From assembly GCA_030055615.1 (NCBI GenBank), contig JASFYN010000001.1, positions 79,267 through 143,266 on the forward strand: a DNA stretch of 64,000 nucleotides, given 5' to 3'. Of this stretch, positions 1 to 64,000 are shown piece after piece (position 1 is the stretch's first letter; each line of letters opens with the position of its first letter). Below the pieces are notes generated by a model. It was not told where the DNA came from. It searched no databases and saw nothing but the letters and a program-made list of their open reading frames with translations. The position numbers were made by a program, and so were the translations under genes. The DNA comes from Methanothermobacter sp. (GTDB taxonomy: Archaea; Methanobacteriota; Methanobacteria; Methanobacteriales; DSM-23052).

Positions 1-511
1 GAAACATGTTAGAACTCTCATTCTGTATCATGGGGCTTGTCTGGCTTTCTATTTGCATTTTCTGGGCTACGATTTCTCCTGAAATTCTTGCAAATAATGT
101 TTGTGTTGCTGGTACAATTGCTTGAGTTGCAAGTTGATCTGATGAATCAACATATAAAACGACTGTTGGAGCTTGTCTACTTTTTAAATCGTCATAATTG
201 GGTGGTAGTATAATGGCGGCTTTAACTGTACCGGATTTCACCATCTCTTTTGCTTGATCCGGGTCTGATGTCACTTCTTTGACATCATATAAGCTCATAT
301 TTTTTATAGTTGAGACTGTTTGGTTGGTTACTGGGCCGTGGCTTTGTTCAACTATAACTATTGGGATATTTTCAAGGGATCCTCCCATCCCATAACCAAA
401 GAAAACTATTGCGATTATTGGGAATAGTAGTATGGCTATTAAGCGTGGTTTGTGCCTCCATAATTCCAAGAGGTCTTTTTTGATCATCCACATGATCTTT
501 TTTGTTTCCAT
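1..511 (-). CDS. ABC-2 type transporter permease (partial, C-terminus off the window)
   Basis: Membrane subunit of an ABC exporter. My reading of the minus strand from the ATG at 511 gives a basic amphipathic start (METKKIMWMIKKDLLELW), one strong membrane segment at about residues 24-42, and then an extracytoplasmic domain reaching the window edge. This matches the N-terminal half of DrrB/ABC2-type permeases. The start lies one base after the stop of the ATPase at 513, so the two are translationally linked and presumably form one exporter. The substrate cannot be read from sequence. The remaining membrane segments lie beyond position 1. Confidence 0.8.
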   Translation of the reverse strand, partial: METKKIMWMIKKDLLELWRHKPRLIAILLFPIIAIVFFGYGMGGSLENIPIVIVEQSHGPVTNQTVSTIKNMSLYDVKEVTSDPDQAKEMVKSGTVKAAIILPPNYDDLKSRQAPTVVLYVDSSDQLATQAIVPATQTLFARISGEIVAQKMQIESQTSPMIQNESSNMF

Positions 512-512
512 T

Positions 513-1532
513 TTATTTCACCTTCTCGGATGTTACTTTTATGAAAACATCCTCTAAACTCGGATCTTTTGTTGAAATGGATTTTATAATCCCATCATTG
601 TCTAGGATGGTTTTTATGACAGTATTAACGCCATTTTCTGACCTTTCATCTATCTTTATCGTTATACGATTGCGATGATGCTTTTTGATTGCTATGACTA
701 TTGGTAGTTTCTTTATTTCTTCAATAATTTTATCTGTAAGGTTAATTATGAATACGCTTATTTCTCTACCTTCTCTTTCAACAATTTCGCCCTCTTCACT
801 TTCTTCTTTTATCTTTTTTAATATTTTGGCTACTTTTGATTCTTTTTCTTTGATCACAGCATCTTTGAGTGCTTGTGGAGTGTCAAAGGCTGCTAGTACT
901 CCCTGGTTTATTATGCCTACGTGGTCACAGAGTAGTTCGACTTCGTACATGTCGTGTGAGCAGAGTATTATAGTGTGTCCTTCATTGTTTAATTCACCTA
1001 TGAGATCCCATAGTACTCTTTTGGTTGTTGGGTCTAGGCCGATGGTTGGCTCGTCCAAGAATAAAATTTCTGGTTGGTGTATTAGGCTGGCTACGAGGGA
1101 AACTTTTTGTTGTTGTCCGCCTGATAGGTGTCTTACGAGTTTGTTTTCTGCGTATTTTATGTCGACCATTTCCATGAGTTCGTTGATTCTTTCTTCTTTC
1201 AATTCCGGTGGCATACCATAAAAATCAGCGCATAATTCTATGTTTTCTCTTACTGTAAGATCCTTGTACAAGCTTACGAGTTGTGGTACCATTCCTATTT
1301 TTTGTCTTACATCGTCTGGTTCTTTTATTATGTCATATCCTGCGACTTTGGCCGTGCCACTTGTGGGTGGTATGAGACATGTGAGCATTTTTATTGTGGT
1401 TGTTTTACCGGCTCCGTTAGGGCCTAGGAATCCAAATATTGTCTTGTTTTCTATTTTCATATTTAAGCTATCGACTGCGGTGAAGTCTCCATATTTTTTA
1501 GTTAAATTGAATGTTTCTATGGCATATTTCAT
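513..1532 (-). CDS. ABC transporter ATP-binding protein, DrrA/CcmA-like
   Basis: ATPase subunit of an exporter. Visible in order: Walker A GPNGAGKTT (residues 37-45), a Q-loop near residue 84 (MVPQL), signature LSGGQQQK (about 136-143), Walker B with catalytic Glu (LFLDEPTIGLDP, about 157-168) and the switch His (ILCSHDMYE). About 100 further residues form the C-terminal regulatory domain usual in DrrA-type drug or lipid exporters. It overlaps the upstream PadR gene by 4 nt (ATGA) and is followed one base later by the permease, giving a three-gene regulator-ATPase-permease operon. Substrate unknown; export of a drug-like compound or lipid is the family expectation. Confidence 0.93.
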   Translation of the reverse strand: MKYAIETFNLTKKYGDFTAVDSLNMKIENKTIFGFLGPNGAGKTTTIKMLTCLIPPTSGTAKVAGYDIIKEPDDVRQKIGMVPQLVSLYKDLTVRENIELCADFYGMPPELKEERINELMEMVDIKYAENKLVRHLSGGQQQKVSLVASLIHQPEILFLDEPTIGLDPTTKRVLWDLIGELNNEGHTIILCSHDMYEVELLCDHVGIINQGVLAAFDTPQALKDAVIKEKESKVAKILKKIKEESEEGEIVEREGREISVFIINLTDKIIEEIKKLPIVIAIKKHHRNRITIKIDERSENGVNTVIKTILDNDGIIKSISTKDPSLEDVFIKVTSEKVK

Positions 1533-1921
1533 TTTTTCACTCCTTTTTGCCTTTTTGAAGGTATTTCTTCCCAGAATTCCTCCCAGATCTTCATGATGTG
1601 ATCTTTCATTATATGTTTGATCTTTTGGACTGTTTTTTCACCTTGAGGTGTTATCTTGTAATATTTAACCCTTTTTCCGCCTTTTGATTCCCATTCTCCT
1701 TCTATAAGTCCTCTTTCTTCGAGATCGTGGAGTATTGGATAGATTATACTTGGACCTGGCGGTTTTATCTTGTGTGTCATGCCTTTTATTGAATAAAATT
1801 TGTGGAGTTTTTTCATTATTTCGTATCCGTGGATTCTTTCTTTATTTATCATTAGTAGGATCATTGTCTTCCCGAATCCTCGCATGAAACTTTTTATTAT
1901 GTGATTGTTGTAATCTTTCAT
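1529..1921 (-). CDS. PadR-family transcriptional regulator
   Basis: A winged-helix repressor. The PadR pattern is clear: RIHGYEIMKKL in helix 1, GPSIIYPILHDLEERGLIEGEW across the recognition helix and wing, then YYKITPQGEKTV and a C-terminal dimerisation helix. I start it at the ATG at 1921, preceded by GGTGG, rather than at an in-frame start at 1990, because the upstream residues resemble no PadR protein and run through the promoter. It is the first gene of the ABC exporter operon, so it probably represses its own operon in response to the exported compound. A perfect inverted repeat lies 30 nt upstream of the start. Confidence 0.88.
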   Translation of the reverse strand: MKDYNNHIIKSFMRGFGKTMILLMINKERIHGYEIMKKLHKFYSIKGMTHKIKPPGPSIIYPILHDLEERGLIEGEWESKGGKRVKYYKITPQGEKTVQKIKHIMKDHIMKIWEEFWEEIPSKRQKGVKK

Positions 1922-1950
1922 AGTAAGCCACCCATTATATAAGTTTTGTG

Positions 1951-1971
1951 ATATATCAAATTTTGATATAT
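1951..1971. promoter_or_regulatory. Palindromic operator between padR and the divergent gene
   Basis: A 21-bp perfect inverted repeat with 10-bp arms (ATATATCAAA and its complement) around one central T. On the plus strand it runs into the A/T-rich TATA-like stretch near 1968-1977, about 45-50 nt before the divergent ATG at 2020. On the minus strand it abuts the probable TATA box of the PadR operon (about 1936-1944). The position fits an autoregulatory PadR operator that could control both directions. Binding by this PadR is inference. Confidence 0.6.
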
Positions 1972-2019
1972 ATAAATTTTTATCCACCACAAAAGAAAAA
2001 TAAAAGGAGGGGGTCTAGC

Positions 2020-2775
2020 ATGAAACTTGGCTTTTCTACACTGGCATTATTCATGAAAACAGTTGAGGAAATGCTGGAAATAGCATCAAAAGATGGTTTC
2101 CAACTCATCGAAGTACTCTGCGAAGGTCCGTATTGGCCAAGAAGATTACTGGAAGATAGATTATTCATAGAATCTTTAGAATCCTATGATGTTGAATTAT
2201 TCCTACATGCACCTACAATTGACCTTAACCCTGCCAGCATAAACCAAGGCATCAGAGAGGAAACCAAAAAACAGACAATTGAAACGATAGAATTAGCCTA
2301 TAATATTGGTGCAACCACCATAACAACACACCCAGGACTCATACATAGAAAAGAAGAGAGAATAAGAAACATGGCACTTGAATTTGCGAAAGAAACACTC
2401 AGGGATTGTTCCATTTATGCAGAAGATCTTGGAGTTAAGCTTTCCATCGAAAACATGCCAGGCCGCTATTCCTACCTTTGCAACAATCCCCGTGAACATG
2501 AAGAATTCATCAAAGCTTGTGAGTGCTCTGCCACAGTGGACATAGGACATGCCAATACAACCGGTGACCTTGAAAATTTCTTCAAAATTGAAGATATAGC
2601 ATATTATCATATAAACGATAATAATGGTAAAAAAGATGAACATTTACCAGTTGGTGAAGGCAGCCTTAATTTAAAACTACTCAAACATGTCAAAAAAGGT
2701 ATAATAGAAGTTAACGATTATAAAAATGTCCTAAAAAGCAAATCAAGGATCAAAAAATTAATAAAAAGATTATAG
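2020..2775 (+). CDS. Sugar phosphate isomerase/epimerase family (AP endonuclease 2-like TIM barrel)
   Basis: A 251-residue xylose-isomerase-like TIM barrel. Family features seen: MKLGFSTLALF on strand 1, IEVLCEG, FLHAPT, TTITTHPG, LSIENMPG with the metal-ligand Glu, ATVDIGHAN with Asp and His, and YYHINDNNGKKDEHLPVGEG near the end. These are the His/Glu/Asp metal ligands of endonuclease IV-like and isomerase-like barrels. I chose the ATG at 2020 because AGGAGGGGG lies just upstream; the longer in-frame extension crosses the promoter. Substrate not assignable; archaeal relatives are annotated only by fold. Confidence 0.8.
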   Translation: MKLGFSTLALFMKTVEEMLEIASKDGFQLIEVLCEGPYWPRRLLEDRLFIESLESYDVELFLHAPTIDLNPASINQGIREETKKQTIETIELAYNIGATTITTHPGLIHRKEERIRNMALEFAKETLRDCSIYAEDLGVKLSIENMPGRYSYLCNNPREHEEFIKACECSATVDIGHANTTGDLENFFKIEDIAYYHINDNNGKKDEHLPVGEGSLNLKLLKHVKKGIIEVNDYKNVLKSKSRIKKLIKRL

Positions 2776-2785
2776 GACTATGATT

Positions 2786-3580
2786 CTAAAATTTTATGTC
2801 TAAGATCTCCTTTATATTATATATGATGATATCAGCAACTTTTAAAAGCTTATCATGAACCTTATTATCCTGTTGTAAAGTTAGAACACCAATATCTGCC
2901 TCTTTAAGTGCTAGGATGTCATTAAGACCATCACCAACCATCATAACCTTGTTATATTCTTTTTTGAGCTTTTTTATGACAAGAGCTTTCCCTTTTGCAT
3001 CTACTGTAGCAAAAACATTTGAAGTTGGTATATTAATCGTGTTCGCGAGCTTCTCTAAAGCCCCTTTCCTGTCACCAGAGGCAACATAAATATCTATACC
3101 CCTCTTTTTAAGCTCTGATACGACATCTAAAACTTCTGGGAATAATTTACCACCAGCTGTTATGGTGAACTCAACTATTCCTTTTTCTATATTGAGTATG
3201 AACCCTGAACCACTACATATCTCAATATCATATCCCCTCTCTAAAACAGCCCTTATGGTATCCTGTATATCTTTGACTTTACTATTATCATCCTTTAGTA
3301 TATTTAAGATTTCATCCTTGGTTATATCAATATTGGAGTAACTTATACCCAAATCTATATTATTTCGTATTATGAAATTATATATGGTCTGGTTCGGCCT
3401 AGCGTTAATTATACAAGATGCAGGATCTGTCTGGAGAACTACAAGGGCCCTGTTTTTTTTATACTCGACCAGATCTAGTGAACTGATAAAATCACAGATC
3501 TTACCTGTTTTAATTTTTTTGATCGCCCTATACCTTTCAGTAAGAGTTCCTGAATTATCAAATACAATAGCTTTCTTCAT
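2786..3580 (-). CDS. HAD-superfamily phosphatase, soluble P-type-ATPase-like
   Basis: Motif I is FDNSGTLT with nucleophile Asp8. The second acidic residue usual in phosphatases (DxD) is replaced by Ser, so it resembles the DKTGT of P-type ATPases. Motif II (VASGDRKGA), the Lys of motif III (GKALVIKKLKKE) and motif IV (MVGDGLNDILALKEADIGV) are all present. There are no membrane segments, so this is a free P-domain-like enzyme, as described for some methanogen proteins with phosphatase activity. About 100 residues between motifs I and II form a cap. Start taken at the ATG at 3580. Substrate unknown. Confidence 0.8.
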   Translation of the reverse strand: MKKAIVFDNSGTLTERYRAIKKIKTGKICDFISSLDLVEYKKNRALVVLQTDPASCIINARPNQTIYNFIIRNNIDLGISYSNIDITKDEILNILKDDNSKVKDIQDTIRAVLERGYDIEICSGSGFILNIEKGIVEFTITAGGKLFPEVLDVVSELKKRGIDIYVASGDRKGALEKLANTINIPTSNVFATVDAKGKALVIKKLKKEYNKVMMVGDGLNDILALKEADIGVLTLQQDNKVHDKLLKVADIIIYNIKEILDIKF

Positions 3581-3613
3581 CAAAAAAATTATTTCTCGTT
3601 TATCAAAAAAATA

Positions 3614-4240
3614 TTATGCTACTAGACTATTAAAAAATGTGAAAATAAAATATGATCCAACTATAATGAGGAAAACGCCACAAGCTAATATTATAAACTT
3701 GTAACTACTTTTTAATATTAGTTTACCCCTAGCAGAAAAGAATGAGACAATACCATACCATGCAAAATCTGAAGACCAATGCCCGATGAGAAAAGCTGCC
3801 AATCCTGTCAATTTCGCCAATTCCATGCCCTTAAACATCAATGCAGCGCCTACAGTACCCCACCATATAAAAAAGTACGGATTTGAAACACTAGTCATAA
3901 AACCTTTAGACACCAAGCCAAAATCCTTAAAATCTCCAGATTCCATTATAGGAGTTGTATCCCGCATCATATTCAAACCCAAGAATATCATAACAGCCCC
4001 ACCTATCAAACCCACCCAGGCAGATGCCAAAGAAGAAGTTATCAACCAACTCAACCCCCCCAGTATGAGTAGAATAAGCAAAACTTCTCCTATAACATGG
4101 CCTAATACTAACAATGGGCCCGCCTTAGATCCTTTTTTAAGTGAATCTGAAATCGTCACTGTTAAAAGAGGACCTGGGGCCATGGCACCTGAAAGTCCGA
4201 TCATAAAGGAGGTTCCGGCGAAAAGTAGAATCTCTAGCAT
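3614..4240 (-). CDS. LysE/RhtB-family transporter
   Basis: A 208-residue integral membrane protein with about six hydrophobic segments. Its start, GLSGAMAPGPLLTVTISDSLKKG, is the LysE-family signature (the G..PGP element in helix 1 followed by a basic loop). The family exports amino acids and sometimes metals; which one cannot be told here. GTGAT sits just before the ATG at 4240. The gene follows a 51-residue ORF by 9 nt on the same strand and probably forms a small operon with it. No regulator of the LysG type adjoins. Confidence 0.85.
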   Translation of the reverse strand: MLEILLFAGTSFMIGLSGAMAPGPLLTVTISDSLKKGSKAGPLLVLGHVIGEVLLILLILGGLSWLITSSLASAWVGLIGGAVMIFLGLNMMRDTTPIMESGDFKDFGLVSKGFMTSVSNPYFFIWWGTVGAALMFKGMELAKLTGLAAFLIGHWSSDFAWYGIVSFFSARGKLILKSSYKFIILACGVFLIIVGSYFIFTFFNSLVA

Positions 4241-4249
4241 CTAATCACA

Positions 4250-4405
4250 CTAGGCACACTCATTAAGTATTTTCATGATCTGGGTTAAATGGTAATCTAT
4301 CCTTTCCATATCCTCCTTTTTAAGCGCCCTTGTCCTGCTGAGAATCTTCATCCTCTCATAAACATGATCCATCCGAATTAAAAGACTACTAATATAAGAT
4401 TCCAT
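4250..4405 (-). CDS. Small conserved-looking protein, 51 aa, unknown function
   Basis: Starts at the ATG at 4405 behind AAGGGG with 9-nt spacing (a longer in-frame form from 4432 is less likely). The product is mostly helical and charged, with the pattern MDHVYERMKILSRTRALKKEDMERIDYHLTQIMKILNEC, suggesting a short coiled coil or helical hairpin ending near a single Cys. It lies 9 nt upstream of the LysE-type transporter. No homologous family recognised. Coding status rests on the ribosome-binding site, the spacing and the protein-like composition. Confidence 0.55.
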   Translation of the reverse strand: MESYISSLLIRMDHVYERMKILSRTRALKKEDMERIDYHLTQIMKILNECA

Positions 4406-4494
4406 TAAAAACATCCCCTTCAAACATATCATCTCTTATTATATTCTGATATATTATTATCTTTTTCGGCGAACATCTCACCCTATAATGGATA

Positions 4495-4511
4495 AAAGGA
4501 ATATTTCCTTT
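4495..4511. repeat. Short inverted repeat in intergenic region
   Basis: AAAGGAA and TTCCTTT, 7-bp arms separated by 3 nt, in the 255-nt gap between the LysE-type operon promoter and the alanine dehydrogenase stop. It lies about 90 nt upstream of the minus-strand start at 4405. It could be a regulatory site or chance in A/T-rich DNA. Nothing else recognisable lies in this gap apart from a TATA-like stretch near 4437-4446. Confidence 0.35.
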
Positions 4512-4660
4512 AGGAACTTTCACAACATAAAAAATGGTTCAAAGTTGAATTAAAAAAATAATCCAAATGCTGTTGGGCTCTGTAAAAAATACTGGAATTA
4601 AAAGCTAAGTTAAAGTAAAACCCATCAATGCTGGGAATCCACCCTCTAATAACAAATAGT

Positions 4661-5647
4661 TCATTTCATGAAGTTTATTTTAACTCCTATTTTCTTCTTT
4701 AAGGCCCTTTCATATATCAATGCTGCTGTTGCCATATCTTGTACCGATAAGCCCGTTGAATCAAATATGGTTATCTCATCGTCTTTGATCCTCCCTGGAA
4801 TTTCACCTATTATAAGCTGGCCTAAAGTACCTGCTATATCATCCTTTGATAATAGGCCTTCCTTGAGGGGTACATTTATTTCGCCACTATGAGAAGCTTG
4901 TTCCCACGAATCTACGAAAACTCGCCCCCTTATGAGTATCTTAGGATCTAATTCTTGTTTACCGGGGGCGTCGGCCCCGATTGCACATATATGAACACCT
5001 GGAGGTGTCCAATCCGATTTTATAATGGGTTTGGTTGAAGGGGTTGCCGTGACTATAATATCCTTGCCTTTAACAGCTTCCTTGGCAGTGCTTGCGGGTA
5101 TAACATCTATACCATATTTTTTAGATGTTTTCTTTGCGAATTCTTCCCTGGTTGATGGTGTGCGACAGTATACGCTAACCTCCTCAATATCTAATACGCT
5201 TTTAATGGCCATAAGCTGGGTGTATGCTTGTCTACCAGCCCCTATTATGCCAAGTTTTTTCGAGTCTGGTCTCGCAAGATATTTTGCTGATATTCCCCCA
5301 GCGGCTCCGGTTCTCATATCCGTAACCCAAGTACCGTCCATTATCGTAAGTGGAAAACCATCCTCCGGGTCAACTAGTTCTATGATGGCCATTACCGTAG
5401 GTAGGGAATATTTCTTGGGATTTTTTGGATGGGAATTAACACATTTCACCCCAGCCACTCCTGGACCTTCTAGGTAGGATGGCATGATCCTAAGATCGCC
5501 CTCAGTGAAAAATAGATAACTTTTAGGGGGCATTTGAACCCTACCAAGGGCATACTCCTTGAATGCTTCTTCGACAACTACTAGGACGTCATCCATGTCT
5601 ACAAGATCTTCGATGTCACTTTTTTTTAATAGTAGAGTTTTTTTCAT
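4661..5647 (-). CDS. ala: Alanine dehydrogenase, ornithine cyclodeaminase/mu-crystallin family
   Basis: A 328-residue NAD-dependent enzyme of the OCD/mu-crystallin fold. In archaea this fold includes an alanine dehydrogenase interconverting alanine and pyruvate plus ammonia. Visible are the substrate-binding start (YALGRVQMPPKSYLFF), GTWVTDMRTGAAGGISAKYLA, the Rossmann loop LGIIGAGRQAYTQLMA (about 140-155), VTATPSTKPI, CAIGADAPGKQELDP and the late IFDSTGLSVQDMATA. GGTGAG precedes the ATG at 5647. Ornithine cyclodeaminase or another imine reductase cannot be excluded by sequence alone. It is divergent from gatA with only 76 nt between starts. Confidence 0.8.
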   Translation of the reverse strand: MKKTLLLKKSDIEDLVDMDDVLVVVEEAFKEYALGRVQMPPKSYLFFTEGDLRIMPSYLEGPGVAGVKCVNSHPKNPKKYSLPTVMAIIELVDPEDGFPLTIMDGTWVTDMRTGAAGGISAKYLARPDSKKLGIIGAGRQAYTQLMAIKSVLDIEEVSVYCRTPSTREEFAKKTSKKYGIDVIPASTAKEAVKGKDIIVTATPSTKPIIKSDWTPPGVHICAIGADAPGKQELDPKILIRGRVFVDSWEQASHSGEINVPLKEGLLSKDDIAGTLGQLIIGEIPGRIKDDEITIFDSTGLSVQDMATAALIYERALKKKIGVKINFMK

Positions 5648-5723
5648 CTGCTCACCATAACCAGCATATGTGGATAAAATCTTATATGTGTATAATTTAT
5701 CACTTTAATAAAGGGTGTTATCA

Positions 5724-7103
5724 ATGGATATCGCTAGTAAAGTTGAGGCAATCAAAGAACATGAACTAACAGCAGAAGAAAATGTTAAAAATTTCTTAGA
5801 GATCATAAATGAAAAGAACTCCAAGATAAACGCTTTCATAGAAATAAACAAGGAGTATGCTATTAAAAAGGCTACTGAAATCGATTCAAAGATATCAAAA
5901 GGTGAAAAGCTCGGTAGATTAGCCGGTTTAGTGATCGGTGTGAAAAGTAACATTAATGTTAAAGATTTCATGATCTCGGCAGCTTCTAAGACCCTTGAAA
6001 ATTACCGTGGAAGTTATGATGCCACAGTCATAGAAAGGATAAAAAGAGAAGATGGTATAATTATTGGGATGACCAACATGGACGAATTTGCAGCTGGCAG
6101 CTCCACTGAAACATCCTATTTTGGCGTGACAGACAATCCAGCAGCAGAGGGCAGAATACCCGGAGGCTCAAGTGGAGGTAGCGCAGCTGCAATAGCAGCT
6201 CAAATGTGTGACTTAACCCTCGGATCAGACACTGGAGGATCCATAAGAAACCCAGCATCACACTGTGGCGTTTACGGATTCAAACCAACTTACGGTCTTG
6301 TATCCCGACAAGGCCTCCTGGACCTTGCCATGAGCTTCGACCAAATAGGACCACTATCAAATGACCTATATGGCATAGGACTATTACTTGATGTTATAAG
6401 TGGCTACGATCCCAAGGATCCTACAACAATAAAATCTGAAGGAACATCCTTCATTGGATTATTCGATGAAGAGAGATCAGATTTAACATTTGGGGTTGTG
6501 AAAGAATTCCATGAAGTTACAGACGATCCAATAGTTGATATAATAGAGGATACCATCAACTTGCTTAGAGAAGAAGGCTATAATGTGGTTGAACTCCCCT
6601 TTAAATATATTGACCTTTGCCTGCCAACCTACTATCTTATAAATTATGTGGAGTTTTTTTCTGCAACTAGAAAATATGATGGGAGGAAATACGGTTATAA
6701 AATTGAGGATGTCTGCGGTGAAGAAGTTCTAAGAAGAATACAAATTGGATCATATATAAGCCAGAAAGAATTCTCTGGTAAATATTATAGGCGAGCCCTC
6801 CAAGCACGCTCACTCATAAGAAGAGAAATAGAAAAAGTTCTCAAAAACGTTGATGTCATATTAGGACCCACAGTCCCTAAATTACCGCACAAGATTGGAA
6901 CATCTCTCACACCAATGGAAATGTACTCTTATGACATTTTAACAGTTATAGCGAACTTGGCAGGTATACCGGCTGCTAGCATGAAAATAGGTAAAGTTAA
7001 AGGGATCCCTGTAGGTTTACAGTTACAAGCCAAACCATTAGAAGATTGGAAAATCATGAAAGCCATGATAGAGATAGAATCAATACTTAAAGGACGAAGA
7101 TGA
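5724..7103 (+). CDS. gatA: Glutamyl-tRNA(Gln)/aspartyl-tRNA(Asn) amidotransferase subunit A
   Basis: Amidase subunit of GatCAB, which liberates ammonia from glutamine for conversion of mischarged Asp-tRNA(Asn) or Glu-tRNA(Gln). The amidase-signature triad is present: Lys74 (IGVKSN), the cis-Ser at about 149 (PGGSSGGSAAA) and the nucleophile at about Ser173 (GSDTGGSIRNPA). The length, 459 residues, is normal. I start at the ATG at 5724, just behind AGGGTG; a GTG at 5715 is part of that ribosome-binding site. gatB and gatC are not adjacent. The stop overlaps the next start by 4 nt (ATGA), so the two are coupled. Confidence 0.93.
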   Translation: MDIASKVEAIKEHELTAEENVKNFLEIINEKNSKINAFIEINKEYAIKKATEIDSKISKGEKLGRLAGLVIGVKSNINVKDFMISAASKTLENYRGSYDATVIERIKREDGIIIGMTNMDEFAAGSSTETSYFGVTDNPAAEGRIPGGSSGGSAAAIAAQMCDLTLGSDTGGSIRNPASHCGVYGFKPTYGLVSRQGLLDLAMSFDQIGPLSNDLYGIGLLLDVISGYDPKDPTTIKSEGTSFIGLFDEERSDLTFGVVKEFHEVTDDPIVDIIEDTINLLREEGYNVVELPFKYIDLCLPTYYLINYVEFFSATRKYDGRKYGYKIEDVCGEEVLRRIQIGSYISQKEFSGKYYRRALQARSLIRREIEKVLKNVDVILGPTVPKLPHKIGTSLTPMEMYSYDILTVIANLAGIPAASMKIGKVKGIPVGLQLQAKPLEDWKIMKAMIEIESILKGRR

Positions 7104-8596
7104 TGAGGATAGGATTAGCATATTTGAAAGGTTCAGTACCAGCTTTTGAAGATTTCGGCAACTTACCCACAGATATCGTCAAAGAAAATGGCCTAGTCAA
7201 AGGCGAACCAGCCCACAAAGTACTAGATGGTCTGATAATTCCTGGAGGCAGCATAATAGAATCTGGTTCGATAAGTTCGGATTTTGCCCGTGAAGTCAAA
7301 GAAATCGCAAAAGACGGTTTCATCATAGGTATATGCTCAGGATTCCAAGTACTTGGTGAAGAAACTAATATAGGTCGAAGATCTCCCTATCCAATTAAGA
7401 GGGAGGGTTTGGGCCTTCTAAATGTTAATTTTGAGCCCATGATAAATAATGATAGGGTTGAAGCTTCCGTTGTTGGTGAATCATTCATGACAAAGGGTCT
7501 TGTTGGAACCACCATAATAGGATTCCATTGCCACACCTATGGGGCGATAAAAGGAGATGCAAAGCCTATATTCTACTCAAAGATAAAAAGGAGCGATTAT
7601 AAGGATAATCCCCAAGAGATCTTATCAGGAGTTTGTAACGATGAAGGGAATATACTAGGCACTTTAATCCATGGTTGCCTTGATTATAATCCAAGACTAG
7701 TTGAAAACATCTTAGAATTTTTAGGTGCAAATGAGGCGGACAAAGAAAAGATACTAAAACTTAACAGCCTCCTCATCAAAAAGATAAAATCCGAATTGGC
7801 CATTGACACGAATATCAAAATCCCAGAGAACAGAAAAGGGCCTGATCGTCCATTGATGGTAATGATAGCAGGTACAGGGTCTGGTTCAGGTAAAACATTT
7901 ATAACCACGGGTATTGCAGGGGCGCTCCGCAAGAGAGGATTCAAAGTAGGGGTATTAAAGGTTGGACCTGATGTAAGGGATATAGTACCAGCACTTTACC
8001 TTATAAAAGAGAAAATGGAAGAATACTCTTCTATAAGAATAGCCGACCTTGGTTGGATGCCACTTGAAAATGTTCTAAAGAGATTAAAAGATTCAAATTA
8101 TGACATTGTTATCATAGAGGGTGTTATGAGTAGCATAACAGGGATGCTAAATGAAAAGACTCCATACTCATCTGCTGAAATAGCATTCGCCGCTGACATA
8201 CCAGTAATATTAGTTTCAAATTGTAGTAAAGGTGGTATAGAATCAGCAGCGCTTGAGACAGTGGCCCATGGAAAGCTAATGAAAAAATTAGGAATTGAAA
8301 TAGGAGGGGTTATCCTTAACAGAGTCTATGATGATAAGATATTCATGAAGGCCGCGGATTTCATAAAACACGCGTTAGACTGTGATTTCATTTATAAGCT
8401 CCCAAAAGTCGATATTAGTGAGAGGGGTGGAACCCCAGAAATAGAAATCAAACTCGAAGATTTTTGTATTACAGCCTTAAAAACAATCGAAGAAAATATT
8501 AACATTTCAGAGATATGCTCAGTAGCTTGTAAACCTTCATTTAGAGGGTATATTCCAATAAAAGTTCTGGAGGAGAAATTTAAACACAGTTTATAG
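7100..8596 (+). CDS. Cobyrinate a,c-diamide synthase/cobyric acid synthase-like protein with swapped domains
   Basis: A 498-residue two-domain protein. Residues 1 to about 225 are a class I (triad) glutaminase of the CobB/CobQ type, with LIIPGGSIIESG, nucleophile Cys in GICSGFQVLGE and the late His in GTLIHGCLDYNP. From about residue 250 comes a dethiobiotin-synthetase-like P-loop domain: MIAGTGSGSGKTFITTGIAGAL, VLKVGPDV, VIIEGVMSS and VILVSNCSKGG. In CbiA, CbiP and CfbB the P-loop domain comes first, so the order here is reversed. Likely an ATP-dependent amidase, possibly on a corrinoid or tetrapyrrole, but the substrate is unproven. Translationally coupled to gatA. Confidence 0.75.
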   Translation: MMRIGLAYLKGSVPAFEDFGNLPTDIVKENGLVKGEPAHKVLDGLIIPGGSIIESGSISSDFAREVKEIAKDGFIIGICSGFQVLGEETNIGRRSPYPIKREGLGLLNVNFEPMINNDRVEASVVGESFMTKGLVGTTIIGFHCHTYGAIKGDAKPIFYSKIKRSDYKDNPQEILSGVCNDEGNILGTLIHGCLDYNPRLVENILEFLGANEADKEKILKLNSLLIKKIKSELAIDTNIKIPENRKGPDRPLMVMIAGTGSGSGKTFITTGIAGALRKRGFKVGVLKVGPDVRDIVPALYLIKEKMEEYSSIRIADLGWMPLENVLKRLKDSNYDIVIIEGVMSSITGMLNEKTPYSSAEIAFAADIPVILVSNCSKGGIESAALETVAHGKLMKKLGIEIGGVILNRVYDDKIFMKAADFIKHALDCDFIYKLPKVDISERGGTPEIEIKLEDFCITALKTIEENINISEICSVACKPSFRGYIPIKVLEEKFKHSL

Positions 8597-9280
8597 TTCT
8601 TCTTTTGAAGCTTTCATCTCTTTATATGCTTTGATGAGTTGTGAACCATCCAGGAAGACGAGATCATGTTCTTTGGCATATATTTGAGCATCCCTAGTAC
8701 TTAATGAATTACCACTTTTGTCATCCATCATTTCACAGCAGACAGCAACCTCTGTTAGGCCAGCCATCTCCATTAGAGCTATGCTCATTTCTGTATGCCC
8801 TTTTCTGTTGAGAACATGGCCTGGGGCGGCTCTTAACAATGTCACATGACCGGGTGATCTGAAAAATTCTCCAAATCTTTCATGTTGACCATCTTTACAT
8901 AATAGTGCGAGTTCCCTTATTGTCAAGGCCCTGTCATTATCTGTTATCCCTGTAAATGTTTTTCTGTGATTTATTGTAATGGAAAATGCTGATTTTTCAT
9001 CATAGGGTATGTCATGCGGTGATAATCTTTTAAGCACTTTATATTTTTTGCCTGCAACCTGCATTATATCAGTCATGAATGGTATTCCAAGTTTTTCCGC
9101 GTTTTCTGCTGATACGGGAGCGCATATTAGGCCTCCTGCATCGTTTCTGAGTATTTTTATATGTTCGGGTGTTACGAGTTCCGCGGCTAATATCATGTCT
9201 GTTTCTCTTTCCCTGTTTGCAGCGTCAAAGACTAGTACTATTTCACCTTTCTTTAGTGACCTTAGTGCTTCTTCGATCAT
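8591..9280 (-). CDS. ribB: 3,4-dihydroxy-2-butanone 4-phosphate synthase
   Basis: Converts ribulose 5-phosphate to the four-carbon precursor of riboflavin plus formate. Diagnostic pieces are VFDAANRERETDMILAAE (metal and substrate acidic residues), GGLICAPVS, SITINHRKTFTGITDNDRALTI, FRSPGHVTLLRA and GHTEMSIALMEMAGL. About 229 residues, the monofunctional length. The ATG at 9280 is preceded by GTGAT, 5 nt after the ribK stop; an in-frame GTG at 9289 falls inside that ribosome-binding site. The 3' end overlaps the convergent a,c-diamide-synthase-like gene by 6 nt. Forms an operon with ribK. Confidence 0.95.
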   Translation of the reverse strand: MIEEALRSLKKGEIVLVFDAANRERETDMILAAELVTPEHIKILRNDAGGLICAPVSAENAEKLGIPFMTDIMQVAGKKYKVLKRLSPHDIPYDEKSAFSITINHRKTFTGITDNDRALTIRELALLCKDGQHERFGEFFRSPGHVTLLRAAPGHVLNRKGHTEMSIALMEMAGLTEVAVCCEMMDDKSGNSLSTRDAQIYAKEHDLVFLDGSQLIKAYKEMKASKEEL

Positions 9281-9285
9281 TGTAA

Positions 9286-9681
9286 TCACGATTTTATTTT
9301 TTCACAATTGTCTAGGTATAGGGTGACGGTATCTCCATCTTCTAATTTAAGTGTTTGGCGAATATAAACTGGTGCTATGAATTCAAGTATACGCTGTGGG
9401 TGGTGTGTTTTAACCGGGAACACAAGGGCTCCTTTGATTTTATCATTAAGGGTGGCCTTTACATATAGTACGTCTCCAAATTCGCCTTTTCCTTCTATTT
9501 TCTTTGCACCTATTAGACATTCTCTTATAAAAGGGACATACTTTTCTTGGATTATTATATTGAGGGTTCCTGGATATGGTTCAAATCCTAGTTTTTCCTT
9601 GAATTGAAGATTGTATAATCTTTTTGACATGTAGTAGGCTCCTTCTCCGGATCCTGATGTTATGATCCCATTAATTTTCAT
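9286..9681 (-). CDS. ribK: CTP-dependent riboflavin kinase (archaeal type)
   Basis: A 131-residue archaeal riboflavin kinase that phosphorylates riboflavin to FMN with CTP rather than ATP, as shown for the Methanocaldococcus enzyme. Recognised by INGIITSGSGEGAYYMS, LGFEPYPGTLNI and the C-terminal VTLYLDN. There is no N-terminal helix-turn-helix domain, unlike some homologues. The start overlaps the endonuclease V stop (ATGA), and the stop lies 5 nt before the ribB ATG, so two steps of flavin synthesis are encoded together. Confidence 0.93.
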   Translation of the reverse strand: MKINGIITSGSGEGAYYMSKRLYNLQFKEKLGFEPYPGTLNIIIQEKYVPFIRECLIGAKKIEGKGEFGDVLYVKATLNDKIKGALVFPVKTHHPQRILEFIAPVYIRQTLKLEDGDTVTLYLDNCEKIKS

Positions 9682-10292
9682 TTTAGTTCCTCTTTGGCCT
9701 TTTGTGTGCAGAATATGTGGGCTTGTCTGAGTGGTTCTGGCATCTTATATATACTTGTATTTTTAACTACTTTCACAGCAGTTTTTAAACTTATTTTATG
9801 TCCCACACTTACAACCATACCATTGACTATTTTACCTTCAACTTTACCATTTATCTTTAAAAGCGAATTATCCCTTTCAGCTTCTTTTATAGGCTTTTTA
9901 GTGATGCCGATGGTGGGTTTTCCTAATAGAACTCCAACATGACTCGCCAATCCAAAACCTCTTGGATGTAATGTGCCATTACCGTTGACCATGAGAACAT
10001 CAAATGGATGTTCTAGTCCTTTAACAACATCTAAAATGGCGTCAGCTTCTCTGAAGCCTAAAAACCCACTTAAATAGGGTATAGGTAATTCTACTTTTTT
10101 GTATTTTCTTTCAACAATTTTTAGGTTAAGGTCCATTATTACGGCCGCTGCTATACCTTTATTATTCACTGTGAAGGAAACATCTGCACCACATATACTT
10201 TTAAAGTGTGAAATAACATCCTCCTTGATAACCTTCTTTGACCATTCACATTGTAGATGTGCCATCGTATCTATGAGACGATTCCAGTACAT
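9678..10292 (-). CDS. nfi: Endonuclease V
   Basis: Cleaves DNA at the second phosphodiester 3' of deoxyinosine. The family signature is present: the metal Asp in GADVSF (about residue 37), PYLSGFLGFREADAIL with the lesion-wedge PYLSG element and catalytic Glu, VNGNGTLHPRGFGLASHVGV and GITKKPI. Length 204 is normal. The start overlaps the sepS stop by one base (TAATG), and the gene is followed by ribK with a 4-nt overlap, so it sits in a sepS-nfi-ribK-ribB operon. It is the first of two deaminated-base endonucleases in this window. Confidence 0.9.
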   Translation of the reverse strand: MYWNRLIDTMAHLQCEWSKKVIKEDVISHFKSICGADVSFTVNNKGIAAAVIMDLNLKIVERKYKKVELPIPYLSGFLGFREADAILDVVKGLEHPFDVLMVNGNGTLHPRGFGLASHVGVLLGKPTIGITKKPIKEAERDNSLLKINGKVEGKIVNGMVVSVGHKISLKTAVKVVKNTSIYKMPEPLRQAHIFCTQKAKEELK

Positions 10293-11887
10293 TATTTTAT
10301 CCTAGCTTTTATTGTTGAAAATGTCGGTCCTCTGAGGTCTATTACCTTATTTTTACTTGTAATATATCTCATACCAACCTTGTCTAATTTCAAGTTAAGG
10401 TCGGAAAGTGAACGTGCAATAGTACTTCTAATCTTAACAGCATTTGAACCTGTTACCACCATCTCTTCAATCTTATATGCGGCTTCTGCGGCAAGGGCAT
10501 CTATATAGGTTATACCTGTATCTATACCCTTCTTCCTGGCCTCTTTTATAAGTTTTGTGTCAAGTTTCTCATCTTCTGGAACCCCTAGTATGTTTCCATC
10601 ATAAATAAATATCCTATTATTGGCAGCAGGGCCCAAAAGACGGGTGTTTTCTTCCACTTCAACAGCCTCTACATTAACATTTCTCCCTAAAAATTTGCCA
10701 TCATATACTGTGAAACTACAAGGTGAAGGTTCATTTCCGTGTTTTCTCCATACATCTATTATTTTCTCCATGAGTTTTCGACCATCTTCGGTCACAGGAT
10801 ACAAGTTTATCCTGAGCATGCTTGCAAGTTCTCTATCAGAAAGCTCCCATTCTTTGTATATTTGGGGATAAACCATCTGTCGTATATCATCTTCTCCTGA
10901 TAATATCATTGCGAGCCTTTCAACTCCAAGACCAAGGTTCATCACATCCTTGTCTATACCGTATTTAGAAAGTGCTATTGGGGAATATAAGCCAAAAGTT
11001 GCGATTTCAACCCATTCTCTAAGCTTTGGATGGTAACCATAAACTTCTGTCTGAGTCCCTGGAACATAATATTTCGACTTTTTCTCATCAGGGAGGAATT
11101 TAAACTTAGAGAATCCGAAATATTCCAAAAGACTCTCTGAAACAGCTTTACCAACATCTAATGTCACTTCTTCATCGACTATTACACAAGAGGCTGAATA
11201 GTATGTCATAAGATGGCTTGAATCCTCTCTCTGCTCTCTCCTAAAACATCGGTCTATTGAGAACAATTTTAATGGGAGCCTACACTTATCATGTAAATAT
11301 TCCAGTGTTATAAACCAGCCAGATGTCATATGTGAACGTAGTGTATTCTTTGTGGGGAGGGGTTTTAGATCCCTTATCTCTGGGAAAACCCTTTCAAGGA
11401 CCCTTAGACCGGTATCATCACTCACGTCAAGTGCTGATGACACCTCCATTACTAGATCATCCCCTGCGAGAACTCCCTTTTTATATGATCTGAAAACCTC
11501 CTTTAGATTGTCTATTTTCCTATCATCAATTTTAACATCCAATTTTTTGATTTCATTTATCTTTTCAAGGCCCAAGCCTATATCCGGGCGGGGTAATCCT
11601 GCAAGATAAAAACATCTGTCAAGTATTGCCGGAGCCTCAGGTCCAAATTGTTTGTAGATATGTTCTTCATCAATGAATATTGGGTTAACAACTTCATCAA
11701 ATCCTAGTTTAAGATAAGCATCCCTTAATCTCCATATTGTGTCATAAAGGATGTGGGATCTTCCCATTTTAAACCTTAAACGGGGATATTCCATGTCATG
11801 GTGGGGTTTCTTGAGTAATTTGCCTGTTTCAACCCATGCCTTTTCAAAATCTTTCCTAGCTAATTTTATTATATCCTTTCTTTTCAA
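10292..11887 (-). CDS. sepS: O-phosphoseryl-tRNA(Cys) ligase (SepRS)
   Basis: Class II synthetase that charges tRNA(Cys) with O-phosphoserine, converted on the tRNA to cysteine by SepCysS; used by methanogens that lack normal CysRS. Diagnostic are the start KRKDIIKLARKDFEKAW, the motif 2 region FRREQREDSSHLMTYYSASCV, the motif 3 element LGLGVERLAMIL and the C-terminal anticodon domain. Length 531 fits. The start codon appears to be TTG at 11887 behind GGGGGTTAGA, with no in-frame ATG close by. SepCysS is not in the window. Confidence 0.95.
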   Translation of the reverse strand: MKRKDIIKLARKDFEKAWVETGKLLKKPHHDMEYPRLRFKMGRSHILYDTIWRLRDAYLKLGFDEVVNPIFIDEEHIYKQFGPEAPAILDRCFYLAGLPRPDIGLGLEKINEIKKLDVKIDDRKIDNLKEVFRSYKKGVLAGDDLVMEVSSALDVSDDTGLRVLERVFPEIRDLKPLPTKNTLRSHMTSGWFITLEYLHDKCRLPLKLFSIDRCFRREQREDSSHLMTYYSASCVIVDEEVTLDVGKAVSESLLEYFGFSKFKFLPDEKKSKYYVPGTQTEVYGYHPKLREWVEIATFGLYSPIALSKYGIDKDVMNLGLGVERLAMILSGEDDIRQMVYPQIYKEWELSDRELASMLRINLYPVTEDGRKLMEKIIDVWRKHGNEPSPCSFTVYDGKFLGRNVNVEAVEVEENTRLLGPAANNRIFIYDGNILGVPEDEKLDTKLIKEARKKGIDTGITYIDALAAEAAYKIEEMVVTGSNAVKIRSTIARSLSDLNLKLDKVGMRYITSKNKVIDLRGPTFSTIKARIK

Positions 11888-11971
11888 ATCTAACCCCCAT
11901 TATCCCTTTTCCTAACATTTTTTTCATCTGTCTATAACACTTATAATATGTAACTGGATAAATTATAGATT

Positions 11972-13621
11972 ATGGAAAGCGAAGTGTATCAATGTGATGT
12001 TCTCATAATAGGCTCTGGAGGTGCTGGCAGCCGAGCAGCCATAGAAGTATCAGAGCATGACCTCGAAGCCCTGATAGTATCAAAGGGCTTATCATTCAAA
12101 TCAGGATGCACTGGGATGGCCGAAGGTGGTTATAATGCAGCCTTCGGTTTCGTGGACGCTGAGGATGACCCTGAAATCCACTACCAAGATACTATGAAAG
12201 GAGGCGGGTTCATAAATGATCCTGAACTTGTAAGGATCCTAGTTAATGAGGCGCCTGATCGTCTTATAGATCTTGAAAATTACGGGGCTCTATTTGACAG
12301 GCAAGAATCAGGAATACTTGATCAGCGACCATTCGGGGGTCAAACATATCGTAGAACATGTTATCAAGGTGACAGGACAGGACACGAGATTATAACAGCA
12401 TTGAAAGAAGAGATAACAAGGAGAGGCATAGAAACCCTAGATGAGGTTATGATAACATCCCTAATAGTTGATGAGGATGGAAGGAGCGTACAAGGGGCTA
12501 TGGGCATTTCATTAAAGGATTCAAGGCCCATATGCTTTAACGCGAAATCCACTATACTTGCAAGTGGAGGGGCTGGACACATTTATCCCGTCACCTCAAA
12601 CACGCTACAGAAGGGTGGTGATGGTTTCAGCATAGCATGGAATGCTGGTGCAGAGCTCATCGACATGGAACAAGTCCAATTCCACCCCACAGGGATGGTG
12701 TGGCCAGAATCTCGCAGGGGCGTCCTTGTGACAGAAGCTGTGAGGGGCGAAGGCGGCATACTCCTAAACAAAGATGGCGAGCGTTTCATGGAAAAATATG
12801 ACCCTAGATTGGAGCTTGCAACAAGGGATGTTGTCTCGAGGGCTATCTACAATGAAATCATGGAAGGACGTGGGACAGAGAATGGTGGCGTTTACTTAGA
12901 TGTAACTCACTTACCAGATAATGTAATAGAGGAGAAATTAGAGACAATGTTCTTGCAATTTTTGGATGTGGGTGTTGACATCCGAGAAGAGCCAATGGAG
13001 GTAGCTCCAACAGCCCACCATTTCATGGGTGGTGTTAGAATAGACCCATGGTGTCGTACAAACCTTAAAAACTTCTTTGCAGCTGGGGAAGTGGCTGGTG
13101 GAGTCCATGGGGCTAACAGGCTGGGTGGGAATGCTCTAGCTGACACTCAAGTTTTCGGTAGACGAGCAGGTATTTCAGCCGCAAAGAACGCCCTTAAAAA
13201 TGATTTCAAACTTAACAGAAAGTATGTGGAAGCTGAAGAATATAGAATAAAGAACAAGGTTAGGGAAGGCGATCTAAGACCAGCTGAGATTAAAAGAAGA
13301 TTACATGATACTATGTGGGAAAATGTGGCCATTATAAGAGATGGAAAATCCCTCAGATCAGCCCTTTCCACTATAAGATCACTCCAGGGAGAACTCGACA
13401 GATTAGATGTCCCAGAGAGCAGCAGATTCAACAAGTACCTCCAGGAGGCCTTGGAAGTCGAGAACATGCTTAAAACAGCGGCACTCGTAACAAGATCGGC
13501 AATCATCCGTGAAGAAAGTAGAGGATCCCACTTTAGAAAAGATTACCCGGAGACGAGGGATGAATGGAAAAAGAGCATCGTCTTAAGTAAAAACAGGAAG
13601 CCATACTTTATTAAAAGATGA
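11972..13621 (+). CDS. tfrA: Thiol:fumarate reductase (CoM/CoB) subunit A
   Basis: Flavoprotein subunit of the fumarate reductase that uses coenzymes M and B as electron donors in methanogens and supplies succinate for biosynthesis. Seen: FAD dinucleotide loop LIIGSGGAGSRAA, YQGDRTGHEI, the HPTGMVWPESRRGVLVTEAVRGEGG substrate and flavin region, PTAHHFMGGVR, AAGEVAGGVHGANRLGGNAL and a late SRGSHFRKDYP. 549 residues. tfrB is not adjacent. A TATA-like box (about 11940-11949) lies near 28 nt before the ATG, implying a nearly leaderless transcript. Confidence 0.9.
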   Translation: MESEVYQCDVLIIGSGGAGSRAAIEVSEHDLEALIVSKGLSFKSGCTGMAEGGYNAAFGFVDAEDDPEIHYQDTMKGGGFINDPELVRILVNEAPDRLIDLENYGALFDRQESGILDQRPFGGQTYRRTCYQGDRTGHEIITALKEEITRRGIETLDEVMITSLIVDEDGRSVQGAMGISLKDSRPICFNAKSTILASGGAGHIYPVTSNTLQKGGDGFSIAWNAGAELIDMEQVQFHPTGMVWPESRRGVLVTEAVRGEGGILLNKDGERFMEKYDPRLELATRDVVSRAIYNEIMEGRGTENGGVYLDVTHLPDNVIEEKLETMFLQFLDVGVDIREEPMEVAPTAHHFMGGVRIDPWCRTNLKNFFAAGEVAGGVHGANRLGGNALADTQVFGRRAGISAAKNALKNDFKLNRKYVEAEEYRIKNKVREGDLRPAEIKRRLHDTMWENVAIIRDGKSLRSALSTIRSLQGELDRLDVPESSRFNKYLQEALEVENMLKTAALVTRSAIIREESRGSHFRKDYPETRDEWKKSIVLSKNRKPYFIKR

Positions 13622-13623
13622 GA

Positions 13624-14919
13624 TTATGCCTTAGAGATTAACTCTTCGGCTGCATTCTCTGCAAGTTCAATAACATATCTTTCATCCAATGATTTTAATT
13701 TACCATTTTCCATTAGAATTTCACCATCGCAAATTACAGTTTCAACATCACAGCCAGAAGCGGCATAGACAAGATGGGATGTGGGATTCCTCCAAGGGGT
13801 TAAACTACTTCTCCTAGTATTTATAAGGACAAGATCGGCCTTCTTATCCACTTCTATAGTCCCGATCTCATCAGCCATTCCCAATGCGGCAGCCCCATTT
13901 ATCGTAGCCATTTTAAATACAGTCCCAGCATTCAAGGCTGTTGGATTCATTTTATCTATCTTTTGCAATAATGCTGCTATCTTCATTTCCTCAAGCATGT
14001 CCAAATTATTATTTGAAGCGGCCCCATCAGTCCCAAGGGAGACACATACTCCCATATTTATAAGTTCTTCAACAGGCGAAACCCCAGATGCCAACTTCAT
14101 GTTACTAGCAGGATTATGTGACAATTTAACACCTCTTGACTTTAGGATATGGATTTCAGATGATGAAAGCCACACAGCATGTGCGGCGATAACATCTTCA
14201 CCAAGAAAACCAATCTCATCAAGATAAATGAACGGCCTCTCACCATACTTTTCTTTCACCTGTCTGACTTCATCTTTTGTTTCGGCCACATGAATATGTA
14301 TAAGGAGCCCATGTTTATCTGCAAGGCTTCTCACTTCATCTAAAAGTTGTCTGGAACAAGTATATGGACTGTGAGGCCCCAAGGCAACTTTTATCCGCCC
14401 ATCAGCCATCTCGTGGCATTTTCTGATTATCCTTTTCGATTCTTTTATCTCAGCCTTCCTCTTTTTTTCATCATTAAAATCTATCATTCCATGGCTTATC
14501 ACAGCACGCAGACCGGTTTCCTCCACAGCTTCTGCCACATGATCCATATAGAAATACATGTCATTGAATGTTGTTGTTCCTGACTTTATCATCTCCACGC
14601 AACCCAGAAGAGCCCCAGCATAGCAATATTCGCCATTAAGATGCGCTTCGAGGGGCCAAATATAATCATTAAGCCATGTTTCGAGTTTAAGATCATCAGC
14701 AACTCCCCTGAAGAGTGTCATTGAAAGATGAGTATGTGTATTCACAAACCCGGGGATTAAAAGTTTCCCCTGCGCATTGATCACCTTATCAGCGCCTCCT
14801 GGGCTGATACTAGGGGATACCTCTTTTATCTTATCATTTTCTATCAATACCGAACCCTTCTTTGGGCCATGGGCATCTAAAATCTGAGCATCTCTTATTA
14901 GAATATTTTTTGTCTCCAT
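13624..14919 (-). CDS. dadD: 5'-deoxyadenosine/S-adenosylhomocysteine deaminase (DadD/MtaD-type amidohydrolase)
   Basis: Zn-dependent cytosine-deaminase-like amidohydrolase. Metal ligands appear in order: VNTHTHLSMTLFRG, ALGPHSPYTCS, IHIHVAETKDE, AAHAVWLS and SLGTDGAASNN. Methanogen members deaminate 5'-deoxyadenosine, S-adenosylhomocysteine and related nucleosides, recycling by-products of radical SAM and methyl-transfer reactions. Length 431 is typical. GAGGGGGATT precedes the ATG at 14919. The stop is 2 nt from the convergent tfrA stop. Older annotations as N-ethylammeline chlorohydrolase are generic. Confidence 0.87.
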   Translation of the reverse strand: METKNILIRDAQILDAHGPKKGSVLIENDKIKEVSPSISPGGADKVINAQGKLLIPGFVNTHTHLSMTLFRGVADDLKLETWLNDYIWPLEAHLNGEYCYAGALLGCVEMIKSGTTTFNDMYFYMDHVAEAVEETGLRAVISHGMIDFNDEKKRKAEIKESKRIIRKCHEMADGRIKVALGPHSPYTCSRQLLDEVRSLADKHGLLIHIHVAETKDEVRQVKEKYGERPFIYLDEIGFLGEDVIAAHAVWLSSSEIHILKSRGVKLSHNPASNMKLASGVSPVEELINMGVCVSLGTDGAASNNNLDMLEEMKIAALLQKIDKMNPTALNAGTVFKMATINGAAALGMADEIGTIEVDKKADLVLINTRRSSLTPWRNPTSHLVYAASGCDVETVICDGEILMENGKLKSLDERYVIELAENAAEELISKA

Positions 14920-15003
14920 CAGAATCCCCCTCTCGTATAATTAAAATTTAAGTAGAAGCTATATAATCTTATCCCCCCACATTATGATTAAAGGGTGATT
15001 ATA

Positions 15004-15867
15004 TTGAAGATTAAAATGGCGATCCCATCAAAGGGTAGGATAAGCGAACCTACCATAAGATTATTGGAGAAAGCAGGTATTGGATTAAAGGATACTTTGA
15101 AAAGAAGATTATTCTCACAAACAGAACATCCAAACATTGAGGTCATGTTCACTAGGGCCACTGATATACCAGAGTTTGTTGCTGATGGCGCGGCAGATCT
15201 TGGAATAACAGGCCTAGATCTTATAATGGAAAGGGGAAGCAATGTTAAAATCCTAGAGGATCTCAAATTTGGAAGGGCGAAACTTGTATTAGCAGCCCCA
15301 GAGGATTCAAATATAAAAAAACCCGAAGATATCGAGGATGGATCTATAATAGCGACAGAATTTCCCAAACTCACAAGCCAATACCTAAAAGAGAAGGGTA
15401 TAAATGCTGAAATAGTTGAACTCAGCGGCTCAACAGAAATAGCACCATTCATTGGAGTTGCAGATCTTATAGTGGACTTGACAAGTACTGGTACAACCTT
15501 AAAAATGAACCATCTTCGTGTCGTGGACACAATACTCGAAAGTTCGGTGAAACTCATAGCAAACCATAAAAGCTACCATAAAAAGAAAAAACTTATCGAA
15601 GAAGTTAGAACAGGCATCAGAGGAGTCCTAGATGCGCAAGGCAAAAAACTTGTCATGTTAAATGTCGACCAAGACCAACTAGAAGCTGTTAAAAAGGTTA
15701 TGCCTGGGATGACAGGCCCTACGGTATCCAAGGTTTTATCAGATAATGGTATAGTAGCAGTGCATGCGGTGGTAGATGAAAAAGACGTGTTTAAAGTTGT
15801 TAATGAGCTCAAACGTGTTGGTGCAAAGGACATCCTTGTAGTCCCCATCGAAAGAATAATACAATAG
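15004..15867 (+). CDS. hisG: ATP phosphoribosyltransferase (long form)
   Basis: First, committed step of histidine synthesis, joining ATP to PRPP. The catalytic core has KMAIPSKGRISEPT, ADLGITGLDLIMERG and the PRPP loop VDLTSTGTTLKMN. The last 80 residues (MPGMTGPTVSKVLSDNG, VVPIERII) form the ACT-like regulatory domain that binds histidine in the long form. I set the start at the TTG at 15004, 4-5 nt after GGTGAT; the GTG at 14995 is part of that ribosome-binding site. The other his gene in the window, hisF, is 23 kb away, so the pathway is dispersed. Confidence 0.94.
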   Translation: MKIKMAIPSKGRISEPTIRLLEKAGIGLKDTLKRRLFSQTEHPNIEVMFTRATDIPEFVADGAADLGITGLDLIMERGSNVKILEDLKFGRAKLVLAAPEDSNIKKPEDIEDGSIIATEFPKLTSQYLKEKGINAEIVELSGSTEIAPFIGVADLIVDLTSTGTTLKMNHLRVVDTILESSVKLIANHKSYHKKKKLIEEVRTGIRGVLDAQGKKLVMLNVDQDQLEAVKKVMPGMTGPTVSKVLSDNGIVAVHAVVDEKDVFKVVNELKRVGAKDILVVPIERIIQ

Positions 15868-15878
15868 AGGTTGATAAA

Positions 15879-16640
15879 TTGAGATTCCTCAGATTCCAAT
15901 ACAACAATAAAGCAAGGTACGGTTTTATAGAAGATAATAGGATCATAGAAGTGTCAGCAGAGGACTATTTGACCAATAATCACAAAGGATTAAGAAAATG
16001 CCCGGTTAATGTGAAGATTCTCCCTCCAGTGAATCCTTCGAAGATAATATGTGTGGGCCTCAATTATAAGGACCATGCGGACGAATTGGGAATGGAAATT
16101 CCTGAAGAGCCTATAATATTTTTGAAACCCCCAAGCAGTATTATAGGAGATGGCGAGTCTATAATTTATCCGGTTATGTCTTGTGAAGTTGACTATGAGG
16201 TAGAATTGGCGGTAGTAATATCCAAAGAAGCCAAGAATGTGGACAGAGAAGATGCCAAGGATTTTATAGCGGGTTACACCATATTAAATGATGTTACGGC
16301 TAGAGACCTTCAAAGAAAGGATGGACAGTGGACGCGCGCCAAAAGCTTCGACACATTCTGTCCAATTGGGCCATGGATAGAAACAGATATCAACCCACAT
16401 GAACTCGAAATATCCCTACATTTAAACGGAGAACTCCGACAATACTCAAACACTCGAAATATGATCTTCAACGTATACGAGCTCGTGGAATTCATATCAA
16501 ATATAATGACCCTAAAAAAAGGGGATATCATCGCAACAGGAACACCCCCGGGTGTAGGTTCCATGAAACCAGGTGATGAAATCGAAGCATCCATAGAGGG
16601 TATAGGAACACTTAAAAATAAGGTGATCTACTCTAAGTAG
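15879..16640 (+). CDS. Fumarylacetoacetate hydrolase family protein
   Basis: A 253-residue FAH-fold enzyme. The core shows [17 protein letters not shown], metal-ligand Glu residues in [26 protein letters not shown], the Lys and Asp in [17 protein letters not shown] and [13 protein letters not shown]. The family includes acylpyruvate hydrolases, oxaloacetate decarboxylases and hydratases; the role in a methanogen is not settled by sequence. TTG start at 15879 behind GAGGTTGAT, 11 nt after hisG, so probably co-transcribed with it. The 3' end overlaps the convergent leuS gene by 13 nt. Confidence 0.85.
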
Positions 16641-19462
16641 ATCGCAGGCTTATAAGGGATGGCATTTTTAGCCTTCCCCTCTGGATCATACTCAGCATCT
16701 TCGTGGATTATTATCTTTGCATTAACTTCTTCCTCCATGTAATCTTTGGCATCAGATAATATTTTATACTCATCAACACGTCCAGGATACTCTCCCCTTA
16801 CAATATCCTTAAGGACCCTCTTTATAAAATCTGCCAGTTCCTTCTTGTCGTCATGTATTCCCTCAGAGATGGCTCGTCCCATCAAAGCTCCCATATCAGG
16901 TTTGCCAATCTCATAGGCCATCTCTAGTACTCTCCATTTCCATTCCGGGGCAACATATACATGCACTTTCTTAGGTGTTATATCTAGGATCCTTTTGATC
17001 TCCATTATATCCTTAACGGTCTCTTGGACTATCTCTTCAGCTTTTTGGATCTCTGGACTTATAAATTCTTCATGGGCTTTTGGCCAGGGAGCTTCTGACA
17101 CGAAACCATCACCGCCATATCTTTCCCACATTTCCTCTGCAGTATGTGGAATGAAAGGTGACATTAAACGAATCCATACGCTTAGAAGGTATCTGAGAAT
17201 ATCTCTAGCCTCTTTGTCCACGCGGTCTCTTATACGTTTCATATAATGATCAACATCTTTCCTCAACAAGAAAAACGCTTCCTGAAGGGCTCTTCTCGTC
17301 TGAAATCCCTCAAGAGCCTTCGTAGCCTCCCTTACCCTGAGGTTTATCCTGCCCATCATCCATTTACCAATAAAAGATGTCGGCTCGGGGATTTCTGAAA
17401 TAGATAATCTCTTTGATCCTATCATATCGAAAATTTCCTCTCCGAATTCTCTGAACCATTCAAGGCGCCTTTTAGTGCCTATAACCTCTTTTTCCCTCCA
17501 GTCAAAATCTTGCCATGGTTCTGCAGATGACATTAGAAACAGTCTTACAACATCAGCTCCATGGGCTTCTATAGCGTCTGATAATAGTACAACGTTCCCC
17601 TTTGATGATGACATTTTCTTTCCTTCAAGCAAGCCCATGCCAAATACTACTATACCCTTAGGCCACTTAGATGGCGGGAATATGGCGGAATGATGGAACA
17701 GATGGAATGTGAGATGGTTGCCTATGAGATCTTTTGCTGATAATCGCCAATCTAAAGGATACCAGTAATTGAATTCCTTTGAAATCTTGTCAGCTGTCTT
17801 TTCATCTATTTTAAGTTTGTTATCCTGGTCTAAGAAAACTTTGTCGAAGAATTTATCATCTAAGGCATTAACTGGTAATCTTCTCAAATGCGGTGCTATG
17901 GTATAGTATGACATGTAAATTGTTGAGTCACTTAAAGGTTCTATTATCCAGTCAGGATCCCATGGTAAGGGCGTTCCAAGGCCTATTCTCCTTGCGCAGG
18001 CCCAGTCATCTAGCCATTCAATGTAATATTCGAAGTTTGCTTTCACTTCCTCCGGTACTATTCTAAGGGAGTTGAGGCATTCTAAGGTCCGATTTTTCCA
18101 TTCTTTGTCTGAGTATTTTATGAACCATTGGTTTTCCATTATCTTAACGATGCAACGGCTCCCACATCGGCAGATCACAGGATGTTCGGCGAAATCAAAG
18201 ATTTCATCAGCTTTGCCTTTTGATTTTAGGTGTTCCGCTATCTTCTCACGGGCCTCTGCCACTGGTTTGCCACTATATTCTGGTATGTGTTGGCTCATCT
18301 TACCTTTGGCGTGTTCGATCTTGTAGAGTTCGTTTGTGGCATCATCTAATTTTGGATCCTTTTGATTTTTTATTTTGAACTTTTTGATGATTTCGCAAGC
18401 TGGGCATTCTCCATAATCTTCAATTGTTATTACATTCACTGGTTTTATCCCTTTAAGGATATTTTCTATTTTGTATTTTTTTTGTAATCTTTTATCCTTT
18501 TTTAAGTCGCGGAGTGCTATGTAATCTGCTGGTGCATGTGCTGGGACTGAAAATACGACGCCTGTACCGTATTCTGGGTCGACGAAATATGCGGGTAGTA
18601 TAGGATGCTTTTCACCTGTCAGGGGATTTTTAACCTTTGAACCTATCAGTTCTTCTGGGTTGACCTCCTCTATGATTTTCATGTCCTTTTTTTGTTGTGA
18701 TAAGTTCTCATATGATTTTTCGCTTATAATCCATTTTTCCCCACCAACTTTCACTTTAATATATTTTTCTTTTGGGTTTAACCAAAGGTTTGTGACTCCG
18801 AAGATGGTTTCTGGGCGGAATGTTGCAGCTACGAAGTATGAGTCCTCTAGTTTGAATTTGAGTGTTGTGAGTTGGTTTATGCCTACACCTTCACCTTCTA
18901 GGAGGTCATGGTCTCCTACTGGGTTTTCACATTCTGGGCAATATTTTACTGGATGTTTTCCTTTGCGGATTAATCCTTTCTCTTTTAATTTTTTTATCTG
19001 CCATTCGATGAACTTCTGATATTGGGGGTCTGTTGTCTTGAATTCCCTTCTCCAATCGATTGAGTAACCCATGGCTTTCATTATCCGTTTGTATTCTTTA
19101 CTGAAATATTCAACAATATATTCTGGGTCTGTGAATTTTTCCAGTTCCCCTCGGGGGACTTTGTGGACTTCCTGGTATATTTTCCATGTCCATGGGTCTT
19201 TTCTTTGGATTCTCCTGGCTATTCCGATGACTGGCGCGCCCGTAACATGCCATGCCATTGGGAAAAGTACATTATAGCCTTGCATTCGTTTAAATCGTGC
19301 ATACACATCTGGTACAGTGTAGGTTCTCCCATGGCCTATGTGCATGGCACCGCTTGGATATGGATAAGCCACCGTCAAGAATAGCTTCTTATCACCTTGG
19401 GGATTGGCTTGGAAAATCCCTGCTTTTTCCCATTTTTTCTGCCATTTTCTTTCGATATCCAA
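16628..19462 (-). CDS. leuS: Leucyl-tRNA synthetase (archaeal type)
   Basis: Class Ia synthetase of 944 residues. The HIGH motif is [13 protein letters not shown] near residue 41, and the second signature is [10 protein letters not shown]. The long CP1 editing insertion contains [12 protein letters not shown]. Zinc-binding Cys pairs occur (CPECENP and CPACE). The archaeal/eukaryal-type C-terminal extension is present. The start is TTG at 19462 preceded by GGCGGTGATCC; no suitable ATG is nearby. cutA is 19 nt upstream on the same strand. Confidence 0.96.
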
Positions 19463-19481
19463 TGGATCACCGCCCAGATAA

Positions 19482-19793
19482 TCATCTTATTTCCCCTAAT
19501 AACCATTCAAAGTAATCTTCTGATCCTCCTTTGATGGGAATATGGATGATACATGGATTTTCATAACTATGTAGGGCTTTGACCCTTTTTATAATTTCTT
19601 TAACATTCTCCTCGATGGTTTTAACTATCAGTATGGATTCTTCATCCTCTTCTATTTTATCATCCCACCAATAAAATGATCTTATGGAAGGTATTATATT
19701 CACGCATCCTGCTAGTCTCTCTTTAACTAAAATTTTACCTATTTTCTCTGATTCCTCTAACCCTGATGTTGTTATATATACCATAGCAAACAT
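19482..19793 (-). CDS. cutA: CutA1 divalent-cation tolerance protein
   Basis: A 103-residue trimeric ferredoxin-like protein. Typical pieces are [47 protein letters not shown], the [30 protein letters not shown] stretch and EDYFEWL. Bacterial CutA is linked to copper tolerance, but the archaeal role is uncertain. It lies between nadE (13 nt upstream) and leuS (19 nt downstream), all on the minus strand. Confidence 0.93.
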
Positions 19794-19806
19794 ATTCTAC
19801 CATCCT

Positions 19807-20586
19807 TTAGAATTTGATATTTGGGACTTCAGGGGGGTTTATTTTATGATGAGAGTTTTTGACCATCATCCTTATACGTTTGACCTCCCCTATGGGCGCT
19901 TTTACCCTTTCACTTATGTTCTGGTCATCTAAGCCCTGGTCTACCATCAGGTATAATATCTTATCAAGGATGGGATATTTTATACCAAGTTCTTCTTCAT
20001 CAGTCTGCCCATACCATAAGCCTGCAGTTGGTGTTTTCTCTATTATCTCCACGGGCACTCCTAATTTCTCTGCTATAAGTTTAACATGACCTTTGTATAG
20101 GCAACCTATGGGTAGTATGTCCACACCACCATCACCATATTTCGTAAAGTAACCAACTAAGAGTTCTGTACGGTTACCAGTGCCCACCACAAGCCTATTT
20201 AATGAATTAGAATGGTAATATAATATCACCATCCTCATCCGGGCTTTAAGGTTGCCCATTGCAAGTTTTGTACCCTTATGGTAACATAGAGATTTGAAAG
20301 GCTTGATTAGAGGATCCATTTGGATTGTTTCATTTTCTATACCTAGAATTTCAGCCACCATACGCGCATGTTTAATATCAATGAGACTTGTAGTCTTCGT
20401 GGGCATTATAATTCCTAGAACCCTATCAGGGCCCAGCGCTTCCTTGCAAAGATAGGCGGTGACTGTTGAATCAATCCCACCACTTAAACCAAGAACCACA
20501 CCATCAGCTCTGGCATCTTCGACCTTATCTTTTATAAATTTTTTAATCTGATATATTACTTTCTCATTAACTGGGGGAAGATCCAT
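19807..20586 (-). CDS. nadE: NAD synthetase, ammonia-dependent
   Basis: Amidates nicotinic acid adenine dinucleotide to NAD with ATP. The PP-loop is [16 protein letters not shown] (about residues 31-46). Further elements are [34 protein letters not shown] and [18 protein letters not shown]. At 259 residues there is no glutaminase domain, so ammonia is the donor. GGTGTTAGT precedes the ATG at 20586. First gene of the nadE-cutA-leuS run. The 209-nt gap before arsA holds divergent promoters. Confidence 0.94.
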
Positions 20587-20774
20587 ACTAACACCACGGA
20601 TCTTTATTTTAGAATCAAATTATACCATCATCTTAGGAATTACCTCATAGATAGAAGGTTCATCAATTATATGGGAACATTTTTTTTGATGGAAATTTTA
20701 ATATATGATATACTATTATTAGGTTATACGATCCACTTATAAAGTAATGGGATCTTATTCTAAAAAAAGGATGA

Positions 20775-21770
<996 letters not shown>

Positions 21771-21989
21771 AAAATACGACACTCCACCCATAGTTCTCCA
21801 TCAAAAGTCCTCACAACGTATAACTATTAGTAAATTTTGAAGGCGCCCCCCCATTCCCATTTTTATTAAAGTCATCAATAATGAAACTAGGACCTTCTAT
21901 GAAGTTGGATTTTTAACCGAGGAAACTAAAAATTTATAAAACAAAGTGGATAATCTAATCACATGTATTAGTAGAGGGGTTGGTTTGAC

Positions 21990-23015
21990 ATGAAAGTAGC
22001 AGTTTTTGGCGCTGGTAATCAAGATCTTTATGTTAGACATTTGAATTTACCTGAAAAATTTGGTGGAGAGCCCCCATTTGGCGGTAGTAGGATGGCAATG
22101 GAATTTGCAGAGGCAGGTCATGATGTCATCCTCGCAGAACCAAACAGGAACATCCTCGAAGATGAGCACTGGAAAAAGGTGGAAGATGCCGGGGTTAAAG
22201 TGACAGATAATGATATCGAGGCAGCTTCTAACTCAGAAATCGCCATACTATTCACACCATTCGGTAAAAAAACTTTTGAAATTGCTAAGAATATAATATC
22301 ACATCTTCCAGATGGGGGGATCATATCAAATACCTGCACGGTCTCTCCAGTAGTGCTATATTACGTCCTTGAAAGGGAGCTTAGAAGAGAAAGACAGGAC
22401 ATTGGTATCGCATCTTTACACCCAGCGGCCGTCCCAGGGACACCTTACCATGGCCATTACGTGATCGGTGGACGTGCAACAAGCGAACTTGAACTTGCAA
22501 GCGAGGAACAGATACAAAAATGTGTCGAGCTAGCTGAGAGCTGCGGTAAAAAAGCTTATGTAGTCCCAGCTGACGTTTCAAGTACAGTTGCAGATATGGG
22601 ATCCCTTGTCACAGCTGTGACACTTGCAGGTGTCCTTGACTATTATTATGTCGGCACTCAGGTCATCAAGGCCCCAGTAGAGATGGTGGAAAAACAGATA
22701 CTGATGACACTCCAGACTGTAGCATCCCTTGTGGAATCGTCAGGAGTCGACGGAATGTTAAAGGCTATAAACCCTGAATTGTTAGTCAAAAGCGCAACTT
22801 CAATGCACTTACTCAAGGAACAGGAAATATTAGACGCAGCACTCAACATGCTCTCCAACTTAGATGACAATGTCATGAAATGGATTGAAAAAGGTGAAAT
22901 AGAACATACAGATCTCGTAGCTGCGCAGGCACTTACAAAAGAGCTTAAGAACATCATGGGTGGCAGGGCAGCTGAAGGCACGATCAGACGTTGCATGAGA
23001 AAAATGTTCGAATAG
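21990..23015 (+). CDS. Hmd paralogue (HmdII-type H2-forming methylene-H4MPT dehydrogenase-related protein)
   Basis: A 341-residue homologue of the [Fe]-hydrogenase Hmd. The Rossmann start is VAVFGAGNQDLYVRHLNLPEKFGGEPPFGG, quite unlike the GAGCYRTH start of catalytic Hmd, so I assign it to the HmdII group. The iron-ligand Cys is retained (Cys116 in ISNTCTV), as is SLHPAAVPG, where Hmd has its conserved second His. HmdII proteins are reported to bind the FeGP cofactor without normal hydrogenase activity, and an Hmd paralogue was reported to associate with an aminoacyl-tRNA synthetase. A TATA-like box lies at about 21930-21941; GAGGGG precedes the ATG. No hcg cofactor genes adjoin. Confidence 0.82.
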   Translation: MKVAVFGAGNQDLYVRHLNLPEKFGGEPPFGGSRMAMEFAEAGHDVILAEPNRNILEDEHWKKVEDAGVKVTDNDIEAASNSEIAILFTPFGKKTFEIAKNIISHLPDGGIISNTCTVSPVVLYYVLERELRRERQDIGIASLHPAAVPGTPYHGHYVIGGRATSELELASEEQIQKCVELAESCGKKAYVVPADVSSTVADMGSLVTAVTLAGVLDYYYVGTQVIKAPVEMVEKQILMTLQTVASLVESSGVDGMLKAINPELLVKSATSMHLLKEQEILDAALNMLSNLDDNVMKWIEKGEIEHTDLVAAQALTKELKNIMGGRAAEGTIRRCMRKMFE

Positions 23016-23023
23016 AAAAAACC

Positions 23024-23061
23024 CCCTTAATGTCTTTTTTATCATCAAATCCCATTAAGGG
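23024..23061. repeat. Inverted repeat just downstream of the Hmd paralogue
   Basis: CCCTTAATG (23024-23032) and its exact complement CATTAAGGG (23053-23061), separated by 20 nt, 9 nt after the stop codon. It could form a 3'-UTR stem or be a protein site. A T-run inside the loop (23034-23040) could support intrinsic termination. Function inferred only. Confidence 0.45.
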
Positions 23062-23160
23062 TCGGATACTTTCTTTTAGGAGCCCTATTTTTCCTTTTGA
23101 TCGTTACCTTAAGGAATACTTTTTTAATTTGAATGACATATAATTTTTTTGGTGTAAGAG

Positions 23161-23367
23161 ATGACAATAGATGAATTAGACCTTATTGAAAAGGTTTACG
23201 AGTTGAAGATAAAAAATAAAGAGGAGCTTGCAAAGGAAATCTTGAAAAAATCCAATGAAGGACATGATATTTTATTCTTGTGCACAATAGTTAATTCATG
23301 GATAGCCCAGAATTACAAGCCAGGAGAAATCAAAGTCCCACTCAGCATAATAAGAAATGTGGAATAG
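23161..23367 (+). CDS. Small helical protein, 68 aa, unknown function
   Basis: Starts at an ATG directly after GGTGTAAGAG, a good ribosome-binding site. The sequence is largely helical, with TIDELDLIEKVYELKIKNKEELAKEIL followed by a hydrophobic patch with one Cys (HDILFLCTIVNSWIA). It overlaps the start of the downstream radical SAM gene by 11 nt, so it is probably translated together with it and may be a partner or substrate protein. I do not recognise a family. TATA-like sequence lies near 23140-23148. Confidence 0.7.
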   Translation: MTIDELDLIEKVYELKIKNKEELAKEILKKSNEGHDILFLCTIVNSWIAQNYKPGEIKVPLSIIRNVE

Positions 23368-24163
23368 GGATAATGTGGAATATAGACAAGTACCATTTAT
23401 CACCTTATCAGAGATATCATGCAGAATATGGATAACATTATCAGGTTGCAATTTCAAGTGTAGAGGATGTTTTAGTAACGCGAGAAAACCTGCAGGCAGA
23501 CCATTAACCATAGAAGAACTCGTGAAACTTGTAAAAAAATCGTCCCGAGAATATTATGGAAAACTGCCAGAGGAGATCCTCATAACAGGAGGAGAACCAA
23601 CATTAGACCGAGACTACCTCATAGAGCTAATCTCCAAATTAAATTTTGCATACATCATACTAGAAACTAACGCATATCTGCTTGACGAGGAATACATCAA
23701 AGACTTGGTCGAGGCAGGTGTCCAAGAATTTCTGGTCGATTTAAAAGCAATAAATGATAAAAAACATAAATGGTATACTGGTTTTTCCAATAAAAAGATC
23801 TTAAAAAATATAAAAACAATCCAGGAAAACGCCAAACTCGTCATAAAAACATTATACATCCCAGGAATCGTTGAAGAAGACGAAATAGAGGATATAGCCA
23901 AATTTATAGCGGCTATCAACCCTTGGATAGAATATCGCATTAACGACTTCAAAAAATGTGGCCTATCAAGAAATCCAACAACCAATGAAATGGAAAAAGC
24001 CTATAAACTTGCGAAGAAACACCTTGAGAATGTTATTATAAGCAGAAGCTGCAGAAGAGAAAGTAAACCCTTGAAGAAGAAAACATGGATAACAGTATTC
24101 CCAGATGGAACATTCAAAAGAAGATCAACAAAAGATTACAAAAAGGACAAACTAAACATCTAA
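23357..24163 (+). CDS. Radical SAM protein, activating-enzyme-like
   Basis: The cluster-binding motif is CNFKCRGC (Cys31, Cys35, Cys38), the canonical CX3CX2C of pyruvate formate-lyase/anaerobic ribonucleotide reductase activases. The next elements are ITGGEPTLD (SAM-binding GGE) and ILETNAYLLDEEYIKDL. The remaining TIM-barrel strands follow (FLVDLKAINDKKHKWYTG). Unlike the NrdG family it carries about 50 extra C-terminal residues with a basic tail. ATG at 23357 overlaps the previous gene; a GTG at 23375 is an alternative start. No obvious glycyl-radical enzyme is nearby. Substrate unknown. Confidence 0.82.
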   Translation: MWNRDNVEYRQVPFITLSEISCRIWITLSGCNFKCRGCFSNARKPAGRPLTIEELVKLVKKSSREYYGKLPEEILITGGEPTLDRDYLIELISKLNFAYIILETNAYLLDEEYIKDLVEAGVQEFLVDLKAINDKKHKWYTGFSNKKILKNIKTIQENAKLVIKTLYIPGIVEEDEIEDIAKFIAAINPWIEYRINDFKKCGLSRNPTTNEMEKAYKLAKKHLENVIISRSCRRESKPLKKKTWITVFPDGTFKRRSTKDYKKDKLNI

Positions 24164-24198
24164 AATTATCATACAAAAAAAGAGAATGTGGGGTAAGT

Positions 24199-24918
24199 TT
24201 ATCTGTCTGCATATAGGCGGCCGAGTGCTCTGCCATGGAAGATAGCAAGATAAGGTGCCACGAAAAGATAGATAATCAAAGCGATAATGATACCTATTAT
24301 AATGATCACTGCTAATCCAGCTCCTGAAAGCAATTGTATCACTGATAAAGCCCCAAATGCCAAAATGATGGGTATGAATATGAGGTAAAGTATCGCTAGG
24401 GTTACACCTATCGCACCGGATTCTATTATTGCAACGCCAATGATCCAGATGATATATTTTATCCATGTAATCTCTGATATGACATTTAATATTTCTCCGA
24501 TTCGGAATGCTGCCCCTAGCTCGTCATTGAATGCCATATGAGCTAGTGCAATTTGCTCTACCAACCCAAATATAACTGCTAGGATAATCCCTATTATTAT
24601 AGTAATGATCCCAGCAATAGGATTTGACCTGATTAAATAACCACCGCCAAAGTAGAGTATCGCTGGTATTATCATATAAGCTATGCCTACAATTAATACT
24701 TTAAGTCCGTCAACGAACATTTCACCCCATTCATCGAAATCTGGAAGCTCATCAAAACCTGCTATTGTAGCCTTGAGGACTCTTAACCAGTACCCGACGA
24801 CGAAGAATAATGGAATTATTAAAAAACTTAGTATGGTCAATGCTCCCAATGTTACTACTTTTTTCAAGTTTGTCCCGGGATAGTCAAGGGCCTCGCCTAC
24901 AATTTCACCAACCTTCAT
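24199..24918 (-). CDS. DUF4013-type membrane protein
   Basis: A 239-residue polytopic protein with about six hydrophobic segments, dominated by Ile, Val, Gly and Ala. The start is MKVGEIVGEALDYPGTNLKKVV, then a first membrane segment, the DELPDFDEWGEMFVDGLK loop and four or five further segments, as in the DUF4013 family of methanogen membrane proteins. No catalytic motif. Function unknown. AAGGT precedes the ATG. Convergent with the radical SAM gene, 35 nt apart. Confidence 0.75.
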   Translation of the reverse strand: MKVGEIVGEALDYPGTNLKKVVTLGALTILSFLIIPLFFVVGYWLRVLKATIAGFDELPDFDEWGEMFVDGLKVLIVGIAYMIIPAILYFGGGYLIRSNPIAGIITIIIGIILAVIFGLVEQIALAHMAFNDELGAAFRIGEILNVISEITWIKYIIWIIGVAIIESGAIGVTLAILYLIFIPIILAFGALSVIQLLSGAGLAVIIIIGIIIALIIYLFVAPYLAIFHGRALGRLYADR

Positions 24919-25436
24919 ATTTATACCTTCTACTAAATTGTTACCATTATATAATCTATTTGCATGGTATAAAATATTATCTGAAAAAATTTCAAAAAAT
25001 GGGATTCATAGAACACGAAAAGATCAACTGCTTTTTACTTACAATAAACACATGAGATTTTCAATTAGCAAAACACTAGAAAGGTTTAAAAATACCATTC
25101 TAAAATTCATAGGCTAAGTTTCTTTTGCAAATGTGCATTCGTTCATGAATTAAATTGTAATACTACAATTTTCTATTATAGCAACTATTTTTTCATTTTT
25201 CCAGACTTTTCAGTTACGATTTCGCCAATTTTAAATCAGTAGTTGTCCTAGGACAAAAATGGCCATGAACTTTGACAATATCATCCTATTCCATTTTTCA
25301 TCAATTAAAAAATTTGTTAGATTTTATAAAAATTTGTTATTACTTTATATTTAAATTGTACAAAAATCGTAATAATATATATTTATATATTATTATTGCT
25401 AATGGTTTTTTGATGATAAAGGGAGGTGGAGTTGGA
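24919..25436. promoter_or_regulatory. Long A/T-rich regulatory region upstream of the FmdE-domain surface protein
   Basis: A 518-nt gap with no convincing gene. It contains an 8-bp inverted repeat AAATTGTA/TACAATTT with a 4-nt spacer (25152-25171), a perfect 14-bp palindrome TTGTCCTAGGACAA (25243-25256), a near-palindromic A/T tract around 25371-25400 and a TATA-like TTTATATATT at about 25382-25391. The last is about 25-30 nt before a plausible transcription start and ahead of GGGAGGTG (25421-25428). The two palindromes are candidate regulator sites. Their proteins are unknown. Confidence 0.5.
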
Positions 25437-26705
25437 TTGCAGAGGAAGGTTTTTCTTTTATTGTTACTGTTGACTTCCTTGGTTTCTGTGGGCGCTGTTT
25501 CAGCAACAAACAGCACATGTGAAGTAGGCCTGAAAATAACCTATGAATACCCCGATGATATAAACCCAACAATAGAAAAACTCACAGACTCCAATGGACA
25601 AGAAATAGAATTCCAAAAATACTTCGACCCAGCAGCAAACATCACCAAGATAACATTCCAACACCCACAACCAGAAAAAGGATTCAACATAACAATAAAA
25701 GCACCAGGATACCAAACAACAACAAAACAATTCACACCAACCAAAAACCCAACAAACCCACAAGACCCAAAATACTACACACACCTACAAATACAACTAA
25801 AAGCAACACAAACATACAAAATAGGAAGAGAAATAACTAAAAAAGCAAACCAAATCCTAAACTTCACAAAGACAGGAAAAGTACTAGTGATAACAACAGC
25901 AGGCAGCGCATACTACAAAAATAGTACATCAGAAGACGCACTTGAAGGTATACTCAACCAAGCACAAGGTATCATAAGTTATGGTAAAGGTAACCTACTA
26001 CTACTCAGAAAAACAAGGTTAGACCCCCTAGACTTTGCATTCATAACACGAAAAGGAAACGACCTAATCCTAGTATACTTCAAAAATGCCAGCCTAACAC
26101 CAACCTACATCGGAACAGTATCCCAGAACATGACAAAAGCACAATGGAATAACCTCACACAAAAACTTGGAAGTGATGCGTTCCCAATAGCGAGCCTAGC
26201 AAACGCATGGGCACTAGGATTACCAGCAGACATACTAAGAGAAGCAGCATTCCATGGCCACGTATGCCTAGGAACCATAAGCGGCTACGCCATGATAGAA
26301 ACACTACTCAAATACTATCCACCAAGCACAGGAACCGGAGGCGCAGAAGCCACTTCCTATATAGTCATAGGAGTTCCTGGAGGCTCAGATGATGATGTAT
26401 TCGTATATGCAATGGACTCAACCCCAGGAAAAAGAGCCTACATTGGATATAATACCACAGATGATGCAAATATGGTAGGGTTTATACGCTGGAACTCAAA
26501 CACAAGAACAGGAATACTCATTATAATGACCTACAATTGGACAGAACTAACAGAACAATTCAGAAGAGAAACAAAAGCAACAGTAGAAGAAGACACAGTC
26601 ACCGAGCTCAAATTCAACGCATGGGCAATCCAAAAACTTATAACAAGCCCAGAATCGCTAGTAAAAATACTCTACGCATTTGACAACAACAGAAGAACAA
26701 GTTAA
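25437..26705 (+). CDS. Secreted FmdE-domain protein, N-terminal part (frameshifted)
   Basis: Begins at TTG 25437, 8 nt after GGGAGGTG, with a signal peptide (QRKVFLLLLLLTSLVSVGAVSA). A beta-rich domain follows, then an FmdE-like domain containing AAFHGHVCLGTISGYAMIE, the putative zinc-binding His/Cys element. FmdE is a family first noted beside formylmethanofuran dehydrogenase, but this copy is exported. The frame ends at 26703-26705 with no membrane anchor. The next ORF overlaps by 26 nt in the +1 frame and supplies a second FmdE domain and an anchor. Removing one A near 26685 joins them as LYAFDTTEEQVNYLAGG, so I regard both as one gene of about 939 codons. Confidence 0.75.
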   Translation: MQRKVFLLLLLLTSLVSVGAVSATNSTCEVGLKITYEYPDDINPTIEKLTDSNGQEIEFQKYFDPAANITKITFQHPQPEKGFNITIKAPGYQTTTKQFTPTKNPTNPQDPKYYTHLQIQLKATQTYKIGREITKKANQILNFTKTGKVLVITTAGSAYYKNSTSEDALEGILNQAQGIISYGKGNLLLLRKTRLDPLDFAFITRKGNDLILVYFKNASLTPTYIGTVSQNMTKAQWNNLTQKLGSDAFPIASLANAWALGLPADILREAAFHGHVCLGTISGYAMIETLLKYYPPSTGTGGAEATSYIVIGVPGGSDDDVFVYAMDSTPGKRAYIGYNTTDDANMVGFIRWNSNTRTGILIIMTYNWTELTEQFRRETKATVEEDTVTELKFNAWAIQKLITSPESLVKILYAFDNNRRTS

Positions 26706-28257
26706 TTACCTAGCAGGTGGAATAGGAAGCACAACAGTTCAAGATGCTCATGGACTAGACATGCAATACATATTAAGTCAGAGCAACCTTGTAAATGCAA
26801 TACCAGACAATAAAACGTACATTAAAGGTAACTTAACTTACAACCAACTCAAAGAAATAGGTATCGAGGCCGCCAATTTGGCGAAGAATTTATTCCGACA
26901 GGCAGGAATACAAGTAGAAAAAGACAATCTCAGACTCCTTGTATTGACATCAGCAGGCTACGCACGCTTAAATAACCAAGATACAAGTCCAATATGGGAT
27001 GGAATCTATGAAGTTCTAGGGTCACGATTAAGCCGAAAAACATTACTACCAGTCCACAGCTCACTTTGGAGTCAACTATGGTTCACATTCATAATAAAAA
27101 ATGGAAGCTACACCCCAGAAGTTATAGGCAAATCCGGCGGATTCGGAAGATTCTCATTTAACATCACAGAAGAAGATGAAATACTCTATGCTATACAACT
27201 AATCTATGATCCAGTTAAAGGATTCATAATATCAAACGATACCAAAGGGCCAGTATATGACATAGGAGCTGGATGGAATTACACCAACCCAACAGTATCT
27301 AGGGTATTTAAAAATTGGAATAATGTAGTTACAATCGCAAATGCATGGTCCTATGATCCACCATTCGACATGCTAATGGTCTACCTGTTCCACAACCATG
27401 TCTGCCCAGGGGTCTCACCATCATACCTCATAGCAGACTACATATACAAAAATTATCCAAGAGGAGAAAATGAAAAGTACATTTACGTGACAACAACAAC
27501 CTACTGCAAAGAGGATGGACTCCTACTACTCCTAGGCGTATCACCAGGACAAGGAACATACTACAACCAAAGACTACTTAATACAGGATCATCTTCTGTT
27601 GAAGGCGGACAAATGGAAGGCATATTAATAATCTGGGATGAAAAATTAAACATCGGAAGGGCAGTGGTAATCACATTCAAATGGCCAAGTTTCGAAAGTG
27701 GAGCAAATGGTCTCAGAGCCTATATAGATTGGTACAAGGGAAAAGAACCTACTGGTGTGCGCTCACCATACATAGTAGCTAATGAAGCACCGATAAAATA
27801 TATTACAAGAGAAGAAATGAATATGATCATTTCGGGAGCTGCAGGTTCACCCTCAGGTAATGCCATACAATTCCTCATGGGGTTACCAGAGCGTCAGCTC
27901 TCTGATTTACTGCCAAATGTTCCAAGCGTTCCCAATACACCAAGTGTCCCTGGCATTCCTAGTACTCCCGGTGTTCCTGGCACTCCAAATGCTCCAGGCG
28001 TTCCTAGCATTCCTGGTGGTTCGAGTGTTTCTCCTGGTTTCATTGGTTCCTTTGTAGGTGCTGTTTCAGGGTCTGCAGGAGTTGCTGCTGCTTCTCCTGG
28101 TCATGGGGGTGAACGAGGTAAGGCTTATGAGGTTACAAGAGCTTCTCCTGGTGGCGGTTCAACGGGTACAGGATGGTACATTTATGGTGTCATGGGAGGC
28201 CTTATATTGATCGGTCTTGCAGCGTTCGGATTCCTCAGAGGCGGCTTCAAAATCTAA
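26680..28257 (+). CDS. FmdE-domain surface protein, C-terminal part with Pro-rich stalk and membrane anchor
   Basis: In frame from TTG 26680, but this start has no ribosome-binding site and the product would lack a signal peptide, so it is more likely the continuation of the preceding gene after a frameshift. It contains a second FmdE-like domain (LFHNHVCPGVSPSYLIADYIYKNYP, then QGTYYNQRLL and EGILIIWDEKLNIGRA). A 36-residue Pro-X-X stalk follows, then a Gly/Ser/Ala region and a final membrane helix (WYIYGVMGGLILIGLAAFGFL) with a short basic tail. The design fits a cell-surface protein spanning the pseudomurein wall. Ligand unknown. Confidence 0.75.
   Translation: MTTTEEQVNYLAGGIGSTTVQDAHGLDMQYILSQSNLVNAIPDNKTYIKGNLTYNQLKEIGIEAANLAKNLFRQAGIQVEKDNLRLLVLTSAGYARLNNQDTSPIWDGIYEVLGSRLSRKTLLPVHSSLWSQLWFTFIIKNGSYTPEVIGKSGGFGRFSFNITEEDEILYAIQLIYDPVKGFIISNDTKGPVYDIGAGWNYTNPTVSRVFKNWNNVVTIANAWSYDPPFDMLMVYLFHNHVCPGVSPSYLIADYIYKNYPRGENEKYIYVTTTTYCKEDGLLLLLGVSPGQGTYYNQRLLNTGSSSVEGGQMEGILIIWDEKLNIGRAVVITFKWPSFESGANGLRAYIDWYKGKEPTGVRSPYIVANEAPIKYITREEMNMIISGAAGSPSGNAIQFLMGLPERQLSDLLPNVPSVPNTPSVPGIPSTPGVPGTPNAPGVPSIPGGSSVSPGFIGSFVGAVSGSAGVAAASPGHGGERGKAYEVTRASPGGGSTGTGWYIYGVMGGLILIGLAAFGFLRGGFKI
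27913..28020 (+). repeat. Collagen-like Pro-X-X tandem repeat in the FmdE surface protein
   Basis: Twelve consecutive triplets of the form PNV, PSV, PNT, PSV, PGI, PST, PGV, PGT, PNA, PGV, PSI, PGG, coded by a 9-nt-scale repeating pattern. It lies between the second FmdE domain and the membrane anchor and probably acts as a rigid stalk. The codon choice (many CCT/CCC and GTT) differs from the A-ending codons of the preceding region, suggesting recent repeat expansion or separate origin. Confidence 0.75.
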
Positions 28258-28302
28258 CCCCTTACATTCTATTTTTTAAATATGAAATTTTACTCTTTTT
28301 TG

Positions 28303-29976
28303 TTATTTTATTATAGCTTCTTTGAAGAATTCGGGCAATAATGAGCGGTATAGTGGGCTTCTAAAGAGCATTGTTATGTTAGCATCAAGTACGTAAGTAT
28401 AACATTCGTCATCGTGGGCGCGCATACCTCTACCATATGCTTGCATTAAGGTCATGATGGTCTTGTAAGCGTACCATCTTTTGTCCCTCTGTTGGCGCAT
28501 ATTAACTTGTTTGTCTCCAAGGTAGGGGAATGGTATTTTATAGATTACTTGAAATCTACATTTGTCGTAGGGTAAATCGACGCCTTCACTCATTGATGGG
28601 CTTACAAGGACTAGTGGACTGTTGCTTTTTTCGAAATATTCTAATACTTCTTCGCGGTTGCCTGTATTATGTCCTATAAGGCGCTTGTCATCTATATTCT
28701 TTAATATAAATTTTTGACAGCGATAATTGTGGGTGTGTATGAGTCCTTTATCATACTTATGCCTTTCTAGTATCCTCTTTAATATGGGGAGTGTTTTGGG
28801 GGCTGTGTCCTTTATTCTCGTTTTTGACATTCTTCCAACAAGTTTTAGTTCTATTGGCCGTCTTGAAGCTGGGAATGGACTGTCAACTTTTATGAAGTAC
28901 GATTCCTCGGGGTTTATACCGAGCCATTGGCAGAACATCCTATCTGAAAGTATTGTTGCACTCATAAACAAGCATATATTTGCATGCGAAAAAAGGTAAT
29001 CTGGGGCGTATTTATTGACTTGTAGTGGTTTAAAGGACACTTTTTCACTTTCTGTGTCTATAACCCAATTTTCCGGTTCATTTTCAAGGCTCTTTTTAAG
29101 CTCGTCTAGACGTTTTATCATCCTCTTAATCCTATTTGCCCGTCTTTTAGGCATTTGACTCTTATCAAGATCCTTGTAGTCCTGTGATATGGCTTCTATT
29201 GGGAGTATCCACTCTCTGGGGTCGTCTTCTTCGAACATTGATTGGGGTATCTTCTTTTCTATATCTTTTTCCAGCCTTTTATTGGAAAGGTTGACTTCAA
29301 GTCTTTGCATGAGCTTGTTTTCTATGTTATGGGCTTCATCCAATACCATTAATTCTCTTTTACCAAAGTGGCCGACATAATTTAATTCTAGGAAAGCATA
29401 ATCATAATTCATGAGGGTTATGGGACTGTTTATCCCATGGGCTTTTTGTTCCCAATATTGGCAATGTTCCCTTGATCTGAAATAGATTTTGTTTCCGTGG
29501 GAATCTCTGAATGCTTCTTTGAAGAATAGTGTTTCTCCGCGGCTTACGCCATAAGGGCAGTGGAAATCCTCGGATGATGGTGTGGTTTGGCATGTTCCAA
29601 TATCGCAGGTGGATTCGAAATCATCATTTTTGCAATAAAAATTTGCTCTGCCTTTAACAGTGGGTATCTTAAATTCCCTGGCATATTGATCTTGGAGTTG
29701 TTTTGTCATTGTAAGGATATATGCTGGCCGGTATATCCTTGCAAGTGTAATTGCTATAGCTGATTTCCCTGTTCCAGTCCCAGCTTCTAAAATAATATAC
29801 TTGTAGCCCTCTTCTATGGCCTCATGGATATCATTTATTATATCTAGTTGTCCAAGTCTTGGCTTGCGGAAGGGGAAATTTTCTAGAATCTTATCTGGGA
29901 TATGGGGATAATCTCTTCTATCAAGGAATATTGAACCTCCTCTATCCTTTTTACATATACAGTTATCTTTTAACAT
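28303..29976 (-). CDS. XPD/DinG-like superfamily 2 DNA helicase
   Basis: A 557-residue Rad3/XPD-type helicase. Motif I is [17 protein letters not shown], motif II is [11 protein letters not shown] (DEAH), and motif VI is [16 protein letters not shown]. Between motifs I and II four Cys (FYCK, STCD, GTCQ, FHCP) mark the probable 4Fe-4S cluster. A further Cys pair sits at the N-terminus (NCICKK). The reading frame stays open upstream of the ATG at 29976 and encodes CSDCG immediately before it, without a standard start. Role: 5'-3' unwinding in repair is the family expectation. Confidence 0.87.
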
Positions 29977-30072
29977 TCCACAATCAGAACATGAAATAAT
30001 CTTTTCATGGACTTTTTTATTGTAGGTTAGATATATAAGTGATATAATAATAGAGATTTTTTGGTGTTAGGA

Positions 30073-30774
30073 TTGGATAAGGGAAAGCTTATTGGCGTTG
30101 GTGTAGGTCCTGGGGATAGTGAACTTCTCACAATCAAGGCTGTTAAGATCCTTAGGAGCGTGCCGGTAATATGCGCGCCGAGATCTTCCAAAGATAAGCC
30201 TAGCAAGGCTCTTTCGATAATTGAAGACATATTGGCTGAAAGGGATGATTACCGGTTAGTTGAGCCAGTATTCCCCATGACGAGGGATGTTAATGAGCTT
30301 GAGCTGCATTGGGATAAGGCTGCTAGGCTTGTTGCCATCGAACTAGAAAAGGGTGATGATGTTGCATTTGTAACTCTTGGCGATCCCTCCTTGTATAGTA
30401 CATTTTCTTATCTTCAAAAGCGTATAGAGGATTTTGGCTTCAAGGTCGAAATAGTGCCGGGCGTAACATCTTTTGCTGGTTGCGCCGCCAGTGCTTCCAT
30501 GACATTAGTTGAAGGTGATGAGATATTAGTGGTGGTGTCACGGGTAGATGAAAGATTTAGAAGGATAATATCCTATGCCGATACTTGTATTATAATGAAA
30601 GTACCTAAGCATGGAAGTGAATTAGAGAATATAATAGGTGAAGATCCAAGGGCAAAAAAGGTGATATCTGTCCAAAATTGTAGCATGGAAGATGAAAAAA
30701 TCTATGAAGGTTTTATGAAAGATCCAAATTATCTTTCAACGACAATAATAAAATTCAAAAATAGGGAAGAGTAA
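30073..30774 (+). CDS. cbiL: Precorrin-2/cobalt-factor-II C20-methyltransferase
   Basis: Tetrapyrrole methyltransferase of cobamide synthesis that adds a methyl at C-20 of cobalt-factor II. The start KLIGVGVGPGDSELLTIKAV, then FVTLGDPSLYSTFSYL, EIVPGVTSFAGCAASA and a late STTIIKF are characteristic of CbiL. About 233 residues. I use TTG 30073, spaced correctly after GGTGTT, rather than TTG 30061, which lies before that site. It stands alone; no other cbi gene adjoins. The 160 nt after it, up to the next gene's end, hold only T-rich sequence. Confidence 0.9.
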   Translation: MDKGKLIGVGVGPGDSELLTIKAVKILRSVPVICAPRSSKDKPSKALSIIEDILAERDDYRLVEPVFPMTRDVNELELHWDKAARLVAIELEKGDDVAFVTLGDPSLYSTFSYLQKRIEDFGFKVEIVPGVTSFAGCAASASMTLVEGDEILVVVSRVDERFRRIISYADTCIIMKVPKHGSELENIIGEDPRAKKVISVQNCSMEDEKIYEGFMKDPNYLSTTIIKFKNREE

Positions 30775-30934
30775 ACTTTTTATCCACTTTTGGAACAGAG
30801 GTGCTTGGAGGGTTTAAAAGTCATTGATGCTTTGTACTCTACCTACAAATGCTTTTGTTTTTCACTCGAAATGGGGGTACTTCTTTTTTGATTTGAAAAT
30901 TTTAAAATTTGAAGTTATAAGATCATGGACAATT

Positions 30935-31195
30935 TTAGGATACTCCCGCCTCTCTCAAAGCATCCCTTAGGGTTTCTTTGCTTGGACAGACGCCAATTAT
31001 TCGAATATCTTCGTCTATGACCACTGCTGGGGTTGTTTTTATATCGTAAGCTTCTGTTTTTTCACTAGGACCTTTGTATATTTTAATGTTGATCTTGTCT
31101 CCATATTCTTTTTTTATTTCCTCTATGAGTTTTAGTAGTAAGCGACCTCCAGAACATGGCGGCTCTGATGTGAAAATTTCAACTTTCACACTCAT
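30935..31195 (-). CDS. Thioredoxin-like protein lacking the second active-site Cys
   Basis: 86 residues with a thioredoxin/glutaredoxin-like pattern: VEIFTSEPPCSGGRLLLKLIEEIK at the active-site position, a central KTTPAVVIDED with the cis-Pro, and IIGVCPSKETL near the end. The active site reads CSGG instead of CxxC, so the resolving Cys is missing; the later Cys in GVCPS is shared with its neighbour. Last of four genes on the minus strand, 3 nt after the second homologue. It may work as a monothiol carrier or metal-binding protein. Function inferred from fold. Confidence 0.75.
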   Translation of the reverse strand: MSVKVEIFTSEPPCSGGRLLLKLIEEIKKEYGDKINIKIYKGPSEKTEAYDIKTTPAVVIDEDIRIIGVCPSKETLRDALREAGVS

Positions 31196-31198
31196 ATT

Positions 31199-31453
31199 TT
31201 ACACTCCTAGTTCTTTTAGTATTGCGATCATTGTCTTTTTACTTGGGCAAACCCCCATTATTTTGATTAAACCTTCTTCAGCGACTATAGCTGGGACAAC
31301 GGTCAAATTGTATTTTTCATGAGCTTTTGATGGCCCGACATGCTTTATAACTTCCACTTCGGGGTGTTCTTTTTTGATTTTGTCCGCCAATTCTAATAGT
31401 TTCAAACAACCTGGGCATGGCGGCTCAGCAGTGAATATTTCAATTTTAACCAT
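31199..31453 (-). CDS. Thioredoxin-like protein with CPGC active site
   Basis: 84 residues, clear paralogue of the next gene downstream: VKIEIFTAEPPCPGCLKLLELADKIK gives a CxxC redox site, then LTVVPAIVAEE with the cis-Pro, and IMGVCPSKKTM. The shared TAEPPC and GVCPSK elements show a tandem duplication. Starts with ATG 31453, 16 nt after the CQKC homologue. The redox partner may be the permease gene at the head of the operon or its substrate. Confidence 0.8.
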   Translation of the reverse strand: MVKIEIFTAEPPCPGCLKLLELADKIKKEHPEVEVIKHVGPSKAHEKYNLTVVPAIVAEEGLIKIMGVCPSKKTMIAILKELGV

Positions 31454-31469
31454 GTATTCACCTCACATA

Positions 31470-31730
31470 CTATTTTTCTAATTTTCTTTTGATTATTTCC
31501 TCCATTTTTTCTTCTGAAAGAACTTTCCCCGTGGCGACTATGTTGTCATTCACTACTATAGTTGGCGTGACCATTATGCCATATTTGTCCCCCTCTTCGC
31601 TTAAAGCATCGAATCTTTCTATTTTAACGTTCTCGAATTTTTCAGCCATTTTCTCTGCTATTTTTTCAGCTAGTTTACACTTTTGACAAGGGGGTGTTGT
31701 CCCAAAAATTTTTATTACAACTTCTTTCAT
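31470..31730 (-). CDS. Thioredoxin-like protein with CQKC active site
   Basis: 86 residues resembling the small thioredoxin-like proteins of methanogens: EVVIKIFGTTPPCQKCKLAEKIAEKMAEKF, MVTPTIVVNDN with the cis-Pro, and GKVLSEEKMEEII. It lacks the GVCPSK Cys of the two downstream paralogues, so it is the more divergent member. 15 nt downstream of the permease, same strand. In other prokaryotes such small redox proteins often accompany permeases of this family. Confidence 0.83.
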   Translation of the reverse strand: MKEVVIKIFGTTPPCQKCKLAEKIAEKMAEKFENVKIERFDALSEEGDKYGIMVTPTIVVNDNIVATGKVLSEEKMEEIIKRKLEK

Positions 31731-31745
31731 TTTATTTCCTCCTTA

Positions 31746-32783
31746 TTAGAATATGTTCCCATAAGCGTATCCTACTAGCGCTGATATGATAACTACAAGT
31801 GTTATGTATATGATCGTTTTTTTGATGCCCATTATTCTTCCTATGACTATCATGTTAGGGAGGCTTAGGCTTGGACCTGCAAGTAAAAGTGTTAATGCTG
31901 GTCCATTGCCCATTCCTAGATTCATTAATGTTTTTATTATGGGGACTTCTGTGAGGGTTGCGAAGTACATTAGAGCGCCTATAACTGACGCTAGGAAGTT
32001 TGGTAAAATACCTTCACCGCCTAGGTAAGCTTCGACTATTTTCTGTGGTAATAGTGCTTGGAGTATGCCAGCTATAAAAACTCCTACCAAGAGCAGTGGA
32101 AATATCATCTTGAAAAATCCCCATGTTTCCTCTAACCATTCTTTTACGTCTTCTATTGTAAACCATTTTAAAAGGCAGAAGATTAACAAGACTATGAAGG
32201 CTAAAAGGGATATTGACTTAGTTAATAATGCGATTTTTGACGCTCCGACAACTAGAATCAATATGAGTAAAGAAAATACTGATAATTTAGGGAATAAATT
32301 ACTTTCTCCTTCTTCATTGACTGTTGTTGTCATTATATTTGCCCTCTTTTCCTCTTGGAATATTGTTGCCATGATAAAGCCGATTACAATGGACATTGAA
32401 ATAGCCCCTATGGCTCTTGCAACCCCCAAATCATAACCCAAAACAGCGGCTGTGTATACGATAGCCAGTATATTGACAGCAGGACCCGAATAAAGAAATG
32501 TTGTAGCAGGGCCTAGACCAGCCCCTCTACGGAGTATACCTGCAAATAATGGCAACACTGTACAAGAACATACTGCTAGTATCGACCCAGAAACCGATGC
32601 AACACCATAAGAGACTACCTTTTTGGCCTGTGGGCCTAAATATTTTAATACAGCATCCTTGGATAAGAATACGCTTATTGCACCTGCAATGAAGAAAGCT
32701 GGTACTAAACAGGTGAGAACATGTGCTGAAAGATATTCTCCAAGGGCATATAATCCTGATAATAGGATTTGTATTATGCTCAT
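31746..32783 (-). CDS. DUF318/ArsP-type permease
   Basis: A polytopic membrane protein of 345 residues with about eight to ten hydrophobic segments. It carries the family hallmark AVCSCTVLPLFAGILRRGAGLGPATTFLYSGPAVN and the duplicated second half (YFATLTEVPIIKTLMNLGMGNGPALTLLLAGPSLSLPN). Related permeases include organoarsenical exporter ArsP and uncharacterised two-domain permeases. I start at ATG 32783 after GGTGGTGGGTG. First gene of an operon with three thioredoxin-like proteins, which points to a thiol-reactive or metalloid substrate. That is inference. Confidence 0.85.
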   Translation of the reverse strand: MSIIQILLSGLYALGEYLSAHVLTCLVPAFFIAGAISVFLSKDAVLKYLGPQAKKVVSYGVASVSGSILAVCSCTVLPLFAGILRRGAGLGPATTFLYSGPAVNILAIVYTAAVLGYDLGVARAIGAISMSIVIGFIMATIFQEEKRANIMTTTVNEEGESNLFPKLSVFSLLILILVVGASKIALLTKSISLLAFIVLLIFCLLKWFTIEDVKEWLEETWGFFKMIFPLLLVGVFIAGILQALLPQKIVEAYLGGEGILPNFLASVIGALMYFATLTEVPIIKTLMNLGMGNGPALTLLLAGPSLSLPNMIVIGRIMGIKKTIIYITLVVIISALVGYAYGNIF

Positions 32784-32889
32784 CACCCACCACCCCTATA
32801 TCTATATATCCAAATCTTTTAATATATAATTTTTTGATCAAACTATATCATAAAACTCTGTGAAAAAATAGAATTTTATAGTGTATGTG

Positions 32890-32967
<78 letters not shown>

Positions 32968-33084
32968 TGAAAAATCAATTTTACGTTTTTATTTTTGTTT
33001 ATTATATTTATAAATTCTTCGATTTTTTAACTCAACAATCTATGGGGCCAGAAATTACAGAAAACTTTGTGTAAATACAAAGAA

Positions 33085-33093
33085 TTTAAATAT
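33085..33093 (+). promoter_or_regulatory. TATA-like box of the phosphatase gene, probably leaderless
   Basis: TTTAAATAT is centred about 25 nt before the ATG at 33114, the normal TATA-to-start-site distance in archaea. No ribosome-binding site precedes that ATG. Together these suggest a leaderless mRNA. Confidence 0.5.
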
Positions 33094-33113
33094 CAACAAA
33101 TTATATTAATATC

Positions 33114-33887
33114 ATGTTTAATAATGGAAAATTGGTTGAATTGCCTAAAAAAGGCAAAGCACTTGTTATTACAGATATCCATGGTAATATAGATGATTAT
33201 AACCAATTTATGCGTATATGGGAAGATTTCAGGGACGAAGAGAATCATTTGATCCAGACTGGTGATCTAATCCATGGAATGGGCCTTAAAAATGATAAAT
33301 CCATAGAAATATTGGATTCAGCGAAATATAAATTTGAAAATTCTAAAAATTTCCACCTCCTCCTGGGCAATCATGAATGGTCTCTCATATCTAAAACAAC
33401 AATTTATAAAGCTGGTATGAATCTGACTTTAAATTTTGAAACATTACTTAAACAAAGATTCGGAATTCAATGGAAAAAGAAATTGCAAGATTACATCAAA
33501 TTTTTTAAAAAGTTGCCAGTAGCTGTTAAAACTGGAAATAAAGTATTTATTAGCCATGCAGGGCCTTCAAATTATATAAAAGGGATTGATGATATAATCA
33601 ACATCACTGACGCAGGTTATTCAGAAAACAGGAAATTGTTTGAACTTTTATGGAATAGGTATGGTGATTATACAAAAGAGGATATAAACTCTTTTTTGGA
33701 AAATATTGGATGTAATGCTATTATAGTGGGACATACACCCGTTAGAGGGGTTGAATTGATAGGTAAAAGACAATTGATTTTATCGTCGAGTTACACCCGG
33801 GGTAAAAGAGCATATCTTAAACTAGACCTAGAAAAGGAGATCAAAAATGGAAAAGATCTTCTAAAAATGGTTGAATATCTGGACTAG
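33114..33887 (+). CDS. PPP-family Ser/Thr (or Tyr) protein phosphatase
   Basis: A 257-residue metallophosphatase. Metal and catalytic motifs appear in PPP order: ITDIHGNIDDY (Asp21, His23), QTGDLIHG, LLGNHEW, FISHAGPSNYI and VGHTPVRG. Similar to bacterial and archaeal PrpA/PP1-like enzymes that dephosphorylate proteins, though diadenosine tetraphosphatase-like activity cannot be excluded. Its stop is 7 nt from the stop of a convergent protein kinase gene, so the pair probably acts on the same substrates in opposite directions. Confidence 0.85.
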   Translation: MFNNGKLVELPKKGKALVITDIHGNIDDYNQFMRIWEDFRDEENHLIQTGDLIHGMGLKNDKSIEILDSAKYKFENSKNFHLLLGNHEWSLISKTTIYKAGMNLTLNFETLLKQRFGIQWKKKLQDYIKFFKKLPVAVKTGNKVFISHAGPSNYIKGIDDIINITDAGYSENRKLFELLWNRYGDYTKEDINSFLENIGCNAIIVGHTPVRGVELIGKRQLILSSSYTRGKRAYLKLDLEKEIKNGKDLLKMVEYLD

Positions 33888-33894
33888 TTAAAGA

Positions 33895-35202
33895 TTAGGG
33901 AGTTTTCATAGTCTTTGAATCTAAAGGCTCAGGTTTGTAGAATTTTTCAAGTTCCTCGATTAGTTCATCCATAGAGGAATACCTATCCTCCTTATTTTTA
34001 GAAAGGCATTTCATAATGATATCTTCAACCATACTTGCATCTGGATTAATCTCTGAAGGAGGTTTTGGCCGAATGTTAAGAATAGAACTATATAACTCTG
34101 ACATTTCACCCTTGAATGGTATCTCCCCTGTTACAAGTTCATAAAATACAACACCAAGCTGATAAATGTCTGTCCTCTCATCAGCTTTACCAAACTCTTG
34201 TGAAATTTGTTCAGGAGCCGCATATTGTGGCGTGGCCCCAGATAATGTTATAGATCCCTCTATTTTTAATTTACTTAAACCCCAGTCAGAAATCTTGTAA
34301 ATTCCCTCATGGCCTAATATATTGGATGTTTTCACATCCCCATGGATGATGTTTTTTCCATGTGCATATTGAAGCCCCTTTGCAACATCATGGACAATTG
34401 AAACCGCCTTTTTAAAAGGATATTTTAAATTGGCAACAGATTCTTCACAGAACTCCATTTCAATATATGGGATGGGCAGAATCTTAAAATCGTAAAGTTT
34501 CACGATGTTCGGATGATCCAAGTTGCTCCAATTGGAAACTTCTGATACGAAAATCTTCTCAGATCTCTTATCAAAAGACTTTGGTATTTTAATAGCTACT
34601 TCTTTCCCATCATCCTTACGTGTGGCTTTGAAGACTCTTCCAAATCCACCCTCCCCGATAAAAATTGGATCATCATAGTATGTATGAAGCTCGAATGGTA
34701 GTGATTTCATTGATAATCTTTTCAGTTGATCAAATTCCTTACCTTCTATTATAAGGTCTGGACCGTATCCTCTTATAATCCACAGATTAAGTAAAAAGGG
34801 AATAATTAGGAAAAAACTGCCTATTGTAAATATGAACATCATTGGGAATGAGAATAAATCCCCAAGAATCATTGTTAAACCAGCAAAAAACAAGAGTATG
34901 CTGATATTAAAATATGAGTGATTGGTTACAAGTCTTCTCCTGTGAATCATGTTATATAATATCATAGAATTGAAGAAGAAAAGTAAAATGCCAGTTACGA
35001 TTAAAGTATAGGCAAAATAAGGGTCATAAAATTCTGGCATTGAACTATCAAGCAAATATAAGTTTATAGGGATGAATAAAAGAATTGAAATAACCGCAAA
35101 AACGGCGTTTAAACTGATTAAACTGTTAAATTTCCAATTTTTAATCGTTTTTAAAATTTGTGACATTTCTGCTTTCTTGTCACTTTTTATTTTAAATATC
35201 AA
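33895..35202 (-). CDS. Transmembrane eukaryotic-type Ser/Thr protein kinase
   Basis: A 435-residue protein with four membrane segments in the first 150 residues, followed by a cytoplasmic kinase domain. Kinase elements: Gly loop IGEGGFGRVFKA (near residue 185), VAIKIPK with the ATP-binding Lys, catalytic loop IIHGDVKTSNIL (HGD instead of HRD), metal loop SDWGLSKL (DWG instead of DFG), activation segment ending QYAAPEQ, and DIYQLGVVFYELVTGEIPF. The catalytic residues Lys, Asp, Asn and Asp are retained, so it is probably active. The N-terminal membrane domain, rather than a usual C-terminal sensor, may sense the envelope. TTG 35202 overlaps the upstream gene by 4 nt. Confidence 0.88.
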   Translation of the reverse strand: MIFKIKSDKKAEMSQILKTIKNWKFNSLISLNAVFAVISILLFIPINLYLLDSSMPEFYDPYFAYTLIVTGILLFFFNSMILYNMIHRRRLVTNHSYFNISILLFFAGLTMILGDLFSFPMMFIFTIGSFFLIIPFLLNLWIIRGYGPDLIIEGKEFDQLKRLSMKSLPFELHTYYDDPIFIGEGGFGRVFKATRKDDGKEVAIKIPKSFDKRSEKIFVSEVSNWSNLDHPNIVKLYDFKILPIPYIEMEFCEESVANLKYPFKKAVSIVHDVAKGLQYAHGKNIIHGDVKTSNILGHEGIYKISDWGLSKLKIEGSITLSGATPQYAAPEQISQEFGKADERTDIYQLGVVFYELVTGEIPFKGEMSELYSSILNIRPKPPSEINPDASMVEDIIMKCLSKNKEDRYSSMDELIEELEKFYKPEPLDSKTMKTP

Positions 35203-36146
35203 ACCAGCACATAAAAAAAGGTGAAAGCAACCATTGTAAGGATTCTATAACTCAAATCTCCCAGGGTAGGGGAGATTAAACCCGCGGCCTTGTAGTTAGG
35301 GGGGATGGGATGATCAGCAAGCCAGTTAACAGAATTAAGGCCTAGTTTCCACGCGTTACCTTTGTAGAGCCAAGCATTAACGAATGTCTGCGCAGAACCT
35401 ATAACTATTATCCTGCCTCTCCCATAATCCATGGCAGATATAAGTGGAAGAGGCCCTGTTACTTCATCAGCTTCTTTTATTTCATTGTTCGCTGACTCTC
35501 CTTCACTAGTTACATATCCATGATCAGACCAAGAATCGGAATCAGAATAAACTAAAACTTCAGCCGCTCCAGGATCTTGATAAGCCCCTGTAATATAATA
35601 GATCTCAGATGTATTTGATGTTATGGGATGTGATTTGATATTATCAGTTTTTATGAGTCTAGAAATACCTACATTATGTTTTGTGTCTATGATTATCTCG
35701 TTGAATGCAAAATCTAAACCAAAGCTTCTTGCGATTTTGTTGAATGCATAATTCTTATCACCATCTTGGGGCCCCCAAGGTTCACCCACGAGGAGTAAGC
35801 CCCCACCGTTATTTACAAATTTTTTGATATCATTTATTTCTTGGTCGGTATAATTACGTCCAGGGGCCATTAAAATCAAAACATCGTAGTTTTTAAGTTT
35901 TTCATAAGTTAAGGGCGCGTCGGTTAATCTGGAGACACTAGCTCCATTATATTCCAATAAAGTAGCGAAACTTGATGCACCATATGGTCCAAGGTTATAT
36001 ATGGTATAATATTTCCCATATGGTCCTGTTTCATCAAAAAGGACCTTGGGACCATCCTGGGCCGCGAAAATGTTTGGAATGACAATTATGGGCATGATTA
36101 GAGAAAGGAAAATTATCAATTTAATATTATTTGATGGTATATTCAC
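35199..36146 (-). CDS. Extracytoplasmic glutamine-amidotransferase-fold protein (DUF4350-like)
   Basis: 315 residues beginning at GTG 36146 with a signal or anchor segment (IKLIIFLSLIMPIIVIPNIFAAQ). The body is a class I glutamine-amidotransferase-like fold: KVLFDETGPYGKYYTIYNLGPYGASSFATLLEYNG, YDVLILMAPGRNYTDQEINDIKKFVNNGGGLLLVGEP, and a terminal RGRIIVIGSAQTF. No nucleophile Cys is visible, so it is likely a binding or structural domain. One membrane helix closes the protein (YRILTMVAFTFFYVLV). It is coupled to the kinase gene by a 4-nt overlap and probably acts as its sensor or partner outside the membrane. Confidence 0.7.
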   Translation of the reverse strand: MNIPSNNIKLIIFLSLIMPIIVIPNIFAAQDGPKVLFDETGPYGKYYTIYNLGPYGASSFATLLEYNGASVSRLTDAPLTYEKLKNYDVLILMAPGRNYTDQEINDIKKFVNNGGGLLLVGEPWGPQDGDKNYAFNKIARSFGLDFAFNEIIIDTKHNVGISRLIKTDNIKSHPITSNTSEIYYITGAYQDPGAAEVLVYSDSDSWSDHGYVTSEGESANNEIKEADEVTGPLPLISAMDYGRGRIIVIGSAQTFVNAWLYKGNAWKLGLNSVNWLADHPIPPNYKAAGLISPTLGDLSYRILTMVAFTFFYVLV

Positions 36147-36160
36147 GTGATCAACTTCTA

Positions 36161-36578
36161 TTATTCTAAATATTTGATGGGTAATGTTTTCGCCACCAAT
36201 ATTTCGTCCTGATTCTCCAATTTTATTTTTCCTAAACCTTTTATTTCATTTCCGTTTATTTTAGTCCCATTTTTTGTGTCTAAGTCTTCGATGTAGCATC
36301 CGTCATCCATTTTAGTAATTGAAATGTTCTTTCCCGATAAATAATAGGTTATCGGGTAGGAGAACGCCTAAGAAATCTTCCCTCCCAAAAGTCCTTTCAT
36401 AATCCTCTATTAGGATTTGTCGATCTCTTGGTAGAACGAGATTTGCAAACGATTTTTTTGGTTTATTGACTATTGTAGTCTTTTTTATTTTAGATCTTTG
36501 TGAAAATTTGACATAAAGGCTTCTTATAGCTATTCCTGTGATTATGGTTATTAAAGCCACCGCAAAAATATCAAACAT
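36161..36578 (-). pseudogene. Membrane-anchored FHA-domain protein interrupted by a frameshift
   Basis: From ATG 36578 (behind GAGGT) a membrane segment (FAVALITIITGIAIRSLYV) is followed by a basic linker and the first part of a forkhead-associated domain: YERTFGREDF and FIGKEHFNY, then a stop near 36312. In the shifted frame directly after, the FHA fold resumes as ITKMDDGCYIED, LDTKNGTKINGNEIKG and KIKLENQDEILVAKTLPIKYLE, ending at 36161. Adding two bases, or removing one, near 36320 restores a domain of about 139 residues. FHA domains bind phosphothreonine, so it was presumably a target or scaffold of the adjacent kinase. A sequencing error is the alternative. Confidence 0.75.
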
Positions 36579-36594
36579 TCAGATAAACCTCATA

Positions 36595-37386
36595 TTATCT
36601 TTTGCCGACATATATCCCATATCCCATGTAATCAAAGAAATTATCAGGCATTTGCCATGTTCCTATCATAATTTTTAGTATGTGTTTTCTGTAGGATGAT
36701 TCTTCAAAATATAAGGCTATAAGTCTGTGCCAAGCCTTGTAGATATTCTCAGATTCGTTATCATGGTTTAAATAATTGAAAGGATGGACTTCAGTCTTGA
36801 TATTTCTTAATCCAGAATCTTTAAGCAACTTTTTCCAACTATTCGGGCTTTCTGGGATTGTCCCATTGGCACTGTGGATCAAATATCTAACCAAAGATCT
36901 TGGAGGGTTTTCTTTGACCCAGGTCACTTCGTTAAGCCCCACATATCCACCTGGTTTGATTACATCTACATATTCCCTTAGTGCTTTTCTTTTATCTTCT
37001 ATAAATGCTGTTACTGATTCACTTATAATGGAGTCGAAGTGATTTCTTGGAAACGGCATTTTCTGGGCGTCTGCAATAATAAAACTAACTAAATGTTCGA
37101 TTTTATTCCTTTTTGCCCTCTCGTTGGCCTTTTTGATCATCCTCTCATTTTTGTCCACGCCATGAACCTTACATCCTATTGTTTTTGCAAGGTAGCATAC
37201 AGTTTTTCCCACACCACAGCCAACATCCAAAACAGATGAAGCACTAGTTATATGACATAAGTCAATAAGCCTTTTGGTTGATTCTAGACCACCAGGGTGC
37301 TGAGTTAAATCAATCTTGGCTTGTAAATCAAAATAAAGGTCATCAAGTTCTTTATTTGTTAAAAATTCCTTTTTATCAAAACGAAT
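36595..37386 (-). CDS. Class I SAM-dependent methyltransferase with anomalous 5' end
   Basis: SAM-binding motif I is SVLDVGCGVGKTVCYLA, followed by GVDKNERMIKKANE, IADAQKMPFPRNHFDSIISESV and KPGGYVGLNEV, close to methyltransferase type 11. The first standard start (TTG 37230) falls inside motif I and cannot be right. The frame stays open and protein-like upstream (RFDKKEFLTNKELDDLYF, HPGGLESTKRLIDLCHI) until a TAG at 37399-37401. AGGAGAGG follows that TAG and points to ATT 37386 as a non-standard start. Alternatively the gene starts at ATG 37443, 1 nt after the upstream stop, and is interrupted by the amber codon. Substrate unknown; 16 nt before the FHA gene. Confidence 0.65.
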   Translation of the reverse strand: MRFDKKEFLTNKELDDLYFDLQAKIDLTQHPGGLESTKRLIDLCHITSASSVLDVGCGVGKTVCYLAKTIGCKVHGVDKNERMIKKANERAKRNKIEHLVSFIIADAQKMPFPRNHFDSIISESVTAFIEDKRKALREYVDVIKPGGYVGLNEVTWVKENPPRSLVRYLIHSANGTIPESPNSWKKLLKDSGLRNIKTEVHPFNYLNHDNESENIYKAWHRLIALYFEESSYRKHILKIMIGTWQMPDNFFDYMGYGIYVGKR

Positions 37387-37444
37387 TGTAATCCTCTCCT
37401 AAGACAAGTGATCTATAAAATTTCTCCAAGGTATTTTGCACATA

Positions 37445-37843
37445 TCATATCTCGTAAATCTCTAAGTCTTTAATTTTTGCTAAAAACTCCTCTTTAGAAA
37501 TCTCTCCTTTAACGAATTGCTTTCTAATTCTGTCACATTCTGAAATAGATCTCATTTGTCCATTATATATCTCTATTTCATATTTGAGCTCTTCTTCGGG
37601 CGGTAAACTAGATTGTCCCCAATATTTCATATCCCACAGATGGGATTCTAGACGTCTTTCTGCTTCTAATCTCTCTTTTTCGGTTTCATCTTCTATCCTT
37701 GCTATTAATTCATCCGTTGGCACGCCCGATTCAACATCATTAATTAATTTTTGATCAAAATCTGAATTGAAATTTAGGATAAATAAAATGATCAAAAAGA
37801 AACCCATTCCCCCAATAATTCCAATCCAATTTTCTTTTTTCAA
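37445..37843 (-). CDS. Small membrane-anchored coiled-coil protein, unknown function
   Basis: 132 residues: an N-terminal membrane segment (WIGIIGGMGFFLIILFILNF), then an acidic, strongly helical cytoplasmic or external region (VPTDELIARIEDETEKERLEAERRLESHLWDM) and a C-terminal pattern FVKGEISKEEFLAKIKDLE. That last pattern resembles the short SHOCT-like helical motif found at the ends of many membrane proteins. First gene of the run ending with the kinase. No family recognised with confidence. Confidence 0.65.
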   Translation of the reverse strand: MKKENWIGIIGGMGFFLIILFILNFNSDFDQKLINDVESGVPTDELIARIEDETEKERLEAERRLESHLWDMKYWGQSSLPPEEELKYEIEIYNGQMRSISECDRIRKQFVKGEISKEEFLAKIKDLEIYEI

Positions 37844-38020
37844 AAAATATAAAACCTCCCAATTTAAAGAAATTTGTTCTATTTTTTATAAAAAGTTTTA
37901 TATAAAATTAATCATTAAAAATTGCGTGATTAGAACTAAGCATCCACATAGTGTACTTTATAGCCCAACTTTAACTTAGATTTATAAACGGGAACATAAG
38001 AGGATATAAAGGTGATTAAA

Positions 38021-38845
38021 ATGCTTACAAAGAGAATAATACCATGTCTTGATTGTGATTTACAAGTACCCCATGGAAGGGTTGTGAAAGGTGTTGAATT
38101 CAAACAGATAAAATATGCAGGAGATCCTGTTGAACTTGCGAACCGTTATTATGAAGATGGTGCTGATGAAATAGTATTTTTGGATATAACGGCTTCACAT
38201 GAAAGAAGAGAGACAATGATCCATGTCGTGGAGGCCACCACAGAGAATGTTTTCGTACCCATATGTGTGGGTGGTGGTATAAGGAAGCCAGAAGATTTCG
38301 TTAAAATGCTTAAAGCCGGCGCTGATAAATGTTCAGTGAACACTGCTGCAATAAAGAATCCTGATTTGATCAACGAAGCTTCCGAGATCGTGGGATCCCA
38401 AGCTTGTGTGGTTGCCATCGACGCAAAAAGAAGATATGTTGATAATCCCAGAGAATCAGATGAACACTTTATAGTAGAAGTTGAGGATGGCTACTGTTGG
38501 TATGAATGCAGCATTTACGGTGGCCGCGAATTTACAGGTATTGACGCGATAGAATGGGCTATTGAATGCCAAGAGAGGGGGGCTGGTGAAATACTTTTGA
38601 CATCCATGGACCGTGACGGTACCAAAAAAGGCTATGATATTCCATTAACAAAGGCTGTAAGCGAGAATGTTGACATTCCAGTTATAGCATCAGGCGGGGT
38701 TGGCGAACCTGAACATATGTATGAGGCATTTACAGATGGTAAAGCCGATGCTGCATTAGCAGCGAGCATATTCCACTTTAACGAATACCCGATTCCTACC
38801 GTGAAAAAATATCTAAAAGAGAGGGGAATCCCAGTGAGACTATAA
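38021..38845 (+). CDS. hisF: Imidazole glycerol phosphate synthase subunit HisF
   Basis: Cyclase subunit that combines PRFAR with HisH-derived ammonia to give IGP and AICAR. TIM-barrel elements: [13 protein letters not shown] with catalytic Asp near residue 10, [64 protein letters not shown] with the second catalytic Asp, and [20 protein letters not shown] 38021 follows AAAGGTGAT; the GTG at 38012 is within that site. HisH is not adjacent. 274 residues, slightly longer than bacterial HisF, as in other methanogens. Confidence 0.96.
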
Positions 38846-38860
38846 AGGGATTTGGTGAGG

Positions 38861-39736
38861 ATGCAAAAATACTTTAAAATCAAGGCAAAGGAATTCGACC
38901 TTGAAACTACAATGTACAGCGGCCAAACGTCCCAACCACCATGGCATAGCCACGGGGGATGCTATAGTGAACTACTAATGGTGGATAATAAACCTTCCCT
39001 TGTAACAATAAAACAATCAGATGATGAACTCCACATAAACATAGAATCATTTGAAAAAATACCATTATCCAGGGTTAAAGAAAAGATAAATCATATATTT
39101 GACCTTAGATTTAATATAGAAGATTTTTATGATTTTTTATATTCTTATCCTCCTCTCGATTCTATAATAAATTATTCAAAGGGCCTTAGACTTTTTTTGG
39201 CTAAGGATGTTTTTGAATGTATTATTTCATCTATAGCTTCAGCGAATTGCTCCATAAAACGTTGGACTAAGGCAATAAACCATATAAAAAGATTTTGGGG
39301 GCGAGAATACCAATTCTCGAAGGGAACATTTTATAGTTTCCCCACTCCAAACATTCTAGCCAGCTTAAACGAAGACATTTTAAGTTCAGCTGGCGTAGGA
39401 TACCGTGCCAAATATATTATAAGGACATCTAGGATGGTCTCAAGGATACCAATCAAGGATTTGAAGGCAATGGATTATGATGAGGCCTTCAATTTACTCT
39501 TAAAGTTACCAGGGGTTGGCCCCAAGGTTGCGGATTGCATATTACTTTATGGTTTCCGGAAACTGGAAGCCTTCCCTGTTGATGTATGGATCCAAAGGAT
39601 AATGAAGCACCTTTTCGGTGTCGATAATAAAAAGTTAAGGGATTTCGTAAGGGACGAGTTCAAAGATTATGCTGGTTATGTGCAATTGTATCTTTATAAT
39701 TATGCCAGGAAATCTGGGATATTTGAGGGTGTCTAA
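38861..39736 (+). CDS. ogg: OGG1-like 8-oxoguanine DNA glycosylase/AP lyase
   Basis: A helix-hairpin-helix-GPD enzyme that excises 8-oxoguanine. The C-terminal half has SSAGVGYRAKYIIRTSRM, the hairpin LLLKLPGVGPKVADCILLYGF with the catalytic Lys in GPKVADC, and the catalytic Asp in AFPVDVWIQRIM, matching the hOGG1 Lys/Asp pair. The N-terminal 100 residues resemble the OGG1 antiparallel beta domain. 291 residues from ATG 38861; TTG 38852 and GTG 38855 upstream are alternatives. Lies 15 nt after hisF and overlaps the next start by one base. Confidence 0.85.
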   Translation: MQKYFKIKAKEFDLETTMYSGQTSQPPWHSHGGCYSELLMVDNKPSLVTIKQSDDELHINIESFEKIPLSRVKEKINHIFDLRFNIEDFYDFLYSYPPLDSIINYSKGLRLFLAKDVFECIISSIASANCSIKRWTKAINHIKRFWGREYQFSKGTFYSFPTPNILASLNEDILSSAGVGYRAKYIIRTSRMVSRIPIKDLKAMDYDEAFNLLLKLPGVGPKVADCILLYGFRKLEAFPVDVWIQRIMKHLFGVDNKKLRDFVRDEFKDYAGYVQLYLYNYARKSGIFEGV

Positions 39737-40242
39737 TGATAAAAGAAACTGTCCAAGAATTCAAGGAAAGGTGTTCAGCATCCTATAGGAAACTTCTAAA
39801 ATCCTTGGATGAGAAATATTGCTGGAGGTGCCCCCAACGCGTCACACGTGACAAGATAGGATGTAGAGAAGCCGATGCGTGGATTAGGATGAGAAAAGCC
39901 CTTGATGACACCATAAAATCTTATATACTGGAAGAAATGGGAGAGGAATCCCTTCACAAGATCATTCAAAGAATCCATGAAAGAAGCTTTGAACCTCAAA
40001 TTTTAATCATGAAAAAGCCCCAACTTAATGAATTTCTTATAGTTAAGGAGAAATCCTCAGGATTTAAAAAGGGTGAAAATGTAATAATAGATGACAAGAT
40101 TCTTAAAGTGAAAGATGTGAAAAAAGGTTATATTCGGACAAGTGAAGGATCATATCCCCCTTATAAGATCCAAGGGATCCTCTTGGATACCATCAATGAG
40201 GAACATCCACTCTATGAATATATCAAAAAGATAATCTACTAG
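39736..40242 (+). CDS. Conserved-looking cysteine-containing protein, unknown function
   Basis: 168 residues. The N-terminal half is helical with Cys residues arranged as YCWRCPQ and later KIGCRE, which with an earlier Cys could bind a metal. The C-terminal half (FKKGENVIIDDKILKVKDVKKGYIRTSEG) looks like a small beta-barrel. The start shares a base with the stop of the OGG1-like glycosylase (TAATG), so the two are co-translated and it may be a repair accessory protein. That link is inference; no family recognised. Confidence 0.65.
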   Translation: MIKETVQEFKERCSASYRKLLKSLDEKYCWRCPQRVTRDKIGCREADAWIRMRKALDDTIKSYILEEMGEESLHKIIQRIHERSFEPQILIMKKPQLNEFLIVKEKSSGFKKGENVIIDDKILKVKDVKKGYIRTSEGSYPPYKIQGILLDTINEEHPLYEYIKKIIY

Positions 40243-40266
40243 TCTAAACAGGAAGTGGTGATATTT

Positions 40267-41439
40267 ATGGATGCTGATGAGATAATTAAGCTTGAAAAAA
40301 AGTATATCATGCAAACTTATTCTCGCCAGCCTATCGTCCTATCACATGGTAAAGGAGCTCGAGTCTGGGACATTGAAGGTAATGAATACATTGATTGTTT
40401 TGCAGGGGTCGCAGTGAACAGTATTGGACATGCACATCCGAAAGTTGCACTAGCCATCTGTCACCAAGCCCAAAAACTCATACACTGTTCCAACATATAC
40501 TATAACAAAGAACAGACAGAATTGGCCAAATTACTCACTTCCATATCACCCCATGACAGAGTATTCTTCGCAAATAGTGGGGCAGAAGCAAACGAAGGCG
40601 CTATAAAACTCGCAAGAAAATATACTGGTAAGGGTGAGATAATAGCTGCTGAAAATTCATTTCATGGTAGAACACTCGCTACTGTAACAGCAACTGGACA
40701 AGACAAATACAAAAAACCGTTCAAACCATTACCTCCAGGTTTTAAACATGTACCATATGGTGACATTGAAGCCATGGCAAATGCAATAACAGATGATACC
40801 GCAGCCATACTACTAGAGCCCATACAAGGTGAAGGGGGGGTTGTAGTCCCACCAGAAGGCTACCTGGAGGATGTTCAGGCACTTGCAAGAGAAAATGATA
40901 TCCTTTTCATCCTCGATGAGGTTCAAACCGGGTTTGGAAGGACAGGGGCTATGTTCGCATCAGAACTTTTCGGCGTACAACCCGATATAACAACAGTGGC
41001 CAAGGCCATGGGCGGAGGCTACCCTATAGGCGCTGTACTAGCAAATGAAAATGTAGCATCAGCATTCAAACCAGGAGACCACGGATCAACATTCGGCGGG
41101 AACCCCTTGGGTTGTGCGGCTGCCATAGCAGCCATAGAAGTTATAATAGGTGAGAATCTAGCAGAGAATGCCAAGAGATTAGGTGAATACTTTAAAGGGC
41201 GCTTAGAAGATTTAATGAGTAAATATAATATTATAGAGGATGTTAGAGGCTATGGTTTAATGTTAGGTGTTGAACTTGGGATAAAGTGTGATAAAATAGT
41301 TGATGAAGCGAGAAAAATGGGAGTACTCATAAACTGTACAGCTGATAAAGTTATAAGACTTGTACCACCATTAGTCATAAAAAAAGATGAAATAGACAAG
41401 GTTATCGAGGTTCTAGATAATATCTTTGCTTCCATTTAA
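40267..41439 (+). CDS. argD: Acetylornithine aminotransferase
   Basis: PLP-dependent class III aminotransferase of arginine synthesis, converting N-acetylglutamate semialdehyde to N-acetylornithine; it may also serve lysine synthesis. Landmarks: [21 protein letters not shown] (phosphate binding), [40 protein letters not shown] with the PLP Asp, and [15 protein letters not shown] with the Schiff-base Lys. 390 residues from ATG 40267, placed after GGTGAT. Its 3' end overlaps the convergent Nudix gene by 27 nt, unusually long for a convergent overlap here. Confidence 0.93.
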
Positions 41440-41820
41440 GGATTCCTTAAAGTCACTGAGCCAAGGAGAAACTTTAAAATTTCTGATTTCCCCTATCTTG
41501 ATAAATTTATATGCTTCATGTTCATCACTTAAACTTAGAATACCATCCTCGACCTTAACACGGAAGATGATATTCACAGACACCTTGAATGGGAAAACTT
41601 GTTGAAACGCCCCAATAACCTTAATAGGTGATACTATAAGACCTGTTTCCTCATAAACTTCCCTCTTAAGTGCTTCGTCAAGCGTCTCACCATCTAACAA
41701 TTTACCCCCCGGAAGTTCCCATAACCCAGGGTTTGTCCTGGAACTAGCCGACCTTTTAAGTAATAGTATCCTATCATCTTCTAGTATAAGTGCCCTCACA
41801 ACTGGTATGAACGGTTTCAT
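41413..41820 (-). CDS. Nudix hydrolase, MutT/NUDT1-like
   Basis: 135 residues with a complete Nudix box, [24 protein letters not shown] (about residues 38-61), following the strand [16 protein letters not shown] and NPGLWELPG. The family hydrolyses nucleoside diphosphates linked to another group; short members like this often clean 8-oxo-dGTP, but the substrate is not readable. Convergent with argD and divergent from lysA (41 nt between starts). Confidence 0.88.
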
Positions 41821-41861
41821 CTCCCAAAACCCCCCACAAAAATATTATGTAGGTGATCCTC

Positions 41862-43145
41862 ATGTTAAATGTTGAAGTTAATGATAAAGGACATTTGTTA
41901 ATTGGTGGAGCAGATGCAGTTAAACTTGCTGAAGATTATGACACACCACTCTATGTCATAGATGAAAAACGGATAAGAGAAAATTACCAGAGACTCCACA
42001 AAGCCTTCACAAAATATTATCCCAACTTCCAAATATTATATGCTTGTAAAGCAAATACAAATCTCGCTGTTTTAAGGATACTTGAAGAGGAGGGTAGCGG
42101 AATTGACGCCGTTTCCCCAGGGGAAATATACATGGCCCTACTTGCAGGTTTCAAACCCGAGAAAATCCTATACACCGGTAATAATCTCAGGGATGATGAA
42201 ATACTCTTCGCAACCGAATCAGGGGTTATGATAAACATCGACTCGAAATCGCAGCTTATAAGACTTTCAAAAATAACAGATCCAGAAAATGTTAAGATAT
42301 CATTTAGGATAAACCCCATGGTAGGCGCGGGACACCACGAACATTGCATAACCGGCGGAGAACTTAGTAAATTTGGTATAAGAGAAGATGAAGCCATTAA
42401 AGTTTACAAGTTAGCCCAGGAACTCGGCTTCCAACCCATAGGGATCCATGCACATATAGGCTCGGGTATACTCGACCCAGAACCCTTCATGCTAGCTGTT
42501 GAAAAGCTCATGGACATAGCAGGTAAAGTATCAAAGGCCACAAACATAGACTTCAAATTTATAGACTTTGGCGGGGGCCTTGGAATACCATATCATCCAA
42601 GTGAAAAACCATTAGATATCGAAGAGTTTGCTGAGAAGATAACAGGCCTCTTCATGGAAAAATTAGACGAATACTCCCTTGGAAAACCTACAATGTACCT
42701 TGAACCTGGAAGATACATAGTGGGTGACGCTGCCTGCCTCTTAACTAGAGTTAACACCATAAAAGAAAGTTATAGGAAGTTTGCTGGTGTTGATGCCGGG
42801 TTTAACACCCTGGTAAGGCCCGTGATGTATGGTTCATACCATCATATAATCGTGGCAAATAGAGCCAGTGAAAAACCAGTAGAAAAGATTGATATAGCAG
42901 GAAATTTATGCGAGTCAGGCGACCTTTTTGCAAGGGACAGAAAACTTCCAAAACTCAGAGAAGGGGATCTATTAGCTATATTAGATGCTGGTGCATATGC
43001 ATTTTCCATGTCATCACAATATAATTCAAGGCCTAGACCAGCTGAGATCCTTGTAAAAGATGGTGAAGCCGAGATCATAAGGAAGAGGGAAGATTTCTCA
43101 GACCTTATAAGTAAGCAGGTGATCCCACCAAGACTCCTAAAATAG
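41862..43145 (+). CDS. lysA: Diaminopimelate decarboxylase
   Basis: Last step of lysine synthesis. Fold III PLP enzyme: [19 protein letters not shown] with the Schiff-base Lys, [30 protein letters not shown] (phosphate loop), [14 protein letters not shown], and the C-terminal [43 protein letters not shown] with the interdomain Cys and Tyr. 427 residues. ATG 41862 lies 4 nt after GGTGATC. Followed 17 nt later by dapF, so the last two enzymes for lysine share an operon. Lysine is also needed for pseudomurein in this order. Confidence 0.95.
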
Positions 43146-43162
43146 AATAAAAGGTGTAGATG

Positions 43163-44026
43163 ATGACAAGGATGATATTATTTTCTAAAATGCACGCACT
43201 AGGCAATGATTATATAATCGTGGATGAAAGTAGAGCAGAATGTATAAGCGAAGATGAAAAACCAGATTTTGTATCCGAAATTTGTCAACGGAGATTCTCC
43301 ATCGGCGCGGATGGCGTCATATTCATAGAACCTCCAAAAGGTGAAGGTGATATAAGGTTCAGAGTATTCAATGCTGATGGAAGCGAAGCAGAAATGTGCG
43401 GTAACGGTATAAGATGCTTTGCCAAATTTGTATATGATAACGCCATCATAAGAAAAGAGAAAATCAAAGTAGAAACCCTCGCAGGCCTCAAAATCGTAGA
43501 TTTAAACATTGATAGGGGATATGTGACCTCTGCACGTGTAGATATGGGATTCGCAACCTTCAAAACTGCTGAAATACCGATGAAAACTGGCAAGGACGAA
43601 TTCATAGAAGAGCATCTTGAAGTTGATGACCAAGATATAAAGCTTACAGCCGTTAATGTGGGTAATCCACATGCTATCATATTCGTGGATGATTTAAAGT
43701 CTGTAGATTTGGAAAGACTTGGACCTCTCATAGAAAATCATCCTGTCTTTCCAGAGAGGATCAATGTACATTTCGTTGAGATTTTAAACCCATCAGAAGT
43801 TAGGATGGTTACATGGGAGCGTGGTGTTGGACCTACACTAGCTTGTGGAACTGGTGCCACTGCCACGGTTATTGCAGGTAACAGGATAGGGAGATTGGAT
43901 GATGAAGTACTTGTTCATCTTCCTGGTGGTGAACTTAAAATCCAAGTTTATAAGGTGGACGATAGAATAGGCGCTTATATGGAGGGTGATGCTGTTCTGG
44001 TATTTGATGGCATACTATCATGGTAA
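43163..44026 (+). CDS. dapF: Diaminopimelate epimerase
   Basis: Interconverts LL- and meso-diaminopimelate. The two catalytic Cys are visible in [20 protein letters not shown] and in [18 protein letters not shown]. Also present are [13 protein letters not shown] at the start and [14 protein letters not shown] in the middle. 287 residues from ATG 43163; ATG 43160 immediately before is equally in frame but too close to the ribosome-binding GGTG. Its end overlaps the convergent HemK2-like gene by 9 nt. Confidence 0.95.
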
Positions 44027-44605
44027 TTCAGCTGTTATGACCACTATATTCTCATAGAAGAACTTTTCAGAGGCTGTTATTTCAACATGGAATCCCATAT
44101 TCTCTAATTTCTCTATTGTCTCTTCTATGTTTGAAAGTGATGATTGCACCATCTGGATTCTACCGCCCTTTTTTAAGTGATTTTTAACTTTATTGATGAA
44201 GCGGTCTATGATGGTTCTACCATCCTCTCCACCATCCCAAGCTTTGTCAATGATCTTGCCTGTCAAATCTTCATCCGAACTTGGAAGATATGGCGCGTTA
44301 AATAATATAACGTCAAACTTTTCGCCTTTAACAGGTTCAAAAAGATCTCCTTGCAATATTCTTATTTTTGCATCGTTAATCTTGGCGTTTTTCGTTGCAC
44401 ATTCAATGGCATAGGGGTTTATGTCTGTGGCTGTTACATTACCCTTTTCAGCGGCAACTATAGCCACTAAACCGGTTCCTGTCCCTATTTCAAGGACTTC
44501 ATCACCCTCTTTTACTTTAAGGTTATCTGCGAGTAAAAATGTATCCTCTGCTGGAGCATAGACATTTTCACATATTTGGATTTTGAAGTGCTTGTATTTT
44601 ATCAT
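44018..44605 (-). CDS. HemK2/Mtq2-like protein glutamine methyltransferase
   Basis: 195-residue SAM methyltransferase resembling eukaryotic Mtq2/N6AMT1, which methylates the GGQ glutamine of release factor 1. Seen: [30 protein letters not shown] (motif I), [19 protein letters not shown] and [18 protein letters not shown]. The expected NPPY catalytic motif is NAPY here; the Asn and Tyr that hold the side-chain amide are retained. Followed 2 nt from the XRE regulator on the same strand. Confidence 0.83.
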
Positions 44606-44607
44606 GG

Positions 44608-44805
44608 CTAATCCTCGAAAATGAAAACATCCTCTATGTGTTCTTTTTTAAGCGCCTTTGTTATCCGGTATGCTAATTCCAGTGATGGATTGTATCTTCC
44701 TTTTTCGAGTGCTATAATGGTCTGTCTTGTCACTTGAACCTTTTCTGCAAGTTCTTCTTGTGTGAGGCCTAAATTTTCTCTTAGAATACGTATATTGTTC
44801 TTCAT
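44608..44805 (-). CDS. XRE-type helix-turn-helix regulator (65 aa)
   Basis: A compact single-domain regulator: [48 protein letters not shown], the usual five-helix XRE/Cro fold, with a short acidic tail (EDVFIFED). It lies 3 nt after a small membrane protein on the same strand. Pairs of this kind, a DUF2178-like membrane protein with an XRE regulator, recur in archaea and bacteria. The regulator probably represses its own operon. Confidence 0.92.
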
Positions 44806-44808
44806 ATT

Positions 44809-45237
44809 TTAGGCTTCTCTTTCTAGTTTGTAGTAGTTGATGGATTTGACAATCGCACCTATTGTTAGGGCTGTTACCATGAATGGGTCAACGTATACCC
44901 TTTTTTGCATTGCGTTATAGAGGAGTTCTGTAAGTATACCAATGACGAGTATCGTCATCATAGCCCATGCTGCATTTCTTTCTGCTGCTGCTTCATGTAA
45001 GTATTCTCTTTCATCCTTTTTGACTTTCCACATTACATCGAAAAGATCTATGAATACGAAAATTAGCCATGCTACTGTTATGATCGTTCTTTGTTCTGTG
45101 TTCAAAGGCGTTAGTTGAATGAGAACAAGGAAACTGATGACTGCTGCAATGTAAACCGCACCCTGCCATGTTTTGATACTAACGCCCCATCCACTATATT
45201 TTCTTATTCCAAACCATTCGGGTCTTGCAACTATCAT
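44809..45237 (-). CDS. Small membrane protein (DUF2178-like), partner of XRE regulator
   Basis: 142 residues with about four hydrophobic segments: VYIAAVISFLVLIQL, IITVAWLIFVFIDLF, AWAMMTILVIGILTEL and FMVTALTIGAIVKSI. The middle motif KKDEREYLHEAAAERNAAWAM (acidic-basic loop before a helix) is typical of DUF2178 partners of XRE regulators. TTTAAATA about 27 nt before the ATG and no ribosome-binding site suggest a leaderless transcript. The start codon lies in a perfect palindrome. Function unknown. Confidence 0.78.
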   Translation of the reverse strand: MIVARPEWFGIRKYSGWGVSIKTWQGAVYIAAVISFLVLIQLTPLNTEQRTIITVAWLIFVFIDLFDVMWKVKKDEREYLHEAAAERNAAWAMMTILVIGILTELLYNAMQKRVYVDPFMVTALTIGAIVKSINYYKLEREA

Positions 45238-45243
45238 GATAGT
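45230..45243. promoter_or_regulatory. Perfect palindrome over the start codon of the membrane-protein/XRE operon
   Basis: ACTATCATGATAGT, 14 bp, perfectly symmetric, with the ATG of the membrane protein (45237-45235) at its centre and about 20 nt downstream of the TATA box. A protein bound here would block transcription initiation or early elongation. The XRE regulator of the same operon is the natural candidate. The link is inference. Confidence 0.5.
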
Positions 45244-45280
45244 GGAATATTTTAAATTATATTTAAATTTTTAACTCCAT

Positions 45281-46108
45281 TTAATGGTCTTGGATTATTC
45301 TCTTAAGTTCATTTGAAATTTTAAGTATCTCCTCTGGGGTTAATGTGAAAACTCGCTTTTCCAATAATCTAGGATCTATATGATCCACTATTTCTCTTGG
45401 ATTTGTTTCTTTACTAATTTCATGGAATGATTGGATAAGGGCGTTCCTGGCTTTTTTCTTTTTATGTTGGAAAAGGGCTCTGCAAGTCCTCTCAAATGTT
45501 CCATTAATCTTCTCCCTCGGAGTTAATCTAATAAGGGCAGAATCGACCCTTGGCGGCGGTAAAAAGGCACTTCTTGGAATGTAATCTAGGATCTCGATAT
45601 TGGCCATGAAATATAAGGCTACTGAGAGGCGTGAATAATCTTTGGTTCCTGGTTTGGCGATCATTCTCTCTGCAAATTCTCGCTGGTACATTAAAATGCC
45701 AAAGTCGAAATCATATTCGAGCAGTTTAAATGTTATAGGTGATGATATCTTGTAAGGTAGGTTGGACACTATCTTGTTAAAGTATGGAAAATCAATTTTT
45801 AAGGCGTCGCCTATGATTAAATCAACATTCTTATGATTTTTTAACCTGTCTTTTAGGATGGTGGCGACTTTTTTATCTTTTTCGATGGCTATGACTTTTC
45901 CTGCCTTTGAAGCTAGGGGGATTGTAAGGGTTCCGATCCCCGGGCCGATCTCTAATATGACATCGTCATCCTTTAAATCGGCATAGGATAATATTTTTTG
46001 CCTCTTGGAATCATCGATAAGGTAATGTTGACCTAATCTTTTATTTAAACGGATACCATATTTTTTTAGTATATTTTTAGTTTCAGTTGCTAGATTGTTT
46101 ACTTTCAT
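45281..46108 (-). CDS. ksgA: Ribosomal RNA small subunit dimethyladenosine transferase (Dim1/KsgA)
   Basis: Dimethylates the two adjacent adenosines near the 3' end of 16S rRNA. Motifs: KRLGQHYLIDDSKRQKIL, VILEIGPGIGTLTIPLA (motif I), VIAIEKDKK, IVSNLPYKISSPI (the NLPY catalytic motif) and the C-terminal helical domain FQHKKKKARNAL. 275 residues. The start shares a base with the DUF655 stop (TAATG), in the conserved rpl21e-rpoF-DUF655-ksgA order. Confidence 0.94.
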   Translation of the reverse strand: MKVNNLATETKNILKKYGIRLNKRLGQHYLIDDSKRQKILSYADLKDDDVILEIGPGIGTLTIPLASKAGKVIAIEKDKKVATILKDRLKNHKNVDLIIGDALKIDFPYFNKIVSNLPYKISSPITFKLLEYDFDFGILMYQREFAERMIAKPGTKDYSRLSVALYFMANIEILDYIPRSAFLPPPRVDSALIRLTPREKINGTFERTCRALFQHKKKKARNALIQSFHEISKETNPREIVDHIDPRLLEKRVFTLTPEEILKISNELKRIIQDH

Positions 46109-46698
46109 TATTTTCTTGGTTCAACCTTTTTTCTGGGCGGTCTTGTGAAAAGTACGTATTTTCTTTTACCCCTCTTTGCCTTACTAACATCTAATTCCAT
46201 GAGAACCCTTTTAACAAGTATTTTAACGGGATCTGCTAACATGGGGACTCTTTTTTTAATATCCTCAAAGCTTTCGAATTTTTTCTCTTCACGCGCCTTG
46301 AGGATGTCCCACATGTGCTTTTTACCAATCCCTGGTAATAATTCTAATTGATGGAGTCTTGTGCTTATGGGTCCTGCTTCATTAAAGAATTTGACGAACT
46401 TTTCTTCATTTGATTTTATAATTTCCTCTATGACATAGGGTAATTCAACTCTTGCCGTGGCTGTTAATTCGTTGTGACGGAGTCGCCTGTTTATCCTAGC
46501 TATCTTATCCCTTTTACCCCTCCCTATATAAACTTCCTCGTGGATTTCAAGATCCACACCAGGTTTTGGTGTTAATTCTAAAAGCGTGAACTCGTCTTTG
46601 CCGATAGCCTGGGCTACTGGCTTTCTTTTGAAACCGCCTAGGCCTTCGCTCACATACCCCAATGGGAGATAGTCTAGGATGATGGCATACTCTTCCAT
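46108..46698 (-). CDS. DUF655 family RNA/DNA-binding-like protein
   Basis: About 196 residues. The N-terminal part (EYAIILDYLPLGYVSEGLGGFKRKPVAQAIGKDEFTLLEL) and KRDKIARINRRLRHNELT form an S1-like beta domain. A helix-hairpin-helix follows (LELLPGIGKKHMWDILKAREE), then a basic tail. The family is archaeal and almost always sits between rpoF and ksgA, suggesting a translation or rRNA role; no activity is established to my knowledge. ATG 46698 is chosen over TTG 46713, which lies in the ribosome-binding region. Confidence 0.88.
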   Translation of the reverse strand: MEEYAIILDYLPLGYVSEGLGGFKRKPVAQAIGKDEFTLLELTPKPGVDLEIHEEVYIGRGKRDKIARINRRLRHNELTATARVELPYVIEEIIKSNEEKFVKFFNEAGPISTRLHQLELLPGIGKKHMWDILKAREEKKFESFEDIKKRVPMLADPVKILVKRVLMELDVSKAKRGKRKYVLFTRPPRKKVEPRK

Positions 46699-46718
46699 GA
46701 GACCCCAACTCAAAAAAA

Positions 46719-47054
46719 TTATCTGTATTTTTCTATTATTTTCAGGATATTCTCAAAATCTTCATTTTTTATAGGTATCCTTTCTTTGGCAAATATTAGA
46801 CGGATATCCGCAACATCCTCTGGCATGAGATCTGCAAGTCGCACTGCATGTTTCTTTTTTATATTAGGGAGTTCTGTGAGTTCTTCTATCAATTTTTGCG
46901 CGTCTTCATAATCTATCTTAGAGAATTTTTTCACATGTTCAAGTGCAAGGTTCTGCTCGTATGTGAATTCATGTTTATCTGCGAATTTTTCCAGGATTAC
47001 TTTAACTTCTGCCATGGGCACCGGTTCTGTTTCAAGGACTTTTTTACCTATCAT
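46719..47054 (-). CDS. rpoF: DNA-directed RNA polymerase subunit F (Rpb4-like)
   Basis: Stalk subunit that pairs with RpoE (Rpb7). Typical features: IGKKVLETEPVPMAEVKVILEKF, YEQNLALEHVKKFSKIDYEDAQKLIEEL and the HRDC-like end LMPEDVADIRLIFAKERIPIKNEDFENILKII. About 111 residues. Two adjacent ATG codons (47057, 47054) are possible; the second has better spacing from GTGAT. Lies 6 nt after rpl21e. Confidence 0.93.
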   Translation of the reverse strand: MIGKKVLETEPVPMAEVKVILEKFADKHEFTYEQNLALEHVKKFSKIDYEDAQKLIEELTELPNIKKKHAVRLADLMPEDVADIRLIFAKERIPIKNEDFENILKIIEKYR

Positions 47055-47060
47055 CATAGA

Positions 47061-47351
47061 TCACTCTTGCAATTGGAGATGTTCGGGTCTTACAATGAGT
47101 TTTTTATCCTTTTTACCATCTTTTATCGTGACAACATATGATTTTCCCATTTTATCAACTATTCGCCCTGTTTTACCATGGAATCGTGGATGTGGCTGTC
47201 CCCTGTGGATGCTAGGATCTATTATTATATGTACAAGATCATCCACTTCGAAACTTTGGATTTTCCTTGTTATAGGATTTGTCCTCCCAACTCTTTTAGT
47301 CTTTTGAAGTTTATATCTTGTTTTACTCCTGAAACCCTTTGATCTTTTCAT
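47061..47351 (-). CDS. rpl21e: 50S ribosomal protein L21e
   Basis: 96 residues, strongly basic: [17 protein letters not shown], then the SH3-like core [39 protein letters not shown] and [15 protein letters not shown] 47351 follows GGAGGT; an in-frame ATG at 47366 overlaps that site. First gene of the rpl21e-rpoF-DUF655-ksgA operon. TATA-like sequence lies near 47408-47420. Confidence 0.96.
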
Positions 47352-47807
47352 ATTGTAAACCTCCATGATCTTAAAAAATTAGAATGATCACACAGCAAAT
47401 TGATTTATTATATTTTCTCACCTAAATATTTTCCCCTTTTGGGGACTCCCACCCTAAGTAAATGACATATTATAGAAGTCCATAAATGCCTATCAAAAGC
47501 TACTGATTTCACTTATATAGGGTATTCCCTTCTATCTAGGAAAGATCACCACTACTCATTGGGGGGGCTCTGCACCGTAAAATTTTAAGGTTTTTTTGCT
47601 CCCCCCATTAAATGGCCGGTACCTGCCCCCATTACAGTGACTTATACCTTATTAGGATATTTAAAATCTTTTGGAAAAGGGTATCAGTAGTTTCAAGTAT
47701 TTTTGGGGAGTGAGATTCTAGGGGACTTACATATTCCTTTAGGCTAGTTTAATAGGCTATATTATATGGTATAACATACAAAGTAATTATAAATGAGGTG
47801 AATGAAT
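47352..47807. other. 456-nt intergenic region with GC-rich stem potential; no gene seen
   Basis: Holds the rpl21e promoter on the minus strand. On the plus strand it holds a CCCC-TTTT-GGGG hairpin (47432-47443) and a stronger stem formed by TGGGGGG (47560-47566) with CCCCCCA (47601-47607). The loop of that stem carries an inner ACC/GGT pairing around an A/T-rich centre. A second pyrimidine/purine tract (CCTGCCCCCATTA) follows. It matches no tRNA, SRP RNA, RNase P RNA or riboswitch I can recognise. The possibilities are an unannotated small RNA or remnants of one. Confidence 0.35.
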
Positions 47808-48065
47808 GTGCCGATCGTTTTAGAACCAATACTTACTGTTAATTTCATATTTTGCATGATAATTTTAGTAATGGGGTATTGGGGGTTCCGGAAATTTGAA
47901 AATCCCCTTCTATTTTACATTGGTTTATCTTTTGGACTTTTTGGAGTGTCTCATTTGGCCCAGTTAACAGGATACCCTAGCAATACACTGGTTCTTATAT
48001 TAATCCGAAGCATAGCTTACTTACTGGTCATCTTTGCCCTTTTTAACACCATAAAAAGTGGTTAG
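47808..48065 (+). CDS. Small membrane protein, 85 aa, unknown function
   Basis: Three hydrophobic segments: VNFIFCMIILVMGYWGF, FYIGLSFGLFGVSHLAQL and VLILIRSIAYLLVIFALF. The arrangement resembles half of a DUF-type sensor membrane domain (FGLFGVSHLA is seen in several methanogen membrane proteins). I set the start at GTG 47808, 7 nt after GAGGTG; ATG 47802 is too close to that site. A TATA-like ATTATATGG lies near 47761. No partner gene is adjacent. Confidence 0.65.
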   Translation: MPIVLEPILTVNFIFCMIILVMGYWGFRKFENPLLFYIGLSFGLFGVSHLAQLTGYPSNTLVLILIRSIAYLLVIFALFNTIKSG

Positions 48066-48163
48066 CTTTTGTATAAATGAAATGTCGCAACTGTTATGTG
48101 TTCTTGGATAGGTGGAAATATTCTGCTTGTCACCTAACATGTGGTTTATCCCATAGTATTATG

Positions 48164-49366
48164 TCATCCAACTTCTATGACATCAAGTTCGATGCATTCT
48201 GCGTGAGTGTTAAGTATTTCACTTATACTGGGTTTTGTCCTTCCATCATCACCTGAAATAAGCTCTTTTATGTAGAGCCCTCCCTCAGTTTTTAATGTAA
48301 CCTCAAGGGTTCTAGAGTCGATTATGTTCCATTTAATGTCGATTACTCTTCTTTTCCGTATCTTGTCCGCTCTTCTGTGGGCGACTCTCTTTGGGGTTCT
48401 TTGTTTAATCAAGTTCAGAGATTTCAGTTTCTCCAAGGTTGATGGTTCGATTTTGTCCTTTAGTTTTACCTTTGCCTTGTAAATTTTATAAGGGGATGAG
48501 GTTTTAATTTCTACTTTACGGTTGCGGTTGGAGAATTTTAAATCTAGAACCTCGATTTTGCCCTTAGCGGATTTATTAATTTCTTCAGAAATCTTTTTTA
48601 AGTTTATTTTTCTTATCCTAGGTTCTTTGATTTCGAGCACGAAGGGCCTTCCTCTCCCGAGCATTCTCACATCAACATCTTCTCTTCCGGCTCCGTGGAA
48701 TTTTGATCCTGAACCTTGAGTTGCCTTGAGCACGGGCTCTGCAACTAGTTCTTCGACTGAAGTGGGGTACATTTTACCTGTGAAATTGCACCTTGGACAT
48801 CCTCGGCCTTTACATTTTCTGCAAGGCCACTTGGTCTGGGGTATGCCTCTTATGAGTTTTCTGTATCTGCCCTCTATAAATAATGGGTTTATCTGTATCC
48901 ATACTCGTGGTTTTAATTTTCTGAAGTTAACTTTAACAACAATATCAGGGTTTTCGAAGTCTACCCTGCAATTAAATCTTTCTTTTAGGATTTTTCCAAG
49001 TTCTCTGTTGATTTCCTTTTTTATGCTTTCAACTTCTATGTTTAATATTTTGTTTATTTCTTCATCAGCGCTTAATAGGTTTTCTGGTAATCTGCTCCCT
49101 ACTAGTATGGTTGAAAATTCAAGGTTTAATTTTTTTATTTTCTCTTCGACATAGTCTGCTGTTTTTTCAAGATCTTCTAGTATTCCTTTACAGATTTTGC
49201 ATTTATCAGTTGATTTTTTTAATTTGAAGGTTTTGGTTAGGTTTTCAGCCCTTTTAACATTACCTGGTCCTGGTATAATATCTGAGAATTTGCGTCCCAG
49301 ACAATTTGGGCATATGCTCCCCTCTGTGATATCCAGTAATTTTTCTAGTCTCTTTTTAGTCTCCAT
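48164..49366 (-). CDS. pus10: tRNA pseudouridine synthase Pus10
   Basis: Makes pseudouridine 54 and 55 in archaeal tRNA. N-terminal zinc-binding THUMP-like part: CPNCLGRKFSD and KCKICKG. A second Cys cluster is WPCRKCKGRGCPRCNFTGK. The catalytic centre is SKFHGAGREDVDVRMLGRGRPFVLEI with the nucleophilic Asp in GREDVDVR. The C-terminal core ends GGLYIKELISGDDGRTKPSISEI. 400 residues. Starts 10 nt after the srp54 stop with GGAG overlapping that stop. Confidence 0.94.
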   Translation of the reverse strand: METKKRLEKLLDITEGSICPNCLGRKFSDIIPGPGNVKRAENLTKTFKLKKSTDKCKICKGILEDLEKTADYVEEKIKKLNLEFSTILVGSRLPENLLSADEEINKILNIEVESIKKEINRELGKILKERFNCRVDFENPDIVVKVNFRKLKPRVWIQINPLFIEGRYRKLIRGIPQTKWPCRKCKGRGCPRCNFTGKMYPTSVEELVAEPVLKATQGSGSKFHGAGREDVDVRMLGRGRPFVLEIKEPRIRKINLKKISEEINKSAKGKIEVLDLKFSNRNRKVEIKTSSPYKIYKAKVKLKDKIEPSTLEKLKSLNLIKQRTPKRVAHRRADKIRKRRVIDIKWNIIDSRTLEVTLKTEGGLYIKELISGDDGRTKPSISEILNTHAECIELDVIEVG

Positions 49367-49376
49367 CTTTGACTCC

Positions 49377-50708
49377 TTAACGTAGGAATTGTTTCACTAA
49401 TTGTCCCATTGGACCTCCTCTGTTCCGTCTTCCAAGGCCTTTCATGGCCCTTTTAGTAACCTTGTAATACTTTAGGAGTTCTTTCACGTCCTCGTTCCTT
49501 GTGCCTGAACCCCTTGCAATCCTTTTTATCCTTGAATGTTTGATCGCTTCTGGATGGTCCAGTTCGTATTCTGTCATGGAATCCATTATGGTAAGGTATT
49601 TTTTGATTTTTTCTTCTGTTGCATTGGGCGCGTTTTTTGGCAGTTTATCAAGGCCTGGTATCATGTTTATAACTTGCTGTAGTGGGCCCATTTTCCCCAT
49701 CATTTCGAATTGTGATTTCATTTCCCTTAGGGTGAATCTGCCTGTGAGGATGGCGTCTACTGTCTCTTCACTTACTTCTTGTTCTTCTGCTATTTCTTCT
49801 GCTTTTTCTAGCAAGCTTCTGATGTCACCCATTCCTAGGAGTCTGGATATGAACCTTTCGGGGTCGAAGACTTCGAAATCTTCTAGTTTTTCGCCGGTGC
49901 CTATGAATTTTATTGGGGCTCCTGTTTCTGCAACTGCTGATAATGCGCCGCCGCCCTTGGCTGATCCGTCAAGTTTTGTTATTATTATTGACCCGACTGG
50001 AGTGCTCTGGGAGAATGCACGGGCTTGTTCTTTTGCTTGTTGTCCTATTGTACCGTCGATTACGAGTATTGTCTCATCTGGTTTGATTGTGGTTGATAGT
50101 TGCTCCATTTCTTTGAGTAGGTGTTTTTCTTCTTTGTGGCGTCCTGCCGTGTCAAAAATTATAACGTCGTAGTCTTTGAATTTTTCAAGTCCTTTTTCCG
50201 CGATTTCTAGTGGGTTTTTGTTTTCTGGTTCTCCATAGACTGGTATGTTGATTTCTTGTGTGAGTTGTTTTAATTGGTCGAATGCGGCTGGTCTCCATGT
50301 GTCTGTACATACTATGGCTGTGTTTAGTCCCTTTTTTTGGAGGTGGCGGCTTAGTTTACCTATGGTGGTTGTTTTGCCGCTTCCTTGCAGTCCTACAAAG
50401 AGTATTTTATATGGTTTTTTGTCTATTTTGAGGGGTTTTGGAGTTTCTCCAACGAGTTTCACCATTTCTTCGTATACTATCCTTATAATATGTTCTTTTG
50501 GGGTGACACCTTTTGGGGGTTCTTCATTGAGGGCTCTTTCCTCTATTGATTTGGATAATTTGAATACGAGTTTTATATTAACATCTGCTTGGATTAATGC
50601 ACGTTGTATATCCTTTATAACCTCTTTCACTACTTCTTCATCTACTATGGTCATCCCGGCCAATTTTTTCATGGTCTTTGCAAGACTCTTGCCTAGTTTG
50701 CCTAACAT
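49377..50708 (-). CDS. srp54: Signal recognition particle 54 kDa protein
   Basis: GTPase that recognises signal peptides and docks to FtsY. The N domain is followed by G-domain motifs [47 protein letters not shown], the [14 protein letters not shown] element and [10 protein letters not shown]. The Met-rich M domain ([33 protein letters not shown]) ends with a Gly/Arg tail. 443 residues from ATG 50708, placed after GTGAT; GTG 50717 is within that site. Confidence 0.96.
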
Positions 50709-50802
50709 GATAATCACTATAGGAAAATTAGATTAATAACTACAAAATTATATTAGAGAATTTCAAATTTATATTTATCGAATATGAAATCCTGTGATGG
50801 AA

Positions 50803-51372
50803 ATGCTAAAAATATTGGAGAAAACATTGAAAAAAGCACCCATCATAAAAAAAGGAGAATACAATTACTTCGTGCACCCAATAACTGATGGAATACCACT
50901 CACAACCCCAGAAATGCTGGAAGAGGTGGTTGATGAAATAACAAGACGCTATACTCTAGATGTTGATAAAATAGTGTGTATAGAGGCTATGGGCATACAC
51001 CTTGCCACAGCATTATCACTCAAAACAAGAATACCATTCGTCGTTGTAAGAAAACGCGAATACGGCCTCCCAGGCGAAGTTGCAGTCCACCAAACCACAG
51101 GATATAGCGAAGGAGAATTATACATCAACGGCATCCAGGAAGGTGACAGACTCCTTGTCATAGACGACGTCGTAAGTACTGGGGGAACATTATTAGCAGT
51201 CCTAGAAGCTCTCAAAAAAATGGACGTAGAAGTGGCTAAAGTCATAGTTATAATAGAAAAAGGCGAAGGTAAAAAACTCGTAGAAGAAAAAACAGGCTAC
51301 AAAATAAACACACTAATAAAAGTGGATATCATCGATGATAAAATAATAACAAAGCCCACAGAGGAGGCCTAG
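50803..51372 (+). CDS. hpt: Hypoxanthine/guanine phosphoribosyltransferase (archaeal Hpt)
   Basis: Salvages hypoxanthine or guanine with PRPP. Elements: [14 protein letters not shown], the [14 protein letters not shown] loop, [28 protein letters not shown], and the PRPP motif [21 protein letters not shown]. About 189 residues from ATG 50803, 4 nt after GTGAT; GTG 50794 and ATG 50797 upstream are alternatives. Heads a plus-strand cluster with dph2 2 nt after it. Confidence 0.9.
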
Positions 51373-51373
51373 A

Positions 51374-52363
51374 TTGGCAGATTACCAATTTGAAACACGC
51401 AAAGTCATAGAAAAGATTAAAGAGCATAATCCCAGGATAATAGGATTACAGTTCCCAGACGGCCTTAAAATCCATGCATTAAAGCTGGCCCGGCAACTTG
51501 AAAAAGAACTCGAGGTTACTGTTATAATATCCGCCGATCCATGTTATGGCGCATGTGACATTGCAGATACTAAACTAGAGAATATAGTCGATCTTCTAAT
51601 CCATTATGGTCATACACCATTACCACTCGATTATAAGATCCCGGTCATTTTCATAGAAGCATACGCCAAAATTGATATAATACCAGCCCTCAGGTCATCC
51701 CTCAGATTATTATCCGCACATAAAAAAATAGGAGTGGCTACCACAACACAACACTTACACCTACTTGATGAAGCCATAAAATTTTTGGAAGATCATGGAA
51801 AAAGGGCTTTATCAGCCGAAGGGGTGGGCACGAAAAGGGGACAAGTTTTAGGTTGTAATTTCTCATCGGTTAAAAAATTAAATGTGGATGCTTACTTATT
51901 TATTGGTAGTGGAGATTTCCACCCCCTTGGTATAAGATTATCCACAGGGAAACCAGTTATCGCGGCAGATCCATACACTGGAAAGGCAAAAAACATTGAA
52001 GATTTTGCTGATAGGATTTTAAGAATAAGATTCGCGACCATTACAAGGGCGAGAGAAGCTGAGAAATGGGGGGTTATAATGTCATCTAAGAAGGGTCAGG
52101 AGAGGCTGTCATTGGCTCTCAACCTGAAGCAAGTCCTTGAAGAGTCCGGAAGAGAAGCCTTCATAATAATATTAGAGGATATTTCACCACAGTTACTCGT
52201 CCCATTCAGGGAATTGGATGCTTTTGTAGTTTCTGCTTGTCCAAGAATGCCCATAGATGATTATCAGCTGTATGATAAGCCCATTTTAACTCCCATAGAA
52301 TTGGAGATGGTCCTTGATAAAAGAAGATGGGAGGATTATACCCTAGATGAAATCATATTCTAA
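51374..52363 (+). CDS. dph2: Diphthamide synthase subunit Dph2
   Basis: Iron-sulfur enzyme that cleaves SAM to a 3-amino-3-carboxypropyl radical and modifies the diphthamide His of elongation factor 2. The three cluster-binding Cys are seen in DPCYGACDIAD (domain 1), VLGCNFSSV (domain 2) and SACPRMPID (domain 3). Also seen is the LQFPDGLKIHA start. 329 residues, archaeal homodimer form. TTG 51374 behind GGAGG; the ribosome-binding site lies inside the 3' end of hpt. Confidence 0.94.
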   Translation: MADYQFETRKVIEKIKEHNPRIIGLQFPDGLKIHALKLARQLEKELEVTVIISADPCYGACDIADTKLENIVDLLIHYGHTPLPLDYKIPVIFIEAYAKIDIIPALRSSLRLLSAHKKIGVATTTQHLHLLDEAIKFLEDHGKRALSAEGVGTKRGQVLGCNFSSVKKLNVDAYLFIGSGDFHPLGIRLSTGKPVIAADPYTGKAKNIEDFADRILRIRFATITRAREAEKWGVIMSSKKGQERLSLALNLKQVLEESGREAFIIILEDISPQLLVPFRELDAFVVSACPRMPIDDYQLYDKPILTPIELEMVLDKRRWEDYTLDEIIF

Positions 52364-52453
52364 GGTATACAAAGTATATATATGAGAAAATAAAAAGGTA
52401 AATTTAGAAGGACTTACACTATTTTTTTATATTAATCTTATTGAGGTGAATTG

Positions 52454-53026
52454 ATGAAGGCAAAATCTGGGGATTTTGTTTTTCCCGGGGACTCTTTAGC
52501 AGTAATAGAAGAATTCGTACCAGCAGAGGGGACATACGAAGAAAAGGGTAAAATAAAATCACTCTTTGTAGGCGAAGTTGCAAGGGATGAGAAAAATAAA
52601 CGCATAAAAGTCATATCAAAGACAGAAACACCCCCACTATTAAAAGAGGGTGTAGTAGTCATCGGAGAAGTTATTGAAGTGAAGGGTCAGAGGGCCCTAG
52701 TGAAGATACACCATGTTAAGGGCAGTTCAAGAGCTCCCGTAACATCATTCGTGGGTGCAGTTCACATTTCACAAGCGACAAATGGCTACCTATCAAAGTT
52801 GACAGAAGCCTTTAGGATAGGTGACATAGTTGAGGCTCGTGTAAGCAGACTAGTGGGATTAACTGGTATAGACCTCCAAACCACCCAGAGAGGCCTTGGG
52901 GTTATAAAGGCTATGTGTACCCGTTGCAGACACTTCATGAAAAAAGCAGGAAAAGATGAGGTTGTCTGCCCAAATTGTGGAAACAGGGAGAAAAGGAAAC
53001 TCTCCACGGATTATAGGCTCAAATAG
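52454..53026 (+). CDS. csl4: Exosome complex RNA-binding protein Csl4
   Basis: Cap subunit of the archaeal RNA exosome. N-terminal domain [30 protein letters not shown], central S1 domain ([50 protein letters not shown]), and C-terminal zinc ribbon with CTRCRHF and [12 protein letters not shown]. 190 residues. ATG 52454 after GAGGTGAATTG. Followed by rpoL 16 nt later. Confidence 0.93.
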
Positions 53027-53042
53027 TATTGGAGGAGAGAAA

Positions 53043-53306
53043 GTGAAGATTATCCGCGATGAAAAAGATGAAATGGAAATAATATTTGAAGGTGAAACCC
53101 ACACACTCTGTAATGCTTTGCGTAAAATACTATTAGAAGACGAAACCGTGAAAGCTGTGGCATATTCCATAGACCATCCCATAATAGGGGAACCCCACAT
53201 GTACATAAGAGGGGATAACCCGCGAAAATCCCTTAAAAGAGCGGCTAAGACGCTTAAAGAAAAGTCTAAAGAATTCAAGGATCTTATAAAGCGGTCTAGT
53301 CCATGA
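53043..53306 (+). CDS. rpoL: DNA-directed RNA polymerase subunit L (Rpb11-like)
   Basis: 87 residues: [24 protein letters not shown], then [31 protein letters not shown], the alpha-like dimerisation fold that pairs with RpoD. GTG 53043 lies just after GGAGGAGA; a longer in-frame ORF upstream overlaps csl4 and is not used. Its stop overlaps the DUF99 start by 4 nt (ATGA). Confidence 0.94.
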
Positions 53307-53902
53307 AAGAGAAAAGATTCAGGAAGATAAAATCCGAGATAAGAATTTTAGGGATCGATGACGCCCCATTCACGCCCCATACTAAAGATGATGTTCTGGT
53401 TGTTGGCACAGTCTTTAGGGGCGGTTCATGGTTGGACGGTGTTCTAACAACCCATATAAAAGTTGATGGAACTGATTCTACATCTAAGATAATTGAAATG
53501 GTTAAAAATTCAAGACACTTCGACCAATTGGGTGTTATAATGCTAGATGGGATAACACTAGGCGGTTTCAATGTCGTTGACGTGGAAAAGGTATTCAAAG
53601 ATACTGGTTTGCCGATTATAGTTGTTATAAGGAAAATACCTGATTTTAAAAGGATAAAGAAGGCCCTCAAAGGAAAATTTGAGGATTGGGAGCGGCGATG
53701 GGATGCTATAAAAAGGGCTGGTGAAATATACCCAGTAAAGGTTGAGGACACCATCTACATACAAGTGAAGGGTATAAAATTGGAGGATGCCATAGAGATA
53801 GTTAAGATTTCAACAACAAGGAGCGCGATCCCAGAGCCTATAAGAGCAGCCCATCTTATCGCAGCAGGAGTTGAAAAGGGCGAATCCAAGGGTAACGCCT
53901 AG
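53303..53902 (+). CDS. DUF99 family protein
   Basis: 199 residues of the archaeal DUF99 (UPF0215) family, an endonuclease V-like fold. Recognised by [62 protein letters not shown] and a C-terminal [20 protein letters not shown]. The Asp residues that would sit in the nuclease active site are partly kept (GIDDAP, LDGITL), but activity is not established. Coupled to rpoL by a 4-nt overlap. Confidence 0.9.
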
Positions 53903-53911
53903 ACGTAGAGG

Positions 53912-54340
53912 GTGATCAAAATATACAAGAATCCTCTGCTAACAGTGGATATTGTTATCATCTGCCCCGATGATAATATCATACTCATCAAAAGAAAGAA
54001 AGACCCATATAAAGGGTTCTGGGCGCTTCCAGGCGGCTTCGTAGAATATGGGGAGAAAGTTGAGGAAGCAGCTTTAAGAGAAGCATATGAAGAGACAGGC
54101 TTAAAGGTAGAGTTAGATCATCTTCTAGGTGTTTATTCAGATCCAGATCGCGACCCCCGTGGACATGTTATAAGCATATGTTTCATAGCCCATCAAATTG
54201 GTGGAAAATTAAAGGCAGATACAGATGCCAGTGAAGTTTCCAAGTTCAGATGGGAAGAACTGAAGAAGATAAAATTAGCATTTGATCATGCCACAATACT
54301 CAAGGATGCATACAAATTCATAAAAAATTATAAAAAGTAA
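53912..54340 (+). CDS. Nudix hydrolase, ADP-ribose pyrophosphatase-like
   Basis: 142 residues or slightly fewer. Nudix box [24 protein letters not shown] with all conserved Glu, followed after 15 residues by [19 protein letters not shown], the Pro-containing pattern of ADP-ribose pyrophosphatases. The start is ambiguous. GTG 53912 lies inside GGTGATC, which elsewhere in this window serves as the ribosome-binding site for a start 4-5 nt later; that position here is ATA 53921. 9 nt after DUF99. Confidence 0.87.
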
Positions 54341-54410
54341 AAATGTACAGAATAGAGGTCACTGGTAAAAATATCAATGAATAGTTTCTTCATAATCAGG
54401 GAGGAAGAAG

Positions 54411-54725
54411 ATGGAATTTTGTCCAAAATGTGGAGCTATAATGTTCCCAGACAAAAAAAAGTTTAAATGTAAATGTGGATATGAAAAGAAGATCACAAAG
54501 GAATTATCGAACAAGTACAAGATAGCTGAGAAGATTGAAAGCAAGGAAAGCGTCATATTCACAGGTGAAGATGTTAAAACCCTCCCCACAACCAAGGCCG
54601 AATGTCCGAAATGTGGGAATAAAGAAGCGTTTTGGTGGATGCAACAGACAAGAAGGGCCGATGAAGCCGAAACCCGCTTTTTAAGATGCACCAAATGTAA
54701 ATATACATGGAGGGAATACGATTAA
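54411..54725 (+). CDS. tfs: Transcription factor S (TFS, TFIIS/RPC11-like)
   Basis: Stimulates transcript cleavage by backtracked RNA polymerase. 104 residues: N-terminal zinc ribbon [24 protein letters not shown] and C-terminal ribbon [40 protein letters not shown], containing the catalytic acidic pair of TFIIS (RADEAET; Asp-Glu) at the hairpin tip. GGGAGGAAG precedes the ATG. The 3' end overlaps the probable start of the next gene. Confidence 0.95.
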
Positions 54726-55107
54726 AGACCTCAATAAAATCTTTAAAGATTTGAAAAAGAATATCCCCAAGATAGAATTCAAAAAATACAACCCACAAGA
54801 TATGATAGGATTCGAAAAAACCAAGAAGATTTTAGAGGATAAGAAAAGCGAAATTATATTATATGCTGGCGTTTTCATAGGCATACTATTTCTAATATTA
54901 GGCATTCTATATTTGAATTCACCCGTTAAAAAGGTAGCAGATAATGTCATATTTGGTGAACACGCCATTATAGCAACCTTTCTCATGATAATAGGGATCC
55001 TAATTATAGTAACTGCACTAAAAGATAAAATCATTTCAAAAACACCATTAGCTGACATCTATACTGAGATGAAAGCTGTTGAAAATGAAAAGGATAAAAA
55101 AAGATAA
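54721..55107 (+). CDS. Small membrane protein with two membrane segments; possible ATT start
   Basis: The first standard start is TTG 54751, but the frame is protein-like upstream ([23 protein letters not shown]), and GGAGGG at 54709-54714 is spaced 6 nt from an ATT at 54721. I therefore extend to 54721. The product has an amphipathic N-terminus, two membrane helices ([21 protein letters not shown] and [18 protein letters not shown]) and a charged tail. It lies between tfs and pcn on the plus strand; function unknown. Confidence 0.62.
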
Positions 55108-55192
55108 AAAGAATAACATCGAATATTCCTTTTCATGAAAGATCATACCCCCCTACAAGAATTTTTAAAGAGAAAGTTGAGGAGGACTATAA

Positions 55193-55927
55193 ATGTTTAA
55201 GGCGGAACTGAATGACCCTAACATTCTACGGACAAGTTTTGATGCTATTTCATCGATTGTTGATGAAGTCCAAATACAAGTAGACAGTGAAGGCATGCGA
55301 TTAGATGCCCTTGACAGGAGCCATATAACCTTCGTACACCTTGAACTTCATAAAGAACTTTTTGATGAATACGAATGTCCAGAACCTGAAAAGATCAACA
55401 TAGATACAGAGGAACTCATGAAGGTCCTCAGACGCGCCCGGGCAGGTGATCGTCTAATAATGACAAGTGATGATACCAACCTTATATTAACCTTTGAAGG
55501 CGAGGCCACACGCCAATTCAAGATAAGATTAATAGATATCGAGTATGAAACCCCTCAGCCCCCAGAGATAGGATATGAAAACGAGTTTGAGGTTCCATTT
55601 TCGCTTTTGAAAGATGCGATAGCAGATATCGACATATTCTCTGATAAGATCACATTCAAGGTTGACGAAGAAAAATTCATAGTATCTGCCACAGGAGAAT
55701 TTGGCGATGCCATGATAGAATATTATCATGGCGAAAAAATAAAAGAACCCGCGAGAAGCGTATATTCACTCGACAAGATCAAAGAGATGCTAAGAGCCGA
55801 CCGCTTTTCTGAAACAGCCATTATAAACCTTGGAAATGACATGCCCCTCAAGTTAACATTAAAAATGCCAAATGATGAAGGCGAATTAAGCTTCCTCCTT
55901 GCACCACGCTTAGAAGCCGAAGAATAA
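55193..55927 (+). CDS. pcn: DNA polymerase sliding clamp (PCNA)
   Basis: 244 residues: [51 protein letters not shown], the interdomain connector region ([27 protein letters not shown]), and the C-terminal [14 protein letters not shown]. It tethers polymerase, ligase, nucleases and glycosylases to DNA. GAGGAGG precedes the ATG. Followed 17 nt later by gins51, keeping two replisome components together. Confidence 0.96.
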
Positions 55928-55944
55928 TATGGGGATGAATAGGT

Positions 55945-56562
55945 TTGGATGATTTCTTCAGGGAACTTAGGAGAATACAAAAAAAGGAGAGAGACAAACG
56001 TGGACTTGCAAGGGTAGGTGATGACTTCTACAAGAAAACCCATGATTACATGAAGAAACTCATGGGCACCTTAAGCAAAGACCCATTAAATAGCAGGGGA
56101 CACCACCTTTTAAGGGATGTTCAAAGGATAACCACGGAAATATGCGAACGTAGGGAACATAAAATAACTGATATCGCGGTCATGAACGTCCAAAGATCAT
56201 ATAATCTTTTCAATAAAAACCCCAAATTAGACCTAGAGGATAAAAGTCCACCTAATCTAACCCCTGAAGAAAAGAAATTATATTCATCTATTATAAGTCT
56301 TTTAATTGAACACCGCTCTAGAGTATTCCCAATATTACAAAGCAAACCAACAAACACAGAAAAATCCAATGAAAAAAGAATAAAATCTGCCGAAAACGAA
56401 ATCGAAACGCTCATAGTATATGATGAGGTGCCATCGGCAGTTGTTGGAGTCGATGAAAAAGTCTATGGACCATTCAAACCCCAAGATATTGTCAGATTAC
56501 CATCAATCACCGCAAGGATATTTGTAGATTCTGGCAAAGGACGGCTTATTAAACATAAATAA
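55945..56562 (+). CDS. gins51: GINS complex subunit Gins51
   Basis: 205 residues, archaeal GINS51 (Sld5/Psf1-like): helical A domain first (DDFFRELRRIQKKERDKRGLARVGDDFYKKTHDYMKKL, HLLRDVQRITTEICERREHKI), then a linker with many charged residues. The small beta B domain comes at the C-terminus (EVPSAVVGVDEKVYGPFKPQDIVRLPSITARIFVDSGKGRLI). It links MCM with other replisome proteins. TTG 55945 start, no ATG in the vicinity. The 117 nt to the next gene hold a probable promoter. Confidence 0.9.
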   Translation: MDDFFRELRRIQKKERDKRGLARVGDDFYKKTHDYMKKLMGTLSKDPLNSRGHHLLRDVQRITTEICERREHKITDIAVMNVQRSYNLFNKNPKLDLEDKSPPNLTPEEKKLYSSIISLLIEHRSRVFPILQSKPTNTEKSNEKRIKSAENEIETLIVYDEVPSAVVGVDEKVYGPFKPQDIVRLPSITARIFVDSGKGRLIKHK

Positions 56563-56679
56563 TCTAACACTACCAAAGTTATAAATAGACGATCATTGAT
56601 ATAATAGCATGCAAAAAATAATAATTATCATGAAGATTATTTTTTTCACATTACAATGGTATTCCGAGGTGATTACAAA

Positions 56680-56958
56680 ATGAAGATTCCAAAGGAAAGA
56701 AGGACTTACTGTCCACATTGTAGGAAACACACCATCCATGAAATACTAGAGTCAAAAAGGCGTAAAGCAAGCGAATTAAAATGGGGTCAGAGACAATTCA
56801 GGAGGGTTACCGCAGGTTACAGGGGATATCCAAGACCATTACCCTCAGGTAATAAACCCGTGAAAAAATTAGACTTACGCTTAAAATGTAAAGAATGCGG
56901 AAAATCCCACACAAAAAGAAGAACATTCAGAGTTGGAAGAGTCGAATTCACCACATAA
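56680..56958 (+). CDS. rpl44e: 50S ribosomal protein L44e
   Basis: 92 residues with a zinc ribbon: [21 protein letters not shown] and [21 protein letters not shown], and the basic loop [25 protein letters not shown] 56680 follows GAGGTGATTAC; an in-frame ATG at 56656 lies before that site. First of a four-gene translation operon with rps27e, eif2a and nop10, the usual archaeal order. Confidence 0.95.
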
Positions 56959-56973
56959 TTGGAGGGTGTGGCC

Positions 56974-57153
56974 ATGTTCTATGAGAGTAGGAGCAACTTT
57001 TTACGGGTTAAATGCCTAGATTGTGGAAACCAACAGATAGTATTCGACAGGGCCGCATCCTATGTACAATGCATAATATGTGGTAAAACATTAGTTGAAC
57101 CAACTGGTGGCAAAGCAAAAATAAAGGCCCAGATCCTAGAGGTTTTAGACTAA
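56974..57153 (+). CDS. rps27e: 30S ribosomal protein S27e
   Basis: 59 residues: [43 protein letters not shown], a C4 zinc ribbon (CxxC...CxxC). ATG 56974 lies 7 nt after GGAGGG; TTG 56959 and GTG 56968 in frame lie in or before the site. 15 nt after rpl44e and 9 nt before eif2a. Confidence 0.95.
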
Positions 57154-57162
57154 GGTGTTTTC

Positions 57163-57942
57163 ATGGTTAGAAGGAGAAAAGAGTGGCCTGAAGAAGGTGA
57201 ATTAGTAGTTGCAACTGTACATAAAGTTTTAAGTTATGGTGCATTCGCAAAACTTGAAGAATATCCTGGTAAAGAAGCTTTCATACACATTTCAGAGGTT
57301 TCATCTGGTTGGGTTAAGAATATAAGAGATTTTGTCAGGGAAAATCAAAAGATCGTAGCTAGGGTGTTAAGAGTCAACCCTGAAAAGGGACATGTCGACG
57401 CTTCCATGAAACGTATAAGAGATGATCAGAGACGTAAAAAGATACAAACTTGGAAGATTGAACAAAAGGCTGAAAAGTTTTTAGAATTAGCAGCTAAAAG
57501 TCTAGGTAAAAACCTTGATCAAGCCTATGAAGAAGTAGGCTATGATCTGATGGACATATTCGGCGATCTTTACGGTGCATTTGAAACAGCAGCAGATGAA
57601 GGTGAAAAAGCATTAATAGAAGAGGGAATCCCCAAAGATTGGGCTAAGGCGATTACCAAAGTCGCTAAGAAGAATATAAAACCCCCAGAGGTTCAAGTAA
57701 CTGGTTATGTTGATATTAAATCCTATGCACCTAATGGTATAGAGATAATTAAAAAGGCCCTCAAGGCTGCTCAGAAAGTAGGGGCAGTTGTACAGGCTGT
57801 TGGAGCACCCCGTTACCGTTTAGTAGTTAAATCGACAGATTATCCAACAGCCGAAAAGAAGCTTAAAAAGGCCGCGGAGAAGTGTATAGATATCATAACG
57901 AAAGAAGGAGGAAAAGGAGAATTCCATCGTGAATTAACATGA
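57163..57942 (+). CDS. eif2a: Translation initiation factor aIF2 subunit alpha
   Basis: 259 residues. N-terminal S1 domain ([48 protein letters not shown]), helical middle domain ([24 protein letters not shown]) and C-terminal ferredoxin-like domain ([24 protein letters not shown]). It forms the heterotrimer delivering Met-tRNAi. GGTGTTTTC precedes the ATG. Its stop overlaps the nop10 start by 4 nt (ATGA). Confidence 0.96.
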
Positions 57943-58103
57943 AAATGCGAAAATGTTCTTCTTGTGGAGAATACACATTAAAAGAAAAATGCCCATATTG
58001 TGGGATTAAAACAAGGAATGTAGCCCCGCCAAAATATTCCCCAGAGGATAAATATGGGAAATATAGGCGCATTTTAAAAAAACAAATGCTATTTAACAAA
58101 TAA
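57939..58103 (+). CDS. nop10: Nop10, H/ACA ribonucleoprotein subunit
   Basis: A 54-residue protein: [19 protein letters not shown] (two CxxC pairs binding zinc), then [26 protein letters not shown], the conserved helix of Nop10. It binds Cbf5 in the guide-RNA pseudouridine synthase. It begins with ATG 57939 inside the eif2a stop region; a second in-frame ATG at 57945 is possible. The eif2a-nop10-PAC2 order is widely conserved in archaea. Confidence 0.94.
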
Positions 58104-58115
58104 TGGGGGGTAAAA

Positions 58116-58889
58116 ATGAAAGAAACAATAATAAAGGTTTTAGAAGAAGTGAAATTAGATCAGCCAATATTCATAGAAGCTCTACCAGGTATAGGACACG
58201 TGGGAAAATTAGCCGCTGATCATATCATCGACGAATTAGAGGCCACTAAATTCGCAGAACTTTACTCACCATCATTTCCTCCACAAGTTCTAGTGGATGA
58301 CAACGGCATTATAGAACCTATGAAAAACGAATTTTATTACCTGAAATCAGTCGGCAAAGAAAAAAGAGACTACATAATACTAATTGGTAACACACAAGGA
58401 CTTTCACCAGAAGGACAATATGAAATCTGTGGCATGATACTAGATTTTGTGGAAAAACATGGCGTCAAAGAGATATACACCCTCGGAGGATTAGCCACAG
58501 GCCAACCAGTCGAAGTTTCAAAAGTCTACGGCGCCGCCACCAACATAGAGCTTGCCAAAAAATTAAAAAAGCATGGAGTCATTTTAAGGTCAGCTGATGG
58601 TGGTATAATCGGTGCCTCAGGTTTACTACTAGGAATGGGAAGTCTCAGAGGGATGGAAGGCGTCTGTCTCATGGGTGAAACACCAGGATATTATATAGAT
58701 GCCGAGGCCGCGAGAGCACTGCTCAACGTCCTCATGGAATTACTAAACTTAGAAATAGACACCGAAAAACTTGAAGAAAGAGCTAGGGAAACCCGTAAGA
58801 TGATATCAAAGGCTCAGCAAATGGAACAAGAAATGATAGAGAGGATGACGCTCAAACCAGGCGAAGAAGACCTCAGATACATAGGCTGA
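58116..58889 (+). CDS. PAC2-family proteasome-assembly-chaperone-like protein
   Basis: 257 residues: [89 protein letters not shown] and [14 protein letters not shown]. This is the PAC2 purine-nucleoside-phosphorylase-like fold, related to eukaryotic proteasome assembly chaperone 2. A helical tail follows. The archaeal function is not settled. It closes the translation operon after nop10 (12 nt), a context conserved in archaea. GGGGGGT precedes the ATG. Confidence 0.87.
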
Positions 58890-58895
58890 TCCCAG

Positions 58896-60059
58896 ATGAT
58901 AATAAACGCGGATCTACACATACACAGTTGCTTTTCTCAAGCAACATCCCAGAAGATGACAATAGAGAACATAGCCCCACAAGCAAAACTTAAAGGCCTA
59001 GACCTTGTAGGTACCGGTGACGGATTCCACCCCAAGTGGCTTAAAATGATCATAGAAACCACAGAGGCCACAGAGGATGGTATATATTCCCATGAAGACT
59101 GCGATTTCATAATAACAAGTGAAGTTGAAGACTTGAGACGAGTCCATCATCTCCTAATTTTACCATCCATAGAAACAGCCATGGAATTAAAAGAAAAGTT
59201 ACCATCATCCAACATTAACAAAGAGGGCAGACCCAAGGTTAGAATGCGAGGGTCGGAGATAATGGACCTCGTACATGAATATGATGGTCTTATCGGCCCA
59301 TCCCATGCATTCACACCATGGACCAGCTTATACAAATCCTATGATAGTTACAAGGACTGTTATGGCAAAGCACCTGATTTTCTGGAATTGGGCCTTTCAG
59401 CCGACACAGACATGGCTGACAGGATAAAAGAACTTCAAGACATACCATTTTTGACGAATTCCGATGCACATTCCCCTTGGCCGCACCGTCTCGGCAGAGA
59501 ATTCAACCAATTAGAGGTAGATGAAATTTCTTTTTCTTCTATTAAAAGGTCTATAATAAGGAAGAATATATGTGCAAATTATGGTTTCGACCCAAGGCTT
59601 GGTAAATATCATCTCACAGCATGCACGCGCTGTTACAAAGTCTATGAACCTGAGGAGGCCATAAAACTTAGCATGAAATGTTCATGTGGTGGGACCATCA
59701 AAAAGGGTGTAGATTATCGGATCCATGAAATAGCCACATGGAAAAAGCCACATCATCCAAGCCATCGCCCACCTTATATCCATATCATGCCACTTGCCGA
59801 AATAATTAGCATGAAGCATGGGAAGGGTGTTACAACACGTCATGTCCAGAGGATTTGGGGAAAACTTGTAGAAGAGTTCGGCAATGAAATAAAAGCGCTC
59901 CTTGACGCTCCATTAGATAGAATAAGGGAAGTAGATGGCGAAACCGCCCTTGCAATAAAAGCTTTTAGGAACGGTTCCCTCATCATAATACCTGGTGGTG
60001 GGGGCAGATACGGTGAAATAAGATTTCCAGAAAACACCTTGGACGCTTATTTCAAATAG
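58896..60059 (+). CDS. Endonuclease Q-like PHP-domain protein
   Basis: 387 residues. PHP catalytic motifs [40 protein letters not shown] and [13 protein letters not shown] supply the metal ligands. A zinc finger follows ([11 protein letters not shown] ... [13 protein letters not shown]), then [14 protein letters not shown] and a helical end. This is the architecture of EndoQ, which nicks DNA 5' to deaminated bases (uracil, hypoxanthine) and abasic sites in Thermococcales and some methanogens. Start at ATG 58896, 6 nt after the PAC2 gene. No clear C-terminal PIP box (it ends ENTLDAYFK). Confidence 0.88.
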
Positions 60060-60172
60060 GATTTTAAGTCAATGACACAAGTGCTCATGGATCAAGGATA
60101 TTAAAGATTAGGGTATATTAAGGGTATCGAAATATGAGAATCAGCTGGATTAAGTGTAATCTTCTTTTGGTG

Positions 60173-60249
<77 letters not shown>

Positions 60250-60270
60250 CCCATGGTGAATATTTTTTTG

Positions 60271-60348
<78 letters not shown>

Positions 60349-60402
60349 TTCTATTCTATGGATAAAAAAATTGTAAATTTTTAGTATATAAATATTTGTC
60401 TC

Positions 60403-61134
60403 TTACATGTATATTGGTGTTTCTGTTGGTGTTGTGGGTGTTTCTGTTTTGTGCACTCTTTCTGCTAATTTTTTAAGTCTTGATTCGATTGCTTGGGCTT
60501 CTTCTAATAATGGTTTTGGGTCTACTTCGAGGCCTAGCATTTTATTGAGGACTTCGACTACTTCTGCTGCTGCTCTTGGATCAGGATAGGGTGTTAGTAT
60601 CTCGCCGAATAGGCAAGATGCTGGTATGTTTTCTATGGCGCATCTTGTTAGTAATGTTCCTGAGATCCCGTTTATATTTCCGAATGGTAGTATGGGTATG
60701 TCCAGTTCTCCAAGTCTTTTCAAGGCGTCTTTACTGTTAGCTGCTCCTGCGACTAGGTGTGATTTTTGTCTTACGATGACGCTGTTAAATGTTATTAGTT
60801 CTTTGCTATTGTTCCTTTTCATCCATTTTACCATTGCATTGGTCATGTCGTAGACTACTGATGATGGTAGGATGAAATCTGATAGGAAGAGTACTAGTCC
60901 TTCTCCTTCATATATTCTGAAGGGGTGTATTGCAACACCCCTGTAGAGGACTGCTAAGGGTGGGAAATATTTAGAATCGATGTATCCTATTTCCCTCATT
61001 TTGAGGTCGTCTACTAGGAGCCATCCTACGATGTTACCTATCAGACCCAACCCTGGGGATCCTTCGAGGACTATGGCGTTTTCAATTTCTTCAGATACTA
61101 TTGTGCATGATTCATTTTTTGTTTCGACCTTCAT
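60403..61134 (-). CDS. PAC2-family protein, second copy
   Basis: 243 residues of the same fold as the PAC2 gene at 58.1 kb but clearly divergent: [98 protein letters not shown] and a Pro/Thr-rich tail ([13 protein letters not shown]). The start overlaps the stop of the Gly-rich membrane protein by 4 nt (ATGA), so the two are translated together. Function not established. Confidence 0.83.
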
Positions 61135-61625
61135 GGTGGTGCACCACCGCCCCCTCCTATGTTTTTACCAGTGATGGGGTCTATATGGATTTCTCCTATG
61201 ATTTTACCATTTTTTTCTATTGGCACTACATATACTGGTTCCCCGCCTATGGTGACGAGGCGTGGGGTTCCTGCTGTAGCGCCTTTTTCTTTTATGTACC
61301 CTTGAGCTATATTTTGGGCTTCTGATGGACTCACGGGATAACCTCCATTACTTCCAATGCTAATACCATTTGAAGAACTGCCAGATCCCCCTGCACTTCC
61401 ACTTGCGCCACCCCCAGTACCTGTTGAACCACCGCCTGTTGAACCGCCACCTGCTCCGCTAGCTCCTCCTGCTCCATCCCCGGTCCCTGGTGAGGGTGGG
61501 ATTGTGCCATCAGGGTTTGTTGGTTGCCATAAAATTTCGGGATTGTTACTTATCTGGTAACTTGCTGCGATGGCTCCGATGATTAAAACTATCGTCACTG
61601 AAATTATAATCTTTGAGTCTATCAT
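61131..61625 (-). CDS. Membrane-anchored Gly/Ser-rich protein with PepSY-like domain
   Basis: 164 residues: N-terminal membrane segment ([21 protein letters not shown]), a Pro/Gly-rich start to the external part, then about 45 residues almost wholly Gly, Ser, Ala and Thr. A C-terminal domain follows ([47 protein letters not shown]), matching the PepSY pattern of a helix and a two-strand end. PepSY domains often inhibit peptidases or bind at the cell surface. Coupled to the PAC2 gene by a 4-nt overlap. The antisense Pro-rich frame is an artefact of the Gly codons. Confidence 0.72.
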
Positions 61626-61796
61626 CGATTTTCACCTTCTATCATTTATCAGATCATATTATGTTTTTTTAATATAAAAATTGTATAGTATTATCCATTC
61701 ATATTTTTTTATGATTTTATTAATTTCTGTTAATTTTTTATTCTAGTATAAATATTTTTCACTTTTTTTTTAATTGAAAAACTTATAACATTTAAA

Positions 61797-61852
61797 AATA
61801 TTTATATAACTTTGATGGTTTTTTTGAATTCTAAAAAGAAGAGGTGATACAC
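61797..61852 (+). promoter_or_regulatory. Promoter and leader of the frh operon
   Basis: TTTATATA at 61801-61808, preceded by an A-rich BRE-like stretch, would place the transcription start near 61830 and leave a leader of about 23 nt. AGAGGTGAT (61840-61848) is a near-perfect Shine-Dalgarno 4 nt before the TTG at 61853. The remaining 170 nt upstream are A/T-rich without other recognisable sites. Confidence 0.65.
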
Positions 61853-63070
<1,218 letters not shown>

Positions 63071-63073
63071 AGC

Positions 63074-63550
63074 ATGCCATACGAAGCTGAGATTCTAGTA
63101 GTGGGCTGTGGAAACATCCTATTTAAGGACGACGGCTTCGGCCCGGCAGTAATCCAAGCCCTTGAAGAACACTTCAAGGACAAGAAAATGCCAGATAACA
63201 TTCTATTCATAGATGCAGGTACCGGCGGCCCACATTATGTGTTCTCACTTCCCCACGAATCCTGGAGGAAGATAATAGTCGTGGACGTCGTGGAATTCGA
63301 CGCAGAACCCGGAACCTTGAGAAAATTTGATCTTGAAGAGATCCCAAAAGGATCCTATGAGAACATGCATTCATGGCCGGTGAACCAGCCCCTCCATGAA
63401 CTCAGCAAAAAAATCGAAGTGGTGGTAATAGGGTGTAAACCAAAGGAAATATCCGCCCCCTACGTGGAAATGGGCCTCACACCCCCAGTCGAGAAGGCCA
63501 TTCCCAAGGCGGTTAAGATGATTTTAAAAGAAATTGGGGTTTACCAATGA
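63074..63550 (+). CDS. frhD: Hydrogenase maturation endopeptidase FrhD
   Basis: 158-residue HyaD/HycI-type protease that trims the C-terminus of FrhA after nickel insertion. It shows [24 protein letters not shown] with the Ni-sensing acidic residue, [14 protein letters not shown] and [29 protein letters not shown]. It starts 3 nt after frhA, with AGGATC near the frhA stop as ribosome-binding site. Overlaps frhG by 4 nt (ATGA). Confidence 0.95.
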
Positions 63551-64000
63551 GCTTAATTGCCCGTATTAAAAGATTTTTAGGATTGGAGGCTAAACCTGAA
63601 AAGGAAGAAAAACCTGTTGAAGTTCCAAAAGAGGAGGTTGAGAAAGTGGCTGAAGAAGAAAAAGCAAAACCAAGAATAGGTTACATCCACCTAAGTGGGT
63701 GTACAGGAGATGCAATGTCGTTAACAGAAAATTACGACATCCTTGCAGATTTACTAACTGACATGGTAGAGATAGTTTACGGACATACCTTGGTGGATGT
63801 ATGGGAAATGCCCGAGATGGACCTCGCCCTAGTAGAAGGATCCGTATGCCTGCAAGATGAGCACAGCATAAAAGAATTGAAGGAGGTAAGAGAAAAAGCC
63901 AAACTAGTATGTGCATTTGGATCATGCGCTGCAACAGGCTGCTTCACAAGATATGCGAGAGGAGGCCAACAAGCACAACCAGCACACGAATCTTTCGTAC
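63547..64000 (+). CDS. frhG: F420-reducing hydrogenase subunit gamma (partial)
   Basis: Small subunit with Fe-S clusters linking FrhA to FrhB. The first about 43 residues are a charged Lys/Glu-rich leader ([21 protein letters not shown]). The hydrogenase small-subunit domain then begins: [38 protein letters not shown] and [32 protein letters not shown] with proximal-cluster Cys. The C-terminal ferredoxin part and frhB lie beyond the window. Confidence 0.95.

Follow-up and report, generated by a model that had tools for sequence, protein, structure and literature searches.

The Arn network of Sulfolobus comprises the FHA protein ArnA, ArnB, the kinases ArnC and ArnD, and PP2A (PMC10470591 and references therein). 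FHA domains contact phosphothreonine (pThr) through conserved Arg, Ser, and Asn residues (PMC10470591). In PPP-family phosphatases, R96 and R221 are nearly universal, and R96 of the GDxVDRG motif is part of a two-Arg clamp (PMC10214084). The locus described here lies in a 64,000-nucleotide stretch of a Methanothermobacter genome (the window) and shares the kinase-FHA-PPP logic known in archaea, a likeness to the Arn network drawn from shared domains only (PMC10470591). However, no DUF4350 receptor kinase is described in that network. Bacterial PASTA kinases (PknB/Stk1) with FHA proteins are also similar, and their model NF033483 is the best curated match of the window kinase (1.8e-52). This match covers the kinase domain only and scores 179 bits against a model cut-off of 450, whereas the window encodes a multi-helix region and a DUF4350 ectodomain. 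A literature search of incomplete coverage returned no description of a DUF4350-kinase fusion. To our knowledge, archaeal receptor-type Ser/Thr kinases have received little functional description.

The locus is best explained as a Ser/Thr phospho-signalling module that was acquired horizontally and is probably in decay; in its intact form, seen in UBA587, a Methanobacteriaceae metagenome-assembled genome (G151), it most likely works as a receptor-kinase/FHA/PPP pathway (probability of this whole reading about 0.6). In the window, an intact PPP-type (PP1-like) metallophosphatase gene (33114-33887, plus strand; Pfam Metallophos, 7.8e-18) converges, across 7 nt, on a run of minus-strand genes. 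The sequence-only reading had described this order, the strands, and the convergence, and the ORF listing and Pfam matches agree with it. The gene run is real, and the gene models in the window need correcting.

The principal correction concerns the receptor. What had been taken for a separate exported amidotransferase-fold protein and a transmembrane kinase are the two halves of one frame-split gene. The 5′ half (35199-36146, minus strand) encodes an N-terminal hydrophobic helix and a DUF4350 (GATase/GIFT-like) ectodomain (1.5e-15), and ends in a truncated helix. The 3′ half (33895-35202, minus strand) encodes four membrane helices and a cytoplasmic Ser/Thr kinase domain (Pkinase, 3e-43). The frame changes at a T7 run (35213-35219, minus strand) inside the juxtamembrane helix, and the two ORFs meet in a 4-nt overlap just past it. 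This overlap had been noted before, but it sits at the frame break of a single gene. When joined across the T7 run, the ORFs are 59% identical to the UBA587 receptor over its full length, including the juxtamembrane helix. Because this fused 797-residue homologue aligns end to end with the joined ORFs, sensor and kinase are parts of one receptor, which is a single polypeptide in UBA587 and split in the window. Thus, a reading of raw sequence can make two partners out of one interrupted gene.

Hydropathy gives a receptor layout of a signal/anchor helix, the ectodomain, one juxtamembrane helix, four more helices, and the kinase. The kinase domain is probably cytoplasmic, with which the positively charged loops agree. 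It has the features of Hanks-type Ser/Thr protein kinases (Gly loop, VAIK Lys, catalytic Asp/Asn, and DFG-like Asp), and the catalytic K, D, N, and D are retained in the window (GEGGFGRV, VAIK, HGDVKTSN, and DWG). The Arg of the HRD motif is Gly (HGD), which makes it a non-RD kinase. In searches, the ectodomain hits both DUF4350 and the GIFT domain of IFT52. The DUF4350 protein of the window contains no Cys, and the UBA587 counterpart has Cys only in its signal helix. Class I glutamine amidotransferase (GATase) activity is rejected because the catalytic Cys is absent, and the ectodomain is instead taken as a sensor or binding domain. An AlphaFold2 model of the ectodomain from two sequences reached a mean pLDDT of 47.6, a quality insufficient for searching by fold.

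No intact membrane FHA gene, as had been proposed, is present in the window. The FHA gene (about 36161-36578, minus strand) is frameshifted near 36324. Its 5′ part (36312-36578) is an 88-residue ORF that encodes one membrane helix and the start of the FHA domain, lacks the first helix of its relatives, and has no Pfam match of its own. The FHA core lies in a different frame in the 3′ part (36161-36334), with the family match at 36197-36325. With a profile built from three FHA sequences, the window gene is found only in two fragments, each in its own frame. The frameshifted core still scores over the cut-off for the FHA fold (5.5e-7), and the intact UBA587 protein also matches. With both reader and receptor frameshifted, the earlier description of a complete write-read-erase module does not hold for the window genome.

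The intact form was found in a DUF4350 search of 152 Methanobacteriota genomes, in which this receptor type occurs in two, the window genome and UBA587. In UBA587 (DATN01000012.1; L013/L020), the receptor is an open frame of 797 residues with a signal/anchor helix, a DUF4350 ectodomain, about five more helices, and a cytoplasmic kinase. An intact two-helix membrane FHA gene lies upstream, and a converging PPP-type phosphatase (61% identical to that of the window) and a small membrane protein (52%) lie downstream. Overall, the shared proteins are 52-61% identical between the two loci. The UBA587 locus differs in that its receptor and FHA genes are intact and no methyltransferase is present. Relative to the PPP gene, the small protein is encoded on the opposite side, and another FHA paralogue is found about 4 kb away. 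At L013 5401-7068, this second membrane FHA gene precedes one for a pentapeptide-repeat protein whose C-terminal part contains membrane helices and which is a possible alternative partner. Since UBA587 holds the same combination of FHA protein, receptor kinase, converging PPP, and small protein, their clustering is not due to chance. The proposal that kinase, FHA, PPP, and extracytoplasmic domain form one conserved module is supported by this recurrence in a distant relative, in which the sensor is covalently fused to the kinase. The sequence-only reading had named non-co-occurrence in relatives as grounds for refutation, and on this point the outcome is mixed: the set is absent from congeners, present in one other genus, and reduced to FHA and PPP without a receptor in a third. 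That the whole intact module is seen in one relative only counts against the main reading.

In the intact form, the DUF4350 domain on the extracellular side would bind an envelope or environmental cue, and the signal would pass through about five membrane helices to the cytoplasmic Hanks-type kinase. As in its family, the kinase would phosphorylate itself and partners. The membrane-anchored FHA protein encoded just upstream could then dock on the phosphorylated receptor or target, and the convergently encoded PPP-family phosphatase would reset the system, with the small membrane protein as a putative accessory. With a split receptor and an interrupted FHA gene, the pathway probably does not work as a unit in the window genome. 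The corrected anatomy, a sensor-kinase fusion with FHA upstream and PPP converging, nevertheless outlines a compact, testable archaeal envelope-signalling unit. The main interest lies in the intact UBA587 copy, the best object for its study.

Two steps of this pathway may differ from the textbook. In the membrane FHA proteins, the pThr-contacting Arg (GR) and Asn (NGT) are present, but in 4 of 4 the SxxH motif has Gly for Ser. Given Gly in place of this phosphate-contacting Ser, the read step may be altered. By comparison, the phosphate-binding Ser is mostly kept in the HTH-FHA proteins of other methanogens. The erase step may also differ, as the PPP family here lacks the DR of GDxxDRG. The window enzyme, whose best PDB matches are PP1-type phosphatases, retains the metal-binding motifs GDxHG, GDxx, GNHE, H of HGG, and GH (as TDIHGN, GDLIH, GNHEW, SHAGP, and VGHTP), with T for G in the first. 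However, the motif GDxVDRG reads GDLIHGM or GDFIHAM-type, with GD(L/F)IH in all nine aligned PPPs. Because the clamp Arg is missing, the substrate class of the phosphatase is uncertain. The window PPP is 74% identical to that of the Methanobacteriaceae genome G038, 61% to that of UBA587, and 50% to a genus-wide paralogue found elsewhere in all congeners. With 97/98 support, the module PPPs (window, UBA587, and G038) group as a clade apart from this paralogue. The paralogue (L077, 7569-8351) adjoins a radical-SAM-like gene, as it does in congener G001 and in G060, a same-class genome of 1,243,342 bp; no kinase or FHA gene lies near it in these three loci.

Other methanogens encode related clusters, whose domain names, like those of the Thermoplasmatota contig below, were assigned by eye except where searched. 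In Methanolinea (L021, 7857-10891; L022; L023), an HTH-FHA gene lies directly upstream of a transmembrane kinase gene that likewise encodes an extracytoplasmic part, several helices, and a cytoplasmic kinase domain, the last about 43-46% identical to that of the window. However, the ectodomain appears PEGA-like by eye, the HTH-FHA protein has the phosphate-binding Ser, and no adjacent PPP was seen. Other Methanobacteriales loci (L073, L074, and L081) encode FHA and kinase in the same order, with a PPP nearby in L073 and L074. These kinases differ in carrying an N-terminal kinase domain within a large cytosolic protein (787-1184 residues) without a DUF4350 ectodomain; their FHA domain is fused to a helix-turn-helix-type region, and their PPP is 42-46% identical. 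FHA, PP2C, and kinase also occur together in a Thermoplasmatota contig. The earlier phrase “rare for a methanogen” thus fits the receptor type (2/152) but not the theme, given the FHA-kinase clusters in other Methanobacteriales and in Methanolinea. Because such clusters occur in other methanogens, the locus appears to be a variant of archaeal FHA-kinase-phosphatase signalling and not a new kind, distinguished on present comparisons by its DUF4350 receptor and membrane FHA. The window kinase also matches the PADLOC models mad6 and PD-T4-6, but through the shared kinase domain, and a defence system was rejected.

The block of about 4.95 kb (33026-37978) is inserted between tRNA-Arg(TCG) (32891-32967, minus strand) and hisF. 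In congeners G001 and G002, the sequence is collinear with both flanks of the block, which is itself missing: matches to G001 stop at 33025 and restart at 37979, and about 175 nt stand there instead. A third congener, G003, likewise lacks the DUF4350 protein. The GC content of the block is about 31-37%, versus about 35-44% in flanking windows. The PPP and FHA of the window are both nearest to those of G038, where the two genes converge without a receptor. With no copy in the congeners, and with a PPP and an FHA protein whose nearest relatives belong to another member of the Methanobacteriaceae, the block is most simply read as a horizontal acquisition from a Methanobacteriaceae-like source; loss in the congeners is a possible alternative. 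A mobile-element origin was rejected, as the DUF4350 protein had no match on plasmids or phages, and kinase, FHA, and DUF4350 proteins had none in viral contigs. Classical tRNA integration is also unsupported, because tRNA-Arg has its 5′ side, and not the 3′ end, towards the block. Beyond this tRNA, at 30935-32786, the window encodes a permease and three thioredoxin-like small proteins in tandem, where G001 has a different permease (ACR3-like by eye); the region is thus variable on both sides of the tRNA.

Decay has to be weighed against misreading of the sequence. As a control, 264 proteins of G001 were compared with their orthologues in the window and in 400 kb of contig 2. Frameshifts affect 2 of 4-5 module genes versus 4 of 264 control orthologues (binomial 0.001-0.002), a small-number argument made after the lesions had been seen, with 19 further alignments containing an in-frame stop in which real and spurious cases are unsorted. 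This enrichment makes decay more likely than random sequencing error. However, the frames beyond both module breaks are still open and the kinase motifs are retained, which counts against decay; the lesions would be very recent if real, or else sequence errors or reversible. As a less likely reading, the frameshifts are sequencing or assembly errors, and the module of this strain is as intact as that of UBA587. One break falls in a homopolymer, a typical site of sequencing error, and other frameshifts occur in the same assembly. Enrichment at the module speaks against this reading, as do an FHA break outside any homopolymer, an FHA protein without its first helix, and a methyltransferase without a canonical start. 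The only other frameshift in the window is a 2-nt deletion relative to both congeners (26687-26689), which splits the gene for a large surface-type protein (941 residues in G001) into two frames.

Alternatively, as the sequence-only reading implied, the split could be real and both halves could work, with an exported DUF4350 sensor tethered to the membrane, a separate four-helix kinase, and stop-start translational coupling across the TTGA overlap. The TTG start within this overlap and the hydrophobic helices kept in each half are consistent with such coupling. It is nevertheless unlikely, as no Shine-Dalgarno-like sequence is visible before the TTG in the window, the close homologue is fused, and the FHA partner is also broken. 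A broader proposal, a distinct archaeal phospho-signalling class, would draw on the DUF4350 receptor kinase, the Ser-less membrane FHA, and the DR-less PPP, with altered chemistry or a different phospho-mark and the receptor homopolymer as an on/off switch; we consider it quite improbable. Slippage of replication or of RNA polymerase at the T7 run, as a contingency site, could restore the receptor fusion in some cells or transcripts. The tract lies precisely where the frame changes, and the frames flanking it are open, but this reading is hardly credible: the tract is short, has no counterpart at the UBA587 junction, and would leave the FHA break unexplained. Decay of an acquired module is the preferred reading.

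The two remaining genes of the run relate differently to the module. The SAM methyltransferase ORF (36595-37392, minus strand; Methyltransf_11, 2.4e-24) lies outside the conserved core. The earliest canonical start codon, TTG at 37230, lies within motif I, and the frame is open to about 37392 without ATG, GTG, or TTG; a homologue has the missing N-terminus. The nearest homologue in the phylum (39%) is in G038, on a different contig from the FHA and PPP genes of that genome. The UBA587 module has no methyltransferase, and this gene is not conserved with the module. A role in defence was rejected, the mad2 match being generic. In contrast to the methyltransferase, the small membrane protein (37445-37843, minus strand), with a single helix and a weak SHOCT-like C-terminus, is shared with UBA587 and, within the phylum set, is found only in these two genomes.
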